Shown here one piece after another: positions 1-64,000 of a DNA stretch of 64,000 nucleotides (positions are counted from its first letter, which is position 1; each line of letters begins with the position of its first letter). This DNA comes from Corallium rubrum (taxonomy: Eukaryota > Cnidaria > Anthozoa > Scleralcyonacea > Coralliidae). A program made the translations under genes and the position numbers. The stretch spans positions 384,501 to 448,500 of the forward strand of contig CAXIUP010000141.1 in assembly GCA_964035015.1 (NCBI GenBank), given 5' to 3'. The notes under the pieces were generated by a model. The model had not been told where the DNA came from. It was given only the letters and a program-made list of their open reading frames with translations, and searched no databases.

Positions 1-22
1 GCGCTCAGTATCAATGACTTAC

Positions 23-246
23 TTTCTCTGGTGGTGGTTTTGGTGTTTTCTTTGACTTATTAACGACGGCATACACAGGAGGCAAGCTGTTACCAGCATC
101 AGGGGGGTTCTCGTTACTAGGTCCTGATTCGTCATCACGAGCCTGGTCTACCTTGGCTTGATCAACAGATTCATATGCGTTGCCTCTATCCATACTGTCA
201 CCCATAGCGGCATAACTAGGATTTGCAGGATTTACCACAATATCTT
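23..246 (-). CDS. Ig-receptor gene: cytoplasmic-tail exon (partial gene)
   Basis: This is read as the intracellular tail of the Ig-domain receptor whose other exons lie to the right. It encodes 74 residues beginning DIVVNPANPSYAAM and ending KTPKPPPEK, with no hydrophobic stretch. Three tyrosines sit in YxxM/YxxV contexts (YAAM, YESV, YAVV). These resemble SH2-docking sites but do not strictly meet the ITIM consensus. The acceptor was placed at 247-248 because it gives the phase 1 start needed to join the transmembrane exon. A stronger-looking pyrimidine-rich AG two bases upstream would be out of phase. A GTAAGT donor follows at 22-17, so the gene continues past the left edge. Signalling by the tail is inferred from composition only. 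Confidence 0.55.
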
Positions 247-329
247 CTCTAGAAAATGAAGTGACAGATTCAGTTATATAACCAGACACAGTGCTAACGG
301 CCGATGCCTTATTTGATGTGAAAAGACGT

Positions 330-960
330 AGCGTCAAAACGTGGAGTGGAAAAACGTAGCGTCAAAAAAGTCGCGTTAAAAATGTCATCAAAAAAATCGT
401 GTCAAAAACATCGCGTTAAAAAAATTCGTTTAAAATGTCCTGTCGAAAACATCCCGTCAAAAACGTCGCGTAAAAATGTCCCGTCAAAAAGGTTGTGTCG
501 AAAAATTCCCTGTTTCAATATAATATATTGTAAAATTACACTTTGCTTATGGCCGAGTGATTTCCATGCTTTTGAATGTCTTGGTCAAAAAATCGCTTCA
601 AAAAACGCAGTCGTGTCAAAAACGTCGCGTCAAAAAGGTCGCTCAAAAAGTCGTGTCAACAAAAACATTGCGTCAAAAACGTCGCGTCTAAAAAGTCGTG
701 TAAAAACGTCGCGTTAAAAAAGTCGCTTCAAAAAAGTTGCGCCAAACGTGTTGCGCTATAAACGTCGCTTCAAAAAAGTTGCGCCAAAGGTGTTGCGCTC
801 TAAACGTCGCGTCAAGAACGTCAGTTCAAAAAAGCGTGTAAAAAATATTCTCGCTTGTATAACGTGTCAAAAAAGTCGCGTTAAAATGCTGCGTCAAAAA
901 AATCGCCTCAGAAAAGTTGCGTCAAAAGCGTCGCGTCAAAAAAGTCACTTTTAAAAAGCT
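330..960. repeat. Degenerate short tandem repeat (GTCGCGTCAAAAA-like)
   Basis: About 45 imperfect copies of an 11-13 bp motif close to GTCGCGTCAAAAA run through this stretch. They read as Lys/Ser/Arg-rich open frames on the plus strand. The frames have no domain pattern and simply reflect the A-rich repeat, so I do not call them genes. Confidence 0.8.
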
Positions 961-1086
961 ACTTACTCTCCTCCATCGCCTCCTAAAAATAAACGAAAAT
1001 ATTCTTAGTAAGAAAATTGTGTTCCATGAAACGAAAATTAGGTTTCTTGTATTTGAAACAGATCTTAAAGGGCTTTGTCACACTAT

Positions 1087-1958
1087 TTTAAAGTGCCTAT
1101 GAAAGGAAAATTAAGTTTGTCTTATTTGAAAGAACACTTAAAATGATAAAGTAACATCTTTTGCAGTTTTTCGTTTCCTTGCTTCGTTCTTGAGATATTT
1201 CAGTTTGTTTGATATGTAAGTTAAACATCTTGACGTCACATGTGCATGATGAGTTATCGAAATGAGTTATCACTAATCTTGACGAGGTCTGGGCCGAGTT
1301 TATATGCGTTCACAAACTCGATTCTTAGGATTTTGTGGGCGATGATCTTCGGTATACGCAATGTCTACCGATCAGCGGTAGGCATTATTAAATTGTACAC
1401 TACGCTACACCACGTTGTCTTTCTTCCTCGAGGACTTTTCGACAACAGCCGTCATTGCTCCAAATGAACAACCTAAAACTGCATAGATTGCCGTTCTTCA
1501 CTTCAAGCAAGAGTACTGACGCCATCACTCTTTAATGGCTCGATTTTATACGCGTGACGTCCATGTTGAGGAAAACGTCGCATGCTTAAGCTCTTTAATT
1601 GAAAATGCTTCGGACGATAACAAGTATTTTACTACTAAATAGTAAATGGTAGCAACTCGCACACTTCACGTTTGATAAAAACTTCTAGTATATCTTTGCT
1701 CTTGTCAAACCAAATTAATTCGAAGGAAACGTGTGGGTGTGTTCCTCATACAACACTAAACATATAGATTTTCAAGTGATTCTCCGATAACTCATTATGC
1801 AGAGATGACGTCAAAATGTTGAATTTACATACCAAACAAACTGAAATATCTCAAGAACGAAGCAAGGAAACGGAAAACTGCAAAAAAGGTTACTTTGTCA
1901 TTTTAAGTGTTCTTACAAATAAGACAAACCTAATTTTCGCCTGATATGTACTTTAAGA
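1087..1958. mobile_element. Foldback DNA element with ~160-bp inverted ends
   Basis: The left arm (about 1087-1262) contains TTCGTTTCCTTGCTTCGTTC and the right arm (about 1787-1958) contains its complement at comparable spacing, with scattered mismatches. The arms continue inward to a shared GAGTTATC/GATAACTC. The middle has no recognisable transposase, so this is a non-autonomous inverted-repeat element. No convincing target duplication was found. Confidence 0.65.
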
Positions 1959-2021
1959 TTATATGTATCTCAGGCACGGCGGAGCGATATATGAAGGAGT
2001 GGGGCTAAAAAGGGAGTCAAG

Positions 2022-2668
2022 CCGTAGGCTGAGGCGGTTTTGGAAAAAAACCGAAACCGAAAATCTTCTGCATTAACTAAATTATTGTGAAATAAAAAAC
2101 CCCAAATCAAACCAACATGTGTGTTTACTTTATGAAGCAATAAATAAAATTCTAGGCGCTTAATACAAGTGCCTTTTTGTTTACAAATTCTCAGCAAAGA
2201 AAACGAGCATGTCAACCTTTTCAGGATTTAACCGCGCTCGTGCTGGAGTGCTTACAAGTCCTGCCTTGCTGAACCAACTCGCCCGTTGTGAGGAAATCAG
2301 TTTTTTATCTCGGATCAAGGAATGAAGTAACATTCATCAAAACTTTGAGATCCTCTGCAACATATTTCGACTTCAAACAACGGAGAATTTCGGTTTGCAG
2401 TTGACATGCCAACGGGAGATCTCCATCTTGACTAGCCAATTCGACGGTAGACAAACGGAGTGGCTTCAGCGCACTAATGGTAACATACGTGCTTGCCGAC
2501 AAAATGTCAGTGAACCCGTCTTATGTCCGTCTTTTATGCATAGTCATCGGATAAGAATGCAAAATATAAGTTAAACTGAAAAACTTTGAGTTGGTTTTTC
2601 GGTTTTCCACCGTGAAAGAAACCGGAAAACCGATCTTTTCCGGTTAATTGGTTAACCGCCTCAGCCTA
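2022..2668. mobile_element. Truncated hAT transposon
   Basis: The ends are short inverted repeats (AGGCTGAGGCGGTT at 2026-2039 and its complement at 2654-2667), flanked by AGTCAAG at 2015-2021 and 2669-2675. That is seven matching bases of a possible 8-bp duplication, as expected for hAT. The inside carries the C-terminal part of a hAT transposase on the minus strand. Confidence 0.65.
2181..2502 (-). pseudogene. hAT (ZBED-like) transposase C-terminal remnant
   Basis: Two frames on the minus strand carry family signatures. The upstream piece ends NVTSFLDPR, matching the FLDPRFK motif before the hAT dimerisation domain. The downstream piece reads FSKAGLVSTPARARLNPEK then VDMLVFFAENL and a stop. 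That matches the terminal hATC dimerisation segment, where a Ser/Ala-rich turn is followed by RxxLxPExVxxLVFLxxNL. The N-terminal BED finger and most of the DDE/RNase H fold are missing and a frameshift separates the pieces, so this is a dead remnant. It lies inside matching terminal repeats. Confidence 0.7.
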
Positions 2669-3116
2669 AGTCAAGGGGTAGATATAATCGCCACGATCGC
2701 TCAAAAATTAACTCGGCGATCTCAACGATCAAAAATCATGTCGCTGTTTTCATATGATCGCTAAGGCGGCCATGGTTGATCGCGGCCATTGTTTTAATGG
2801 TCCACTGGGATGCATACTGATCGCCAAGATCGCTGAGATTGCAAAATCACCGTTTCCATATAAACCACGATCGTTGAAGCCGGTTTTCCACTAGCCTGCG
2901 TAGCTGGCGGTATTTGGGAGTTCGGGCGCGGGCGGTAGGCGGACAACGCGAAATACCGCCTGCCCGAAAACCATATGTTTTTGAGTGGTCTCCGTCCACT
3001 GGGTGACGGAGCATTCTGATTGGTCAGAATATTTATTTTTGATTCAGGGGTTATCATATTACAGACATGAGCGGACAAATATTAAGAATGTATTGAGAAA
3101 GTATTGAACACAGGTA

Positions 3117-3344
3117 TTGAATTCTTTAAGCGCTATCGGTCGTCACGTCGTTTTGAAGAGTGAACAACAAATTGCAATTGGATATCTATTGCTTGGTAGA
3201 GATGTTTTTGCAATTTTGCCAACTGGATTTGGTAAAAGTATGATATTTAGTATTTACGTGTATGCTTTGGCGAAGCATGAGATCATGACAATGTCTGGAA
3301 TTATTAATAAGAATCGAAATATAGTACGTTCTCTGTTTCGGTAG
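3117..3344 (+). pseudogene. RecQ-like DEAD/H helicase N-terminal fragment
   Basis: The 75-residue frame reads LKSEQQIAIGYLLLGRDVF followed by AILPTGFGKSMIFSIYVYAL. This matches the Q-rich entry and Walker A motif (LPTGxGKS) of RecQ-family helicases. Motifs Ia to VI are absent and the frame stops soon afterwards. It lies wholly inside the MULE, so it is best read as a captured piece of a host or transposon helicase. No activity is expected. Confidence 0.65.
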
Positions 3345-3357
3345 TATATCTAACTTT

Positions 3358-3438
3358 AGGAGTCTAACGTTTCGAGCGAAGGTCCTTCGTCGGAGTGAAA
3401 GGGAGAAGGGCCTTCGCTCGGAACGTTAGACTCCTACG
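3358..3438. repeat. Imperfect hairpin repeat
   Basis: GGAGTCTAACGTT with CGAGCGAAGG on the left pairs with CCTTCGCTCG and AACGTTAGACTCC on the right around a short loop. Confidence 0.7.
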
Positions 3439-3493
3439 TTCTCAGTTTCGGCAATATATCTAGCCTTACTATAGTTCGATTGTTGTTTAACAC

Positions 3494-3592
3494 TGAAAGC
3501 CAGCCGCCGATCTCATCTCGTTCTCACTCCTGAGCTACTCTCAGGAGTGAGGAGAACGAGATGAGACCGGCGGCTGGCTTTCAGTCTAGTTT
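3494..3592. repeat. Near-perfect hairpin repeat
   Basis: Arms of about 45 bases starting GAAAGCCAGCCGCCG pair with CGGCGGCTGGCTTTC, with a loop of only a few bases. Confidence 0.75.
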
Positions 3593-4294
3593 AACACTGT
3601 CTACGCAGCACACTATTTTTATTTCACTGTTTGGAATTATTAATGATGGCTGTTCTGTACTCGTCGTCTCCCTTGAAGAGTATCTATAAACGGTCAAATC
3701 TCTTCTCTTGAATCGCTTAACTACACAGCAATTTAACTATCCGATGAACCATTTGCAGATGTAGTGCGATCACCGCCTCAATTTTAATTTACCATTGAAA
3801 CAACAAGTGCATGCTTCATGCATCACTATTATTAGCTCACGTTCTCATTGGTTCTCTTATGCTTAAACAAACATATTCGGTGGGCGGAATTCGAAAACAC
3901 ATGATTTTCAGGCAGGCGGTATTTCGCGTTGCCCGCCTACCGCGCTCGCCCGAACTCCCTAATACCGCCAGCTACGCAGGCTAGTTTTCCACTAGGCGAA
4001 AAATGTCGCGCGAAGCGACTTTTGTCTCGCAAGATCTCGAGTGGAACTAATTAGCCAAGACAAAAGAAAAATGTCGAGTCGGTCGACAAATGTCGCGTAG
4101 TGGAAAACCGCCTTAATCAGCCAAGACAAAAGCAAAAAGTCGCTTCGCCCAAAAAATATCGTTTAGTGGAAAACAGCCTTGAGATAGAACATTTTCTATT
4201 GGCGATCGTTGCGTCAGTGGTTTCCATATGATCGCTACGATCGCCAAGTTCATTTTTGAGCGATCGTGGCGATCGTATGGAAACCAGGCTTTAA

Positions 4295-4475
4295 GCCTGG
4301 TTTTCAAATGTCGCCGATCGTCGGCGATTTGTGATTTAGATGCATGTTAAAACGGGAAGTGCAGCAGCATGTTAAGTAATAAAGAACAATACAGAAAAAC
4401 AGTGCTTTTATTCTTTTACTTAATATGCATCTAAATCATGGGTCGGCGACGATCGGCGACATATGAGAATCAGGC
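4295..4475. mobile_element. TTAA-flanked MITE (copy 1)
   Basis: Inverted ends (GCCTGGTTTTCAAATGTCGC and the complement of CATATGAGAATCAGGC) lie between TTAA at 4291-4294 and 4476-4479. The interior contains GATTTAGATGCATGTTAA and its complement. A second copy lies at about 56281-56440. TTAA duplications are typical of piggyBac, Kolobok and ISL2EU-type elements. Confidence 0.75.
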
Positions 4476-4680
4476 TTAAGAATACACACTACACAATAAC
4501 CTTAATTTATTAACGTTACTCTTGAGAGAAAGGGAGGGGGTGTATCTAAAAACATTGCCAACAATACTTTTTATTGGACAGTCACTTAAAAAAGAGCAAA
4601 GACTCGTTATCCAATAGTATATATCGATTTATAATACAAGGCGATCACGTTTTATTGATAGAGAAAGACGCTTTACTTAC

Positions 4681-4818
4681 TCTTACAGCTTCCACTGGCT
4701 GAACGTTTGCAGCAGCAATACCAGATTAGGACAATACATATTATGAGAAAGACGAGACCACCAATTGCACCGCCCACAATGGGGGCAATACTCTTGTCCT
4801 TTTTGCTCGTGGGTGCAC
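4681..4818 (-). CDS. Ig-receptor gene: transmembrane exon
   Basis: The exon encodes 45 residues starting APTSKKDKSIAPIVGG, then a strongly hydrophobic run (IGGLVFLIICIVLIWY), then CCCKRSASGSCK. It forms a single membrane-spanning helix with a Cys/basic stop-transfer segment on the cytoplasmic side. An AG acceptor (TTGTTTAG) precedes it and a GTAAGTAAG donor follows it. Both ends are phase 1, which fits the stalk exon upstream and the tail exon downstream. The introns on either side (about 4.4 kb and 13.1 kb) are filled with transposons. There is little doubt that this is a type I membrane-protein exon. Confidence 0.75.
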
Positions 4819-5061
4819 CTAAACAATATAAATACTTATGAGCAATACACGTAAATAATGCAGAATAACTGCAGTGGTTGATGAACAGGTTTCAGGAAGA
4901 TTCACAACAGTTAACGTGTTTAAGTTTCATCTGTTCATTAAAACAACAAGAATGTCAACGACCTTTTCACTTGATAAAACTTTAAAATAATGAAGAATAT
5001 GTCAAGAACGATATATTGTCTATATATTTATTTCGTATTAAGCATGTGTATTATTATATTA

Positions 5062-5098
<37 letters not shown>

Positions 5099-5216
5099 TC
5101 ATATTTCGGTTTTCATTGATTAGTAACTAATCATACGTAATGTTTACGCCACAGTTCGCTTATGCATATTATAATAACTAACAAATACATGACGTTTCCA
5201 CGGAAACCGTAATATT
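4819..5216. other. Intron sequence; (TA)n microsatellite at 5067-5093
   Basis: AT-rich intronic DNA with a short TA run. I see no coding sequence or other repeat in it. Confidence 0.6.
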
Positions 5217-5349
5217 ATACAATTATTGGATGAGGTTGAGCATGATAGCTTGTGTTATCAACGCCGAGGTAAGTGTTATCCAAACGGATAATACAAACCG
5301 AGGCTTGATAACACAAGCTATCATGCGAAAACCGAATTCAATAATTGTT
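5217..5349. repeat. Palindromic MITE
   Basis: ACAATTATTG and GCATGATAGCTTGTGTTATC on the left are mirrored by GATAACACAAGCTATCATGC and CAATAATTGT on the right. Confidence 0.7.
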
Positions 5350-5629
5350 TTATTATACAATTAGAAATGTAGAAGCCTTTAAGGAGTTTTATACTAAGTT
5401 GAAAGTAAGATAAAAAAGTGAATCATCATACCGTCTTCAGTTTGATGTTCGCTTACTTTTTTCTCTTTCATATACAATTTCCTCTTTCAAATACTGCTTT
5501 AAACTCTAACAGCTGTATGTGTAGCTCGCTTGGTTTTTCTTTTTGGTTTTGGTGTCAACAAAAATTGCCAAATCCGGCCGATTAATTCACTTCTGATCGT
5601 CACTCCTAAGGTCCCGACGGCCATGTTTG

Positions 5630-5698
5630 TTTAGCCTGCGAAGCAGGCTCTCTGGGAGGCGCGGGCGCGGAGTGGGCGCAGTTGAAAGAGAGCCTGCT
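5630..5698. repeat. Small inverted repeat related to the MULE ends
   Basis: It starts AGCCTGCGAAGCAGGC and contains a GGCGCGGGCGCGG stretch like the terminal repeats of the 2892-3983 element. It closes with AGAGAGCCTGCTA, complementary to the left end. It may be a deletion derivative of that family. Confidence 0.45.
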
Positions 5699-5969
5699 AC
5701 TGAAACAGTAACTTTTTGGACTTATGCGTAAAGAATGTACGCAAAAGTCCCATTGGCTAATCCCTTTTGTAAGAAAGATATGACGTTTTTATGACGTAAT
5801 GCATATTACTTAGAACCCAGGAAATAGGGACGCGCAATACTACGAACACGAGGAGCGCTGTCGGAGTGCACGAGAACGTCGACCATTGTGTTATGATATA
5901 TTTTTCTTTAACATTATTATTATCATTAAATGTATATTTCCCAAACGAAATTGAGTAGTATTCATTACA

Positions 5970-5987
5970 TGGCGCCCAAAGTGGGGC
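5970..5987 (+). promoter_or_regulatory. Retrotransposon primer-binding site
   Basis: TGGCGCCCAAAGTGGGGC follows directly after an LTR-like ACA end and lies 75 bases before the gag ATG. The TGGCGCC start is the usual form of a tRNA 3'-end-complementary primer site. Confidence 0.6.
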
Positions 5988-6062
5988 ACGAGTCTCAAGC
6001 CTAAAAACGAAGAAACAATCGAGAACGGACTGGTGTGTTGTCAAGCTGAAAGTGTCGAAATA

Positions 6063-7087
6063 ATGACCGAATCAACGAAACCGATAGAAAGAAAACGAGC
6101 GATCCGGTCAGCGAACCGTGGAGTAATCACCAGATACATAAACGAAGCGAATGATCTTTTACAAGAAGAAGCAATTAATCGAGATCGTCTGGCTACAATT
6201 CAAGGGCTGCTTGACGAAAAGTTGGATGTTGTAAAACGACTCGACAGCGAAATACTTTAAACCTGCGAATTAAAGGATATCGAAAGAGATGTGGAAGAAT
6301 CGGAAGAAATCATTTCCAGAGTCATTGATACAAGGAAGAAGATAGCGAAAGCCACGAGCGAGATAGTCACACCGTCTATATCCCAGTTGGTTATAGATCA
6401 ACCTTCCGTACATGCCGCTGAAAATAATCACGTCGACTTGTCAACGCCCGCAATAGAACAGCAAAACGAAGTACCGCCTACAAACGACTCGCAACTGCCA
6501 ACGATAACTACAGAACACTCTCAAGTAAGTCAACAACATTATATTACAAAAACTAAGCTTCCAAAGTTAGTACTGCCAAGGTTTAAAGGAGACGTAACCA
6601 ATTTTCGTTCGTTTTGGGACAGATACGAAAGCGCTGTGCACAAGAATAGCGAGCTGTCAAAAATTGACAAGTTCAATTATTTATATTCGTTGCTCGAGGG
6701 GTCAGCTTTACGTTCAATCCAAGGCTTATCGTTTTAAAACTGACGAAAACTACCAAGCTGCTGTCGATCTGTTGCAACAACGATTTGGAAAACCATCATC
6801 CTGTCTGTTCTGGAGACAAGGCGTCGCAACTCCGTTTTATTTACGACAAAATAAGCGTGAATGTTAGAGGTCTCGAAGCGTTGGGAGTAAATTCAAGTCA
6901 ATACGGTAGTTTACTTATACCCATCATCATGTCTAAATTACCAGCAGAAATACGGATTCAGATAGCGAGAAATACGGCCGCCGAAGTGTGGAAAATTACC
7001 GACCTTTTAGAGGTTATTCGAAAGGAACTCGACGCCAGAGAACTCAGCGAGAAAGTTCGAACTGAAACTGACATCAACTGGAAATAG
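6063..7087 (+). pseudogene. BEL/Pao Gag (DUF1759 region), broken
   Basis: The ATG at 6063 starts MTESTKPIERKRAIRSANRG. The helical N-terminus runs to a stop at 6260, resumes at 6291, and a second break falls near 6737-6785. The segment LPKLVLPRFKGDVTNFRSFW, followed by KIDKFNYLYSLLEGSAL, is the conserved DUF1759 core of BEL/Pao Gag. It shapes the capsid and is normally fused to downstream zinc knuckles. With at least two frame breaks it cannot be translated as one protein. Confidence 0.75.
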
Positions 7088-7145
7088 GAACATCGAAATC
7101 CGAGTCGAAATCAATCATCTGCCTCAAATCTGTTTGTAAGGAACG

Positions 7146-7408
7146 AGGAAACAAACGAAACCAAGCCAAAATGTTTTTACTGTGGTGAACTTCATTTTTC
7201 CGCTTCTTGCAATCGAGTTAAAGACTTGAGCAAGCGAAAGGGTATCTTGACTCGAGATAAACGTTGTTATTTATGTCTGAAGCGTGGACACATTACAAAG
7301 GAATGTAAAAAACAACAAAACTGCCGGCGATGTGAAGGACGACACCACCAATCCATTTGCCAGCGAGACTCGAAGTCTGAGAAAACAGAGAAACAACCAT
7401 GCAGATGA
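7146..7408 (+). pseudogene. BEL/Pao nucleocapsid zinc knuckles
   Basis: Three consecutive knuckles are visible: CFYCGELHFSASC, CYLCLKRGHITKEC and CRRCEGRHHQSIC, i.e. CX2CX3-4HX4C. They bind genomic RNA in the Gag protein of the element. The frame ends at 7408, while the protease continues in another overlapping frame from 7284, so a frameshift separates them. Confidence 0.8.
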
Positions 7409-8576
7409 CAGTTCAACCAACGTTCATACTCAAAAGGTAACTAATAATTTTACAACCACCCGCAATTCATCCAAGGTCCTGTTGCAGACAGCAACAACGT
7501 TTGTTTATTCGAATCATGATGCTACAACTATCCCTGTTCGAGTCCTGATGGATAGTGGCAGTCAGCGAACGTATATCACTAATCATCTAAAGGACAGACT
7601 TGGTTTACAACCCACCAAAACAGAAACATTGAAATTGAATACATTTGGAGGGGATCGATTCAGGAAGAAACAGTGCGAGATTGTGAAGTTAAGCCTTCAA
7701 GGAACTGTTGAAGATATCGAGATTTCTGCAGTGTGCTTTCCTAAGATTTGTTCTCCTATATCTGCGAAGATTTGCCCTGATAATTATCCACACCTGAAAG
7801 GATTAAAGCTGGCTGATACAAGTTTAACCGAAACTGATAATGACACCATTGATATTCTCATTAGTTCAGATCATTATTTTGACATTATGGATGGTGAAAT
7901 TGTTCGAGGTGAGATGGGTCCAGTCGCAGTTGGTAGCAAGCTTGAGTGGATACTATCCGGTCCCACAAACAACACAGATATGGACGATCAATTCTCAATG
8001 GTCCACCTTATTACTGAAGTGAATGCAACTCAGGCAGTTCAGTCACCTTATTCTGGAAACAAGGATGATGAAAGTGGTATAATCGAAGAGGTTCCTGATG
8101 AAGATGATGATGATGAAGAAGTAGCATACAATTTACCCCATCATGGAGTAATTAGAGAAGATAAGCAGACAACAAAATTGCGTGTTGTCTTCGATGGCTC
8201 CGCCAATCCTGGTGCGAACAGTCCTTCTATCAATGAATGTCTTCAAAAGGGACCTAACCTGGTGCCTAATTTATTCGATACAATTATCAAGTTCCGAGGA
8301 CATCCAATAGGAATTCTCGCTGACATAGAGAAGGCATTTCACCAAATCCAGATAATGCCTGCTGACAGATGTATGCTCAGATTTCTTTGGTTTGATGATC
8401 CAAAGAAAGGAGAGCCCAAGATTAGAAAATTCCAGTTTTGCCGACTCGTATTTGGTCTTACTCCCAGTCCAGCAATTTTGGCAACTATAATTCAACGTCA
8501 TTTATCTATGCAGCTGAATGATTCATTTTATGTCGACGACTTTGCTGGGGGGCTCAGAATGATGATGATGCATTGA
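7284..8576 (+). pseudogene. BEL/Pao protease and reverse transcriptase, N-terminal part
   Basis: The 430-codon frame contains a retropepsin active site (VRVLMDSGSQRTYI), then after an acidic DEDDDDEE stretch the RT palm motifs VVFDGSANPG, LADIEKAFHQIQI and FCRLVFGLTPSP. The catalytic FYVDDF box lies near its end. The usual ~150-residue linker between protease and the LPHHGVIRED motif looks shortened, suggesting an internal deletion. The frame shifts just after the YVDD box. Confidence 0.85.
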
Positions 8577-9911
8577 ATGTCTATGAAAGAGTCCAAGCAT
8601 TCATGAAAGATGGGGGCTTCACATTGAGAAAATGAACCTCCAATTCGAAGGCATTTCGAAAAGGGTTGCGAGCAGTGAGCAAGAGGAAGACCTCCAATCC
8701 CTAAAGTGGTCTAAATTGGAATATAGAAAGTGATGAATTCTATTTTGATCCAACCAAGCTCCTGGCATATGCTGCATCTCTACTGCCTACCAAGAGATCT
8801 GTCTTGAAGCTTGCGGCGAAGATCTTTGATCCCATTGGTATATTGACACCTTTTACCATCAACATGAAGTGTCTATTCCAAACTTTGTGCACTGATCATG
8901 TCGATTGGGATACAGAGTTGGATGGTAAATCGTTAACCATTTGGAAGTCGCTGTTAAAAGATCTACAAGCCATCAGGTCTATCAACGTGCCCCGGTGTTA
9001 CTTCACTCGCTCAGGTATGATTACAAACCAAGAGATTCATGGATTCTGTGATGCTTCAGAGAGAGCGTTTGCTGCTGTTGTTTATCTACGCACAAAATAC
9101 GAAGATGGAACTATTGAAGTGAATTTGGTTTCATCGAAGACAAGAGTAGCGCCGCTAAAACAGCAGTCTATTCCCAGGCTAGAGTTACTTGGAGCGAACA
9201 TTTTAGCCCGACTGGTGAATTCTGTATTGAAAGCCATTTCGTCAATCGTCAACAAACCTAAAGCATTTCTATGGACGGATTCGTACACAACGCTGTGTTG
9301 GATAAAGAACATAAGATATGGAAGCAATACATTCAACGCCGTGTTAAGGAAATCAGACAACTAACGAGTGAAGATCAATGGAACTTTTGCCCTGGTGAGC
9401 TTAACGCTGCTGACTTACCTTCGAGAGGTTGTTCTGGATCTACGCTAGCTGAGAACGAGAAATGGTTCCATGGTCCGGAGTTCCTGAAGCATCCCCCAAA
9501 TCAATGGCCAAAATTACCTCATCAAACGAGTTTGGTTAATGAAATTGCATTGTCAGAAGCTGTCAAAGTTCCTCCTACTGTTACGCACAACCTCTTAACC
9601 TTAAATGGTGACGAGGTTCCGTTTTCAAACGCCAGAATCGGAATGGTAATGGACTGCAGCAATCACAGCACCCTGACGAAGGTACTACGAGTTACAGCAC
9701 TTGTTCTACGATTTATCAGGAAATTGAAACGACAAAAAACTGGTAACGAGACGACGCAGGAGTTAACTGCCGATGACCTCAAGGAAGCCGAAATGCTTTG
9801 GATCAGTCACATTCAAGCGACTTCATTTCCCGAAGAAATTCGTCGTTTAAGTGCGAAACAATGTGTACCAAACCAACTAATCAGTCAGCTGAACTTGTTT
9901 CTCGACAAGAA
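8577..9911 (+). pseudogene. BEL/Pao RT thumb, RNase H and connection, frameshifted
   Basis: The region continues the polyprotein in several frames. 8804-9364 carries AAKIFDPIGILTPFTINMK and the RNase H-like EIHGFCDASERAFAAVVYLR. 9271-9911 continues with the WNFCPGELNAADLPSRGC segment typical of the BEL/Pao RNase H end and tether. Breaks lie at about 8577-8800 and 9300-9364. The frame is then cut by a MITE at 9912. Confidence 0.75.
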
Positions 9912-10218
9912 CATAGTTAATAGAAAATATACATGGTTTGGAAACCCGGCAAAGTTCAGAGCGCTTAACAATCAAGCTACGATTCATCTTGAAAGGCACA
10001 CGAAGGTGCCAAATCCTTTGTTTTAGGTTAATTAATATTTAAACAGTACGGTTGAGTGATTGAAGCCAAACGTTGCTATTGGATGATTGCTTCATTATAC
10101 AGAAAACACAATATGTTCAGTAACCATGAAAGTGCAAAAATTTCCATAAACCTGAACAAAAACATAAAACAATGACTTTTGTGAGCTTCCAAACCATGTA
10201 TATTTTCTATTAACTATG
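9912..10218. mobile_element. MITE inserted in the BEL/Pao polyprotein
   Basis: ATAGTTAATAGAAAATATAC at the left end is repeated inverted at 10189-10218. The interior matches, in reverse, the interior of the 16451-16747 element (for example CGGTTGAGTGATTGAAGCC versus TTCAGTTCAATCACTCAACCG), so the two belong to one family. Polyprotein coding resumes immediately after it. Confidence 0.75.
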
Positions 10219-11571
10219 GTCTGGAACATTCTGCCTTGCCAACTGATGCAAAGACACCGGTCCTTCTGCCCTCCAGACACCATCTTACAGACCTGCTCAT
10301 TCGAAATCGCCACGAAATCGTTCATCATGGAGGAATTAAAGACACGCTGAACTGTGTTCGAGATACCTATATTGGGTTTTGCGAGGACGGGAAACCGTAA
10401 AGCGTTTGCTGAAGAAGTGCCCCAACTGCAAGAAACATGAAGGCAAATCGTTTCCTACCCCGAAAATCCCACAATTACCACTCAGTCGAGTAAGTGACGA
10501 CCCGCCCTTCACACATACGGGGCTCGATTTCGCTGGTCCCCTGTTGGTACGAGTGGGTGAAAAAAACGAAAAGTCCTACGTTTGCCTTTACACGTGTGCA
10601 TCTACAAGAGCCGTTCACTTAGAGTTGTTAAGGAACTTATCAACTGACACGTTTCTACAATCCTTTCGACGTTTTTCTGGCCGCCGAGGAATCCCAAAGA
10701 AGCTAATTTCTGACAACGCAAAAACCTTCAAGGCTGCTGCCAAGGAAATAGTTACTATCTCTCGCGCAGATGAAGTTCAACGCTACCTTACGAACAAGGT
10801 GTCCTTTGGGACTTCATCACAGAAAGAGCACCGTGGCATGGGGGGTTTTGGGAACTCCTCATTAAAAGTACGAAACGTTGTTTAAAGAAATCTATAGGGA
10901 AGGCCTCCCTGTCATTCGAAGAGCTGCGAACAGTGTTGGTAGAAATTGAAGCAACTTTGAACAACCGACCACTAACGTACATCTACGATGATGAAGAAGG
11001 TGTTTCGTATCCTCTAACTCCATCCTGTCTCATATATGGACGAAGAATAGCAACAACGCCGAATGACTGTCAGTTCGAGATTGCCAGCTCAAACAAATCG
11101 TTAACACGACGAGTCAAGCATCTAAATCGGATCTTACGAAACTTCACAGCGCAGTGGCGGAGAAAGTATCTGTTAAGCTTACGCGAATCATTAAGGGCAA
11201 AATTGGTTGGTACTGAAACGATATCTGTTGGAGATGTCGTTGTTCTGAGAAACGAAACTACGCCACGTATATTTTGGAAACTGGCTATGGTAGAGGAACT
11301 TCTCCCAAGCGATGACGGTATTGTTAGATCAGCGAAGATAAGAGTTTTGAATAAGGACTGCAAGAAGATAATCTACCTGCGAAGGCCAATTCAACATTTG
11401 GTGCCGTTAGAAATATGCAACGAACCGGAACCAGCGAAGGGAGGTGACAATAAACTGCCCGATGAACCTGCTAAGGTTGATAACCCGAATGAAGAAAGAC
11501 GAACGAGACGCAAAGCAGCGGTGATCGGAGAACTTAAAGTGCATATACGAGAATTTTCATTTTTTTTCTAA
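10219..11571 (+). pseudogene. BEL/Pao integrase, frameshifted
   Basis: The HHGGIKDTLNCVRDTYIGF stretch near 10319-10378 belongs to the HHCC-like N-terminal region. The DDE core reads GLDFAGPLLVRV (first Asp), KLISDNAKTF (second Asp) and, in a different frame from about 10803, APWHGGFWELLIKSTKR (Glu). The last frame (10933-11571) gives the chromodomain-like C-terminal SVGDVVVLRNE segment. Two frameshifts break the protein although the catalytic triad survives. Confidence 0.8.
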
Positions 11572-11774
11572 AAATCGGCCGTATGGAGACGATTCTAACG
11601 ATATATAACACTCCTTCAACGGATGAAAACTTCCCGAGATATTTGGTTCTAAACATGGCGAAAATATGTTTTTTCAAAACATGGCCGGGAGAAAAGAGTC
11701 TGAGTCCGAATAAGGCTGATGACGTCAAATCGGGACAAGTTGTATTTGCGACTACAGTTGTTTAGTATACAATT

Positions 11775-12042
11775 GAGGACGAAATACCTTCGCGTTGTGT
11801 TGTACTCGGATGTTTCAACAAGCCAGACCCTAAAAACGGTACAATACTTCATAGGGAAGTTTACGATGAAGATTTAATACCAGAAGCAATAGAATGATGC
11901 CAATGTTAGGATGTTAAGTGCGAACGCAAAGATACAGTATGGCGCACTGTTTGGTCTAAGCATTTCAACTGGCCAGACGGTTTCTTCGGAAACATTGTTT
12001 TCAAGACAAGAGAAGCCCTATATCCCGTGGCTAAAAAGGGCT
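11775..12042 (+). pseudogene. THAP-like zinc-finger fragment
   Basis: One frame reads SRCVVLGCFNKPDPKNGTIL then HREV. A second, after a stop, reads DTVWRTVWSKHFNWPDGF. The CxxxxC start, basic-His middle and Trp/Cys-to-His-Phe end recall the C2CH THAP finger found in P-element-like transposases and host factors. Cysteine/histidine spacing is damaged and the halves are in different frames, so I treat it as a fossil. Confidence 0.35.
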
Positions 12043-12237
12043 GATGTATATTAGAGAAACCTTAACAAACACGGACTCCAGGTAAAATAACTTTTTTAGA
12101 TATTTAGAAAGAAAGAAGTGCCGCTGAAAAACCACAACCTTCCAGATCATCTGAATACATCGAGCATGAAAATATAATGAAAACAAAACAAGCATATGTC
12201 GTTATGTCGAACATCTTGTCAGCTGCCTGCGTTGATG

Positions 12238-12545
12238 TCTGATCAAGTCTTTCTCGTCTCGGATGTGTTTTATGTGTTCACAGACATAATTATTGGGCAG
12301 TATAAATGTCGCTGGCAAGTATCTTGATATTATATACGCTTACAATTGCACACGACGTTGATTTAGGTAAACATGAAGCTGTGTAATATATAAAAGGCGA
12401 AGAGACTTGACATATCGAACGCTGTACATGTGTGGAAATAAGACTTTCTTTCTTTGCTTTCCTAATGTTTGATCAGGTCTTTCGCGTAGACATAGTTATT
12501 AGTCAGTAATGTCGCTGGCAACTATCTTGATATTATATACACTTA
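12238..12545. repeat. Short direct repeat
   Basis: AATGTCGCTGGCAAGTATCT with a following TTGATATTATATACGCTTA occurs near 12306 and again, with two changes, near 12507. The preceding GATCA-GTCTTTC-CGT context is shared. Confidence 0.6.
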
Positions 12546-12549
12546 GCCT

Positions 12550-12945
12550 TAGGCCTGGTTCATACGTCGCATTTAATTCAGACGAATTTAATTCATAGTT
12601 AGCTTCGTCGACTAGTCGACGTGAACTCGAATTCGTTTCATGCGACGAATTTAATTCAGTGACAAGCAAGGAAAATCCGGTTAGATCGCCCCAAAAACGT
12701 CCAATACGCATGCGAAATAAACAAAACGGGCACAGAAAATATGTTATCAAAATTTATGCATTTAATTCGATGCGACGATACAGCGACGTCTGAAACCAAC
12801 ACGTATTTCAGACGTTGTATCCTTCTCACCGTGACGGATACAACGTCTAAGACGAATTTAACTCTTCAGTCGAATTTAATTCGTTTCATACGTCGCACTA
12901 CAGTCGCATTTAATTGATTGAGTTAAATTCGTCTAATCGCACACG
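12550..12945. mobile_element. MITE rich in GACGAATTTAATTC ends
   Basis: TTCATACGTCGCATTTAATT near the left end is mirrored near the right end by AATTCGTTTCATACGTCGCA-type motifs and inverted copies of GACGAATTTAATTC. No coding sequence lies inside. Confidence 0.6.
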
Positions 12946-13194
12946 CCGTTAATAGTTGTGTTGATATTTAATACCCGAAGAGACTCGACATATAATTCTC
13001 GCGTTACATGAACCACTGACTTTTTTCTCGAGCTTTACAGCTATTTACTGTGGTTGGTTAAAAGCTGTAAAAAGAAAAATATCAGTGGACCCTGCGAGGA
13101 GACAAGCAGCTGACAAGGTGTTTGACAGGACGATATCAGACTGCTTGTTTTGTACTGTTTTCATTAAATATTCAAGAGTAGATATAGTTAGGGT

Positions 13195-13588
13195 ATGGAA
13201 GGTGACTTCTCAGAAGTGTTAATAGAGAATTTTAGAATTTTTTAAATGATATAACAAATGAGATACATATCAAACAGAAGCTATTGAAAAAGGCTATTTG
13301 GAGTAGAAATTTCTAGTTTTTAGCTAAACGGGAAATATTTTTAAAATGGGGAAACGTCGGTCACTTGATTTATGGCGTGAATGTGTTTATATGGCTGATT
13401 CATATAAACACGTTCACACAATGAATCAAATGACCGACGTTTCCCCATTTTAAGAATATTTCCCTAGAAATTTCAACTCCAAATAGCATTTTTCAATAGC
13501 TTCTGTTTGATATATATCTCATTTGTTATATCATTTAAAAAATTCTAAAATTCTCTATTAACACTTGTGAGAAGTCAACTTCCTGTTT
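13195..13588. repeat. Long palindrome (~190-bp arms)
   Basis: The left arm (GGAAGGTGACTTCTC through AAACGTCGGTCACTTGATT) is mirrored by AATCAAATGACCGACGTTT through GAGAAGTCAACTTCC. The turn lies near 13385-13400. Arm identity is high by eye. Confidence 0.8.
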
Positions 13589-14055
13589 ATTTGTAATATT
13601 TTCGAACAGCGGTTCGCAGATTTTGGACATTTTAACGAGTTTTACTTAACGGAGAAACTTGAACTATACATCAAATGGGAGCTCATTCAACATGTGATAA
13701 CATACGTACACAATATATTTTAGTGATGAGTAGTTCTAAAATTACTAGCCACCTTGTTTCACAACTGACGATATGCCATGTGCAAATATTATGCCATGTC
13801 ACTTCACACTCACCTCTTTTCTCCTCGGAATCATTCAAAAGTCGTCAACATGAAAGCCCATCGGCATCGGAGTTCAAAATATCACAGCCCTGCATTAAAT
13901 AACTATATAAAAGCCATAAAAATACCAAGTTGAGAGCGTCTGATGCGATATTTTGCAGAAACACCAGGCCTAAGTTACTAATTAAAAGGGATTAGCCAAT
14001 GGGACTCTTGCGTATCTTTTCAGTATTTAAACTTCATTCACTCGACTTTCTCCGG
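13589..14055. other. Intron sequence, nothing recognised
   Basis: AT-rich sequence with one 75-codon open frame that shows no family pattern. I support no feature here. Confidence 0.5.
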
Positions 14056-14060
14056 CGTTG

Positions 14061-14090
14061 ACCGCGTAGCTCAGTTGGTAGAGCGTCGTT
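14061..14090 (+). repeat. tRNA-like SINE head fragment
   Basis: GACCGCGTAGCTCAGTTGGT continuing AGAGCG is a good tRNA 5' half with a pol III A box. No anticodon arm or B box (GGTTCGAAT) follows, so it is not a tRNA gene. Confidence 0.5.
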
Positions 14091-14856
14091 TGAACACGAT
14101 CGAAAGAAGTTGAGTAGAGGCACTTCTTTCGTGTTCAAATGACGACAAATGTACCTTTATAAGAGTACATATGCACAGGAGTGATATATTTTATTTGTTT
14201 TATAAAATATGAAGAAAAAAAACAAACAAACTAAAAGTGAGATAGTTCTGAAACTTCGCTGCAGGCTTTTTCCGCCAGGTGACGCCACTCCACGTCATTC
14301 ATGATCTTCATACTCTTATAAATACACGGAGCTCAGCCAATCAGATGTGCAAATGAGATGATTTGTTACGTCAATTTGTTTGCACAGCATTTTAACATAT
14401 TAGAAAATTGTGTATATCTCTGATTATTGAACAAAATCAATTGAAACTTTACATGCGGATAGAGACCACTAAACTGAGCAACGTCATTGAAATTTTAGTG
14501 TTGCCATAGCAATAGATTAGTTTCCAGATCTCTAAGGGCCTGTTCATATGGTCCTGGTAAGCGAGCTGGCCCGCTTAGCGAGATTTAGCCTCGCACTTAT
14601 TTCCTTATTACTCGGGCTACCAGTGGTAGACCAAGTCTAGGTTTCGGCTCCGTTTCTGTTTGTTTTTTTTTGTCACACACACACAAAATTTGGGGGGAAA
14701 AAACGAAAAAAATTATGACCTTTATCAAAATGAGTTATTTTGTTTTATTAATGAAAAATATTAAAGTATTCCCTTCAAAACAACAAAAATACTATTTAAG
14801 TATATACCGACTTTATGTTATATACATTGAATATCTCTGTTATTGTAAGCAAGCAC
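14091..14856. other. Intron sequence, nothing recognised
   Basis: AT-rich. It contains a GGGCTACCAGTGGTAG...GAGTCTAGGTTTCGGC-like block (14625-14650) that recurs near 36870-36905. No gene is seen. Confidence 0.4.
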
Positions 14857-14960
14857 AAGTGGCGCAGTGGGTTGGGCGTCGGACTGTAAGTCAAAGCAAG
14901 TTAAGCCCGGGTGGCAGGGGTTAGTACTTGGATGGGTGATCACTTGGGAAGTGGGAAAGT
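14857..14960 (+). repeat. Chimeric tRNA/5S rRNA-derived SINE fragment
   Basis: A tRNA-like head (AGTGGCGCAGTGGGTTGGGC) runs into a 5S rRNA-like stretch: AAGTTAAGCCCGGG, then GGGGTTAGTACTTGGATGGG and TGATCACTTGGGAA. The second part corresponds to the 5S A-box to C-box region. It is a 5' piece only, with no SINE body or tail. Confidence 0.6.
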
Positions 14961-15970
14961 TCATTTTCCTTTTTCGATACGCTCATTTTTAACTCTAATA
15001 ACGAGGAGTTAATTCAACTCCGAATGTGGAGTTTATTTAAGTCCCCAAAACGGATTATTCTAGACCAATTTTTTTAACCCCTCATTTGGTGTTAAATCTA
15101 CTCCTTGAAAATAACAGTGTGTGCTCTATCAAGGAAAAAAGATCCTTGGAAGAAGAAAGTTGTTTTATATTACTATCAGTGCTTCTGCGCACAACTATTT
15201 CGGCTGCCGAGATCCTGAACGCGGCCTTCGTAATGCTTTTAGGCAATTCCTGGCATAATTACTTTTCCAAACGACAAAACTAAATTTTATAAACACCAAA
15301 ACGTTGTTACATAATGGTGGCTCGTTTCGGTGTTTCCTTAGGCATACCACAAGACCAATTCCCACTATTTACTAATCATTTACCTTCGTTAACCTGAAGA
15401 GTTTACCCAATAACCCCAAAAGTTCTCCTCGAACTTACGTCTAATACGACTCCGTGTAAACGGAAATGTTAAGTAAACGAATATTTTAGCGGACCGAGTA
15501 AACGTAACCATCCGGACAAATTTTCGTCGAGATAAAAATTCGTGCGGTCTCGTGTAAACGGGGCCTTTACAAAAACAGGTAAAGTTCTTAAATTTTCTAG
15601 TGTATTCATTTTCACTAATAGTTTATACTCCTTCAATAGTTTAAATTAGTTCAAAGTAAACAAAAAAGCATTTTCAGACCAAAAAAAACTTTCAGATTTG
15701 TTGAAAAAAAAGTCACTCCTGAGGTTCACTGTTGCTAAGTAACCAAGCGACCAATCAGATGCAAGTACTGCTGATCAAGGAACCAATCAAGTGCAAGTAA
15801 TTTTGCCTGAATTACAAAAAAAATGCCCTCTTCATTAGCCAATCATATTCAAGTAATTTTCCCCTGTATGTTATTACAAACGAAAATCAAGAAATACATG
15901 TATACAAATGCAATCAAGTAATTAACACGACAGAATGTTTTACTTGCAACTTTGAGTGCATTTGTATCGC
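14961..15970. other. Intron sequence with weak repeats
   Basis: There are short near-direct repeats CCAATCA-ATGCAAGTA/CCAATCAAGTGCAAGTAA at about 15750-15860. An AAACGG-rich MITE-like stretch lies near 15450-15570. No gene is supported. Confidence 0.4.
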
Positions 15971-15974
15971 TAAA

Positions 15975-16372
15975 ATTAAGGGTAAAGGAGGGTAAAGGAC
16001 TGGGGGCTAATCATCCTTACTTGCAGCCAGCGGCTGAATTGCAAAGGACGCAGATCAACGTGGCCGTGTCGAGGCATATCAAGGCGCTCGAAGCCGCCGC
16101 CAACGACACAGTTCAGACCACGGATCACAGCTAAGATGTTAGGTGTTGATTTTATGGAGGAAGGAAAACTGGAGAACCCGGTGAAAAACCCTCAAAGCAC
16201 AGGAGAGATCGACTACAACTCTACTCACATGAGTCCAAGCTCGACAATTAACAGGGTCATTCCCAAGCGGTCACCCATCCAAGTACTAACCCCGTCAACC
16301 GGGCTTAACTTTTTGGTGAGAGGCAGCGCGCTAACAGCACACGCCATCCGTGCTCCCCAAGCGTGGCGCTAG
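15975..16372 (-). repeat. 5S rRNA-derived SINE, full-length copy 1
   Basis: Read on the minus strand, it begins near 16372 with a head, then the 5S-like AGTTAAGCCCGGTTGACGGG and GGTTAGTACTTGGATGGGTG ACCGC block. A conserved body follows (GGTTCTCCAGTTTTCCTTCC, GTGATCCGTGGTCTGAACTG), and it ends in a repeated CTTTACC-type tail. The plus-strand open frames here are shadows of the SINE. A second nearly full copy is at 18470-18850. Confidence 0.75.
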
Positions 16373-16450
16373 ATGGTTACAAGCTCGTCTTGGGACAGGT
16401 AATGTGTACCTTTCTTAGTTCTATCGACGATTTATAGACATTATTTTATT

Positions 16451-16747
16451 CATAGTCAATCGAGATATGGTCTGGAAACTCAGATAAAGTCTTTGGTCTA
16501 TCTTTTTGTTCACCATTATGCATTTTTGTGCACGGTGCACGGTCACTGAACACATTGTATTTTAGTATAATGAACGAATTATCCAATAGCAACGTTTCAG
16601 TTCAATCACTCAACCGTGCTATTTAAATATTAATAACCTAAAACAAAGGATGTGCACGGTGTAAGGTACGGTTCAACATAAAATCACAGCTCATTATAGG
16701 CGCTTTGAAGTTTGTCGAGTTTCCAGACCATATCTCGATTGACTATG
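16451..16747. mobile_element. MITE with 30-bp TIRs
   Basis: CATAGTCAATCGAGATATGG followed by TCTGGAAACTC is repeated inverted at 16717-16747. TTTTATT flanks both sides, giving a 7-8 bp duplication. It shares its interior with the MITE at 9912-10218. Confidence 0.75.
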
Positions 16748-16834
16748 TTTTATTAAAGAAATAAGAGAACTTAATCGCTGCGCGAAAGTCGAGCAACCAT
16801 CCTCGTTCCTGGTCAGATGAAAACGATTGAAGCA

Positions 16835-17440
16835 TAGATTGCAAAAGGACTGGATAGGAAACTAATAGTCATGTGGGGTGTTTTGAGCCTTTTCATTGGT
16901 TGAATCGCATTCACTGAGTTTGCAAAATGGCTGAAACATAGTTGCAAATTGTGATGTCACGAATGGCGCGAATATGCTTGTTTTACTGAGGTTTTTAAGT
17001 GAACGTTTCTTCAAATTCTTCATATTCTCACATTCAGATGACTATATTGACGTTTCAAATTATTTTATTATTGCCTTACAAACCTGCCTAAGCCACAATC
17101 GAGTGTTCGAGGTAAACGTTGTTGATCTTTGTTTTGATGTTTTCTGTGTTGTATTAAAAGGAACTGGCGTCCCTAAATAGTACATTGTTTTGCTTGGAAT
17201 TTGGGATGCATTGGAATGATTTGCTAGTAAACCTTGATATCTTCTTTTAAAATGAGTGAGAACAGATGGGACTTTTATCGTATTGTGGCTTTGTCGTATT
17301 TACAGGCAGTTCGATTTTCATTTTAAGTTGTATTAATTCTAAACTTTGAATGTACAAGGGGTTTTTAAGCTTGTCAATTGCAACCAGGTTGTTATGCTCA
17401 CGCCATCAAGTTTCCTATCCAGTCTTTTTACTATCCATGA
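16835..17440. mobile_element. Inverted-repeat element
   Basis: GACTGGATAGGAAACT near 16849 is mirrored by AGTTTCCTATCCAGTC near 17408, with weaker pairing outward (AGCATAGATTG versus CCATGATTGAAGC). The interior is AT-rich with no transposase. Confidence 0.55.
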
Positions 17441-17569
17441 TTGAAGCGTGTGATTGGCTGGACGAAGTTTATTGTCTAAAACATAAAGTGGAATCTTCGA
17501 TTTTGCGGCTCAGACAACTTTAATTTTCAAAATTGATTTCTATATGAGCTTATTATATGGATAGTTTTT

Positions 17570-17682
17570 GAAGCCATTTAAAACATTCGCAGTACGTGTT
17601 TTATCAGATCTAAAACACTCGGATATCGCCTCGTGTTTTAAAAATCTGATAAAACACTGCTGCTCATGTTTTAAATAGTACA
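17570..17682. repeat. Palindromic repeat around TGTTTTATCAGAT
   Basis: GAAGCCATTTAAAACATTCG and GTGTTTTATCAGAT are mirrored by ATCTGATAAAACAC and TGTTTTAAATAGTAC. A diverged relative lies at 57080-57180. Confidence 0.55.
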
Positions 17683-17950
17683 CAAACATCGATCCCCGAC
17701 ATTTTTAAAACTACCACATAGTTCTTTTTAAATTCTATTAAATCAGGCGTTATTTTACCAATAATTTACAACTTGTTGTGAAACTGATCACTTTCAACAA
17801 AACTAATATTGTCTCAAAAGCAACGTTTACGGTTCTTCATTCAAAATAAAAACCCTACTTGTCACAATGAGCGAAAGGCACTGTCTCATTTCGTCCATGA
17901 ATCATTCTACTAAATAATGTAAAGATAATAAATGAACACATTCTCTTTAC

Positions 17951-18286
17951 CTGAAGACTTCGTGCTGTTGGTCGGTGTGGTGCTTGGCACTGGTGTGGTG
18001 CTTGGCGCTGGAGTTTTGCCTCCACTTTCTGTCACATTGAGATCTAAACTTTTCTCTTTAGAACCAGCGGTATTAATGGCAAAACAGGTATATGTTCCAA
18101 TATCATTTGAGTCTGCATTTTCAATTATTAGTACTCCTGTAGTTGAGACGGTCGTTCCATTAAACTTAATTTGGTATGTTGGCTTGGGATAACCATCAAT
18201 GGCGACGCATGTTAGCTTAACATTGTCACTAAGTTTGGCATTGTCCTCACTGGCGTTGCTGGTGAACGATACCATAGTTGGTTTGT
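17951..18286 (-). CDS. Ig-receptor gene: third Ig domain plus Thr/Pro stalk
   Basis: The exon begins KPTMVSFTSNASEDNAKL and contains the Ig C2 pattern: VKLTCVAIDGYP (first Cys), a short E-strand (VLIIENADSNDIG) and GTYTCFAINTAG (second Cys in the DxGTYxC form). It continues with a stalk (GGKTPAPSTTPVPSTTP, then TNSTKSS) typical of O-glycosylated spacers before a membrane helix. The AG acceptor at 18287-18288 and GTAAAG donor at 17950-17945 both give phase 1. Joined to the previous exon it reads VKYKPTM, a normal Ig-Ig boundary. It should directly precede the transmembrane exon. Confidence 0.78.
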
Positions 18287-18469
18287 CTAAAAGAATAAAA
18301 ATTATTATAGCTACTCACTATATATCAGCTGTTGGGCAAGCTGATTGGTTCTGCTACCAGCTAGCTATCAGCTTATATATCATTAGCACTCATGACCTCT
18401 ATACAACTGGACTGCGCGGGTGCCCCGCGAAAAAATGGCCCAAATACACGCCATCAGGCGCCATCTTGT

Positions 18470-18850
18470 TAGGATAAAGGATAGGATAAAGGACATGTGG
18501 CTAATCATCGTTACTTGCAGCCAAGCGGCTGAATTGCGAAGGACGCAGATCAACGTGACCGTGTCGGGGCATATCATAGGCGCTCCAAGCAACCACCAAC
18601 GACACAGTTCAGACCACGGATCACAGCTGAGATGTTAGGTGTTGATTTTATGGAGGGAGGAAAACTGGAGAACCCGGCGAAAAACCCTCGAAGCACAGGA
18701 GAGATCAACTACAACTCTACTCACATGAGTCCAAGCCCGATAAGGGGGTCATTCCCAAGCGGTCACCCATCCAAGTACTAACCCCGTCTGACCGGGCTTA
18801 ACTTTTTGGTGAGAGGCAGCGCGCTAACAGCACACGCCACCCATGCTCCT
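18470..18850 (-). repeat. 5S rRNA-derived SINE, full-length copy 2
   Basis: It has the same order as the copy at 15975-16372 when read on the minus strand: head with GTGTGCTGTTAGCGCGCTGC, 5S-like GTTAGTACTTGGATGGGTGA, body with GGTTCTCCAGTTTTCCTCCC, and a tail of TTTATCC repeats near 18470-18490. Several substitutions and small indels separate the two copies. Confidence 0.78.
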
Positions 18851-19205
18851 CTGAGCAGCGAAATTGACCAATAACAGGCCAGCTTTTGGCTAGCCATGTC
18901 TTATGAGATTAAAAAGGGCATGGGACCAAATTTACACAAAAATACGAGCTCAGAGTTGACAAACATTTTGAAAGCTAAAAACGATTGTCGGTAAGCAAAA
19001 AGTGCAACTAAACCAAAAACATATTTACAGGTTTCTTTTCAAAGGATATTTCTGAATGGTTTTATGTTGTATTTGTATGTTTCTTGAGTTTCTTCGTGTT
19101 CGGGAAGATGTTTTAATTGTCCGTTTTGAGCTTGCTTCATTCGAAAAACACGGCAAAGAAAAAAGCTTGGAATTTTCCACGGAACCTTTGTTTCACGCCA
19201 TAATT
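18851..19205. other. Intron sequence left of the Polinton-like element
   Basis: AT-rich with short open frames lacking any family pattern. I see nothing else. Confidence 0.5.
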
Positions 19206-19211
19206 TATATA
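19206..19211. repeat. Candidate 6-bp target duplication, left (TATATA)
   Basis: TATATA directly precedes the AG start of the 7.5-kb element and recurs immediately after its CT end. Six bases is the Polinton length, but the motif is simple sequence. Confidence 0.5.
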
Positions 19212-19284
19212 AGTAGTGATACCCCCCCATATGGCGGATTCATAATTAATTAGGTAAATTGAATTTTTAATGAGCTCTATCAAT

Positions 19285-19740
19285 ATCCTCCTCAGGCTCC
19301 TTTGGGACCCTCTAACCTAATCTCATTATGCATACGTCATTATTTCTCATGCTCCTTTGGGACATAGTAACCCTAACTTTCCCCCCTAAACCCTGGCTGT
19401 TACTTAACCCCCCTGGTATTCACTACGTCATATATTCAACTTATTATTTATTCATTCTCAGGCTCCTTTGGGACGTCGTAACCCTAATTTTCCCCCCTAA
19501 ACCCTAGTTGTTACTCAACCCCCTGGTATTCACTACGTCATACCGACTTATTATTTATTCATTCTCAGACTCCTTTGGGACCTCCTAACCCTAACTTCAC
19601 CCCTAACCCTAGCCGTCACTCAACCCCCGGTTTTCACTACGTCATACCGACTTATTATTTATTCATTCTCAGACTCCTTTGGGACGTAGTAACCCTAACT
19701 TTTCCCCCCTAACCCTAGATGTTACTTAACGCCCCCGTCA
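19285..19740. repeat. Telomere-like subterminal tandem repeats, left
   Basis: Units of about 105-110 bp, each with a CTCCTTTGGGAC block, AACCCTAACTTTCCCCCCTA-type runs and CACTACGTCATA, repeat four to five times. The CCCTAA words resemble the metazoan telomere repeat in isolated copies, not long arrays. Confidence 0.7.
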
Positions 19741-20148
19741 TTCCCGATTGGTCTCCGACTGATTTCCGAAGTTACGTAAAAGGCACTGGACTTATCTCTT
19801 TATAACTAATAGAAACCAACTTTCATTTAAACCCTTAACCCTACTTATAGCCAACACTTGTGGGACACGTAGACGTACAGAGCATGCGTACAGTAAACTT
19901 TAACAAAATAGACGTTCTTTACAAGGAACTAAAAAGAAAGTGAGAGAGACACTTTATATTTTTTATCTGAAACCTTGTCTCGATGAGTATAGAGAGTTTT
20001 GGGCAGCCTAAGTGTCTGAATTGGCAGAGCTCGTATAGACTCAGATTAATAGCATACATGAATATTATATCAGTTTGGAACTTAAACGGCCAAACAGTTC
20101 TTTACCCATTTATTTGGACATATGTGCCGAATTGTCGCTTATTTGGCT

Positions 20149-20346
20149 TTAGTGTATAAAGTAAACGATGCCTTGAATGAAGAAACCGTTCGGCAAGCTG
20201 TTCGATAGACATTGAAACACTTTCTTCAGATAAACGGCTGACTCGGCTATTTTATTAACGTCGTCAAGCATCTTGTTAATGTTGCTACGGCTGATATTTG
20301 CATATTTATCCTGAGTGCACGTGCAGGACACAAAAGAAAAACTCAT
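20149..20346 (-). CDS. Small hypothetical protein, left-arm copy (65 aa)
   Basis: The frame starts MSFSFVSCTCTQDKYANI and ends FFIQGIVYFIH. It contains an amphipathic middle (INKMLDDVNKIAESAVYLKK) and no known motif. It is preserved intact in both arms, which mildly supports function. An identical copy lies at 25556-25753. It lies about 110 bases beyond the stop of the CxxC frame, on the same strand. I do not recognise the family. Confidence 0.35.
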   Translation of the reverse strand: MSFSFVSCTCTQDKYANISRSNINKMLDDVNKIAESAVYLKKVFQCLSNSLPNGFFIQGIVYFIH

Positions 20347-20453
20347 TAAGGGCAATTAAGAGGATTAAGCGCTTGGGCAGGTCTAGGCGAGAAAGTCATT
20401 AGCGTGTACTTTGCATAAGACAGAATTTACAACAATCGGTTTAAAATATTTAT

Positions 20454-20726
20454 TTACACAAAAAACTCTTGATTATTTAGTGATCTATCGGTAACACTAG
20501 CATATGGGCATATAGTACATCTTATAATCCGAAGGCATGGATCATGAGTCTTGAATTCTGTACCACAAACATTACATATCAGATTTCGAATAACGCATTT
20601 GTTAAAATATTTCCACAAACACTTAGGACACTCAATTACATGTGTAAAGTTAACAGGATTCTGACAACGTTCGCAATCAACAGGTTCGTCAATTATAGAA
20701 TTTTCTGATCTATTTCGGTGTAATCT
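20454..20726 (-). CDS. CxxC-rich zinc-binding ORF without ATG, left-arm copy
   Basis: Open for 90 codons, this frame overlaps the end of the 144-residue gene by 34 bases in the -1 frame and has no ATG before its cysteines. It carries paired cysteines (VDCERCQNP, IECPKCLWKY, LICNVCGTEF, DPCLRI, RCTICPYA), a pattern of a double zinc ribbon or RING-like fold. It ends QEFFV in this arm (QDFFV in the other). Translation would need a -1 frameshift from the acidic-tailed upstream gene, or splicing. A polyadenylation-type AATAAA overlaps the stop, suggesting the transcript ends here. Confidence 0.5.
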   Translation of the reverse strand, partial: RLHRNRSENSIIDEPVDCERCQNPVNFTHVIECPKCLWKYFNKCVIRNLICNVCGTEFKTHDPCLRIIRCTICPYASVTDRSLNNQEFFV

Positions 20727-21127
20727 TTATCGTGTTCGGAATCTTCTTCGGAGGAAGTTTCTTCGTTTTCGCTCTCTGATTCTGTTTCTTCTTCTGCCTG
20801 CGCCAACATTGTCAGCACTCGAACATTTTCGATAAGGTTTTTGTCAGTGTTAATGTCGGCGAGTCCTTTTACAAATACATTTAGACCAGCTGGTTCGGGA
20901 ATTCCTGAGAAGTAAGGTGATACGCAGTATTCTACCAATTCGGCTATTTTTGTGTTTGGTATAGTTCTTCCTTGATACACAATTTCTCCTTTGGGATTCC
21001 ATGTTAAGTTGACATAGGACGCGAGTAAACTATTCAGCAAAGAAGACGCTGTCGCTTCATCCACTCCGTAGTCAAAGTGTGACAGTATTTCTTTAACACG
21101 AAAATCATCATGTAATCTTTCTCCCAT
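20693..21127 (-). CDS. Conserved small element protein, left-arm copy (144 aa)
   Basis: The ATG gives MGERLHDDFRVKEILSHFDY. A globular part contains LTWNPKGEIVYQGRTIPNT and VEYCVSPYFSGIP, followed by a strongly acidic tail (EEETESESENEETSSEEDSE). Proteins with a W-x-x-K/T-GE-x-x-x-x-x-x-TIPxxxIxxLV pattern are, from memory, common in invertebrate virus-like elements, but I cannot name the family. It starts 44 bases after the 105-residue gene, like a compact viral cluster. The copy at 24775-25209 is identical in protein. Confidence 0.6.
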   Translation of the reverse strand: MGERLHDDFRVKEILSHFDYGVDEATASSLLNSLLASYVNLTWNPKGEIVYQGRTIPNTKIAELVEYCVSPYFSGIPEPAGLNVFVKGLADINTDKNLIENVRVLTMLAQAEEETESESENEETSSEEDSEHDKDYTEIDQKIL

Positions 21128-21171
21128 CGTGTTCAGGGTTCGAATGAGGGCCTTTGCAAAATATCGTTCTT

Positions 21172-21489
21172 TTATATTAGTTCTGCGAGTCCTTCTAAAA
21201 CAGGACCAAGTAAGACATCAAGAAATCCTGCGCCTTTTTGAATCAGTATCTCCTTTTTTCTCATAAAACTACTTCGGGAACTAGCCAAAGTTGATATGTC
21301 GTCGCTATAAGGCTTAACGTCTTCAAGCAAAGCAGGTGATAATTGATATTGCATTGACCAAAAGTTAAACATACAATCACAAATGCATCTAATTTGCTCG
21401 GGGCTTGCAGTCTCCAACAGAGCTCGCTGTTGAATAGGTTCACTTGTACATAAAAGTTCAAGAAACGGTTTGTGCTTTTTGATCAACAT
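21172..21489 (-). CDS. Conserved small element protein, left-arm copy (105 aa)
   Basis: MLIKKHKPFLELLCTSEP opens a mostly helical protein: RALLETASPEQIRCICDCM, then MRKKEILIQKGAGFLDVLLG and a hydrophobic end PVLEGLAELI. The arrangement of an ALLxxAxxExIxxIxxC helix, a KK-rich segment and a Gly-rich hydrophobic tail recurs, from memory, in small basic proteins of adinto- or parvo-like invertebrate elements. That match is unverified. It is the first gene downstream of the purine tract. The right-arm copy differs by one residue (SSFMRKK versus SSFLRKK). Confidence 0.6.
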   Translation of the reverse strand: MLIKKHKPFLELLCTSEPIQQRALLETASPEQIRCICDCMFNFWSMQYQLSPALLEDVKPYSDDISTLASSRSSFMRKKEILIQKGAGFLDVLLGPVLEGLAELI

Positions 21490-21545
21490 CTCTATTTGAC
21501 AGTCAGTGTCTAAATGAGGAAAACGCTACCAAAACACACATTTTA

Positions 21546-22394
21546 AGAGGAGGAGAAAGAGGAGGAGGAGGAGAAAGAGGAGGAGGAGGAGGAGGAGGAG
21601 GAGGAGAAGGAGGAGGAGAAAGAGGAGGAGGAGGAGGAGGAGAAAGAGGAGGAGGAGGAGGAGAAAGAGGAGGAGGAGGAGAAAGAGGAGGAGGAGGAGG
21701 AGGAGAAGGAGAAGGAGGAGGAAAAAGAGGAGGAGGAGGAGGAGAAAGAGGAGGAGGAGGAGTAGAAAGAGGAGGACGAGAAAGAGGAGGAGGAGGAGAA
21801 AGAGGAGGAGGAGGAGGAGGAGGAGAAAGAGGAGGAGGAGGAGGAGGAGGAGAAAGAGGAGGAGGAGAAAGAGGAGGAGGAGAAAGAGGAGGAGGAGGAG
21901 GAGGAGGAGGAGGAGGAGGAGAAGGAGGAGGAGGAGGAGGAGGAGAAGGAGGAGGAGGAGAAAGAGGAGGAGGAGAAAGAGGAGGAGGAGAATGAGGAGG
22001 AGAAAGAGGAGGAGAAAGAGGAGGAGGAGGAGAAGGAGGAGGAGAAAGAGGAGGAGGAGGAGAAGAGGAGGAGAAAGAGGAGGAGGAGAAAGAGGAGGAG
22101 GAGGAGGAGGAGAAAGAGGAGGAGGAGGAGAAAGAGGAGGAGGAGGAGAAAGTGGAGGAGGAGAAAGAGGAGGAGGAGAAAGAGGAGGAGAAAGAGGAGG
22201 AGGAGGAGGAGGAGAAAGAGGAGGAGAAAGAGGAGAAAGAGGAGGAGAAGGAGGAGGAGGAGGAGGAGGAGGAGGAGGAGGAGGAGGAGGAGGAGGAGGA
22301 GAAAGAGGAGGAGGAGAAGGAGAAAGAGGAGGAGGAGGAGAAAGAGGAGGAGGAGGAGGAGGAGGAGGAGAAAGAGAAGAAGGAGTAGGAGTAG
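21546..22394. repeat. (GGAGGAGAAAGA)n purine tract, ~850 bp
   Basis: The plus strand is almost pure G/A (GGAGGAGGAGAAAGAGGAGG repeats), with rare interruptions. All six long open frames across it encode Ser, Pro, Leu, Arg, Gly or Glu runs and are artefacts of the repeat. It lies between the left-arm genes and the ATPase stop. Confidence 0.9.
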
Positions 22395-22482
22395 GAGGAA
22401 CAAATAAACACATACATACAAAAGCATTTAGCTTAAAAATATTTATTTCGGTTTTCGTTCAAACATATACATATAAAAAGTT

Positions 22483-23865
22483 TTAGTAAGGTCTGCTTCT
22501 TAGATTATATTTAGGCGTTTTTATTTTAAAGGTAGCGTGATAGTCTTTCTTGTCTTCTGGTGATAATTGTGATACATCTTCTTTTGTCATGGGTAAATAT
22601 TTTGATCTAGTCATCAATAGATGATGTTCATACTCTTCTCTATCATCTGGGGTCATCTTTGCCAAGTCGCTTTCTTTCCAATCCGAAGAGCTTTCCCAAT
22701 TATGAAAGAAATTATGTTTAAGCGTCGGTTGTTCAACGGTAGGAGGCGGTGTTACAAAATAGGTTTTAGGTGTAGCATGGAAACTCCACGGAAGAGCGTC
22801 AGTTTCTTGCTTTATCTCCGGTGTCAAATTTTCTGTATTTTGCTGAGTTTGAAGATTAGTCAGAGGTTGAGACTGATTATGCAGTTGGTTTTGAAACGTC
22901 AGAAAACGTCCTAGCTGATTGGAGTAAAGTATGTTCTTTTCGTCAGGTGTTAACTGTGGCGCTTGTACAATATCTTGCATTTTTTGTTCTGTATTGTACA
23001 TGGCATTAACGATTGGAGGTAATTGATAGGATTGCTTTTGTATGAAACTACCCAGCTGTTGCTGCAGGCTTGAGCTATTTTCTCCAGGTAGAACATTGGT
23101 CTTGAGGCGATGATCGTCGTCCGTGGTCGGTTTCAGATCAAGCATTAAATAACCATGAGGACGAGTTGTGGCTTCCTCGTAACTCTTCATAAATTCATGG
23201 ACATGACCTGTGTTCACCTGCCGTGCCAAGACAGAAATTTGTTGCTTATCCCTCGGAGACTTGAATAGTACGATATAGTGTGCGTTGAGGCTGATGTTTC
23301 TTGTTTCTTTGCCTTGGTGAAATATATTCTGAACAATGTAGATCACGGAGAGATTCCTGTGATGACTACCTTTAGTAAATAGACTAGCAATACGTTTATC
23401 TCTTCCTGACTGATCCATGAGATCATCGAGGACGATCAGGTTACGTTGAGAGACCTCAAGAAAATTATCAGAGTCAATGTCGGAAGGTATACCCTCATAG
23501 AATTCGATGCCTGGTATTGTTTTGATCATTTCTAAATACATGGGCTGCCATTGCCCATAGCACCAAATGATACGTTCGAGAGGAGGATTAATCGTAGTTT
23601 TGGCGTTTTCAAGAAGCGTTTTCACCCATACTGTTTTACCACTCTGTGTGCATCCAGCGACAATGCAAGTAAATGGATGCTGCATGACTGTTGCGTCATT
23701 GAGAAGATGTGCTGGTCTTGAATAAGTACTGTTTTTATGGAAATTTTTTATATGACGTTGCATGTTGAATAGTGTAGAAAACGTTTTTCCACAAATGCTG
23801 CAGACATAAGACATGTTAACTCGTTGAAGAACATGAGCAGAATAAACATTTCTAGAGAATGTCAT
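22483..23865 (-). CDS. C2H2-finger + A32/FtsK-type DNA-packaging ATPase
   Basis: The 460-residue frame has one classical zinc finger at about residues 22-43 (CSICGKTF...HIKNFH; C22, C25, H38, H43). A P-loop ATPase follows, with Walker A GCTQSGKT at 71-78, Walker B NLIVLDDL at 142-149, and a polar strand with VIYIVQN near 174-180. This layout matches the poxvirus A32/Polinton FtsK-HerA packaging ATPases, which pump genomes into capsids. The C-terminal ~200 residues are Gln/Pro-rich and end KYNLRSRPY. A second start at codon 18 (MSYVCSICG) would still keep the finger. AATAAA on the coding strand lies about 40 bases past the stop. The finger fusion is unusual; it might bind element ends. Confidence 0.78.
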   Translation of the reverse strand: MTFSRNVYSAHVLQRVNMSYVCSICGKTFSTLFNMQRHIKNFHKNSTYSRPAHLLNDATVMQHPFTCIVAGCTQSGKTVWVKTLLENAKTTINPPLERIIWCYGQWQPMYLEMIKTIPGIEFYEGIPSDIDSDNFLEVSQRNLIVLDDLMDQSGRDKRIASLFTKGSHHRNLSVIYIVQNIFHQGKETRNISLNAHYIVLFKSPRDKQQISVLARQVNTGHVHEFMKSYEEATTRPHGYLMLDLKPTTDDDHRLKTNVLPGENSSSLQQQLGSFIQKQSYQLPPIVNAMYNTEQKMQDIVQAPQLTPDEKNILYSNQLGRFLTFQNQLHNQSQPLTNLQTQQNTENLTPEIKQETDALPWSFHATPKTYFVTPPPTVEQPTLKHNFFHNWESSSDWKESDLAKMTPDDREEYEHHLLMTRSKYLPMTKEDVSQLSPEDKKDYHATFKIKTPKYNLRSRPY

Positions 23866-23871
23866 ATTATT

Positions 23872-24354
23872 TATTTCTCCTCCTCCTCTTTCTCCTCCTC
23901 CTCTTCTTTCTCCTTCCTCCTTCTCCTCCTCTTTCTCCTCCTCCTCCTCTTTCTCCTCCTCCTTCTTTCTCCTTCTCCTCCTCCTCCTCTTTCTCCTCCT
24001 CCTCCTCCTCCTTCTCCTCCTCTTTCTCCTCCTCCTCTTCCTCCTCCTCTTTCTCCTCCTCCTCCTCCTCCTCCTCCTCTTTCTCCTCCTCCTCTTTCTC
24101 CTCCTCCTCTTTCTCCTCCTCCTCCTCCTTTTTCTCCTCCTCCTCCTCCTCCTCCTCCTCCTCTTTCTCCTCCTCCTTCTCCTCCTCCTCCTCCTCCTCC
24201 TCTTTCTCCTCCTCCTCCTCTTTCTCCTCCTCCTCCTCCTCTTTCTCCTCCTCCTCCTCCTCCTCTTTCTCCTCCTCCTTCTCCTCCTCCTCCTCCTCCT
24301 CCTCCTCCTCCTCCTCCTCCTCTTTCTCCTCCTCCTCCTCTTTCTCGTCCTCCT
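23872..24354. repeat. (TCTTTCTCCTCC)n pyrimidine tract, ~480 bp
   Basis: This is the mirror of the left purine tract but shorter. It separates the divergently oriented ATPase start and the right-arm 105-residue gene, so it occupies the place of a shared promoter region. Confidence 0.9.
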
Positions 24355-24412
24355 CTTAAAATGTGTGTTTTGGTAGCGTTTTCCTCATTTAGACACTGAC
24401 TGTCAAATAGAG

Positions 24413-24730
24413 ATGTTGATCAAAAAGCACAAACCGTTTCTTGAACTTTTATGTACAAGTGAACCTATTCAACAGCGAGCTCTGTTGGAGACTGCAAGCC
24501 CCGAGCAAATTAGATGCATTTGTGATTGTATGTTTAACTTTTGGTCAATGCAATATCAATTATCACCTGCTTTGCTTGAAGACGTTAAGCCTTATAGCGA
24601 CGACATATCAACTTTGGCTAGTTCCCGAAGTAGTTTTCTGAGAAAAAAGGAGATACTGATTCAAAAAGGCGCAGGATTTCTTGATGTCTTACTTGGTCCT
24701 GTTTTAGAAGGACTCGCAGAACTAATATAA
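24413..24730 (+). CDS. Conserved small element protein, right-arm copy (105 aa)
   Basis: Same protein as 21172-21489 apart from Leu for Met in SSFLRKKEIL. It starts about 60 bases after the pyrimidine tract ends and is transcribed away from the central ATPase. The 144-residue gene follows after 44 bases. Intact reading frames in both arms argue that the duplication is recent or the gene is under constraint. Confidence 0.6.
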   Translation: MLIKKHKPFLELLCTSEPIQQRALLETASPEQIRCICDCMFNFWSMQYQLSPALLEDVKPYSDDISTLASSRSSFLRKKEILIQKGAGFLDVLLGPVLEGLAELI

Positions 24731-24774
24731 AAGAACGATATTTTGCAAAGGCCCTCATTCGAACCCTGAACACG

Positions 24775-25209
24775 ATGGGAGAAAGATTACATGATGATTT
24801 TCGTGTTAAAGAAATACTGTCACACTTTGACTACGGAGTGGATGAAGCGACAGCGTCTTCTTTGCTGAATAGTTTACTCGCGTCCTATGTCAACTTAACA
24901 TGGAATCCCAAAGGAGAAATTGTGTATCAAGGAAGAACTATACCAAACACAAAAATAGCCGAATTGGTAGAATACTGCGTATCACCTTACTTCTCAGGAA
25001 TTCCCGAACCAGCTGGTCTAAATGTATTTGTAAAAGGACTCGCCGACATTAACACTGACAAAAACCTTATCGAAAATGTTCGAGTGCTGACAATGTTGGC
25101 GCAGGCAGAAGAAGAAACAGAATCAGAGAGCGAAAACGAAGAAACTTCCTCCGAAGAAGATTCCGAACACGATAAAGATTACACCGAAATAGATCAGAAA
25201 ATTCTATAA
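24775..25209 (+). CDS. Conserved small element protein, right-arm copy (144 aa)
   Basis: Identical in protein to 20693-21127: globular N-terminal part with GEIVYQGRTIPNTKIAELV and an acidic C-terminal tail. Its stop lies within the overlap with the CxxC frame. The acidic tail could contact basic DNA-binding partners, but this is speculation. Confidence 0.6.
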   Translation: MGERLHDDFRVKEILSHFDYGVDEATASSLLNSLLASYVNLTWNPKGEIVYQGRTIPNTKIAELVEYCVSPYFSGIPEPAGLNVFVKGLADINTDKNLIENVRVLTMLAQAEEETESESENEETSSEEDSEHDKDYTEIDQKIL

Positions 25210-25448
25210 TTGACGAACCTGTTGATTGCGAACGTTGTCAGAATCCTGTTAACTTTACACATGTAATTGAGTGTCCTAAGTGTTTGTGGAAATATTTTAA
25301 CAAATGCGTTATTCGAAATCTGATATGTAATGTTTGTGGTACAGAATTCAAGACTCATGATCCATGCCTTCGGATTATAAGATGTACTATATGCCCATAT
25401 GCTAGTGTTACCGATAGATCACTAAATAATCAAGATTTTTTTGTGTAA
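25176..25448 (+). CDS. CxxC-rich zinc-binding ORF without ATG, right-arm copy
   Basis: Ninety codons in the -1 frame relative to the 144-residue gene, bounded on the 5' side by a TAA at 25173-25175. The cysteine spacing (CERC, CPKC, C, CNVC, C, CTIC) is conserved with the left-arm copy. It has no ATG upstream of the cysteines. AATAAA at 25448-25453 overlaps the TAA stop. Expression as an extension of the 144-residue protein by frameshift or splicing is inference. Confidence 0.5.
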   Translation, partial: RLHRNRSENSIIDEPVDCERCQNPVNFTHVIECPKCLWKYFNKCVIRNLICNVCGTEFKTHDPCLRIIRCTICPYASVTDRSLNNQDFFV

Positions 25449-25555
25449 ATAAATATTTTAAACCGATTGTTGTGAATTCTGTCTTATGCAAAGTACACGC
25501 TAATGACTTTCTCGCCTAGACCTGCCCAAGCGCTTAATCCTCTTAATTGCCCCTA

Positions 25556-25753
25556 ATGAGTTTTTCTTTTGTGTCCTGCACGTGCACTCAGGATAAATAT
25601 GCAAATATCAGCCGTAGCAACATTAACAAGATGCTTGACGACGTTAATAAAATAGCCGAGTCAGCCGTTTATCTGAAGAAAGTGTTTCAATGTCTATCGA
25701 ACAGCTTGCCGAACGGTTTCTTCATTCAAGGCATCGTTTACTTTATACACTAA
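25556..25753 (+). CDS. Small hypothetical protein, right-arm copy (65 aa)
   Basis: Same sequence as 20149-20346. There is no recognisable domain. A helical DDVNKIAESAVYLKKVF stretch is the only visible structure. It may be non-coding sequence kept open by chance between two near-identical arms. Confidence 0.35.
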   Translation: MSFSFVSCTCTQDKYANISRSNINKMLDDVNKIAESAVYLKKVFQCLSNSLPNGFFIQGIVYFIH

Positions 25754-26169
25754 AGCCAAATAAGCGACAATTCGGCACATATGTCCAAATAAATGGGTAA
25801 AGAACTGTTTGGCCGTTTAAGTTCCAAACTGATATAATATTCATGTATGCTATTAATCTGAGTCTATACGAGCTCTGCCAATTCAGACACTTAGGCTGCC
25901 CAAAACTCTCTATACTCATCGAGACAAGGTTTCAGATAAAAAATATAAAGTGTCTCTCTCACTTTCTTTTTAGTTCCTTGTAAAGAACGTCTATTTTGTT
26001 AAAGTTTACTGTACGCATGCTCTGTACGTCTACGTGTCCCACAAGTGTTGGCTATAAGTAGGGTTAAGGGTTTAAATGAAAGTTGGTTTCTATTAGTTAT
26101 AAAGAGATAAGTCCAGTGCCTTTTACGTAACTTCGGAAATCAGTCGGAGACCAATCGGGAATGACGGGG

Positions 26170-26625
26170 GGGGGGGTTAAGTAACATCTAGGGTTAGGGG
26201 GGAAAAGTTAGGGTTACTACGTCCCAAGGAGTCTGAGAATGAATAAATAATAAGTCGGTATGACGTAGTGAAAACCGGGGGTTGAGTGACGGCTAGGGTT
26301 AGGGGTGAAGTTAGGGTTAGGAGGTCCCAAAGGAGTCTGAGAATGAATAAATAATAAGTCGGTATGACGTAGTGAATACCAGGGGCGTTGAGTAACAACT
26401 AGGGTTTAGGGGGGAAAATTAGGGTTACGACGTCCCAAAGGAGCCTGAGAATGAATAAATAATAAGTTGAATATATGACGTAGTGAATACCAGGGGGGTT
26501 AAGTAACAGCCAGGGTTTAGGGGGGAAAGTTAGGGTTACTATGTCCCAAAGGAGCATGAGAAATAATGACGTATGCATAATGAGATTAGGGTTAGAGGGT
26601 CCCAAAGGAGCCTGAGGAGGATATT
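26170..26625. repeat. Telomere-like subterminal tandem repeats, right
   Basis: Mirror of 19285-19740, with TTAGGG-containing units (for example AGGGTTAGGGGGGAAAAGTT) spaced about 105-110 bp. Confidence 0.7.
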
Positions 26626-26695
26626 GACAGAGCTCATTAAAAATTCAATTTACCTAATTAATTATGAATCCGCCATATGGGGGGGTATCACTACT

Positions 26696-26701
26696 TATAT
26701 A
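26696..26701. repeat. Candidate 6-bp target duplication, right (TATATA)
   Basis: Immediately follows the CT end of the element and matches 19206-19211. Confidence 0.5.
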
Positions 26702-27126
26702 TATTTCAATGTCTTTGAACTTTTTACTTTAAAAAATAATTAAATTTCTGTGTAAACGTCTTTCTCAAGCATTTTTTTGCTTCAAAAGAGTTATCGGCGT
26801 GAGTCGCCAACACTTCGGGCTACTTTACGCCGTCGGAAGACCAAACAAGATGGCACCGTTCAATTGGGGACACTTCATGTAATACAAAAGTATCGGGGAC
26901 CCGCAGTCCAGTTATATAGAGGTCAGTGAGCATTAGTAATAAAAACAAGATGGCGGCATACGTTTTTTTTGGCTCGGTGTACTACAGATAAAACAAATAA
27001 CACTAACAGAATGGGAAACTTACCAATTTGACAAGAAAAAAACTAAATCTTTGAAACATTGCATGGTGGTGAAATATATAATTTAATTTTTTCGTGGATA
27101 CACCGTCTAAATTATTTAATCGCTAA
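26702..27126. other. Intron sequence
   Basis: Contains a CCGCAGTCCAGTTATATAGA motif near 26900-26920 that also occurs, in either orientation, near 18400, 51970 and 57265. No gene is seen. Confidence 0.5.
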
Positions 27127-27358
27127 AGGCTCTTTCCCATGCAATCATCGCAAAAACCAGCTCGCTGCATGTAATTAAAAACAACTCGCAGTGCTTATTT
27201 TGTCGTTGTGAGTTCTTTTTAATGTTGCTGCGAGTACTTGTATGTCATTAAAAAGAACTCCAACGAGAAAACAAGCACTGCGAGTTGTTTTTTAGTAGAT
27301 GCAAACACTCCCAGCGAGCTGCGAGCTGGTTTTAGCGATGACTGGAAAAGAGCCTTAA
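27127..27358. mobile_element. Palindromic MITE
   Basis: AAGGCTCTTTCCCATGCAAT and AAAACCAGCTCGC on the left are mirrored by GCGAGCTGGTTTT and GGAAAAGAGCCTT on the right. An inner pair (AACAACTCGCAGTGCTT / AAGCACTGCGAGTTGTT) is also inverted. Confidence 0.75.
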
Positions 27359-27567
27359 CTCATTCCTGTCCGGGGGCTTCCCCAGAGGTGAATAAAATCG
27401 TCTGGCGTTAGCCAGAATAAAATACTAAAGACCAATTCGGAGAAGAAAGAGTTAAAGAGATAGTGTATAACTCATTCCTGTCCGGGGGCTTCCCCAGAGG
27501 TGAATAAAATCGTCTGGCGTTAGCCAGAATAAAATACTAAAGACCAATTCGGACAAGAAAGAGTTAA
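27355..27567. repeat. Two tandem 101-bp TTAA-ended MITE units
   Basis: Each unit (27355-27455, 27467-27567) runs from TAACTCATTCCTGTCCGGGG to a CGGA-AAGAAAGAGTTA end and contains GTCTGGCGTTAGCCAGAATA. They are separated by AGAGATAGTGTA. Relatives in the opposite orientation lie at 56697-56885. Confidence 0.75.
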
Positions 27568-28523
27568 GCTTTCGTCCCGCTAATACTCGAGACTTCATCC
27601 GAGCATATAAGTGCATGTTGGCTCACTTCAGTTTAAGGTCTTCGTTAAGGTTTGCAGGATCATTTCTGTAAAGCGCTCTCAATTCGTCAGAATTCATGCT
27701 ACAACAATAAAATAGATATCGTTAGAAAGCTATGAATTTGTAGAATACAATGGTGTCTTTGGTTTCGCGATGAACACAAACCGTTAATAGTTGTGAATTT
27801 TTTAATTAAAACCAGAGGGCTTCACTCGGGGCCACTTAAGAACAAAGCGTTTTATTTTGTTCAAAAAAATTTTTCGCAGTTCGATTCCAAGATAAATGTC
27901 CAGCAAAACGGTGTCAGCGGTTTTTATTTATTGCCTGGTTTCGAATTTATGATTTATTTTGTCCGAATGTTGGTCGAAAAACAGCATTTTTAATTTTGGT
28001 CGTCAATAAAATCGGCAAAACTCGACATATCAAAAAACGCTGACACCGTTTTGCTGGAACTTTATCTCCGAATCAAAGTACAAAAAACAGATTTTGAACA
28101 AAATAAAACGCTTTTTACTCGAGTCGCCCCGAGTGAAGCCCTCTGGTTTTAATTAAAAAATTAACACCTATTAACGGTTTGTGTTCATCGCGAAACCAAA
28201 CACCATTGTATTCTACAAATTCGTAGCTTTCTAACGATATCTATTTTATTTTTGTGGCATAAATTCTGACGAATTGGGAGCGCTTTACGGAAATTACCCT
28301 GCATTACGAAGACCTTAAACGACATTTGTAACGACAAATACTCGCGCAAGTAATTGTCACTGGTAATAAGTGACGCTTCTTTCCAATTTATCCTGTGGTC
28401 TTGCTCAAGGTAATGCTTAGCCAACGTTGGTTTCTCAGTTTGGAATTTAGAGCAACACGCCTTGTTCTTATACAGGTGCTCTGATGAATTAAGTCTCGAG
28501 TATATTAGCGGGGCGAAAGCGTA
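27568..28523. repeat. Large foldback (~330-bp arms)
   Basis: AAAACGGTGTCAGCGTTTTT-type sequence turns near 27990. Outer pairs include AACCAGAGGGCTTCACTCGG with its complement, CGCGATGAACACAAACCGTT, and CGCTTTCGTCCCGCTAATA with TATTAGCGGGGCGAAAGCG at the very ends. Confidence 0.75.
28185..28500 (-). pseudogene. Fragment resembling a GIY-YIG retroelement C-terminus
   Basis: The minus-strand frame reads SSEHLYKNKACCSKFQTEKP then TLAKHYLEQDHRINWKEASL. The AxHxxxxxHxIxWxxAxI pattern resembles the segment after the GIY-YIG nuclease of Penelope-like elements. It is short, lacks the GIY-YIG core and merges into the palindrome, so the assignment is tentative. Confidence 0.35.
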
Positions 28524-28624
28524 GCGATTAAATCATTTTCATTGTACTATATAGAGAACGTTTTCGTTTTTTTTGTTCATGTCTTTTGTTAGCTTTCCAA
28601 ATACTAAATCTTCACAATGTTACT

Positions 28625-30507
28625 AAACTAGATCCCAAGGATAGTGCAAAGTTTCTAGTCAAAGATAATAACAATTTTTGCCACGTGTATGGACAGAGCT
28701 GCTAGTCCCGCAGCCTGCCAGCCCATTTTCTAAAGCTAAGCCGAAGTTAATTTAATACAAGCCAAAACTCAGACAAACAACCCAAAATAGAATCTCGAGG
28801 GATTCTTAAAGAGTCATTTTCTCTTGTCAAGAACGCAAAAAAATCAATTATAAACTCTGACAAACATGAATACTTTGTGCCCTACGCTATTGCTTTCCAG
28901 TCTGTTTAAAAACAAGTTCTTTATGAACTCCTCGAAATTTTTGTAAAAAGCTTGGCGCATCACAAGAAATCCGATACTAATATGTATCGTGTTACGTCCT
29001 GTGATGGTCCTTCCTCTTTTTTTGTTTTATTATATTGAGCTTCTGACTGAAAACCGAGGCCGCTTAACAGTTGTGTAAGCTGGGATCGCGGCGCTTCTCT
29101 TAACAGTTGGTAATATATGCATATATATGCTAATATGCAAATTGCAGTGTGCGGTAATTCGAAACTGGAAACAGCTGTGGGCTTCTGTGCCACATGAATG
29201 GCGCGTGACGCTCACTGAAAGCTTCTAGTAATTTGAGCTCGAACAAATTGACGTTGGCAGAACACCGTACCTGCGGTGTGATGTTTATTAGAAGTAATAA
29301 TGGGCATTTCACTCGATTACATAGCATGTTCTAGGGATTTTTGGTGAAGGAAAATTCGAGTGTAGAATATTAGTTGTCTAGATCTCAGCTTTCAGTGAGC
29401 GTCACGCGCCATTCACGAGGCACAAAGTCCATGATCCCAGCTTACACAACTGTTAGGCGGCCTCGGTTTTCAGTCAGAAGCTTAATATAATAAAACAAAA
29501 AAAAAAAGAAGGAAGAGCTATCACAAGCGTCAGAGTTGGGCTTCCTGTGGTCGATCCAGATCAAAATTGACTAAAATCTGCGAAGTGGATGTAAAGATAC
29601 AAAACTTTTTGTTGCCTTTACAAATTACGATCGTCTGATGATTATGTTGCTAGCTTCAGGTTATGTCCGCTTGCGAATCGTCTGCCCAATCACGCGCTAA
29701 CTTCACGCAGGTACAGATACATGTAAAACTTAAACAATCATGATTAATATATGGCCATGGTTCTTCGTATAGTTGTTTATTGAACGCCAAATCAAAATGC
29801 GAAGACAGTCTACAATCTCCAGTATACAGAATTTGTTATTGAGCTGACGTGCAAAACTGCTCGAGCGCCACTCGTGTAAAATATAACAGACACGAACCAA
29901 CAACACTCTGCAAACTGACTTCACAACATCGTCAACATGCCAGACCATATTAAAGTTGAATATAAAGCTTTTAACACTTATTCGCACCTCCACTAGGCAG
30001 ACTATAAATCCTTTCGTCCAGACCATATTTAATTAGCCATGCAGCTAAGCAAAGAAAGTCGTTGTTTTCGAGAAGAAAATTGACCGCTCCATTCGCTCCT
30101 TCGCATTTGTCCGCCATTGTTGCATTCGCCAGTCGCAAACAAAACCATGCGTGCGCAGTGCTATTCTAATATATTCCGGGGGAAAACTTCTTTTATTCTC
30201 GATATATTAAGATATTACCAGGATTTTACACGCCTTTCAAGAAATACCCATAGATAAGGTACAAACCTGTCTGTTATCACTCTTTAAGACTGACGAGCTT
30301 TAAGCGACATAAGTATTAGTCGTATATAAAAGACTGATACTGGTTTTTCACATTTTCACTGGTTTTAGCCTGTCAACTACGATGTATGTATGTCGTTAAA
30401 CCTTGGTAAGTTTACCCCCCGGAAAGTTTACACTATCTATCTATCTATCGTGTGAATTTTCGCCCCTCATCACAATACTGCAAAGTTTCTGTGAAACTTT
30501 GCACTAA
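28625..30507. repeat. Dispersed repeat, copy A (interrupted)
   Basis: It starts AAACTAGATCCCAAGGATAG and ends with GAAACTTTGCACTAA. It matches 41912-43436 over most of its length, for example AAGATAATAACAATTTTTGC, CCCAATCACGCGCTAA and GTAAGTTTACCCCCCGGAAA. GTGCAAAGTTTC near the start and GAAACTTTGCAC at the end are inverted. Copy A carries an extra MITE at 28998-29525. No coding potential is convincing. Confidence 0.75.
28998..29525. mobile_element. MITE inserted in dispersed repeat copy A
   Basis: GAGCTTCTGACTGAAAACCG and ACAGTTGTGTAAGCTGGGAT on the left are mirrored at 29430-29490. An inner pair (GCGCGTGACGCTCACTGAAA) is inverted again at 29390-29412. It is absent from the second copy at the equivalent point. 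Confidence 0.75.
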
Positions 30508-30517
30508 TAAGCAGCGA

Positions 30518-30692
30518 CATTTTCCTATCGAAATTGAACGATTTTGCCAGACATCAACCGCCACTTCCTGTCGAGACTTCAAACTGTCGTAACGTAGCAA
30601 CGAAAGTTTCAAATTTCATTCAACAGTATGAAGTCTCGACAGGAAGTGGCGCTTGATGTCTGGCAAAATCGTTCAATTTCGATAGGAAAATG
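30518..30692. repeat. Palindromic MITE
   Basis: CATTTTCCTATCGAAATTGA, CGATTTTGCCAGACATCAA and CCACTTCCTGTCGAGACTTC pair with their complements on the right across a ~45-bp loop. Confidence 0.8.
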
Positions 30693-30984
30693 TTCCTGTT
30701 CATTGCAATTCAAACTCGCTTTAGCAAAAGTATCTATCTATTTTTCTTTGTTGGCAAAAACTAAGCTTTAACTTTGTTATTTCAGACAGGAACGATGTTG
30801 AAGTTGATCTTGGTCGAGCCGAGTTACTAGCGAGCGCTACTACCCGAATCTTGGTAGATTTACGTCATCAGTATGGAATTTCTTGGCTCGTTGCTCAGAC
30901 ATCTCTTCCGCGAGGGGCGAGCGAGAGGAGACGGCTGTTTACTCAGGCTACTGTGAAGTATGCACCACATTCACCCGTCGTCGA

Positions 30985-31745
30985 TCTGATCTCCCTCGGC
31001 CCACTCCCACCTTTGCTGGCGCGGTAGAGAGCCTCTCGCCTCCGTAGAGGTTCTTTCGGAGATCGGATATTTCGGAGATGCGTCGAAATCGTCAGCTGGA
31101 CATAAGGAGTGCGGGCGCATAGCGAAAGAGAAAGAGAAAAAATAACCTCTGCCAGATTTCTGTGTCAATATGGCGGTATCAGGGGGGCGTCAATAACTTT
31201 TGGAACTGCAGGTTGTAGAAATCATGTCGAATATAGCAGAAGGTTACACGACCACAGTTAATTGAATGTGTGGAGAAACTAGGAAAGTTCGTTGTTTCAA
31301 TGTGAGCTACACGTCGGCCGATATAAGTATGTTATCCTCTGGTTCGTCAGTCTTCGTCTGATATATTAAACGGCAAAACTGAGTATATTTTGTCTTTTTT
31401 ACAAAAAAAGACATATTATAAACATGTCATAATCACTTACCAACAAATATGTTACTAATATAGACGTGGATGGCTTAGTTATCCGTGAATTAGCAAGTCA
31501 TGCAAGAAACCGACATCTTGTGCAAGAAACCGACAGAAATCTGGCAGAGGCTAAATGTTATTTCCCATTGCAGTGATTGGACCAGTTTCGCCCGCACTAC
31601 TTATGTCCAGCTGACGCTTCCGAGCATCTCCGACGACCCCCGAAACCTCCAATCACCGAAATTTAACCTCAGCGGAGGAGAGAGATATAGAGCCTCTGCG
31701 GAGATCTCTACTTTGCGCAATGCCAGTAGCCCCAGTGAACGCCTA
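30985..31745. mobile_element. Inverted-repeat element
   Basis: AATAACCTCTGCCAGATTTC at about 31140 is mirrored by GAAATCTGGCAGAGGCTAAA at about 31535. GTCAGCTGGACATAAG is mirrored by CTTATGTCCAGCTGAC. The arms are diverged further out. No transposase is seen in the middle. Confidence 0.55.
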
Positions 31746-31875
31746 ACCCAGGCGTCTTGTTAGAGAAAATTGCTTAATTTATGTAATTTCTTCCTCCGAT
31801 ATCCAAACCACAGACACGGTACTGATTTCCTTTGTGTTTTCTTCATGAATTATTAATGAGTTTGAGCTAGTCATA

Positions 31876-32006
31876 TAATAAACTACTTATTGACCTCGCT
31901 TGTTCGGTCAGTACTAGTGAAATATCGGACCTCCGTTTTCTGCACGACGTCGGTCCGATATTTCACTAGCACAGACCTCACGCTCGGTCAATAAGTAGTA
32001 ATTATT
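31876..32006. repeat. Palindromic MITE next to an Ig exon
   Basis: ATAAACTACTTATTGACC and CTAGTGAAATATCGGACC are mirrored by GGTCCGATATTTCACTAG and GGTCAATAAGTAGTAATTAT. It ends only 13 bases from the donor side of the Ig exon at 32019. Confidence 0.8.
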
Positions 32007-32018
32007 GTGCATACTTAC

Positions 32019-32270
32019 ACTTCACTGTGATGTTGATAAATTTTGTATCAGTTAAATTGTGACTCCTAACAGTGCAGTTATAAGTTCCAGCATCTCTTGC
32101 GCCGATATTTTTAAGAGTCAAGTTTTTCTTCAAATATCCAGTTCCATTGATCATCATTCCATTTTTCGACCATGATGCTGTAGCAGGAGGATTGCCTCCA
32201 GTAGCGCTACATAAAAATGTAATATTTTCACCTTCTTCAAAAGTGAGAGAAGGTGAACTGTAGTTTATGT
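32019..32270 (-). CDS. Ig-receptor gene: second Ig domain exon
   Basis: The exon encodes INYSSPSLTFEEGENITF with FLCSATGGNPPATASW (first Cys and core Trp), NLTLKNIGARDAGTYNC (DxGTYxC, second Cys) and ends FINITVK. It is a compact C2/I-type domain. The GTAAGT donor at 32018-32013 gives phase 1 and joins cleanly to the next exon. The 5' edge is uncertain. An exon start at 32270 has the right phase but is preceded by TG, not AG. The nearest CAG acceptor (start 32257) would be out of phase with the preceding exon. An extra exon, a non-canonical site or a disabling mutation could explain this. Confidence 0.65.
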
Positions 32271-32632
32271 CAATTAGATATATGTATCGCACACATGTAC
32301 TGACATGTTTGCGGGAAAAGAGCGATGGATGAATGCCCCTTCATTTTTCAACTGACATTTAGAAGAAAGAATAAGAGTGGAATCTCTATAAAAACATTTT
32401 AAAATAAGTAAAAAATAGGCAGGCTTGGGCGTACATGTATCTACTGCGTCAGACTGCTCTGAGTGACTTGGGATGTGATCGGGAAAACCTTCTGATATGT
32501 GATTGGTCCAAAGAATATTCTATTGTTACTTAACTAACATCGGAAAACCTTGCATGCCGACATAGTATCCACTCGTATGCGCACTAGTTACAAGTTGTCT
32601 GTTCATTCACCGGGCAAACATGACGGACATGT

Positions 32633-32735
32633 AGGCCTAAAGTACGTATAGTTCCAGTCACCTACGCGGCCTTTTGACTGGATCAGACTTGACCAGACCG
32701 CGTAGAAGACTGGAACTATACGTACTTCAGGCCCA
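32633..32735. repeat. Hairpin repeat
   Basis: AAAGTACGTATAGTTCCAGT pairs with ACTGGAACTATACGTACTT around a loop that contains CTACGCGG and CCGCGTAG. Confidence 0.75.
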
Positions 32736-32739
32736 AAAG

Positions 32740-34020
32740 GATCGTGGGCTCTTGGAACAAGATTGCCACAAAGATATCGCTCCAGTTATATATGGAGCTC
32801 ACTGGGTAAGCATTGCCCCATAATCCCACTTATTGAGAGTCAAAACTTCTAAAGCGTTCAAAAATTTATGTTTTTTGTTTATTTTCATGTTATTGATCGA
32901 TCTTTGCTTGTTGACTTCTCACCTCAATGGGAAGCCGTAATTTATTTTATTTTATTTGCTTTGCCATGCTCAAACAATACGGGTACAGACATCGACAAAA
33001 ACAACTGGCATAACCGCAACAGCTTATGCCAATTACTGCGGTCCCTAAAGATTACAACAAATACAACTACACTGATACACAAGATAATTACAAACATTAA
33101 GCTAAAAACAACACGATATCGATTTAGTTAGATCACGAGCTTTGTTACATGTTGATTGCATATCGATCTTCCATGTTCGTGGATCTTCTGCATTAAAACA
33201 ATGGGAAGCCGTAATTCGTAAGACAATACTTTCCCTGTATGCTCAATTTTTGTTGTCGCCCTTCCCTCATACAAGTGAGTTGGCTCACAAGCTATTTTCT
33301 ACGTACATGTATGCACAGTTTTGGCAATTGCTTTAAATGTATAAACACCGCAGAAACACGTCTGCGCATGCATGCGTTGGTTAGCTTGCTCCATCTGACT
33401 TCAATATGGCGCGCAATCTGTTGCGACTTTTCAAAGCCAATCAACTTGGTTTGATAAGCTTTCGAAAGTAAGTAAGAAAATTCACTAATTATAGAATGAA
33501 CAGAAATGAAAACTACAGAAATATTAGTTATTTGGTTGTGGTTCGGTCAACAAAATCAAAACGTATCTTATGGGTATCTTATGGGTTATTAGATTGGGGT
33601 GGTTCAAATGTCAACAAGAATCAATTTAACATCTCGTATAATATTTTCTCCAGGTATTAAACAAAGATTAATTTTTATGAGCGGAAGATATTCCACGCAA
33701 TTCGTTGACGCGCAAAACGTGTCTCACTTCTCACGTGTTTATTTAATTGACTCATGTCTATAAATTATACATTTTCCTTGCTTATCTTATGGGTCGTTTT
33801 CACACTCACGTGATCGGTAGCCCCGTTGGGGTGGTGAAACAATACGAAATGTTTGAATAAGAATAGATTTAAATTCCCATAGGATAAGGATTGTGCACCA
33901 ATATGCCGCCGTGAAGTCAGATGAAAACCAAGAATATAAAGAATTAACAAACGAAGTTCTCAACTTTGTTAATAAATAGTTCATAAGATAAAAACAGAGG
34001 AAATCAGTGTACTGAGACCA
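32740..34020. other. Intron sequence, no gene recognised
   Basis: AT-rich. The phrase AATGGGAAGCCGTAATT recurs at about 32927 and 33200. Short open frames here have no family pattern. Confidence 0.5.
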
Positions 34021-34026
34021 ACGTTA

Positions 34027-34257
34027 CGCTATGTGCACACCGTGTCGTTTCTGTGCGTTTTCATTTGAAACGCGCTTCAAAAAGCATAGTTTTCACGGCG
34101 TGTTCACCCGAAAACGGATGAAAACGACATCAATTGACGAAAACGTCTATTACTGAAACTATATATCTCATAATCGTTTCACTATTAAAAACGTTTTCAA
34201 CTGTGTCGTTTTGCTTTCTGTTCTTGTGTAAACAGGTCTAAACTTCGTCAAAACGTT
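34027..34257. mobile_element. Diverged MITE (GTGTCGTTTTC-type ends)
   Basis: CTATGTGCACACCGTGTCGT at the left and inverted AAAACG-rich runs at the right. The interior has repeated GAAAACG words. Ends are poorly conserved. Confidence 0.45.
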
Positions 34258-34286
34258 GGAACGCTAAAAATTCAAGATGGCGATTA

Positions 34287-34428
34287 AGACTATGTGCACA
34301 CGGTAACGTTTCCGAGCGTTTTCGTATTGTTTACTGTTCTCAAGGGAATCGAGAACAATCCATTCATTACTTGAAACAATACGAAAACGCTCGGAAACGT
34401 TACCATGTACACGTAGCCTCAAGATTTC
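34287..34428. repeat. Palindromic MITE
   Basis: CGGTAACGTTTCCGAGCGTT followed by TTCGTATTGTTT pairs with AAACAATACGAAAACGCTCG and GAAACGTTACC on the right. Confidence 0.8.
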
Positions 34429-34474
34429 TTGTCCTCCGAGAGCTTGCATGGTTCTTTAACTGGTATATCCTTGG

Positions 34475-34840
34475 TTGTTAACGCAACATCATCAACTAGA
34501 AATACATGAACGCAACAACCCCTCGCCCGCTTTATATGCATTTTTTATACCATGGTGCGAGTTGCTACAAGTTTTAGAGGGAGATACAGTTCATTTTCCA
34601 GCTCCCAAACATTTGGCGAAGAAAGACATAGTCTTGGAGAAAGATACGCCATTTTTTGCTACAAGTGACGCCCCTCTCACGCTTGTCAAGGGCGGTAGTG
34701 TGGACCGGGTGAATACTGAAATGATGCAAGTGCGGTGGCGGGCGTTCAAACTCTCAAAGCAAATACCTCAACCGAAACAGAAGCAATTGAAACCTTGCAG
34801 TTCTTGTTTTGCAAGTTTAATTTTAAACAACGTTCACTAA
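34475..34840 (+). pseudogene. Unassigned element-derived ORF, C-terminal piece
   Basis: The 121-codon frame includes DTPFFATSDAPLTLV, TEMMQVRWRAFKLSKQIP and LKPCSSCFASLIL. The spacing of an ATS-D box followed by an MMxxRW segment and a terminal CxxCF looks like a conserved protein end, perhaps of a viral or transposon SF3-type ATPase. No Walker A is present and I cannot name a family. It lies just after ACTAGAAATACATGAA, a repeat end also found inverted at about 53920 and 54918. Confidence 0.3.
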
Positions 34841-34902
34841 CAATAATAAATAATGTGCGTGATCACACTCACTCGTAACATGATCCCCTAAGCGGTTTAA
34901 GT

Positions 34903-35350
34903 GTTTGTCTCCACGGTTCTCACCACGGTTCTCACTACCAAAACTTCAAATAACTTGAAAATTAGTGGTTCTCTTGAGATTTTTTTCCTAATAAGTTATA
35001 AAGTAAAGGGATTCTTATATGAAACCATCTTTATTGGAGGAATATACGGTTTAAAATCATGTTTTAGAGACGATTCTCCTATTATGACTAAAAATAACTC
35101 TGATTACTATGACTTCTTTATAGACAGGAAGTGAGAACCGTCGCTGGTTAACCCTTATTTTTTGTTTCTACTGCGTGATAAACAAATTTTAGATTGCGAC
35201 TACGACTTTATTAGTGTAGGTTAAGGGTTTGAGCAATTACAATGTGAAAATCGTGTGTGGAAAACAGTAAAATAGGGGCAAAAGGGGAGATATTGAGAGT
35301 GCGAACCGTGGTGAGAACCGTGGTGAGAACTGTAGTGGAAACTGTCTCAG
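34903..35350. mobile_element. MITE with CGGTTCTCAC-rich TIRs
   Basis: CCACGGTTCTCACCACGGTT at the left is mirrored by AACCGTGGTGAGAACCGTGG at the right, within a longer imperfect TIR. There is no coding sequence. It lies directly beside the Tc1/mariner gene and could be a relative using the same transposase. Confidence 0.65.
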
Positions 35351-35381
35351 AATAATGTTTCTTAATTTAGACCTATTTCAG

Positions 35382-36433
35382 TTAATATTTTGTTCTAAAA
35401 CCTTTGCCTGTTATTACAGCATCAATTCGACGTGGCATGCTTAATATAAGATTGTTAATAAAATCTACAGAACTTTCTAGTATTGTTTTGCGAACTCTTG
35501 CTTTGAACTCACACCATGACTCGCGTATAATGCCCGTTTCCCGCGCCTGAAATTCGAGTTCCTTCTTAACAATGTGAAAAAAGTTCTCGATAGGATTGAG
35601 ATCAGGAGAACGAGGAGGGATGACAAATAGTTTACTGCCTTGATTTTGGATGGCTTTCATTGCAGCAGCACTTGTTTGGGATGGGTCGTTATCCATTATA
35701 AACATCTTTTCACCAGTACGACCAGAAAAGAGAATAGGAAAATTTCTTTCAATAAAATCGGAGAAATAGTTCCCGTTCATTTTCTTGTATTCTTCTGCCA
35801 ATATAACTCCTTTACTGTACGCAATAGCCACGAGAAGATGCAAGGACTTACCACCAGGTAATGTTTTTGATCCCTTACTCGTTATTTGAAGGCCTTCCTT
35901 TTTCTTTCTCCATACCTTTCCCTTTGGTACTACAGCTTGTCCCATTGGGTTTGTCTTGAATACAAACGACACTCCATCCAAGTAGAACGCAATATTCTGA
36001 TGGAAAAACTGAGGGTTTCCTTTTAAAATTTGCTTACATTTTCGAGCAAATTTTAGACGTTTAATACGATCTAACCGGCTCAACACTCTTTTTTGCGCGC
36101 TTGTAAATACTGGAATCCCTGAGACCGAACTTCTCGGTAAAATGTTCGATAGGACACATCGTATCTATTAAGTCCGCTATAAGAAATTAATGTCTTTAAT
36201 GAGAAATTCGGATTCACAACACGCAACTGAACGATAGAGCGAGCCAGCTGCCTTCTATCACGTTCCGACAATTTCTTTGGACGTCCCCCTTGTCTGCTTT
36301 TTCTCACTATTATTATACAATATATAAAAATAGATTTACTACCAGGATAAATTTGAATTACGACATGAGTACATAATAAAACTGTTCTTAAACCGATTTG
36401 TCTCCCATTTTGCATGGTAGTATGAATTTCCAA
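35382..36433 (-). pseudogene. Tc1/mariner transposase (DD34E), one frameshift
   Basis: The N-terminal frame (36080-36433) contains a GGRPKKLSERDRRQLARSI helix-turn-helix with a GRPK linker. The C-terminal frame (35382-36086) holds the catalytic core: FYLDGVSF (first Asp), MFIMDNDPSQ (second Asp) and PRSPDLNPIENFF (Glu). There are 34 residues between the second Asp and the Glu, i.e. DD34E as in Tc1. The frames meet at 36080-36086 around QARKKEC/MLSR, so one small indel inactivates an otherwise complete gene of about 330 residues. The transposon ends were not identified with confidence. Confidence 0.85.
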
Positions 36434-36592
36434 GGGTGTCTGATATTATACTCAGTTGTACATTTTTCAGGAAGCAGATCGTGAAGACGATGTTCACTAT
36501 TGTTAACGACAATACAGTGTTAAACATTTTTGTGCATATTTGGCTGTGATGATTGGATTAAGTGACTTAGTGTTCATCGTACTCTAGATTTG

Positions 36593-36750
36593 GGTTTATA
36601 ACTGATAAAGTCCTCTTTTGAACACGCTCTAACTCTGTCATTAGATAGTTCGGCAAGGAGTAGTGAAAAACCGGTACGGCATAGTCGAGAATAGATCTAA
36701 TGGAAGTTAAGTAAAAAAGCCAATAAATTTCGACGCTGTGAACGTGAAAA
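36593..36750 (-). pseudogene. Non-LTR (LINE) reverse transcriptase C-terminal fragment
   Basis: The minus frame reads YLTSIRSILDYAVPVFHYSL then LTELERVQKRTLSVI-like text (with Met for Leu at its start). This matches the region after the LINE RT domain, where SxLxYxxxVFxxxLPxYLxxxLExVQKR is conserved. Only about 50 codons remain. Confidence 0.65.
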
Positions 36751-36759
36751 TGAGCGCTT

Positions 36760-37505
36760 AAATGGTCACCAACATTGAACAGGGTGGCCGGGGGAACATA
36801 AAACGGAAAATGTTGCTTTTTAGGTTGATGTGTCCCAACACTTTTGTCACTGATTGTAGATTAGTTAGTTTCGGGCTACCTGTGGTAGCCGAGTCTAGGT
36901 TTCGGCGGTTTTCCTGTATTTTTCTGGTCGACAAATTGCAATTATTGCATCATCCCGATAGGCTTTGCGAAACCACGTGGTGTGCTCATTTTCATGCGCC
37001 AGAAGATCACAAGTGACTTACTGAACACTGTTATTGATCAGTCATGGGGCTGACAACTGTGTTAATGTTAAATATGCTCACTAACGCTTACCACTGCAGA
37101 CATTGAGGGCGGTAAATCTACACTAACATGTTGATGGTGAGCTATTTATATTTCTATCTGGGTTAATATTCCGCCGTCTCGATCAAGACAAACTGATTAT
37201 AAACGATTTATATGATTTATTGAATTTTAATACTGAAAAGTATTACTGCTGACTATTGGAAACTATTTGCAAGATGAGCGAGACATAAACAACGTTGAAA
37301 ACAGAATTGACAACTTGCAAAGGACGGGTAAATATGCTTTGTTGACATTTCGTACTGAAGAGACTCAATTTTAATTAAGCTAAATGGGAAAACTATAAGT
37401 GTATTGAATTTTTAAGTAATGTTTACAACACGAGCGGCCGTGTTGTATTGAATATACAATCACGAGCCGAATAAACAACTTGTGAAATGAATAAATAGTA
37501 AAAAT
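36760..37505. other. Intron sequence
   Basis: Includes GGGCTACCTGTGGTAGCCGA with GTCTAGGTTTCGGC near 36874-36905, shared with about 14625-14650. No gene is seen. Confidence 0.45.
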
Positions 37506-37509
37506 CCCT

Positions 37510-37606
37510 TTGGGATATTGAGATGCTAATTAGTTACAAGCACTAGTGGTAAGTGGTTGTATCAGAAGAGTATACATCCACTGGTGGTTGTAACTAATTA
37601 GCATCA
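37510..37606. repeat. Hairpin repeat
   Basis: GATGCTAATTAGTTACAA and CACTAGTGGTAAGTGG pair with CCACTGGTGGTTGTAACTAA and TTAGCATC. Confidence 0.75.
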
Positions 37607-37987
37607 TTGGTTTTAGTTTGTATGGGGTTTACAGGGGTTACATGTGACGTAATTTCTGAAATTGGATTGGCTGCAAAACTCATGAATTAGTAATGAATTT
37701 CACAATATTTGTAATTTGCTTTGTTATTGCCTGGATTATGTATTGGCGTGTTAATAAAGTTATGCCAAATAAACTCGATGTGATTCAACTGCTTCACTAG
37801 CTTTACAATTTCAATGAGTGTGTGTATTTTAATAGTTTCTTGGTACGTTCGCTTGTTGTCGCTCGTCTAGGTAATATACTGCTTACTGTGTAGCACCAAA
37901 TAATGCAAAAAATACTGATAAACAATCTGATAAACATGTAATATGTATAAACTATGTCAAACTGTTTGCACGTTTAGATTAACGCTG

Positions 37988-38096
37988 TGAAGTTAGCTGC
38001 TAGTTCGCCGCTACACCAATGTTTTGCCGGTCTTGTAGCTCGTTCAATCCAGCCTTTTCACTATTGGCTGGCGAACTGGCAGCTAACTTACCGGGG
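37988..38096. repeat. Hairpin repeat
   Basis: AAGTTAGCTGCTAGTTCGCC pairs with GGCGAACTGGCAGCTAACTT across a ~65-bp loop. Confidence 0.75.
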
Positions 38097-38218
38097 TTGT
38101 CTAATGATCGCTTGAATCTACCGAATTTAGCACTGTAGATTATTTTGTACTTTTTAACAAAGGCTTAATATGTGCACGCTGTTATCGTGCATAGGCTATG
38201 CCAAGCTGCATTGCTGTG

Positions 38219-38255
38219 ACTAGCCCGAGTGAACGCCTAAGCAGGCGTCTTGTTA
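38219..38255 (+). repeat. Conserved hairpin terminus (copy 1)
   Basis: AGCCCGAGTGAACGCCTAAG followed by CAGGCGTCTTGTTA, with a short stem (ACGCCT/AGGCGT). Copies at 44230-44266 and, diverged, at 31732-31762 suggest the 3' end of a Helitron-like or other rolling-circle family, although no CTRR end is present. Confidence 0.45.
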
Positions 38256-38392
38256 TATCATGCACTGCAGATGGCACAAGTTTGCCGAGACAGGTTTACA
38301 TTAAAAACAAGACGGCAGTCAGAGACTGCATGCATATACCTCCGTCAGCGGGTTATTAGAGATGTTTAAAAAGAAAACGAATCATCCCACTA

Positions 38393-38448
38393 ACTCAGTG
38401 GTAGCATCGCAGGGTCGCGGGTTCAATTCCTAGTTGGAAAGTCTTGAT
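38393..38448 (+). repeat. tRNA-derived sequence with A and B boxes
   Basis: CTAACTCAGTGGTAGCATCG (A-box region) and CGCGGGTTCAATTCCTAG (B-box and T-arm) lie only about 15 bases apart, so the anticodon arm is missing. It is a tRNA pseudogene or SINE head. Confidence 0.5.
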
Positions 38449-38739
38449 GTTGCATTTTTCGCAACTGGTCCTGGTTTGGTCTTATAATGTATATATTCCA
38501 ACACTCCAAATTTTCCTTCACCAAAATTACCTCCCACTAACCAGGCTAGCTCAGTGAAGGCTTGCGCATGTATGAATGAACAAAATACTTGATTGCACTC
38601 GTACCAAAGTTATGAAAAATGTTTGCATAAAATAGGGGATAAGCGCAATCAAGCATACTTCTGCACAGAGAAATCTTGTAGTCAGATTTCTATTAATTTT
38701 TTCACGAAAATCGGTGCAATACTTTTTGAGATTACCTGG

Positions 38740-38920
<181 letters not shown>

Positions 38921-39107
38921 TTTAATAAAACAATTATGACTCGCTTTGGGCGTTATCAAAGTTATACGTCAACAGAGAATAAACCTTGCCTTGATAATGC
39001 TTGCTATCTGGCACTGGCAAAAAGCGCATCCGATACAACTATTTATTAAAAGACATTAAAAGACAGTTGCATCATGTCGGGGGCAACAAAAATAATCAAT
39101 TTCTTAC

Positions 39108-39440
39108 CTAAAACGATAACCAGTACTTCAGAAGAAGGATTAGGGTCCACACCACTCACTGCAATTCTAAGTCTGTATGTTCCATTATAATCCAGACTCA
39201 CATTTGTTAAAACCAATGTCGCTGGCTTTATAACGTTGATATTAGGTAAACTGGAAGTGGTTGTATCTACTGCGCCACTAAAGATACCAGCCAGTAGTCC
39301 ATACGATTTACCAAGATTGCTGAAAAACCATTCAATAAAACCGGTTCTTGCGGCACCAAAATCATATGTCCATTGTAAAGTAACATTTGATCCTTTTGGC
39401 ACGTAAGTAAGATTACCAAACGATGGAAGGGTGATATTAC
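39108..39440 (-). CDS. Ig-receptor gene: first (V-like) Ig domain exon
   Basis: The exon reads NITLPSFGNLTYVPKGSNVT, then LQWTYDFGAARTGFIEWFF, ALVLTNVSLD-like text (AT-LVLTNVSLDYNGTYRL) and VDPNPSSEVLVIVL. The strand pattern and DYNGTYRLRI correspond to an Ig V-type fold. The usual first Cys is replaced in LQW and the second Cys by Leu in GTYRL, so the canonical disulphide appears absent. That is seen in some divergent cnidarian N-terminal Ig domains. The AG acceptor at 39441-39442 and GTAAGA donor at 39107-39102 both give phase 1. It joins in frame to the signal-peptide exon. Confidence 0.72.
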
Positions 39441-39708
39441 CTATAAGATATAAAGAAAATAGGAATTTGATCATATATAGATGTTTATTAATTTGACGAA
39501 TTATCTAGAAATGTTAAAAACAAAACCTTTGTATTTGATGCCCGCTTGGCTCGCAAGGCATGGTTTTATTGGTTGACAAATAGAGGTGGAAGGACTGCAT
39601 CAAGGAAGATGGAAAGTCGATTGATTTGGAGATGTGCGGAGAAAGAGCAAGATGGAAAGTGGTAACGAGACGACCTGACTCCCCATTGAGGGGAAAAAAA
39701 CTGATGAC

Positions 39709-39715
39709 GATGATA

Positions 39716-39767
<52 letters not shown>

Positions 39768-39800
39768 CGATGACGATGATAATGACGACGACGACGATGA
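39709..39800. repeat. (GAT)n microsatellite
   Basis: About 30 GAT/GAC triplets. His-, Ser-, Ile- and Met-run frames here are artefacts. Confidence 0.95.
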
Positions 39801-39809
39801 TATTGATGA

Positions 39810-41610
39810 TATAGTAACATGAAATGTACGACAGGGCAAACAACAAACAGGGCAACGTTTTATATTAGTGTGTCATACTTGTAAGATCGTAACACGTAAC
39901 TGTATATTGCGTGTTATAGTATAAACCAACCAGTGGACTATTTTAATGCTGCATGCTGATTGTCTGACTCAAAATTCGCATTTTGCTTCTCTGCGACGAC
40001 GCTCGAAATTTGGAAAAAATTCATGAACAAAATCAAAACATTTCAACATGGCGTCGTCGAACGATAGGAAGTGAACATATTATAACGTAAATGAAAACAA
40101 CGATAATAAACCTAGTTAGATCTTTCACCGCCATTTTGTGACAATCATTCTTCTGCGCTCGCAGTATGTACGGAATATTATTATTGACTAGTCACGTGGT
40201 ATGCTGCAGAAAGCCTTTACCAAAAACCGCAATGCATCATGGTAGAGTGGTAACGCTCATCTGTCAAGCAAAATGGCCGCAAAAGAACGGGCATTTTGTG
40301 CGGCAGAGGACTTTTGCTTTTTAAACGAGTGTCACCAAATAAAATAGCAACAAAACTTTTCTTTACGGTTAGGGAGGTTTTTACTCGTATAAGGCAATCG
40401 CGGCGGTTTCTGTTGGAAATATTGACTCGGGTTGATCGAAGATAAACTGACATTCTAGAAGAAGCGTCTTAATGTACAATTGTAGGTGAGTAGACTAGGC
40501 TATTTAATCTCATAAGAATCTTTTGCCATAGGACTAAGCGGCGATGCCCAATTACGTAGATCGCAAATATTTTGTGCATCTGAATGCATGTTGATGACTT
40601 TTTCGTCTCTGCAATCTCGAGCAAGTTTGTCCTTAAAGTGCTTATAGACCCAAATATGATATTACTGCATAGGGATTCTATTCAATGTGTATAGTTGAAT
40701 GCCAAAATATTTTTTGATTTGAACTTTTATTTGTTGTTATATTGAGGTTTGTATTTCCAAAATGATAATGAGAATAACGTCTATGTAGGCATAATTTGCA
40801 TACACGTTCTGTTACACGAGAATCAAATATTACCCAGTTCACATGTTAATGCAATACTTGAATAGTTGCTGCCGACCGAAGGGACTGGTCTTAACTTCGC
40901 TTTTCAAAGGCAGGCACAGCAGGCACACTTATTCTTGACGTTGCCTCGTGCCCAGTCCTTTTTCCGAGCTATGTATAGCCAACCAAGATCTCGATTTGTT
41001 GTATCTACTGCGCATGCGCGAGTAGATACTACGCTATCACCCATGTAAGTTAAGTAAAGTTAACAAAAGAATGCCTTCGGAGCCAATCAAAACACAGAAT
41101 AAAACGATTGACTTACGAGAAACTACCGAAACCAAAATAACTACTGTACACCAAGTATTTCAACTGGCATTATTAAGTCTAATATACAGTATTAATGGAG
41201 TAAAATTGTATGCTGCAGTTGTCAGATGCCATACAAAATCTGTGTCATGAATGTGCAAACATTTATTCTACCTTTTACTGCATGTATGCATATGTATTGA
41301 AGAACAATTAATGTATGGTTACTCTTATAATTTTGATGACATTGCTGGACATCTTTTAGGCATGTTGCCTGCTCGGTGTTTTCGAGTTCTTTTGCCTTTG
41401 ATCGAGTTGGGCTGAGGTGTTTCCGACGGTATTGGTGAATTCATGAGTAGTTGATCAGTAATGTTGCTGACAAGGTTTGTCCATAAAGACAGAATAAACG
41501 AATTTTTAGAGACGCGAAAAAATGCCGTGTTGACATCAGTACCTATGAAGTTTGACTTGAGGACCAGAGACACAAGAAAGGGCCACAGTATATCAAAGAA
41601 CATATACGTA
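39810..41610. other. Intron sequence, no gene recognised
   Basis: AT-rich. TTGCTGCCGACCGAAGGGAC at 40867 is related to TTGCTGCCGAAGGCAGCA at 54929, a short dispersed repeat. A 129-codon minus frame at 41325-41714 has no recognisable motif. Confidence 0.4.
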
Positions 41611-41619
41611 CTGTTTGTG

Positions 41620-41765
41620 TAGGTAATAGCATGGTTTCGAGTGCAATTTGGAAGACAACATGCACGAGTGAGTTTTTCAAAGACTATCAAAATTGAGGTC
41701 TTTGAAAAACTCACGAGTGCGTGTTTTTTTTTTCAAATTGCACTCGAAACCATGCTATTACTTAT
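41620..41765. repeat. Palindromic MITE followed by poly(G)
   Basis: AATAGCATGGTTTCGAGTGC is mirrored by GCACTCGAAACCATGCTATT, and CTTTGAAAAACTCACGAGTG by its complement. A run of about 21 G lies at 41840-41860. Confidence 0.8.
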
Positions 41766-41911
41766 TAATAATATACATGAAAAAATTTATCATAAAGAGA
41801 ATCTTTCTAATCAAAATGCTTTGTTCAAATAACATACATGGGGGGGGGGGGGGGGGGGGGAATTAACAGGAAGAGCTTTTTTTCTAGGAAAAAATGATTT
41901 TTGTGCAAATT

Positions 41912-43436
41912 AAACTAGATCCCAAGGATAGTGCAAAGTTTCTAGTCAAAGATAATAACAATTTTTGCCACGTGTATGGACAGAGCTGCCAGCCCCGCAA
42001 CCTGCCAGCCCATTTTCTAAAGCAAAGCCCAAGTTAATTTAATACAAGCGAAAACTCAGACAAACAACCCAAAATAGAATCTCGATGGATTCTTAAAAAG
42101 TCATTTTCTCTTCAAGAACGAGAAAAAAAATTATAAACTCCGACAAAGATGAATACTGACGTCTTTTGTGCCCTTCACTATTGTTTTCCGGTCTGTTTAA
42201 TAACATCAAGGTCTTTTTATACATCTCGCAATTTTGGCATAAAAAGCTTGGCGTATCACAAGAATTCCGATACTAATACGTATCGTGTGACGTCCAGTCA
42301 ATCCAGATCAAAATTGACTAAAATTTGCCAAGTGGATGTAAAGATAAGTAAGTTTTTGTTGCCTTCACAAATTACGATCGTCTGATGATTATGTTGCTAG
42401 CTTCACGTTATGTAGCTTTGCGAATCGTCTGCCCAATCACGCGCTAAGTTCACGCAGGTACAGATACATGTAGAACTGAAACATTCATGTTTAATACATG
42501 GCCAGGGTTCTTCGTACAGTTGTTTATTGAACGCCAAATCAAAATGCGAAGACAGTCTACAATCTCCAGTCTTCAGAATTTGTTACTGAGCTGACGTGCA
42601 AAACCGCTCGAGCGCCACCGGTGTAACAACATCGTCAACATGCCACACCAATGCACCATATTAAAGTTAAATATAAAGCTTTTAATATTTATTCGCACCT
42701 TCCGCAAGGCAGACCATATTTAATTAGCCATGCAGTTAAGCCTAGAAATTCGTTGTTTCGAGAAGAAAATTGATCACTCCTTTGCGTTTCTCCGCCATTG
42801 TTGTATTTGCCAAACAAAACCACGCGTGCGCAGTGCTATTCGTCTTTCAAGAAATATCCATACATATTAAGGTACTGTTGTGGACTCTACACAATTCACG
42901 CGGACACAGCTACTGTTATAATTCTTTTATTTGTACAGCAAAAAGACAATCACTTTCCAAATATTCGAGAATTTCTTTCGAGTGTCAAATAGATATGAGA
43001 ACTCGTAGCCATCTTAACACAGAATAATAAACATGTGTCTCTGACGTCATCAACTAGTACTCAGTTTCTCGCGGCGAACTAAACTTATTATATAAAGTTA
43101 TTAAACAATTAAATCTCAAAAAATCCGAAACAGGTACAAACCTGTCTGTTATCACTCTTTAGGGCTTACGAGCTTTAAGCGACATAAATATTTGTCGTCT
43201 ATGAAAGACTGACTGGTTTTAGCCTTTCAACTATGAAAAGTATGTATGTCGTTAAACCTGGTAAGTTTACCCCCCGGAAAGTTTACACTATCTATCTATG
43301 TATCTATCTATGTTCGTGTGAATTTTCGCCACTCATCACAATACTGCAAAGTTTCTGTGAAACTATCTAACTATGTTCGTGTGAATTTTCGCCACTCATC
43401 ACAATACTGCAAAGTTTCTGTGAAACTTTGCACTAA
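41912..43436. repeat. Dispersed repeat, copy B
   Basis: Uninterrupted relative of 28625-30507. It lacks the 528-bp MITE and has a ~70-bp internal duplication near its end (GTGTGAATTTTCGCCACTCA repeated at about 43317 and 43379). The GTGCAAAGTTTC/GAAACTTTGCAC inverted words are present at both ends. Confidence 0.75.
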
Positions 43437-43439
43437 AAA

Positions 43440-44225
43440 ATTACAAAATTTGCACTATTTCATTTTTCTGCACTGAATTACACTAAAATTGCACTCCTCT
43501 CAGCCAATCAGAATTGAGAAATTTTTTCATGTATATTATTAACCTAGTAACGGCTTTCTCCTTGTTTGAATAGCTTTACCTTGTGCAAGTGACCGAGTTA
43601 TAGTTGATCAGTTAAAGCGGATGACAATTGTCTTCATCTTAAACATGCTTACAAAGGCTTTACAATGTTTACAACTGCACACGCCGGCGATCGCCGGTAG
43701 ACCTAGTGCGTAAAAGATGACGAGCTATTTCAAAACAGGTTGGCCCTGGCCTTGTTGCTTTATAGTCCGACAACTACAAAATGCAAGTATAATAATAAGC
43801 ACCGAATAGAGCAAATAGCCTACAGGTAAGATATCAATATGTGAACTGTTCAGTGCATGTCTAGATATCGCGTAGGTGTCGCGTGTTATGTCGTATTACA
43901 TTTGGAAACGCGTGTTTCAAAACATGTTTAAATATTTTCTGTTTGTCCGAATTTAAATAAATTCTATATAAAAATGATCGCTTGATTCTGCCGAATCCGA
44001 CACTGTAGGTTTTGTTTACTAAATATATTAGATCCGTTGTTTAATTTCCAGAAAAACGGCCTTGTTTACATCTATATTACATTAGCAAACCTTCGTCGCT
44101 TCCTGCACCGCTGCAGTTCATATAAGACCATAGATTCTATTTGTGAAAATCTTTGCAAATATGCAATGCATTGCCATTGCCATGTAGTCTTGCTAGAGTA
44201 CGCACAGGCTACGCGAAGCTTTAAG
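43440..44225. other. Intron sequence; part of a repeat shared with ~37.9-38.2 kb
   Basis: AATGATCGCTTGATTCTGCC near 43974 matches ATGATCGCTTGAATCTACCG near 38103. Both lie 120-260 bases before the hairpin terminus at 38219 and 44230, so they are copies of one element. Confidence 0.5.
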
Positions 44226-44229
44226 AAAT

Positions 44230-44266
44230 CAGTAGCCCGAGTGAACGCCTGAGCAGACGTCTTGTT
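44230..44266 (+). repeat. Conserved hairpin terminus (copy 2)
   Basis: AGCCCGAGTGAACGCCTGAG followed by CAGACGTCTTGTTTC, nearly identical to 38219-38255. Confidence 0.45.
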
Positions 44267-44939
44267 TCAAGTTAAAACACAACATGGTCTGAGAGCATAG
44301 ACAATTTTGGCAGTTTTTGCAGTAGGCATTAACGCAGTAGATACATACACATCTGGGCGTGCCTATTTTTAAATTTTGCGTTTGTTTGTCGGCATTACGT
44401 CATCCATATATGAGCTGATGTGACTCGGTCGGTTGGTTCAGCTTCTCGAAGTTCTTCCTCGACAGAAAATTCACGGTAAGAACAAATACATCATGTCTTT
44501 ACTTTCTCGTGGAAGATGAAGGTTTCAGTTGCCAGTCTCGAGAAAAGCAGTGCTCTTTCATGAGTTTATCAGTACTGTTAAGTGTTAATAGCAAACTATT
44601 CCAGTTATCGAGTGAAATTCGACAACCATCGACAATGTCTTAGACAATGTCCAAGTACAAGGAGACAACATGTACTTTACTTGAATGCTTTTAACAATGA
44701 CCTCATTCCTCGTGAGGGATTTCTGTCGTTGAACAACTTACCAACTGTTGTCAACCTCTGATCAACACACTTGTGAGTTGTGAACTGTCTTACAATTTCA
44801 GCGAGGAGAGTTTATCTTGTCGACAGGGGCGTTGGAAGCGGGGGGGGGGGGTGGGGTGCCCCCCCCCCCACTTTTTAACAAGCCCAGTAATAAACAAGGC
44901 CAGTAATAAAGTTATGATTAAGAAAATCACTAACCCTAG

Positions 44940-45930
44940 CTAACCCACGACTTTGAATAAAGATATAATAGAAATTTGAATGCAGATATTCAATGTCCGC
45001 AAAAGTGTTGTCTTTTGAGTATTGCATAGCATGTTATTGTTACTTCGAAGATTGTAAACCTGGTTTTTTTCTGAAATTTGATACAGCTCCACAATAGCTT
45101 TAGGCGCATCATTGTTGAGTATTTTGTGCATTAACACCAGCAACTGCTCAAGTCGGTAATAATTTAGTGGATACCAATTCAATATTTTTTAAATATCTGT
45201 CGAACGAATTTCATAATTATCTCCACTTATTACTCTGGCTGCTCGATTTTGTAATTTCTGTAATTTTAATTGTAGCGACACATTGCAATTACCCCAGACC
45301 AAAGAGCAGTAATGGAATATATAGTTTAATAAGTTTTATGGCTCCAATGCTTTTTGGTACTTTCTTGCTAATGCTGTCAACATGTTTTTCCCAGTTTAAT
45401 TTCTCATCTATTATCACACCTAGACTTTTAGCAGTTTTTACTCTTTTAATTGATTTACCGTCAATAGTAATATTTGGGTCTTCTGTAAATTTTGTTATTT
45501 GATTACGTCAATTAACATGTATTCTGTCTTAGAAACATTTAATGTCAACTTATTCGCTACTAACCAAGTGTGAATTTTTGTTAAATCATAAATTTTTGTT
45601 AATTTCATTTGAATTTGGTCTGGGAAATTTCCTGTAGCCGTGACATTTGTATCATCTGCAAACATCGAAGGCTTTGAATATTCTAAACAATTTGGAAGAT
45701 CATTGATGTATAATAAAAATAAGAGTGGGCCTAGGTTTGATCCTTGAGGGACACCTACACCACACTTAATTTCTTTGTTAGAGGATAGTTATATTATTAA
45801 CTTTGCAAGACTGTTTACGGCAGTTAAGGTATGATTTAAACCATTTTAATGGTATTTCAGTTATACCATATAAACTGAGTTTACTGATGAGATTTGATGA
45901 TCAACCGTGTCAAAAGCCTTCCTTGTAAAG
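44940..45930 (-). pseudogene. Non-LTR (LINE) reverse transcriptase, 5'-truncated and broken
   Basis: Minus-strand frames carry RT motifs in order: KAFDTVDHQ near 45920, GVPQGSNLGPLLFLLYINDL, SMFADDTNV (catalytic FADD), KSLGVIIDEKLNWEKHVDSI (thumb) and LVLMHKILNNDAPKAIVELY (C-terminal region). The order and spellings fit CR1/jockey/RTE-like LINEs. Several frame breaks and the missing 5' half make it inactive. It ends near a GGGGGGGGGGTGGGGTGCCC low-complexity stretch at 44838-44870. Confidence 0.8.
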
Positions 45931-46203
45931 GTTCTTGTTCTTTGGTGTTTCACGCTGAATGTCAACGGAAGTGTAACGCACCTGGCAAGCCTCGTTAGTT
46001 GATCGTTCATGCGGAACGATCGCACGTGTTATTTGTGAAATATCTTCCCTCAGGAGATCGATAGCGGTCCAAAGTGAATTTATTTCTTGTTCAGTTTCGT
46101 TCAGTTTTTGTTTTAGGTTTTCAGCGTTAGATTGATTGTCGGTTTCACCATCATCTTTTGACTGATTCGGTTGGTGTTGTTGACGCTTCTTGATTTCAGT
46201 CAT
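45910..46203 (-). pseudogene. Coiled-coil ORF, probable retroelement ORF1 piece
   Basis: MTEIKKRQQHQPNQSKDDGE opens a charged, heptad-like segment (LKQKLNETEQEINSLWTAID). It ends GF* just where the LINE RT begins. Position and coiled coil fit an ORF1-like protein, but no RNA-binding motif is visible. Confidence 0.4.
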
Positions 46204-46284
46204 ATCTTCACATAGAGTGTTTATAAGTTTCGTATTATATACATGCTATTGATTTTTCAAGTCTCGATTCCATTATGACCAGCT

Positions 46285-46560
46285 CTAGTTTGAATGTTTG
46301 ATACCCTCGATGTCTGTTAAGAGCTCTTGACATCTACACGAGCAAAAATTATCTTGCTTCACCACTGCGGAGGTATCGGTCGCTTGTCTGTCAACTGGAT
46401 AGTCTACCATTTCCATGTACTTATAAATTCTGTCCTGTAGATCTTTCTTAAGACCGGACTTTTTCAATCCTCGTGCCCCCAGCTCGTCTTTCGATTCATC
46501 CACTTTTAGTTGATTTACTGGCTTTCCATTAATCAATATACATCTACTTAGTGCTGGGGT
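46285..46560 (-). pseudogene. SAP-domain fragment
   Basis: The minus frame reads LKVDESKDELGARGLKKSGL then KKDLQDRIYKYME. This is a SAP DNA-binding helix-extended-helix motif, with Ser replacing the common Leu. A Cys-rich end (FCSCRCQELL) follows. It abuts the coiled-coil ORF downstream and the inverted DIRS segment upstream, so it probably belongs to ORF1 of the same retroelement. The longer frame start at 46662 reads into DIRS sequence. Confidence 0.55.
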
Positions 46561-47030
46561 GCAAGCTTTCTGGGACAGAATACAGGGGGTCAGTGGCAGC
46601 AGGAAGAGGCCAAAGCTCATATCAATGTGTTGGAACTGAAAGCAGACAACCTTGCAATTCAAGCATTCGTCAAGAGCACATCATCACATCCACACCACAT
46701 CCAACTCCTCATGGACAACTCGACAGCAGTATACTACATAACCAAAAGAGGAGGGGCACGATCACCGTCGCTAGCATCACTGGCACTGGAAATATGGACA
46801 TTCTGTCTTTCACCTTTCACAGCAGATTTGGGTGACAGCGAAACATGTTGCAAAATCTGCATCGATGTTGGTGACACCTGCATCAAGAAACTTCAACAAC
46901 CGGACCGAGTGGACATTGGAAAGAGAGATCTTCCGGAAGACAAGCCGACGTTCTATGTACCAGAAGTCGACCTATTTGCATCCCAAAAAGATATTTATAT
47001 ATATTTATCCGATATAGATATTTATCCAAT
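46545..47030 (+). pseudogene. DIRS RNase H segment in inverted orientation
   Basis: The plus strand reads GWGASFLGQNTGGQWQQEEA, then HINVLELKADNLAIQAF, IQLLMDNSTAVYYI and LASLALEIWTFCL, the DIRS-type RNase H series. It continues, after frame breaks, to a VPEVDLFASQ motif. The matching upstream RT half lies on the minus strand at 47310-48416, so this half has been inverted relative to it. Confidence 0.7.
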
Positions 47031-47099
47031 ATAGATCTTTATCCGAGGACAGCGTGCGGACGTGTCTGAATGATCTCTGAATCTCGATAAATTTTCGAA

Positions 47100-47309
47100 A
47101 TGCAAATCTCTGTGAAAAACTTTGTAGGAAAGACTATTATTCTCGAAGTAGAACCAAGCGATACGATCGATAATGTGAAGACCAAGATCTATCATAAAGA
47201 AGGAATTCTGCCCTGTGAACAGCGACTTACCTTCGCCGAGAATCAACTCGAAGACGACCGAACCTTGGAAGAATATAACGTTGAGAAACAATCCATCCTA
47301 ACCTTTCTT
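47100..47309 (+). pseudogene. Divergent ubiquitin fragment (70 of 76 residues)
   Basis: The frame starts [20 protein letters not shown] and continues [10 protein letters not shown] and [12 protein letters not shown], unmistakably ubiquitin. Relative to ubiquitin, K48 is Asn, I44 is Thr and L8 is Phe, while K6, K11, K27, K29, K33 and K63 are kept. The frame runs into DIRS sequence before the LRLRGG tail, so it cannot be conjugated. It sits exactly at the junction between the two opposed DIRS halves. Confidence 0.75.
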
Positions 47310-48416
47310 GGAAGCATGCCATCCGTGGATATTGTCATATCGAATGGCGGAAGTGTTAATGTCACTTGGTTGTGCTGTGTTAGTTGGCTCGATGACCACC
47401 ACTCCAATTCTTTGGACGCTTCTTTCGTCAAGGAGATTTGAAAAGTCTTGGATCTGGTGAAACGACCGTTCTTGTGTAGGGCTGCGATGTAGAGTCGTTG
47501 AAGGGCTCGGTAATACAATGGTACCTCCCAAATTCCGATCCTGGCAGTCTGGTTCATTCGACCCAACAGTGCTGATAGCACCACCATCGAACCTGCTCGT
47601 CTCTTCGCAAACTCCTGCACTCTGTCTGCAAGTTCTGGAGTTTGTCTTGAGGAACTGCAATGAATGGTCATCTTCTTGGAGTCCAGAGATGCCCCCAGGA
47701 AGACAACTGTTTGCGTTGGTGATGGTGAGCATTTCTCTTGATTGTTAATGAAACCGAGATCCGTGAGTAAGGTAGTTACTAGTTGAAATATCTTCTGTAA
47801 TTCGGCTGCATTCTGGTGGAGAATTAACAGGTCGTCCAAATAAATCACTACTCGTATTCCTGAAGATCGGAGAATGGAAATTACTGGTTTCAGCAGTTTG
47901 GTGAATGCTCGGAGATGCCGATGACAGGCCAAATGGCAAACACTGGTACTCGTATGTCACCCCTTGAAATTTGAATCGGAGCTTTACCACAAACATTGTT
48001 GACAAGAATTGATCGTCCTGATCCTGGACCTCCTTCACTGCTCCTTTTGCAACCAGATCCACTATTGCCTGAGACAATAAGGTTTTTTGTTCCATCGATC
48101 TGGCCTTGGTTATCCTTTTGCGCCACTGACGAGGCTTCGAAATTAGGATGCGATAACCCTCTACTGTTTCCAGGACTGATTTATCGGAAGTTATTATTTT
48201 CCAATTTTGTACAATTTTTCTTAGACGACCTGCTGTTTGTGATTCTGTAGACTTGATTTTGTTGAATTTGGGGGTCTCTTTTGATAGCCTTGCTCGTTTG
48301 GCAAAGGGAGGTCTGACTGACGTTGAGTGGTCATATATTGAACTTGGGTTTGGGTGGGATGGTTTCTTGTCGGACCATTTTCGTTTTTCCCACTGGCGCT
48401 GTGTATGGGGCAGCAA
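47310..48416 (-). pseudogene. DIRS-type reverse transcriptase, frameshifted
   Basis: The upstream frame (47745-48416) has ILISKPRQWRKRITKARSME-type linker text and YEYQCLPFGLSSASPS. After a frameshift near 47900 the next frame reads RSSGIRVVIYLDDLLIL (catalytic YLDD), VVFLGASLDSKKMTI and [10 protein letters not shown], where RNase H should begin. DIRS elements use such RT-RNase H fusions together with a tyrosine recombinase, which I do not see here. Coding stops at the ubiquitin/inversion junction. Confidence 0.75.
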
Positions 48417-49287
48417 TCATCTTCGCGTTTGTCTTGGAGTGGTCATGCTCACTTTGCACAACTTGGTGGAATTTATCTGGAAAGTGATGCTTATCGGTTG
48501 GAATATCTTCTTTGAGAATTATCTTGACGACATCTGTTAGGTATCCAGCGAAACGCTTTTGCCTCCAGCCATTAAGGCGAATATTGGCATTACCTAATAG
48601 GACTAATGCATCTTCCAGATAGGATTTGATTTCGTCTGGATCAGGGCCACTGGTTTCTTCACCCTCTTCTGGATTGGGTGGTTCATCTAACCGGTCTAAT
48701 GCTGCTGCAGTGTGTCTTGCTACAGTTAATGGGGCTTGTCTTTCAACAAGGCCATCATCAGACAAAAACACTTCTTTTGTCTTGTGATAACCAAACTTCT
48801 CTTTGACGCATTCTTTTGTGCCTGTCTCCATTGTTGGAGCAATAAGCACTTCTTCCATCCCTTTTATGGGGGGATATTTCTGCATCAGATCACACCAAAC
48901 CTCTTTGGTGAGTCGTTTGGTGAAGGCAGTTGTCAGAAATTTAGATACTTCGTCAGATAAGACAGCCTCTTTTGTTTCGGTATAGAATCTAGCCAAACGG
49001 CTGTTTGGAGATTCTTCGACCTGTTCTTGGTCGCTCTTTTCTTCTGAAGGGTTTAACTGAATCGACTTGGGTTTTAGTGCTTCTTTTAGAAGTGTCGGTA
49101 GCGTCTGCTGAAGTGTACTAGTGACTTGTTCGTTCACTATCTGTCGTATATCATCACCACTCAGCGACGATCTGTCCGAGCTGGTACTCTGGACAGCTTT
49201 CTCCATTTCCTGCGAGGCTGGTACCTGCAGGTTGGATGGAGTCTTTCGTCCCCACAATCGAGATTTCTGTGGGATTGAAGTCATCAA
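48331..49287 (-). pseudogene. DIRS Gag-like ORF
   Basis: A 318-codon minus frame begins MTSIPQKSRLWGRK after a second Met. It includes SRLARFYTETKEAVLSDEVS and LVLLGNANIRLNGWRQKRFA. The last overlaps in style with the LGNAxxxxxxxRRxxxL region common to DIRS Gag proteins. It overlaps the RT frame by 86 bases, as DIRS ORFs often do. The frame is intact, but its partner genes are broken. Confidence 0.6.
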
Positions 49288-49289
49288 TT

Positions 49290-49870
49290 CCGTGCATACG
49301 TACGTCTCACTATCAACATAACATCAAAGAGAATTACTCGCTTACCTCACTATTAGTCATGTGTTTTGTCGAAAACCTTGAGGATTATGAATATTTGTGA
49401 TGGATTGTAATCGATTTTCTCGAGCTTGTAAATGTGAGTCCAACCGAAGCTTTGCCCACGAAATAAGAGGATGGTTAATACGCATGACAAAAATTTTGTG
49501 GGTCCCAGACCGCTGCTGGCCGCGGATCTGCACCAGTATTGCGAGTATCAGTCGGAGAACGTACGAAGGAGAATCCTCTGCACTAGTACTCTGCCAACTT
49601 TCGGTCGATATCTGGCACAAATAGTCGATATCTGGTACAAATATGGTCTAAATCGTCGAATATCTTAACCATCCTCTACTCTTTAGCGTTTGCGCTTAAC
49701 AATATGTAAACCTGCATCGTTTTCCATTGTGTTTTAATTATTTTTATGCATTTTTAAACAATATTGCCAAAAATAAGAATCAGAGAAAGGCCAGGGGGAG
49801 TACTATCGTATTCGTAGATGTTTAGCCATTTTTCAAAATACATGCATTTACGGATTGCACGGCTAGCGCT
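49290..49870. other. Flank of the DIRS block, no gene recognised
   Basis: TCGATATCTGGCACAAATA and TCGATATCTGGTACAAATA are adjacent near-repeats at 49600-49640. No LTR or circular-junction repeat of DIRS could be picked out. Confidence 0.35.
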
Positions 49871-49939
49871 ATGGAGGACGACCAAGAAGAGCTCAATGTT
49901 ATTGTATCCATTGAGACATTGCGAAAATGTCAATTAATG
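49871..49939 (+). CDS. Possible first coding exon of an unknown plus-strand gene
   Basis: ATG opens 23 codons, MEDDQEELNVIVSIETLRKC QLM, ending exactly at GTAAGTATG, a strong donor. No downstream exon was identified and the protein start matches nothing I know. The stretch lies in the large first intron of the Ig gene on the opposite strand. It could be chance. Confidence 0.25.
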
Positions 49940-50215
49940 GTAAGTATGTACTGCGGTTATTTATTTTTAATAGTTACTCCAGACAAGTTACTTGCCCCAG
50001 CCTATAATATATATTAGCCCGGGGCAATTAACTTGATTTATGCGTGGTTGGGAAAATAAGCTTTAAATCTATGGTCACCGCGAATGCGATAAAGGATTTA
50101 TCATCGCGAGGTCTTCGGCCCTCACTCCTCAGTAAATAACTTACTGACGTAGTTAGGTCAGGTTCGGTAACTAACCTATACTAATTCTTTGAACGTTTTC
50201 ATGGCGATAAAGTAA

Positions 50216-50702
50216 TATAAATAAGTTTTGTGGAAACACCACGTAAAATATTTCTTTGCTAAGCTTTCGGGCTGTTGACTCAGGCCTTCATCAGAGCAAT
50301 GACAACAAGTTGTTGGCTCACGTCATTTATAAACTAAGCAACTGATCAATTAAATCACGTAAGAATACAATGGCGTATCACGTTAATTTTATTAATTAGA
50401 AAACAAAATCAAGAAAGTTCTCCGAATAGGGCACGCCACGTGCTTATTTCTCAGGAGGGGCAGCCATTAAATAGCACGTGGCGTGCCCTATTCGGAGAAC
50501 ATTCTTGATTTTGTTTTCTAATTAATAAAATTAACGTGATACGCCTTTGTATTCTCACGTGATTTAATTGATCAGTTGCTTAGTTTATAAATGACGTGAG
50601 CCAACAACTTGTTGTCATTGCTCTGATGAGGCCTGAGTCAACAGGCCGAAAGCTTAGCAAAGAAATATTTTACGTGGTGTTTCCACAAAACTTATTTATA
50701 TA
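50216..50702. repeat. Inner palindrome (~230-bp arms) with hammerhead-like cores
   Basis: The arms run from AATATAAATAAGTTTTGTGG to its complement and turn near 50455. Each arm has a CTGATGA...GAAA core (minus 50265-50294, plus 50623-50651). They resemble two Penelope-type terminal regions joined tail to tail. Confidence 0.75.
50623..50651 (+). ncRNA. Hammerhead ribozyme-like core
   Basis: CTGATGA is followed by a six-pair stem (GGCCTG, loop AGTCAA, CAGGCC) and GAAA, the conserved catalytic core and stem II of a hammerhead. Stems I and III are not convincing by eye, so activity is uncertain. Confidence 0.4.
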
Positions 50703-50900
50703 ACCTATACTAGTTACCGAGGTTGAGGTAACTAACCTACTTAGTTCAAGATCACCGAGGTAGGCTAAGAAAACTGAGATACTGAATTCGTTATCACAGA
50801 GTCTGTCTAATAAACACTTCGGTCGCGATGATAAATCCTTTATCACATTTAACGCTTATTTTCCCAACCACGCATAAATCAAGTTAATTGCCCCAGGTAA

Positions 50901-51891
50901 CTATTTTCCTTATCCCGCTGTGTTATTAAATCTTGAAATCATGCAAATTCCTTTTATCGTTCTACCGTGAACTTCTATAATTTAAACTTCTTTGTAAATA
51001 TTATTCTCCACCCGAGTTCATTGTCCCATAATAATCATTCGAAATCGTCATGTATGAAGACTGTTGTCTAGATATTGAAGAAACTAGTCTGTTTTGAAAT
51101 ATCAAATAGCCTAAGTACTATGAACTTTTTCGGGAACTCAGCACATTTCAAAACGTAAATTCATGTGAAAATATTTTATTTCCCGAACATGTGCCACGGA
51201 ACGAAACGTTTTCCGCTTGTCGCCCACGGCCTATCCGTGTTCTCTGGTTTTCCTCCCTCCAAACATCATAGTGACCCCAATTGGCTGCACAAGCTACATA
51301 TAGTGCAATAAAAGTAGAGTGCTGCGTAGGCAGTGTAGAAACAACAATCGAAATATGTATAGGTTATATTGAGGAGGTTTTCGAACAAGGTTTCGTCAAT
51401 TTCGAAGAGTTTCGATCAAAATTTTTACGAGTTTTGTCGACAAGTTTTATCCAATTATTTATGCACGGGATATAACCTGTATATACACCGTGGTACATCA
51501 AAGAAAACCGACTCAATCGTGATATAAATTTAGTAAGGTTAGATATACTGCCGAAACAGAGCACGTAGGAGCCTTATCACAAGCTACATATAGTTGGTGA
51601 ATTTCAATTCCAAGTGTTGCGCGCGTATTATTTTGTCAGGCTCCACATTAGATGAAAGTAAGACTCGACTATTCATTTGTGTTTTAAAAAAAGGGTAGTG
51701 AAAATTACGAAGGGTCATTTCAGAATATGTTACATATTGACAAAGAAGCCATGACCAAATTATCTACCTTATCTTTTTGGTATAGTATGCGTATAATTTT
51801 AACTTTTGTGTCGGAATCTCGGACCAGTTCAAATATTTAAGTGTTTTGAGGTGCGAGCTCGGTGTTCCATCAACCACCCCTGCAGCACTGA

Positions 51892-51895
<4 letters not shown>
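50901..51895. other. Intron sequence with repeat fragments
   Basis: GGTTTTCCTCCCTCCAAACA near 51248 matches the SINE body. ACAAGCTACATATAGT occurs at about 51288 and 51580. AGATATACTGCCGAAACAGA near 51540 relates to sequence at 3330-3360. No gene is seen. Confidence 0.45.

Positions 51896-51966
<71 letters not shown>
51896..51966. repeat. (TA)n microsatellite
   Basis: About 70 bases of TA repeats with one TG interruption. Confidence 0.95.
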
Positions 51967-51968
<2 letters not shown>

Positions 51969-52069
51969 CTGGACTGCGTGCCCAAAATCGTTTTCAAAAT
52001 GGCGGCATTTATGGGTCCTTTTGCTAATGGTGAAGGCCGCTGACCGATACCTAAGAATCTCTAGTTCGT

Positions 52070-52455
52070 GTTGGACATGTTCGGTATTTCGCTTTTTTAA
52101 AGAAAACTAAGCTATTTAGTCGGATAAACTGTACATATGTTGTAGCCAGATGGATTATCTTTCTTCCAGTATATTTGATAACTTCTACAGTGGTATATTT
52201 CTCGAGGAAACATTCGGAGAAGACATTATAATGCATACGGAAAAAAATTCAAAATAGCGGCCGCTATTATGATTTGGACATGTTCGGTATTTCGCTTTTT
52301 TCAGAGAAACTAAGCTATTTGGTCAGATAAACTGTACGTACGTTGTAGCAAGGTGAATTATCTTTCTGCCAACATATTTTATAACTTCTACAGTGGATTA
52401 TTTCTTGAGAAAACGTTCGGAGTAGACGGACTTACTGGGAAAACTTTGTCGCATT
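52070..52455. repeat. Direct duplication of ~165-200 bp
   Basis: TTGGACATGTTCGGTATTTC begins both units (about 52072 and 52273). ATAAACTGTAC, GATAACTTCTACAGTGG-type text and CATTCGGAGAAGAC follow in each with several differences. Confidence 0.8.
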
Positions 52456-52734
52456 TTCTGTCAGAATTTTTGCCAAGTCAGCATAATATCGTCCTGGTCT
52501 CGAGTTTGTGTAAACAAAATATTTGCTGAGCGGCCCGGGATGTTTTCATGATAAGAGGCTTATTGTAGTTCTGAACTACAATAATCCCCGAGCCGGGCGT
52601 AGGGCCGAAGGCCCGGAGCCCGGTGAGGGTGCTAATCTCGACATGCGTGGAGTCCATTTTACACGCGTGGAGAAAAAGCGAGGGAGACGTAATTTCGGAA
52701 ATAGTTTATATATATATATATATATGTTCGGGAC

Positions 52735-52977
52735 CATAGAGATCATATAAATACTAGAGGGGGCATCCTATCTTAATTTCAGCCAACCACGGGTAACCAA
52801 TTGAACGCCGCCATCTTGGATTTTTTTTCAGGCAAACATTAGGCGCGTTGGTTGGCAAAGGACTGGGTCTAGTACATTTGCCAACCAATTGACTGAAATA
52901 TCATAGGTAATGGCGGCCCCCATGTGGTTACCAAATTTTCCCGCCAATGCCCCCTCTAGTATTTATATGATCTCTAT
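52735..52977. mobile_element. Mutator-type MITE with perfect 9-bp TSD
   Basis: ATAGAGATCATATAAATACT followed by AGAGGGGGCAT is repeated inverted at 52947-52977. GTTCGGGAC flanks both sides (52726-52734, 52978-52986). Confidence 0.8.
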
Positions 52978-54044
<1,067 letters not shown>

Positions 54045-54052
54045 ATATATAT

Positions 54053-54932
54053 GTTTGGTACGGTGTCGCGGTAAGAATTGACTAGCGACGAAGAAAACTA
54101 TAAACTCTCAAGCGAATAGTATTTTGCTTTCGTTTATTTAAACGAAACGAAATGGAGCACGAAGAAAAGAAGGATACAAACAACTCGTTTAATATATCTT
54201 GAAGAGAAACCAGAGAACTTGAAGAAACCAAACGCCGTATGGTAAACAAAAACTCGATCTGAATTGCAGTGTTTGTAGTAACTCCGTGGTCAAAATACGG
54301 TAGGATTCTTGTTGTTTTCGCTTATTAACCTAAACAATATACAGCTTCACGTTTTCTGATGCTTTCCCTTTGCTCGTCCAAACCATAAATCAGCTTAATT
54401 AAAGCTAACTTGAAATTAAAACACTACCTTTATATAAAGCTTAAATTATTATTACAGTACATGTAAATACTCATGGGCTTTGGCGATTTGTTTGGCTGTA
54501 TTTCCAAATTTTCGACTGAAACGTTGTCTGTTTAATACTTCTTTCTAGAATCTGATTCTAGCGAATTGTTTTTATCTCGGGCTCTATTTTAAATGTAATT
54601 TTTGAGCTGTTGACTTTTAATTCTGCCTTTGCAAAACATGCATGTATTATATATGTATAGGGGAAGCCATTTAAACTTGTTAAAATAATCCCTTTTGAAA
54701 CCTCCTAAAACATATTTTGTACAACCAGAATTTAATAATGAAATCTAAGTTTTGCTTTGATATGTAGAATTATCTTGAGGATTATCATTTGTTTAAATAT
54801 CTGTTTGTTTTTGTATTTGCTGCCTGTACATCAGTGCTTATTTTAATCAGGGTGGGTGGGTGGGGGGTGTTTCAAAAAAAGTATTTAATAAAAGCCGGCG
54901 AGGGGGTGTTGCATTCATGTATTTCTAGTTGC
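54053..54932. repeat. ~0.9-kb direct duplication, unit 2
   Basis: Starts TTTGGTACGGTGTCGCGGTA and ends GCATTCATGTATTTCTAGT. It differs from unit 1 by many substitutions and indels, so the duplication is old. Confidence 0.75.
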
Positions 54933-55740
54933 TGCCGAAGGCAGCATACTAATCTTGACATGGGTTACTGTGTCTCATGTCCAGGCCTCTTTGCCGAGCT
55001 ATGTATGGTCGTCAACGAATCGAGATTGGCAATATTGAGGGGATGTTGATCATATTAATGAGGTTTTGTGACGTAGGAAGTTTCTTCCTACAACTTACAT
55101 CACATATGCTAGAAGGATTTGCTCTTACAAATTGCATGTAAGTTTGAAGTGGTAAACACCACAACGGCGATGGATTTTCTAAATTGGCAATGAATCGTTC
55201 TTGTTCGCTATAAACCTCTGAACACACTTGTGAACTGTCTTTCAATTTCGGTGGAGAGAGTTTATCTTGTCGAGGTAAGATATCAATTTCTATACAATAT
55301 CAAAACAACACATTTGGAATGATTCCCTCTAGGAGATTTCAGTTGTTTTCTTCTATTTTTAGGTGTATATTGGTGGGGCGTTCTGATCAGACGCTACTAT
55401 CTGCGTGTGTGTATTTTGACTTATACAAATTCTACAAAATACTGTGATGGGCTCAACGGTACATTGCTGTATAATTTTATTAAAGCTCTAGATTTGTCAA
55501 AACATATTAAGCACTTGGAATTGCATTGGCAATTTTGCCACAGCATCAGTGCAAGAGGTGTGATTATTTAATTGTGTGTATATCATGTCAAAACCCTTGT
55601 TGTTTTCAATCTTATAATTTAAAAAATATAGAAGAGATGTGTAAATACTCTGGCTGTTGTAATTAATATTACATTTTTGGACTTCCCAGTCTTCTTCGCA
55701 GGCAACTCTGCAGGTTCTTATGGTGAAGAAGTGAGAAAAA
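54933..55740. other. Intron sequence with dispersed repeat pieces
   Basis: GAACTGTCTTTCAATTTCGG with GAGAGTTTATCTTGTCGA near 55220-55275 recurs near 44780-44825. No gene is seen. Confidence 0.45.
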
Positions 55741-55742
55741 AT

Positions 55743-56130
55743 TGGATGGAGTGGGCAATCTTGGGTAGAGTGGGCAATCTCGAGTGGAGTGGGCAATCTT
55801 GGGTGGAGTGGGCAATTGGGTGGAGTGGGCAATCTCGGGTGGAGTGGGCAATCTCAGGTGGATTTGGGTGGCGTGGGCAATATCAGGTGGAGTGGGCAAT
55901 CTCAGGTGGAGTGGGAAATCTTGGGTGGAGTGGGCAATCTTGGGTGGAGTGGGCAATTTTGGGTGGAGTGGGCAATTTTGGGTGGAGTTGGCAATATCGG
56001 GTGGAGTGGGCAATCTCAGGTGGAGTGGGAAATCTTGGGTGGAGTGGGCAATCTTGGGTGGTGTGGGTAATCTTGGGTGGAGGGGGCAGTCTTGAGTGGT
56101 GTGAGCAATCTTGGGTGGTGTGGGCAAGAG
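55743..56130. repeat. 19-bp minisatellite (GGTGGAGTGGGCAATCTTG)n
   Basis: About 20 imperfect copies of a 19-bp unit, some shortened. No unit contains a stop in any frame on either strand, which explains the long Trp/Gly- and Pro/His-rich open frames. Confidence 0.9.
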
Positions 56131-56280
56131 GGGTGTCACATTGGTCACGGACTGCAGATATTTGCCTGTGGAGTAGGTTAAAGGTTTTTGTTCCAGAGGC
56201 AGTACTTCACTTGCGGTAGTAACTTCTAGTAACAATCCTAGACAATTACTGTTGTAGCTTTCTCGCAGTCTGAATTAAAG

Positions 56281-56440
56281 CCTAGTTCTCATATGTCGCC
56301 GACCGTCGCCGATCCATGATTCAGATGCATGTTAAGTAATAAAGAACAATGCAGAAAAGCACTGCTTTCTGCATTGTTCTTTATTACTTTTCTTTTTTAC
56401 CGTTTTAACATGCATCTAAATCACAAATCGGCGACCGTCG
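56281..56440. mobile_element. TTAA-family MITE (copy 2)
   Basis: TCTCATATGTCGCCGACCGT and GATGCATGTTAAGTAATAAA are shared with 4295-4475. The arms are inverted around a GCACTGCTTT turn. Confidence 0.7.
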
Positions 56441-56696
56441 GCCGGCCGGTGGTACCGCTCAATACACATGGTCATGGAAATCAGGAAATCTACAAACTGA
56501 TTTCGTTTTATGAAGTCGCCAGCTCTATAAAGAACCGCTGATGATCACGAAAAAATCGTAAAGAAGCGAGGTGTACCGAGTTCTTCTTAGGGGCTGTTTA
56601 AATGGGAGGTGATATTCCTGTTTGGTCAGACAAATAATCCAGCAGGCCTCTTGAGTGGTTCCACAAGAAATTAACAATGACCAACCTGCATGCATT

Positions 56697-56885
56697 AACT
56701 CTTTCCTGTCCGAATTTATTGGTCTTTACTCTAGTATTTTGTTCCGGCTAAGGCCAGACGATTTTATTCACCTCTTGGGGAAGCCGATCTCTCTAACTCT
56801 TTCCTGTCCGAATTGGTGTTTAGTATTTTATTCTGGCTAACGCCAGACGATTTTATTCACCTGATCACCTCCGGGGAAGCCCTAG
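56697..56885. repeat. Two tandem TAACTCTTTCCTGTCCGAAT MITE units
   Basis: Units begin at about 56697 and 56793, each containing GCCAGACGATTTTATTCACC. They are inverted relatives of the pair at 27355-27567. Confidence 0.7.
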
Positions 56886-57079
56886 CTCGGCCCTCGCATA
56901 GGAACGATTTATTAATAATTCATGAGGAAAACACAAAAGAAAATCATGACCGTATCGTATCTTTATATGTGATAAAGATTTCTCCTGATTTACATAAACT
57001 TTAGCTTTGATTTTCTTGGCTTAGACAAGGTTATTTTTCAAACTAACTCCGCCAATCAACTTACCAAGTCGTTCGTTTT

Positions 57080-57180
57080 TGAAGCCGTATAATAAACTCG
57101 CCGTATAATAAACTTATTTTTGAAGCCGTATAATAAACTCGCAGCTGATAAAACACTCCTGCTCGTTTATTATACAGTAC
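57080..57180. repeat. GAAGCCGTATAATAAACTCG repeat
   Basis: GAAGCCGTATAATAAACT is present twice and partly inverted as CTCGTTTATTATACAGTAC. It is related to 17570-17682. Confidence 0.6.
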
Positions 57181-57402
57181 ATAAATATTCCTTTTTCCTA
57201 CGATAAGTACATATAAATGCTGCCATTTTGAAAGTGAAAATGGGGACACATTTTTGGCCAGCACCCGCAGTCCAGTTATATATATATAGGTCACTGTCCT
57301 GCAGGCTGAGTGGAGCTCATCTAAATGCATGCGCAAAATTGCCACATTGGGTGCCTCTTATAAATACTGCTGAAGTTATAACTGGGTGACCACATTACAT
57401 TA

Positions 57403-57495
57403 ACTTCATGTGAGTAGAGTTGTTGATTCGCTTCTGTGGCTGTGCTTTGAGGGTTCTTAACAAGGTTCTCCAGTTTTCCTCCCTTCCAACAAGCA
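57403..57495 (+). repeat. SINE body fragment
   Basis: TCATGTGAGTAGAGTTGTTG and GGTTCTCCAGTTTTCCTCCC match the body of the 5S-derived SINEs at 16 and 18.5 kb. Confidence 0.65.
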
Positions 57496-57643
57496 ACATT
57501 TTTGTGCCTCCAGTTAGTAGAACTGCAAGCTGAATACAGTACCCTTTAGCTTAATAGTTCAAGTTTACAAACATATGTGACATACTGTAGAGTTATAAAG
57601 ATTTAAATAAAGTTTACAATAATGTATGATACAATACGAGTAC

Positions 57644-57710
57644 CTTGCACATCGACTGAGTACAGAGTAAGCAACAGTATTGTACAAACTATACTGAATA
57701 ATCCAGTCAT
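57644..57710 (-). CDS. Ig-receptor gene: signal-peptide exon
   Basis: The ATG at 57710 gives MTGLFSIVCTILLLTLYSVD VQ. It has a hydrophobic h-region and short polar C-region, as in a cleavable signal peptide. The exon ends CAA G at 57644 before GTACTCG. Its phase 1 end joins the phase 1 start of the Ig V-like exon as ...VDVQ-G-NITLPSF, a normal start for a mature chain. It appears too short for the usual gene finders. This is the likely first coding exon. No TATA or CpG promoter is evident just upstream. Confidence 0.6.
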
Positions 57711-58401
57711 GTTACCAGAAAGAAACCACTTAAGGGAAAAACTACAAACAAGAAAAATACAGTCAAGTTGTAAGTGACACCTAGGAATGTTAGATTAGTT
57801 AGAATGTACTATAGAGATCATCGTTATAGCTGAGTATCAGGTGTAGCGGTTTCAGAATTCCACCATTTTGAGATATACCCTCTTAACCTATCTCTTTAAT
57901 ACACATACACAACAGAAATGCACTTAAATAATGAAGCTCCCTTCCCTGACATTCTGTTCATTATTTATTTGTGTAAAATTCCAAAAGTGACCAGTGAAGT
58001 TAATATAGACGTTATAGAGCAAAACGTTTGAATGTGAAAATTAAAGTGTCCATAGCCAGGGTCCGAGAAGTGGGGCGGGGGGGGAAATGTGAGCACCGAA
58101 GGCACAAGCACTAGGGGGGTCTGGGGGCATTCTCCCCCAGAAAATTTTTGAAATCTAGAGTCTCTGAAATGCCATTTCCTGCATTTTGGGGGAGATTTTA
58201 CAAAATTTTGAAAATTATACTGAACGTCATAAAAACACTAAAAACTACACATTTCAGGTCTTTGTATGGGATATTTCATGGGCAATTACTAGATACTAGA
58301 TACTGTCAAAAAATTAAGAGAGATATCTAACAGTGCCATTCTACTTCAAATCATCGATATTAAAAAAGAAATAAAATCACAATAATTTTGAGGTGTTTTA
58401 T
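57711..58401. other. Upstream region of the Ig receptor gene
   Basis: Would contain its promoter and 5' UTR. It also has a GGGCGGGGGGGGAAA to GGGGGCATTCTCCCCC stretch (58072-58140) resembling a dispersed repeat. No specific element can be supported. Confidence 0.35.
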
Positions 58402-60031
58402 ACGAAAGCCGGGTAGGGACTTCAGACTTCAGACTTCGGACTTCAGACTTCAGACGTCAGACTTCAGACTTCAGACTTCAGACTTCAGACTTCAGACTTC
58501 AAACTTCAGACTTCAGACTTCAGACTTCAGATTTTGTCACCTGCTCGCAGGCTAAGTTTGCCATTGAATTCTTCCATTACAAGAAATTGATGACAAAATG
58601 GCCGCCGCTTAAGGGCTAATTTACATATAGTCCTTATAAAATGGCATCTAATTTTGAACAGTTACTAAAATCCCACGGCAATCCAGCGGTGCATGACCTT
58701 CTTATTGTTTACTATTTTAATTCAACACAATTTGGCGGATCGTAGATATACCTGATGAAAATAACTAAGTTTCTGAATGATTGGATAATGGTTGTTGTTT
58801 AGCTGCTCGCAGGCTAAGATCAGGAGGTCGGCCGATAGTTGGCAAGCTACTCAATATTAAGCAGAATTCTCACTTTAATATATTTGCTTTATATATTTAC
58901 TCAATAAATTAATATATATTTTCAAAATTGGACGCCATCTTCTAAGGAATATATGTAAATTGGCTTTCAAGCGGTGTCATTAATTTCTGGTAATGTGTTG
59001 CAAACTGTGTAAAGTGACAAGCCCAAATTATAAAAGTCCTTACTTATTATACACGGCGTTCGAATTCGACGTCCTACGTTCAACGCAGGCCGGATTACGC
59101 TGCTCAGCCGTAAACACGTCATAATGAAAATATTGCTTTATTTATTTTATTTATCAAATAACAATATTTTCTTTATGCCGTCGTGTTTACGGTTGAGCAG
59201 CGTAACCCGGTCTACGTTGGACGTCGGGCGTCGAACGCCGTGTGTAAATATATAAACGTGTACACCAAAGATTCAAATGCACAGACTATACGTCATCAGC
59301 GGCGTTTATATCAAACACAATTAACAAATTAACTAGTATATTATTATCGGTAGAGACTTAAAACACCAAACAGAAATAACAATCAAGTGCTCGTGGCCAC
59401 GGTGTCCACTTTTAAACTGTGTTTACGGTTCAAAAAAGTCTATACTATAGGAAATGTTCCAATTGCCTATATGTACCAACAGAGAACTATAGATAGCATG
59501 CTTAAAAAATTATATAAATTATTATAACATCAGATTCGAGATAAGGCTGGAAATCGAGCCTATACCAGCAGGGTAGGTTACTTTAATATTCCGGGGGCTT
59601 TTATTAACAAACGCCTTAACTCCGAATCCGAAGTCTGAAGTCTGAAGTCTGAAGTCTGAAGTCTGAAGTCTGAAGTCTGAAGTCTGAAGTCTGAAGTCTG
59701 AAGTCTGAAGTCTGAAGTCTGAAGTCTGAAGTCTGAAGTCTGAAGTCTGAAGTCTGAAGTCTGAAGTCTGAAGTCTGAAGTCTGAAGTCTGAAGTCTGAA
59801 GTCTGAAGTCTGAAGTTTGAAGTCTGAAGTTTGAAGTCGTTTTTTTTAACTTTACAATCATTAAATATGATTGATGGAAAAGATAAGAGGGCGTAAATTT
59901 CATTTTTAAGTCTAACCAGGGCATATAACAACAATAACAAGACAAAAACTAAACTAAACTAACTTTAGTGTGAAGTCTGAAGTCTGAAGTCCGAAGTCTG
60001 AAGTCTGAAGTCCCCACCCGGCTTTCGTAGC
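58402..60031. mobile_element. Element with heptamer-satellite inverted ends
   Basis: CGAAAGCCGGGTAGGGACTT at the left is mirrored by AGTCCCCACCCGGCTTTCG at the right. Just inside each end lie arrays of the 7-mer CTTCAGA / TCTGAAG (58424-58535, 59632-59838, 59971-60019). No transposase is seen. Foldback elements with satellite-like TIRs have this general form. Confidence 0.65.
59048..59250. repeat. Palindromic MITE inside the heptamer element
   Basis: CACGGCGTTCGAATTCGACG and GCTGCTCAGCCGTAAACACG are mirrored by CGTGTTTACGGTTGAGCAGC and CGTCGAACGCCGTG. Confidence 0.8.
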
Positions 60032-60139
60032 TTTATTACTTGTCGTTCATTCTTATATTCAAAAGTCTATTTAGGTAGGTTGCCTGCCCTTATGCCAGTA
60101 GTTCCCAAGAGCCAAATTTAAAATATCAGTCAAACCCCC

Positions 60140-60160
60140 CCCCCCCCCCCCCTTTCTCTT
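60140..60160. repeat. Poly(C) run
   Basis: About 18 C in a row near 60137-60152; low complexity. Confidence 0.8.
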
Positions 60161-60510
60161 CAAATTTGGATGAATTGGAAAATCAACCTTGGAGAGAACT
60201 GGGGGGGACGTGTGGCGCCACTACTGTATGTACCTATTTTGTGTATGTAAAGAGCAACAATTAAATACAAATATGGTTTGAATGATAAGTGCGTGGAAAT
60301 GTTATTATGTTAACCAAATTATTTGAGAAAAATAAGAAAAGCAGGTTATAAGATTTCTGATAAATAAGGATTGGGGTTAGGGTTTTTGTGTGATTGCCAA
60401 AATCTTGAGACTGAGCTGATCACTGAAGCTTGACAACAAACTTAAAAAATAGGTACGCGAAGCGTACATGTGACTACCGCTTTTTACACAGAAACAGATA
60501 TAAAGGAGAC

Positions 60511-60718
60511 TATTACAGCCAAACCGGTTATTCGTTTCCGCGCGACCTTGGAATATTGACAGCAACATTGCAATGTTTACTAGCTAATGATACACAGTGA
60601 CTCCTTGGCAAGTTGCTAAAAATTCGCATTTTAAATATCGAACTTCACATAATATGAAGTTCTATTGAAAGTCAGAACAAGGTCGTGTGGAAACGAACAC
60701 CCAGTTTGGCTGTAAAGA
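60511..60718. repeat. Palindromic MITE
   Basis: TTACAGCCAAACCGGTTATT and CGCGCGACCTTG are mirrored by CAAGGTCGTGTGGAAACGAA and CAGTTTGGCTGTAA. An inner ATCGAACTTCACATAATATG hairpin is also present. Confidence 0.75.
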
Positions 60719-61139
60719 CGAAAAGCATGAAAATGAGTGAAATGCAAACAGATACTGATACAAATCAATTGATAGTTCTTTTAATTTACAAATGTGTCTT
60801 ATATTGTTCATTTCAACATAGTACATACTATACATCTATGCATTGAACATGGGTGTAAAATATGGACGTTAATTATTTTGAGAACTAGAATAGTCAAACC
60901 CATCAATTTGTTCTTTTAGCTGAACATGGCCTAGTTATTTATCATTTGTGTTCAAAAAATTCAAACACACAAAGGCAAAGCATACACCACAAAATTTAGG
61001 TCCACAGCAGTACATGTAAAGAACTAGCTACAATAATGTTCTTCAATTTCATTCATTACTGGCTGAATCCAAATCTTTGCATCATATACTGTTAGTAATA
61101 TACACCTTGAACAGTTTGCATGAAGTGAGCTTGTAAAAT

Positions 61140-61352
61140 TCATATTTTGGATTGAGAGTAAATAACAATTAATGGAGAATATTTGTTGATAATAAAGTTT
61201 CCACCAGCCATAGAATTTTGCATTCTTGAGCCATTAAAAGGTGTACAGTTATCGTATATCAAATATTTATCAGGATATGTGCATCTTTCGGTGTACATAT
61301 ATTCAGTTTGGAACTTGCAATATGTTCCATAACAGGAAAATTGTGGTGACAT
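61140..61352 (-). CDS. Hypothetical Cys-containing exon or ORF (70 aa)
   Basis: MSPQFSCYGTYCKFQTEYMY then CTYPDKYLIYDNCTPF has five spaced cysteines and one Asn-glycosylation site, like a small secreted domain. It lies about 400 bases downstream of the two spliced exons below on the same strand and may be a last exon of a paralogous gene. No acceptor was identified. Confidence 0.35.
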   Translation of the reverse strand: MSPQFSCYGTYCKFQTEYMYTERCTYPDKYLIYDNCTPFNGSRMQNSMAGGNFIINKYSPLIVIYSQSKI

Positions 61353-61444
61353 TAAACAATGTTTCTTTATGATTATCCATATCCAAACATGATGTATATC
61401 AACACCTACATCTTCACTGTGATTCGTGATCTGAAGTGTGTCAT

Positions 61445-61568
61445 AGAATGGCTGCTTGGAGCACCTTTAATATGCCTCAACACGGCCACGTTGATCTGCA
61501 TCCTTCGCAATTCAGCCACCGGCAGTGTAAGTAAAGATAATTAGCCCCCAGTCCTTTATCCTCAATGC
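61445..61568 (+). repeat. 5'-truncated SINE (3' end only)
   Basis: GAGCACCTTTAATATGCCTC, ACACGGCCACGTTGATCTGC and a CTTTATCC tail match the 3' part of the SINEs at 16 and 18.5 kb, in the opposite orientation. Truncation at the 5' end is typical of LINE-driven retrotransposition. Confidence 0.75.
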
Positions 61569-61755
61569 TTTATCCTTTACCATTATAATGCTGAAGAATT
61601 AATATCAAGGGAAAAAGTCTTGAAATAATGTCTCTTGTAAAAGTGTTGCAATATTCTGATTTTGCATCATAACATCTGCTACAGTAGCCAGACTTTAATG
61701 GACTTGAATGGTGAAAATGTGGTATAGAATTTGGAAGAAGTACCATATACTTTTG

Positions 61756-61847
61756 TCAGTAAGTGGAATAACATTTTTTTGGCAGTTGACAATTTGAGAC
61801 TTGAACTGCATAACTGGACATTCCATATATTGTACACTGGTCAATTT
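61756..61847 (-). CDS. Unknown small-secreted-type gene: last exon
   Basis: After TTTTTTTATAG the exon reads (E)IDQCTIYGMSSYAVQVSNC then QLPKKCYSTY and a TGA. Three cysteines and the final KKCYSTY are the main features. Phase 1 matches the preceding exon, the join creating a Glu. The gene's 5' end must lie beyond the Helentron/Penelope block or outside the window. I do not recognise the family. Confidence 0.5.
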
Positions 61848-61961
61848 CTATAAAAAAATAAAAAGACAAAACCTTTAATTAACAGTTGGAAATAATAACT
61901 GAATAATTGACTAGACTAGTTACATGTAAGTAATCAGAGTAAATTAAAAAAAATAACTTAC

Positions 61962-62075
61962 CTGCTATATAGTATGTCCAATTGTGGTGTGGGTCTGTTG
62001 CCCCTGCTTCTATTGAAGTAATAAAATTACTCCAGGTGAAGTTGTTCCCATATTGCCTTGGAACATTTTCCCATA
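61962..62075 (-). CDS. Unknown small-secreted-type gene: internal exon
   Basis: The exon encodes 37 codons, WENVPRQYGNNFTWSNFITS then IEAGATDPHHNWTYYIA, between a TATGCAG acceptor and a GTAAGTT donor. Both ends are phase 1. Two N-glycosylation sequons (NFT, NWT) suggest an extracellular product. Splice-site quality and the open frame make it credible although the family is unknown. Confidence 0.5.
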
Positions 62076-62410
62076 CTGCATAGGAACATTCACAATGTAA
62101 TTTTTAGCACTTATTTGTTTATTTTGAAAAATTAATAATTTTTATTCATAATATTAAATTCATAATTTTTGATAATTGCAAAACAACATGTTTGATCAAT
62201 TGCATCTTTAATACTGTATTATATAATTAATACTTTATGCACTTTAAAGTGTTCCTTTTAAAAATATTCTGCTCTTAGTTTTTCTTGTAAATGCCAGTTT
62301 AGAAGTATTAATGTTCATTATAAAAAATTTATTTGTAATACATATTTTATTTGCATTTGTATCTCTAAATACATTACTGTATATAGATAGCAATATTATT
62401 TGTCTGCTCT

Positions 62411-63280
62411 TCATTTGAATGATACCCAAATTGTTTTATGATCACTAAAATAGGTTTCTAAAATGCCTGAATTTACATTTTGAGAAGTGGTTTTACAGAA
62501 TATATGATCGATGAGAGTTTTATTATCTGTTGTGTAGTCTGATATTAATTGTACATAGCTATTGTCCCTTACCAACACATTGTAGAGAGGTCTTCTATCA
62601 GTTTCACTGAGCCAGTTTACATTGAAATCTCCAATTATTACACTTTCCTCACCAGCAACTTCAAGGACAATTTCTCTCAATGCGGAACACAGTTGACTAA
62701 TAGGAACTTTTGGTGAACGATATACGCCAACGATTGTCAAGTTGGGATGACTTGTTACTTTGATCATTGTGAATTCTATAGAATTAATGTTGTGGCTGTA
62801 AGGATAACCAGCGACTAATGGCACTCTGCTATATACCGCTGTACCGTAATAGGGACGTCCATTATTTACACAAGAGTGACTGTCGTTACGAAATAACTCA
62901 AAACCATCAATGGTGTACATTTCATTTGGCTCTATCGGATTGAATTTTGTCTCTGTAAATACTGCTATATCGCTAGAGAGATAATTAAAATCTTTACGAA
63001 CATCTTCAATGTGTTTATGGAGTGAACGCGCATTTAAATAACACAATTTCAAAACTGAATCATCATTTATTTTATACAATGGAGAGATACAAAGTTGGAG
63101 GCTTCTTTCTGTTCTCAACTCTTCCATTTCGCTTACAACTTTAGGATCAACAGAAATTTTGTCTTCACAAAGGTCAGTGACATACAGTCCTTCAATCGTA
63201 GTTACTCGGCTCAATGCAACGTAATGTATGTGCGGAATTGCTCTTCGAGTGTTAAGGTTAACAACAATTTCAGTTTGCAT
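62411..63280 (-). pseudogene. Helentron (Helitron2) RepHel C-terminus: PIF1 helicase end + endonuclease
   Basis: The 289-codon minus frame opens with the last PIF1 helicase motif, AIPHIHYVALSRVTTIEGLY (motif VI-like). It continues into an endonuclease-exonuclease-phosphatase domain: LKLCYLNARSLHKHIEDVRK, IAVFTETKF, VIIGDFNVNW, LIDHIF and YFSDHKTIWVSF. A Rep-helicase with a C-terminal AP-type endonuclease is the hallmark of Helentrons. The Rep domain and most helicase motifs are missing. A stop just before 63280 and Penelope sequence mark the 5' break. Confidence 0.75.
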
Positions 63281-63351
63281 ATGATCGTATAAGCACTAAT
63301 GTTAAAATAAACTTCAAATAAACGACAAAATTTTTAATGGTATACATGTTT

Positions 63352-63381
63352 CGGCAAAGCTTATGCCATCTTCAGTACGAG
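63352..63381 (-). ncRNA. Hammerhead-like core in Penelope terminal region
   Basis: On the minus strand CTGAAGA, a short GGC/GCC stem and GAAA are spaced as in the hammerhead core (CUGANGA...GAAA). The stem is only three to four pairs, so this is weak. Confidence 0.25.
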
Positions 63382-63621
63382 TGATTATAGAATATTTACA
63401 AGTGATATTTATATGTTAACTAAGGCTAATTAAAAATACAGAGGTATGACTCATCTAATGGATTTGCTAGGTGTTACGCCAGGTATAGAGATGCTAATTA
63501 CAGAGTTGATAAATCCAGACAATATTCACAAACAAGGTATATAGAGATGCTAATTACAGTGTGACAAATAATCTTACAAATGAAAAAAAAAAAAAAAAAG
63601 GAAAAGATAATAGACTGTGAA

Positions 63622-64000
63622 TTATAAACTAAAAATCGTGTTCAAATGATGGACTTGAATATTAAGTTCAGGTTTGAGTTTCTTAATGTGTAGAGCTTCT
63701 TTAAGTTTAAGAGATATAATAGAGTTAGCAGAGTCTAAGATTTTAAAGCAAGAGGAGTTATACTGATTTTTGCAAGAAGATGATTGTTCGAGATGTTTAA
63801 AGATGTGTGAATTTTTGTCGGTATGAGTGTGTTCCTTCATCCTAGTGGTAAGGTGGCGAGTGGTTTCGCCAATATAACGGGAATTACATCCCGCGCAAGT
63901 GAATTGATACACCACAGAGGATTTAAGTTCACTGGGAATTGGGTCTTTGAAACTAAAGAGGTTCTTAATTTTATACGAGGAAAAAACAAGTTTGATATCT
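63622..64000 (-). CDS. Penelope-like GIY-YIG endonuclease domain (partial)
   Basis: The minus frame is open to the right edge. It reads LFSFKDPIPSELKSSVVYQF then CAGCNSRYIGETTRHLTTRM KEH, which contains the VYxxxC...YIGET...R GIY-YIG core. It ends with a helical IISLKLKEALHIKKLKPELN segment. In Penelope-like retroelements this nuclease follows the reverse transcriptase, which would lie beyond position 64000. There are no internal stops in the visible part. Confidence 0.8.
   Translation of the reverse strand, partial: DIKLVFSSYKIKNLFSFKDPIPSELKSSVVYQFTCAGCNSRYIGETTRHLTTRMKEHTHTDKNSHIFKHLEQSSSCKNQYNSSCFKILDSANSIISLKLKEALHIKKLKPELNIQVHHLNTIFSL

Follow-up and report, generated by a model that had tools for sequence, protein, structure and literature searches.

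The window, a stretch of 64,000 nucleotides of Corallium rubrum DNA, harbours a palindromic mobile element that is present in the genome in many copies. The element encodes a predicted packaging-type ATPase, and genes for a polymerase, an integrase or a capsid are missing from it; we consider it probable that it lives as a satellite of Polinton-type viruses that this genome also contains. To our knowledge, no packaging-stealing satellites are known for animal Polintons. In this one genome, numerous copies and intact ATPase genes of the packaging type occur alongside larger relatives and candidate helpers, and the satellite idea is therefore directly testable.

Results and Discussion

The element occupies positions 19212–26695 (7484 bp), starts with AGTAGTG and ends with CACTACT. 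TATATA is found on both flanks (19206–19211 and 26696–26701), in the position of a 6-bp target-site duplication. The left inverted arm (19212–21543, plus strand), which begins AGTAGTGATACCCCCCC, is near-identical to the reverse complement of the right arm (24359–26695, plus strand, terminating CACTACT); with the purine tracts left out, 6 substitutions and 4 indel events separate the two arms. Each arm of about 2.3 kb encodes a 105-aa ORF (21172–21489, minus strand; 24413–24730, plus strand) and a 144-aa ORF (20693–21127, minus strand; 24775–25209, plus strand). The latter is a truncated form of a 223/224-aa gene, the Cys-rich end of which lies out of frame in both arms of the window copy (25176–25448, plus strand, and 20454–20726, minus strand, the left position being mirrored by hand from the right-arm ORF). 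In other copies, the commonest form is a single continuous frame of 224 aa. Closer to the ends, subterminal tandem repeats are located, CCCTAA-rich with units of about 104–111 bp on the left (19344–19735) and TTAGGG-rich on the right (26171–26562).

Internal to the arms, a (GGA)n-type purine tract of 855 bp (21545–22399) and its inverted (TCC)n-type partner of 479 bp (23877–24355) are found. The arms flank a single central gene (22483–23865, minus strand) for a 460-aa protein with a C2H2 finger (Pfam E 9e-6) and a Pox_A32 ATPase domain (Pfam E 2.4e-7). The first-pass annotation had described a palindrome with AG/CT ends, TATATA flanks, near-identical arms with duplicated genes and one central A32/FtsK-type ATPase gene, and all of this was confirmed. 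Apart from the ATPase, the 105-aa and 144-aa ORFs and low-complexity frames, no listed ORF of the window element exceeds 100 aa. Accordingly, no PolB was found among them, no listed ORF is large enough for an rve integrase or a capsid gene, no unassigned ORF is big enough for a P-superfamily transposase, and the listed ORFs include no cysteine protease. A Pfam search with the 105-aa and 144-aa proteins gave zero matches.

At least 92 matches to the 460-aa ATPase occur in the 474-Mb genome (92 scored of 2199 candidates). Besides the window, 20 ten-kb stretches around ATPase copies were examined. Inverted arm pieces were present on both sides of the ATPase in all 20, and the 105 gene was present in both arms in 17. 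Both ends could be located in 17 elements, all of which have AG...CT termini; the 6-bp target duplication is exact in 14 of these and has one mismatch in the other three. Terminal inverted repeats are likewise present in the element. The TATATA of the window is by itself weak evidence for a target duplication, being AT-rich with further TA adjoining. The duplication is nevertheless credible, because other copies are flanked by non-repetitive exact 6-bp duplications.

In four arm pieces, the mean difference between the arms of one copy amounts to 0.14–0.39 %, compared to 0.53–3.83 % between copies, and the within-copy agreement was reached in none of 20000 permutations (13 copies). Since arms are more alike within than between copies, they have been homogenised as the element spread. 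One exception was observed at locus L025, where one piece shows 21 differences between the arms over 705 sites. The homogenisation is a record of the replication mode of the element and opens a long-standing question to tests on sequence data, namely whether Polintons replicate as linear molecules whose ends interact.

The ATPase looks to fold like viral packaging ATPases. With a predicted structure of modest quality (pTM 0.50), its leading viral fold matches were adenovirus IVa2, A32-type packaging ATPases and Sputnik V3, at low TM-scores of about 0.3 by query length; in the PDB, RecA-like ATPases that are not packaging enzymes led the matches. Among 20 class 1 copies the dN/dS ratio was 0.16, and their comparison with the copies in L032–L034 gave 0.11, in a sample of top-scoring copies that favours low dN. 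No internal stop was found in 88 of the 92 matches, again the best-scoring copies only. The gene is thus apparently under constraint and kept by selection. These values bear on the strongest rival explanation, namely a plain non-autonomous transposon family that uses Polinton integrase and polymerase and is never packaged, with an ATPase that is either a remnant or an aid in replication or transposition. The missing capsid gene speaks for such a family, as do the abundance of integrase and PolB matches in the genome and, in an analysis based on genome sequence, the lack of any direct sign of particles. A leftover ATPase would decay, however, whereas the copies have retained open frames and dN/dS values of 0.11–0.16, and packaging ATPases lead among the viral folds. 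We therefore regard the transposon explanation as unlikely, albeit the one to be taken most seriously.

For the 223 gene, dS (0.0037) and dN (0.0034) within class 1 are nearly equal, i.e. no purifying selection is seen. Fast diversification of the DNA-contact residues of the finger was tested and not borne out: of 14 positions scored, helix position 6 varies least, and position 3 varies less than most. A finger swap between classes is possible, as the finger is near synonymous saturation and the core is not. Searches for protein homologs of the ATPase gave 706 at E 1e-3 or better; among the best 120 of these, many are on long ENA contigs, others come from JGI records and two carry the name Oculina patagonica. 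IMG/VR was scanned with the ATPase and three alignments (A1, A2 and A3); these scans yielded no confirmed relative, and the terminal 16-mer had three exact matches there. No confirmed relative was found in GTDB contigs, and phage records gave zero relatives.

A larger relative, C13, has the gene order PolB, finger-ATPase, 105-like (E 3e-20) and 223-like (E 4e-12). Beyond the 223-like gene follow a protease-like ORF (E 4e-5 to ASFV S273R) and a 449-aa ORF that we take to be capsid-like, for which neither Pfam nor PDB gave a match. C13 is not palindromic in the stretches read and, judged by its gene content, is a candidate helper of the palindromic satellite. A larger relative of which the element is plainly an internal fragment had been named as a finding that would speak against the first-pass reading. 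The shared gene block does indicate common ancestry, but the proteins are only 25–38 % identical, the small proteins of C13 lying within this range. The idea of one ancestor cut into exactly two halves is weakened because C13 carries the protease-like and capsid-like genes past the 223-like gene; class 1 would retain an inner block joined to an end.

Other palindromes are found in the same genome. Inverted gene pairs were detected for PolB (4 pairs among 32 loci entered) and for a 277-aa ATPase (39 pairs among 150 places entered), and two MCP-like inverted pairs were noticed among the matches listed. The PolB palindrome on C49 measures 12.3 kb; its termini resemble those of a 4.7-kb ATPase palindrome (78 % over 174 columns) and of class 2 (91 % over 45 columns), and class 2 in turn resembles the window element (90 % over 430 columns). 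In direct comparison, the terminus of the window element matches none of the termini of the PolB palindrome, the 4.7-kb palindrome and the C30 Polinton significantly, so that it is linked to the C49 ends only via class 2. The inverted pairs are what would be expected if larger viruses shed snap-back palindromes at each outbreak, which are then endogenised as repeated defective genomes without an independent lineage. Against this stand the ATPase common to 92 matches, its identity of only 38 % (164 columns) to the ATPase fragment of the C49 PolB palindrome, and the finding that the 15 kb around each PolB locus entered contain none of the 92 matches, and we consider such an origin improbable. 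Palindromes are a familiar assembly hazard, but an artefact of this kind, or a one-time fold-back rearrangement of the host chromosome, is hardly conceivable because copies with differing flanks and exact 6-bp duplications occupy many other sites, and the arms of the window copy carry substitutions relative to each other.

Polinton integrase has at least 113 matches in the genome; they lie in other elements, with none in inverted pairs within 10 kb, and are a possible integrase source for the palindromes. No integrase of the type searched was found in the 15 kb around any of the 32 PolB loci entered. C30 is a canonical Polinton with its own 198-aa ATPase, an rve-chromo integrase, the ends AGTAGTATAGG and the duplication ACAGAC. 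It was rejected as a parent, as there is no terminal match beyond AGTAGT, and is a possible integrase donor.

We thus return to the satellite. The first-pass annotation had offered two alternative readings, a snap-back derivative of a linear protein-primed genome and an undescribed small lineage dependent on borrowed polymerase and integrase; a combination of the two fits the evidence best. The inverted pairs for PolB, the shorter ATPase and MCP-like genes and the expected parental order in C13 are in accordance with the first, the snap-back event itself being inferred. Multiple copies with constrained ATPase genes support the second, with borrowing in trans as its conjectural part. An ancestor of the PolB, ATPase, 105, 223 type, linear and protein-primed, probably snapped back near low-complexity tracts, giving two identical arms. 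A Polinton-type integrase, presumably supplied in trans, would join the ends to the host, leaving the observed AG/CT ends and 6-bp duplications. A trans-acting PolB could copy from the ends with one arm templating the other, keeping the arms identical; of this the homogenisation is observed and the enzyme is presumed. The apparently selected finger-ATPase likely steers the DNA of the element into helper-virus capsids. The outcome would be a lineage of satellites that arose by snap-back, moves with the help of enzymes supplied in trans and probably relies on its own motor for packaging. More tentatively, a whole satellite system of animal Polinton-type viruses can be envisaged, in which each palindromic unit carries a different module of the ancestral virus (PolB, or the finger-ATPase with two partner genes), the arms are rewritten from one template per cycle and the zinc-finger motor pulls DNA into helper capsids.

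Comparison with Known Systems

AG ends and 6-bp duplications characterise the Polinton family. Similar to Polinton/Maverick and adintovirus-type elements, the palindrome has AG/CT ends, 6-bp target duplications, terminal inverted repeats and an A32/FtsK-type ATPase. In contrast to Polintons/Mavericks, it lacks PolB, integrase, protease and a capsid gene, and its repeats are gene-bearing and make up most of the element. With 7.5 kb it is also smaller than the 15–25 kb stated for Polintons/Mavericks (PMC6431247). Very long inverted repeats likewise dominate Foldback/Galileo of Drosophila; Galileo is placed in the P superfamily, whereas ends, 6-bp duplications and ATPase of the present element are Polinton-like.

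Packaging theft is well known in phages, where satellites such as PICI and P4 redirect packaging. By analogy, the coral element may share their logic, in which a small element brings a packaging determinant of its own and uses the capsid of a helper, its packaging being proposed on the basis of the ATPase; we know of no homology between the two. In defective palindromic genomes of adenoviruses, one end of a linear, protein-primed genome is present as an inverted duplication, and in this respect they resemble the element. Unlike these, the element forms a multi-copy integrated family, the arms of which are homogenised within copies.

Results and Discussion

The window element measures 7484 bp and runs from 19212 (AGTAGTGATACCCCCCC) to 26695 (...CACTACT). 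The AG/CT ends with TATATA on both sides, reported in the first-pass annotation, were confirmed at these two positions, as were the near-identical inverted arms with duplicated genes and the single central gene for an A32-type ATPase. Purine tracts excluded, the arms are 6 substitutions and 4 indel events apart. From end to centre, each contains subterminal repeats, a Cys-rich stretch and a 144-aa ORF in different frames, a 105-aa ORF and a long GGA/TCC tract; the central gene, the only one there, encodes 460 aa with a C2H2 finger and an A32-type ATPase domain. The subterminal repeats hold 8 CCCTAA in 19212-19740 and 9 TTAGGG in 26166-26695, compared with 6 of each in the remaining 56.5 kb of the window, and these telomere-like hexamers might be bound by a host protein. 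Elsewhere in the window, translated ORFs resemble a BEL-type retroelement (6261-11571), a Tc1/IS630-type transposase (35382-36445) and a further reverse-transcriptase element (47243-48416).

The element belongs to a multi-copy palindromic family. The search of its own genome (474 Mb, 312 contigs) for further copies, as proposed in the annotation, was run with the ATPase and gave at least 92 matches (those scored, of 2199 candidates) with 87-100% identity. Internal stops are lacking in 88 of the 92, a figure that may overstate how many genes are intact, since these are the best-scoring copies. Family structure was checked in 10 kb around each of 20 matches. Inverted arm pieces flank the ATPase in all 20 stretches, and the 105-aa gene is present in both arms of 17, among them L030 with one interrupted arm; in the other three, L012, L026 and L027, one arm is truncated or disrupted. 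A second class (L032) carries a 443-aa ATPase in each arm of a 99.3% palindrome, in which no match to the 105- or 144-aa genes was found. One Polinton resident in the genome has a 4.7-kb palindrome of this kind within one of its genes (L033). The element at L034 (911-8182) is a hybrid; the small genes of its two arms are about 70% identical, and its 6-bp duplication is nonetheless exact.

The family integrates in the manner of Polintons. AG...CT ends occur in 17/17 elements with both ends placed (the window element, 13 copies of its class, L032, L034 and the nested 4.7-kb palindrome; seven fetched copies were omitted since both ends were not placed). The 6-bp target duplication is exact in 14 of the 17 and has one mismatch in the other three.

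The arms are homogenised within copies. In four arm pieces the mean difference is 0.14-0.39% within a copy versus 0.53-3.83% between copies, with exceptions among single copies, the strongest being L025 (21/705 sites in the MID piece). For this 0.7-kb piece in 13 copies, the left arm has its own right arm as nearest relative in 11/13 with ties allowed and strictly in 9/13; equal or better pairing was reached in 0 of 20000 permutations. Among 41 ORFs of the 223/224-aa gene, 25 have 224 aa, two 225 aa and two 223 aa. Its short 144-aa form occupies both arms of the window copy and of L013, and L014 is mixed, with the short form in one arm and the full gene in the other, possibly a snapshot of arm conversion. 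Together, these observations suggest that one arm serves to rewrite the other roughly as frequently as the element arrives at new sites.

The ATPase is predicted to be of the packaging type. The structure model of the 460-aa protein is modest (mean pLDDT 64.9, pTM 0.50). Among viral folds it is matched best by adenovirus IVa2, by A32-like packaging ATPases of mimivirus and others, and by Sputnik V3, all at TM-scores of about 0.3 by query length. In the PDB search, RecA-like and other P-loop ATPases came on top and the STIV2 packaging NTPase B204 ranked 12th. Homologs at E 1e-3 or better numbered 706 for this protein, two for the 105-aa and one for the 144-aa protein. The ATPase looks constrained, with dN/dS of 0.16 among 20 class 1 (window-like) copies and 0.11 between these and the L032-L034 copies; because the class 1 set (window and 19/20 fetched copies, L020 dropped) is biased to high protein identity, this supports purifying selection without being conclusive. 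Among close copies, the 223-aa gene shows no constraint (dN 0.0034, dS 0.0037) and the 105-aa gene some (dN 0.0078, dS 0.0218); in the diverged arm pairs of L034 the values are dN 0.43/dS 1.26 and dN 0.32/dS 0.89, respectively. Between class 1 and class 2 plus L034, the finger (residues 18-47) is near synonymous saturation beside an ATPase core that differs by a few per cent in protein, which suggests that fingers may have been exchanged between ATPases by recombination.

Larger viruses with the same gene order are found in the genome. PolB (PF03175) gave 199 matched stretches, more than the number of genes since many yield two (76 candidates scored of 1079). A 277-aa finger-ATPase, representing a second and shorter family, lies downstream on the same strand within 5 kb at 16/32 PolB loci. 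On contig C13, PolB and ATPase are followed by relatives of the 105-aa (31% identity, E 3e-20) and 223-aa proteins (25%, E 4e-12), with no palindrome in the stretches read. Beyond them, on the opposite strand, lies a protease-like ORF (E 4e-5 to ASFV S273R; no Pfam match). With it on that strand is an ORF of 449 aa in full, a putative capsid protein by its motifs, for which no Pfam or PDB match was obtained. This ORF has 142 genome matches, including two close inverted pairs at C30:409415+/414370- and C56:5454224-/5460790+. PolB, finger-ATPase and capsid-like ORFs lie mutually within about 8 kb on C13, C82, C8 (31.05, 35.57, 47.66 Mb), C49 (9.19 Mb) and C1 (11.06 Mb).

Inverted pairs and palindromes also occur for parts of this virus type. 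The PolB palindrome on C49 has 12285 bp, the target duplication GACCTC, a PolB ORF (E 6.7e-48 to PF03175) and, in its centre, part of a finger-ATPase that shares 38% identity with the ATPase of the window element across 164 columns. The ends on C25 show GATGTT on both sides. In the PolB palindrome (L037:87-3551), the PolB ORF seems, by its motifs, to end short of the final polymerase motif, and the reading is continued in a second ORF. At other PolB loci frames of 1.19-1.20 thousand aa recur, so an intron or recoding is possible. Among places entered from the match listings, inverted pairs within 10 kb numbered 4 of 32 for PolB, 10 of 92 for the 460-aa ATPase and 0 of 113 for the Polinton integrase. 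The 277-aa ATPase gave 39 pairs among 150 places (34 divergent, median distance 1440 bp), many of which look like still smaller palindromes.

A canonical Polinton at C30:775577-799100 (L036, L033, L035) has its own 198-aa A32 ATPase, an rve-chromo integrase and the duplication ACAGAC; the 4.7-kb ATPase palindrome sits within one of its genes. Further ORFs, one with an endonuclease VII domain, look PolB-like by their motifs. None of the window element, class 2, the PolB palindrome or the 4.7-kb palindrome matches this Polinton terminally. The C49 palindrome matches the 4.7-kb one over 174 terminal columns (78%, E 1e-41) and class 2 over 45 (91%, E 2e-13), and class 2 matches the window element over 430 subterminal columns (90%, E 1e-163). 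Within 700 terminal bases, the window element showed no significant direct match to the PolB or 4.7-kb palindromes.

Conclusion

An autonomous Polinton is ruled out, polymerase, integrase and capsid genes being absent from the window element. In its movement the element resembles a Polinton, and it most probably acts as a satellite of Polinton-type viruses. A snap-back origin of the palindrome is inferred from two observations: several different segments of one virus type occur as inverted pairs, and repeat tracts mark the points where the window element, C49, L032 and L033 turn back. Polymerase and integrase would be supplied in trans, and packaging would use the element's own motor.

In literature titles and abstract openings, with subscription papers mostly outside this scope, no description of palindromic, ATPase-only Polinton relatives was found. 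A coral adintovirus is named in PMC11071308. Polintons, as portrayed in PMC6431247, have 15-25 kb with PolB and integrase, and protease and ATPase are among their most conserved ORFs, whereas the window element has 7484 bp and carries neither PolB nor integrase.
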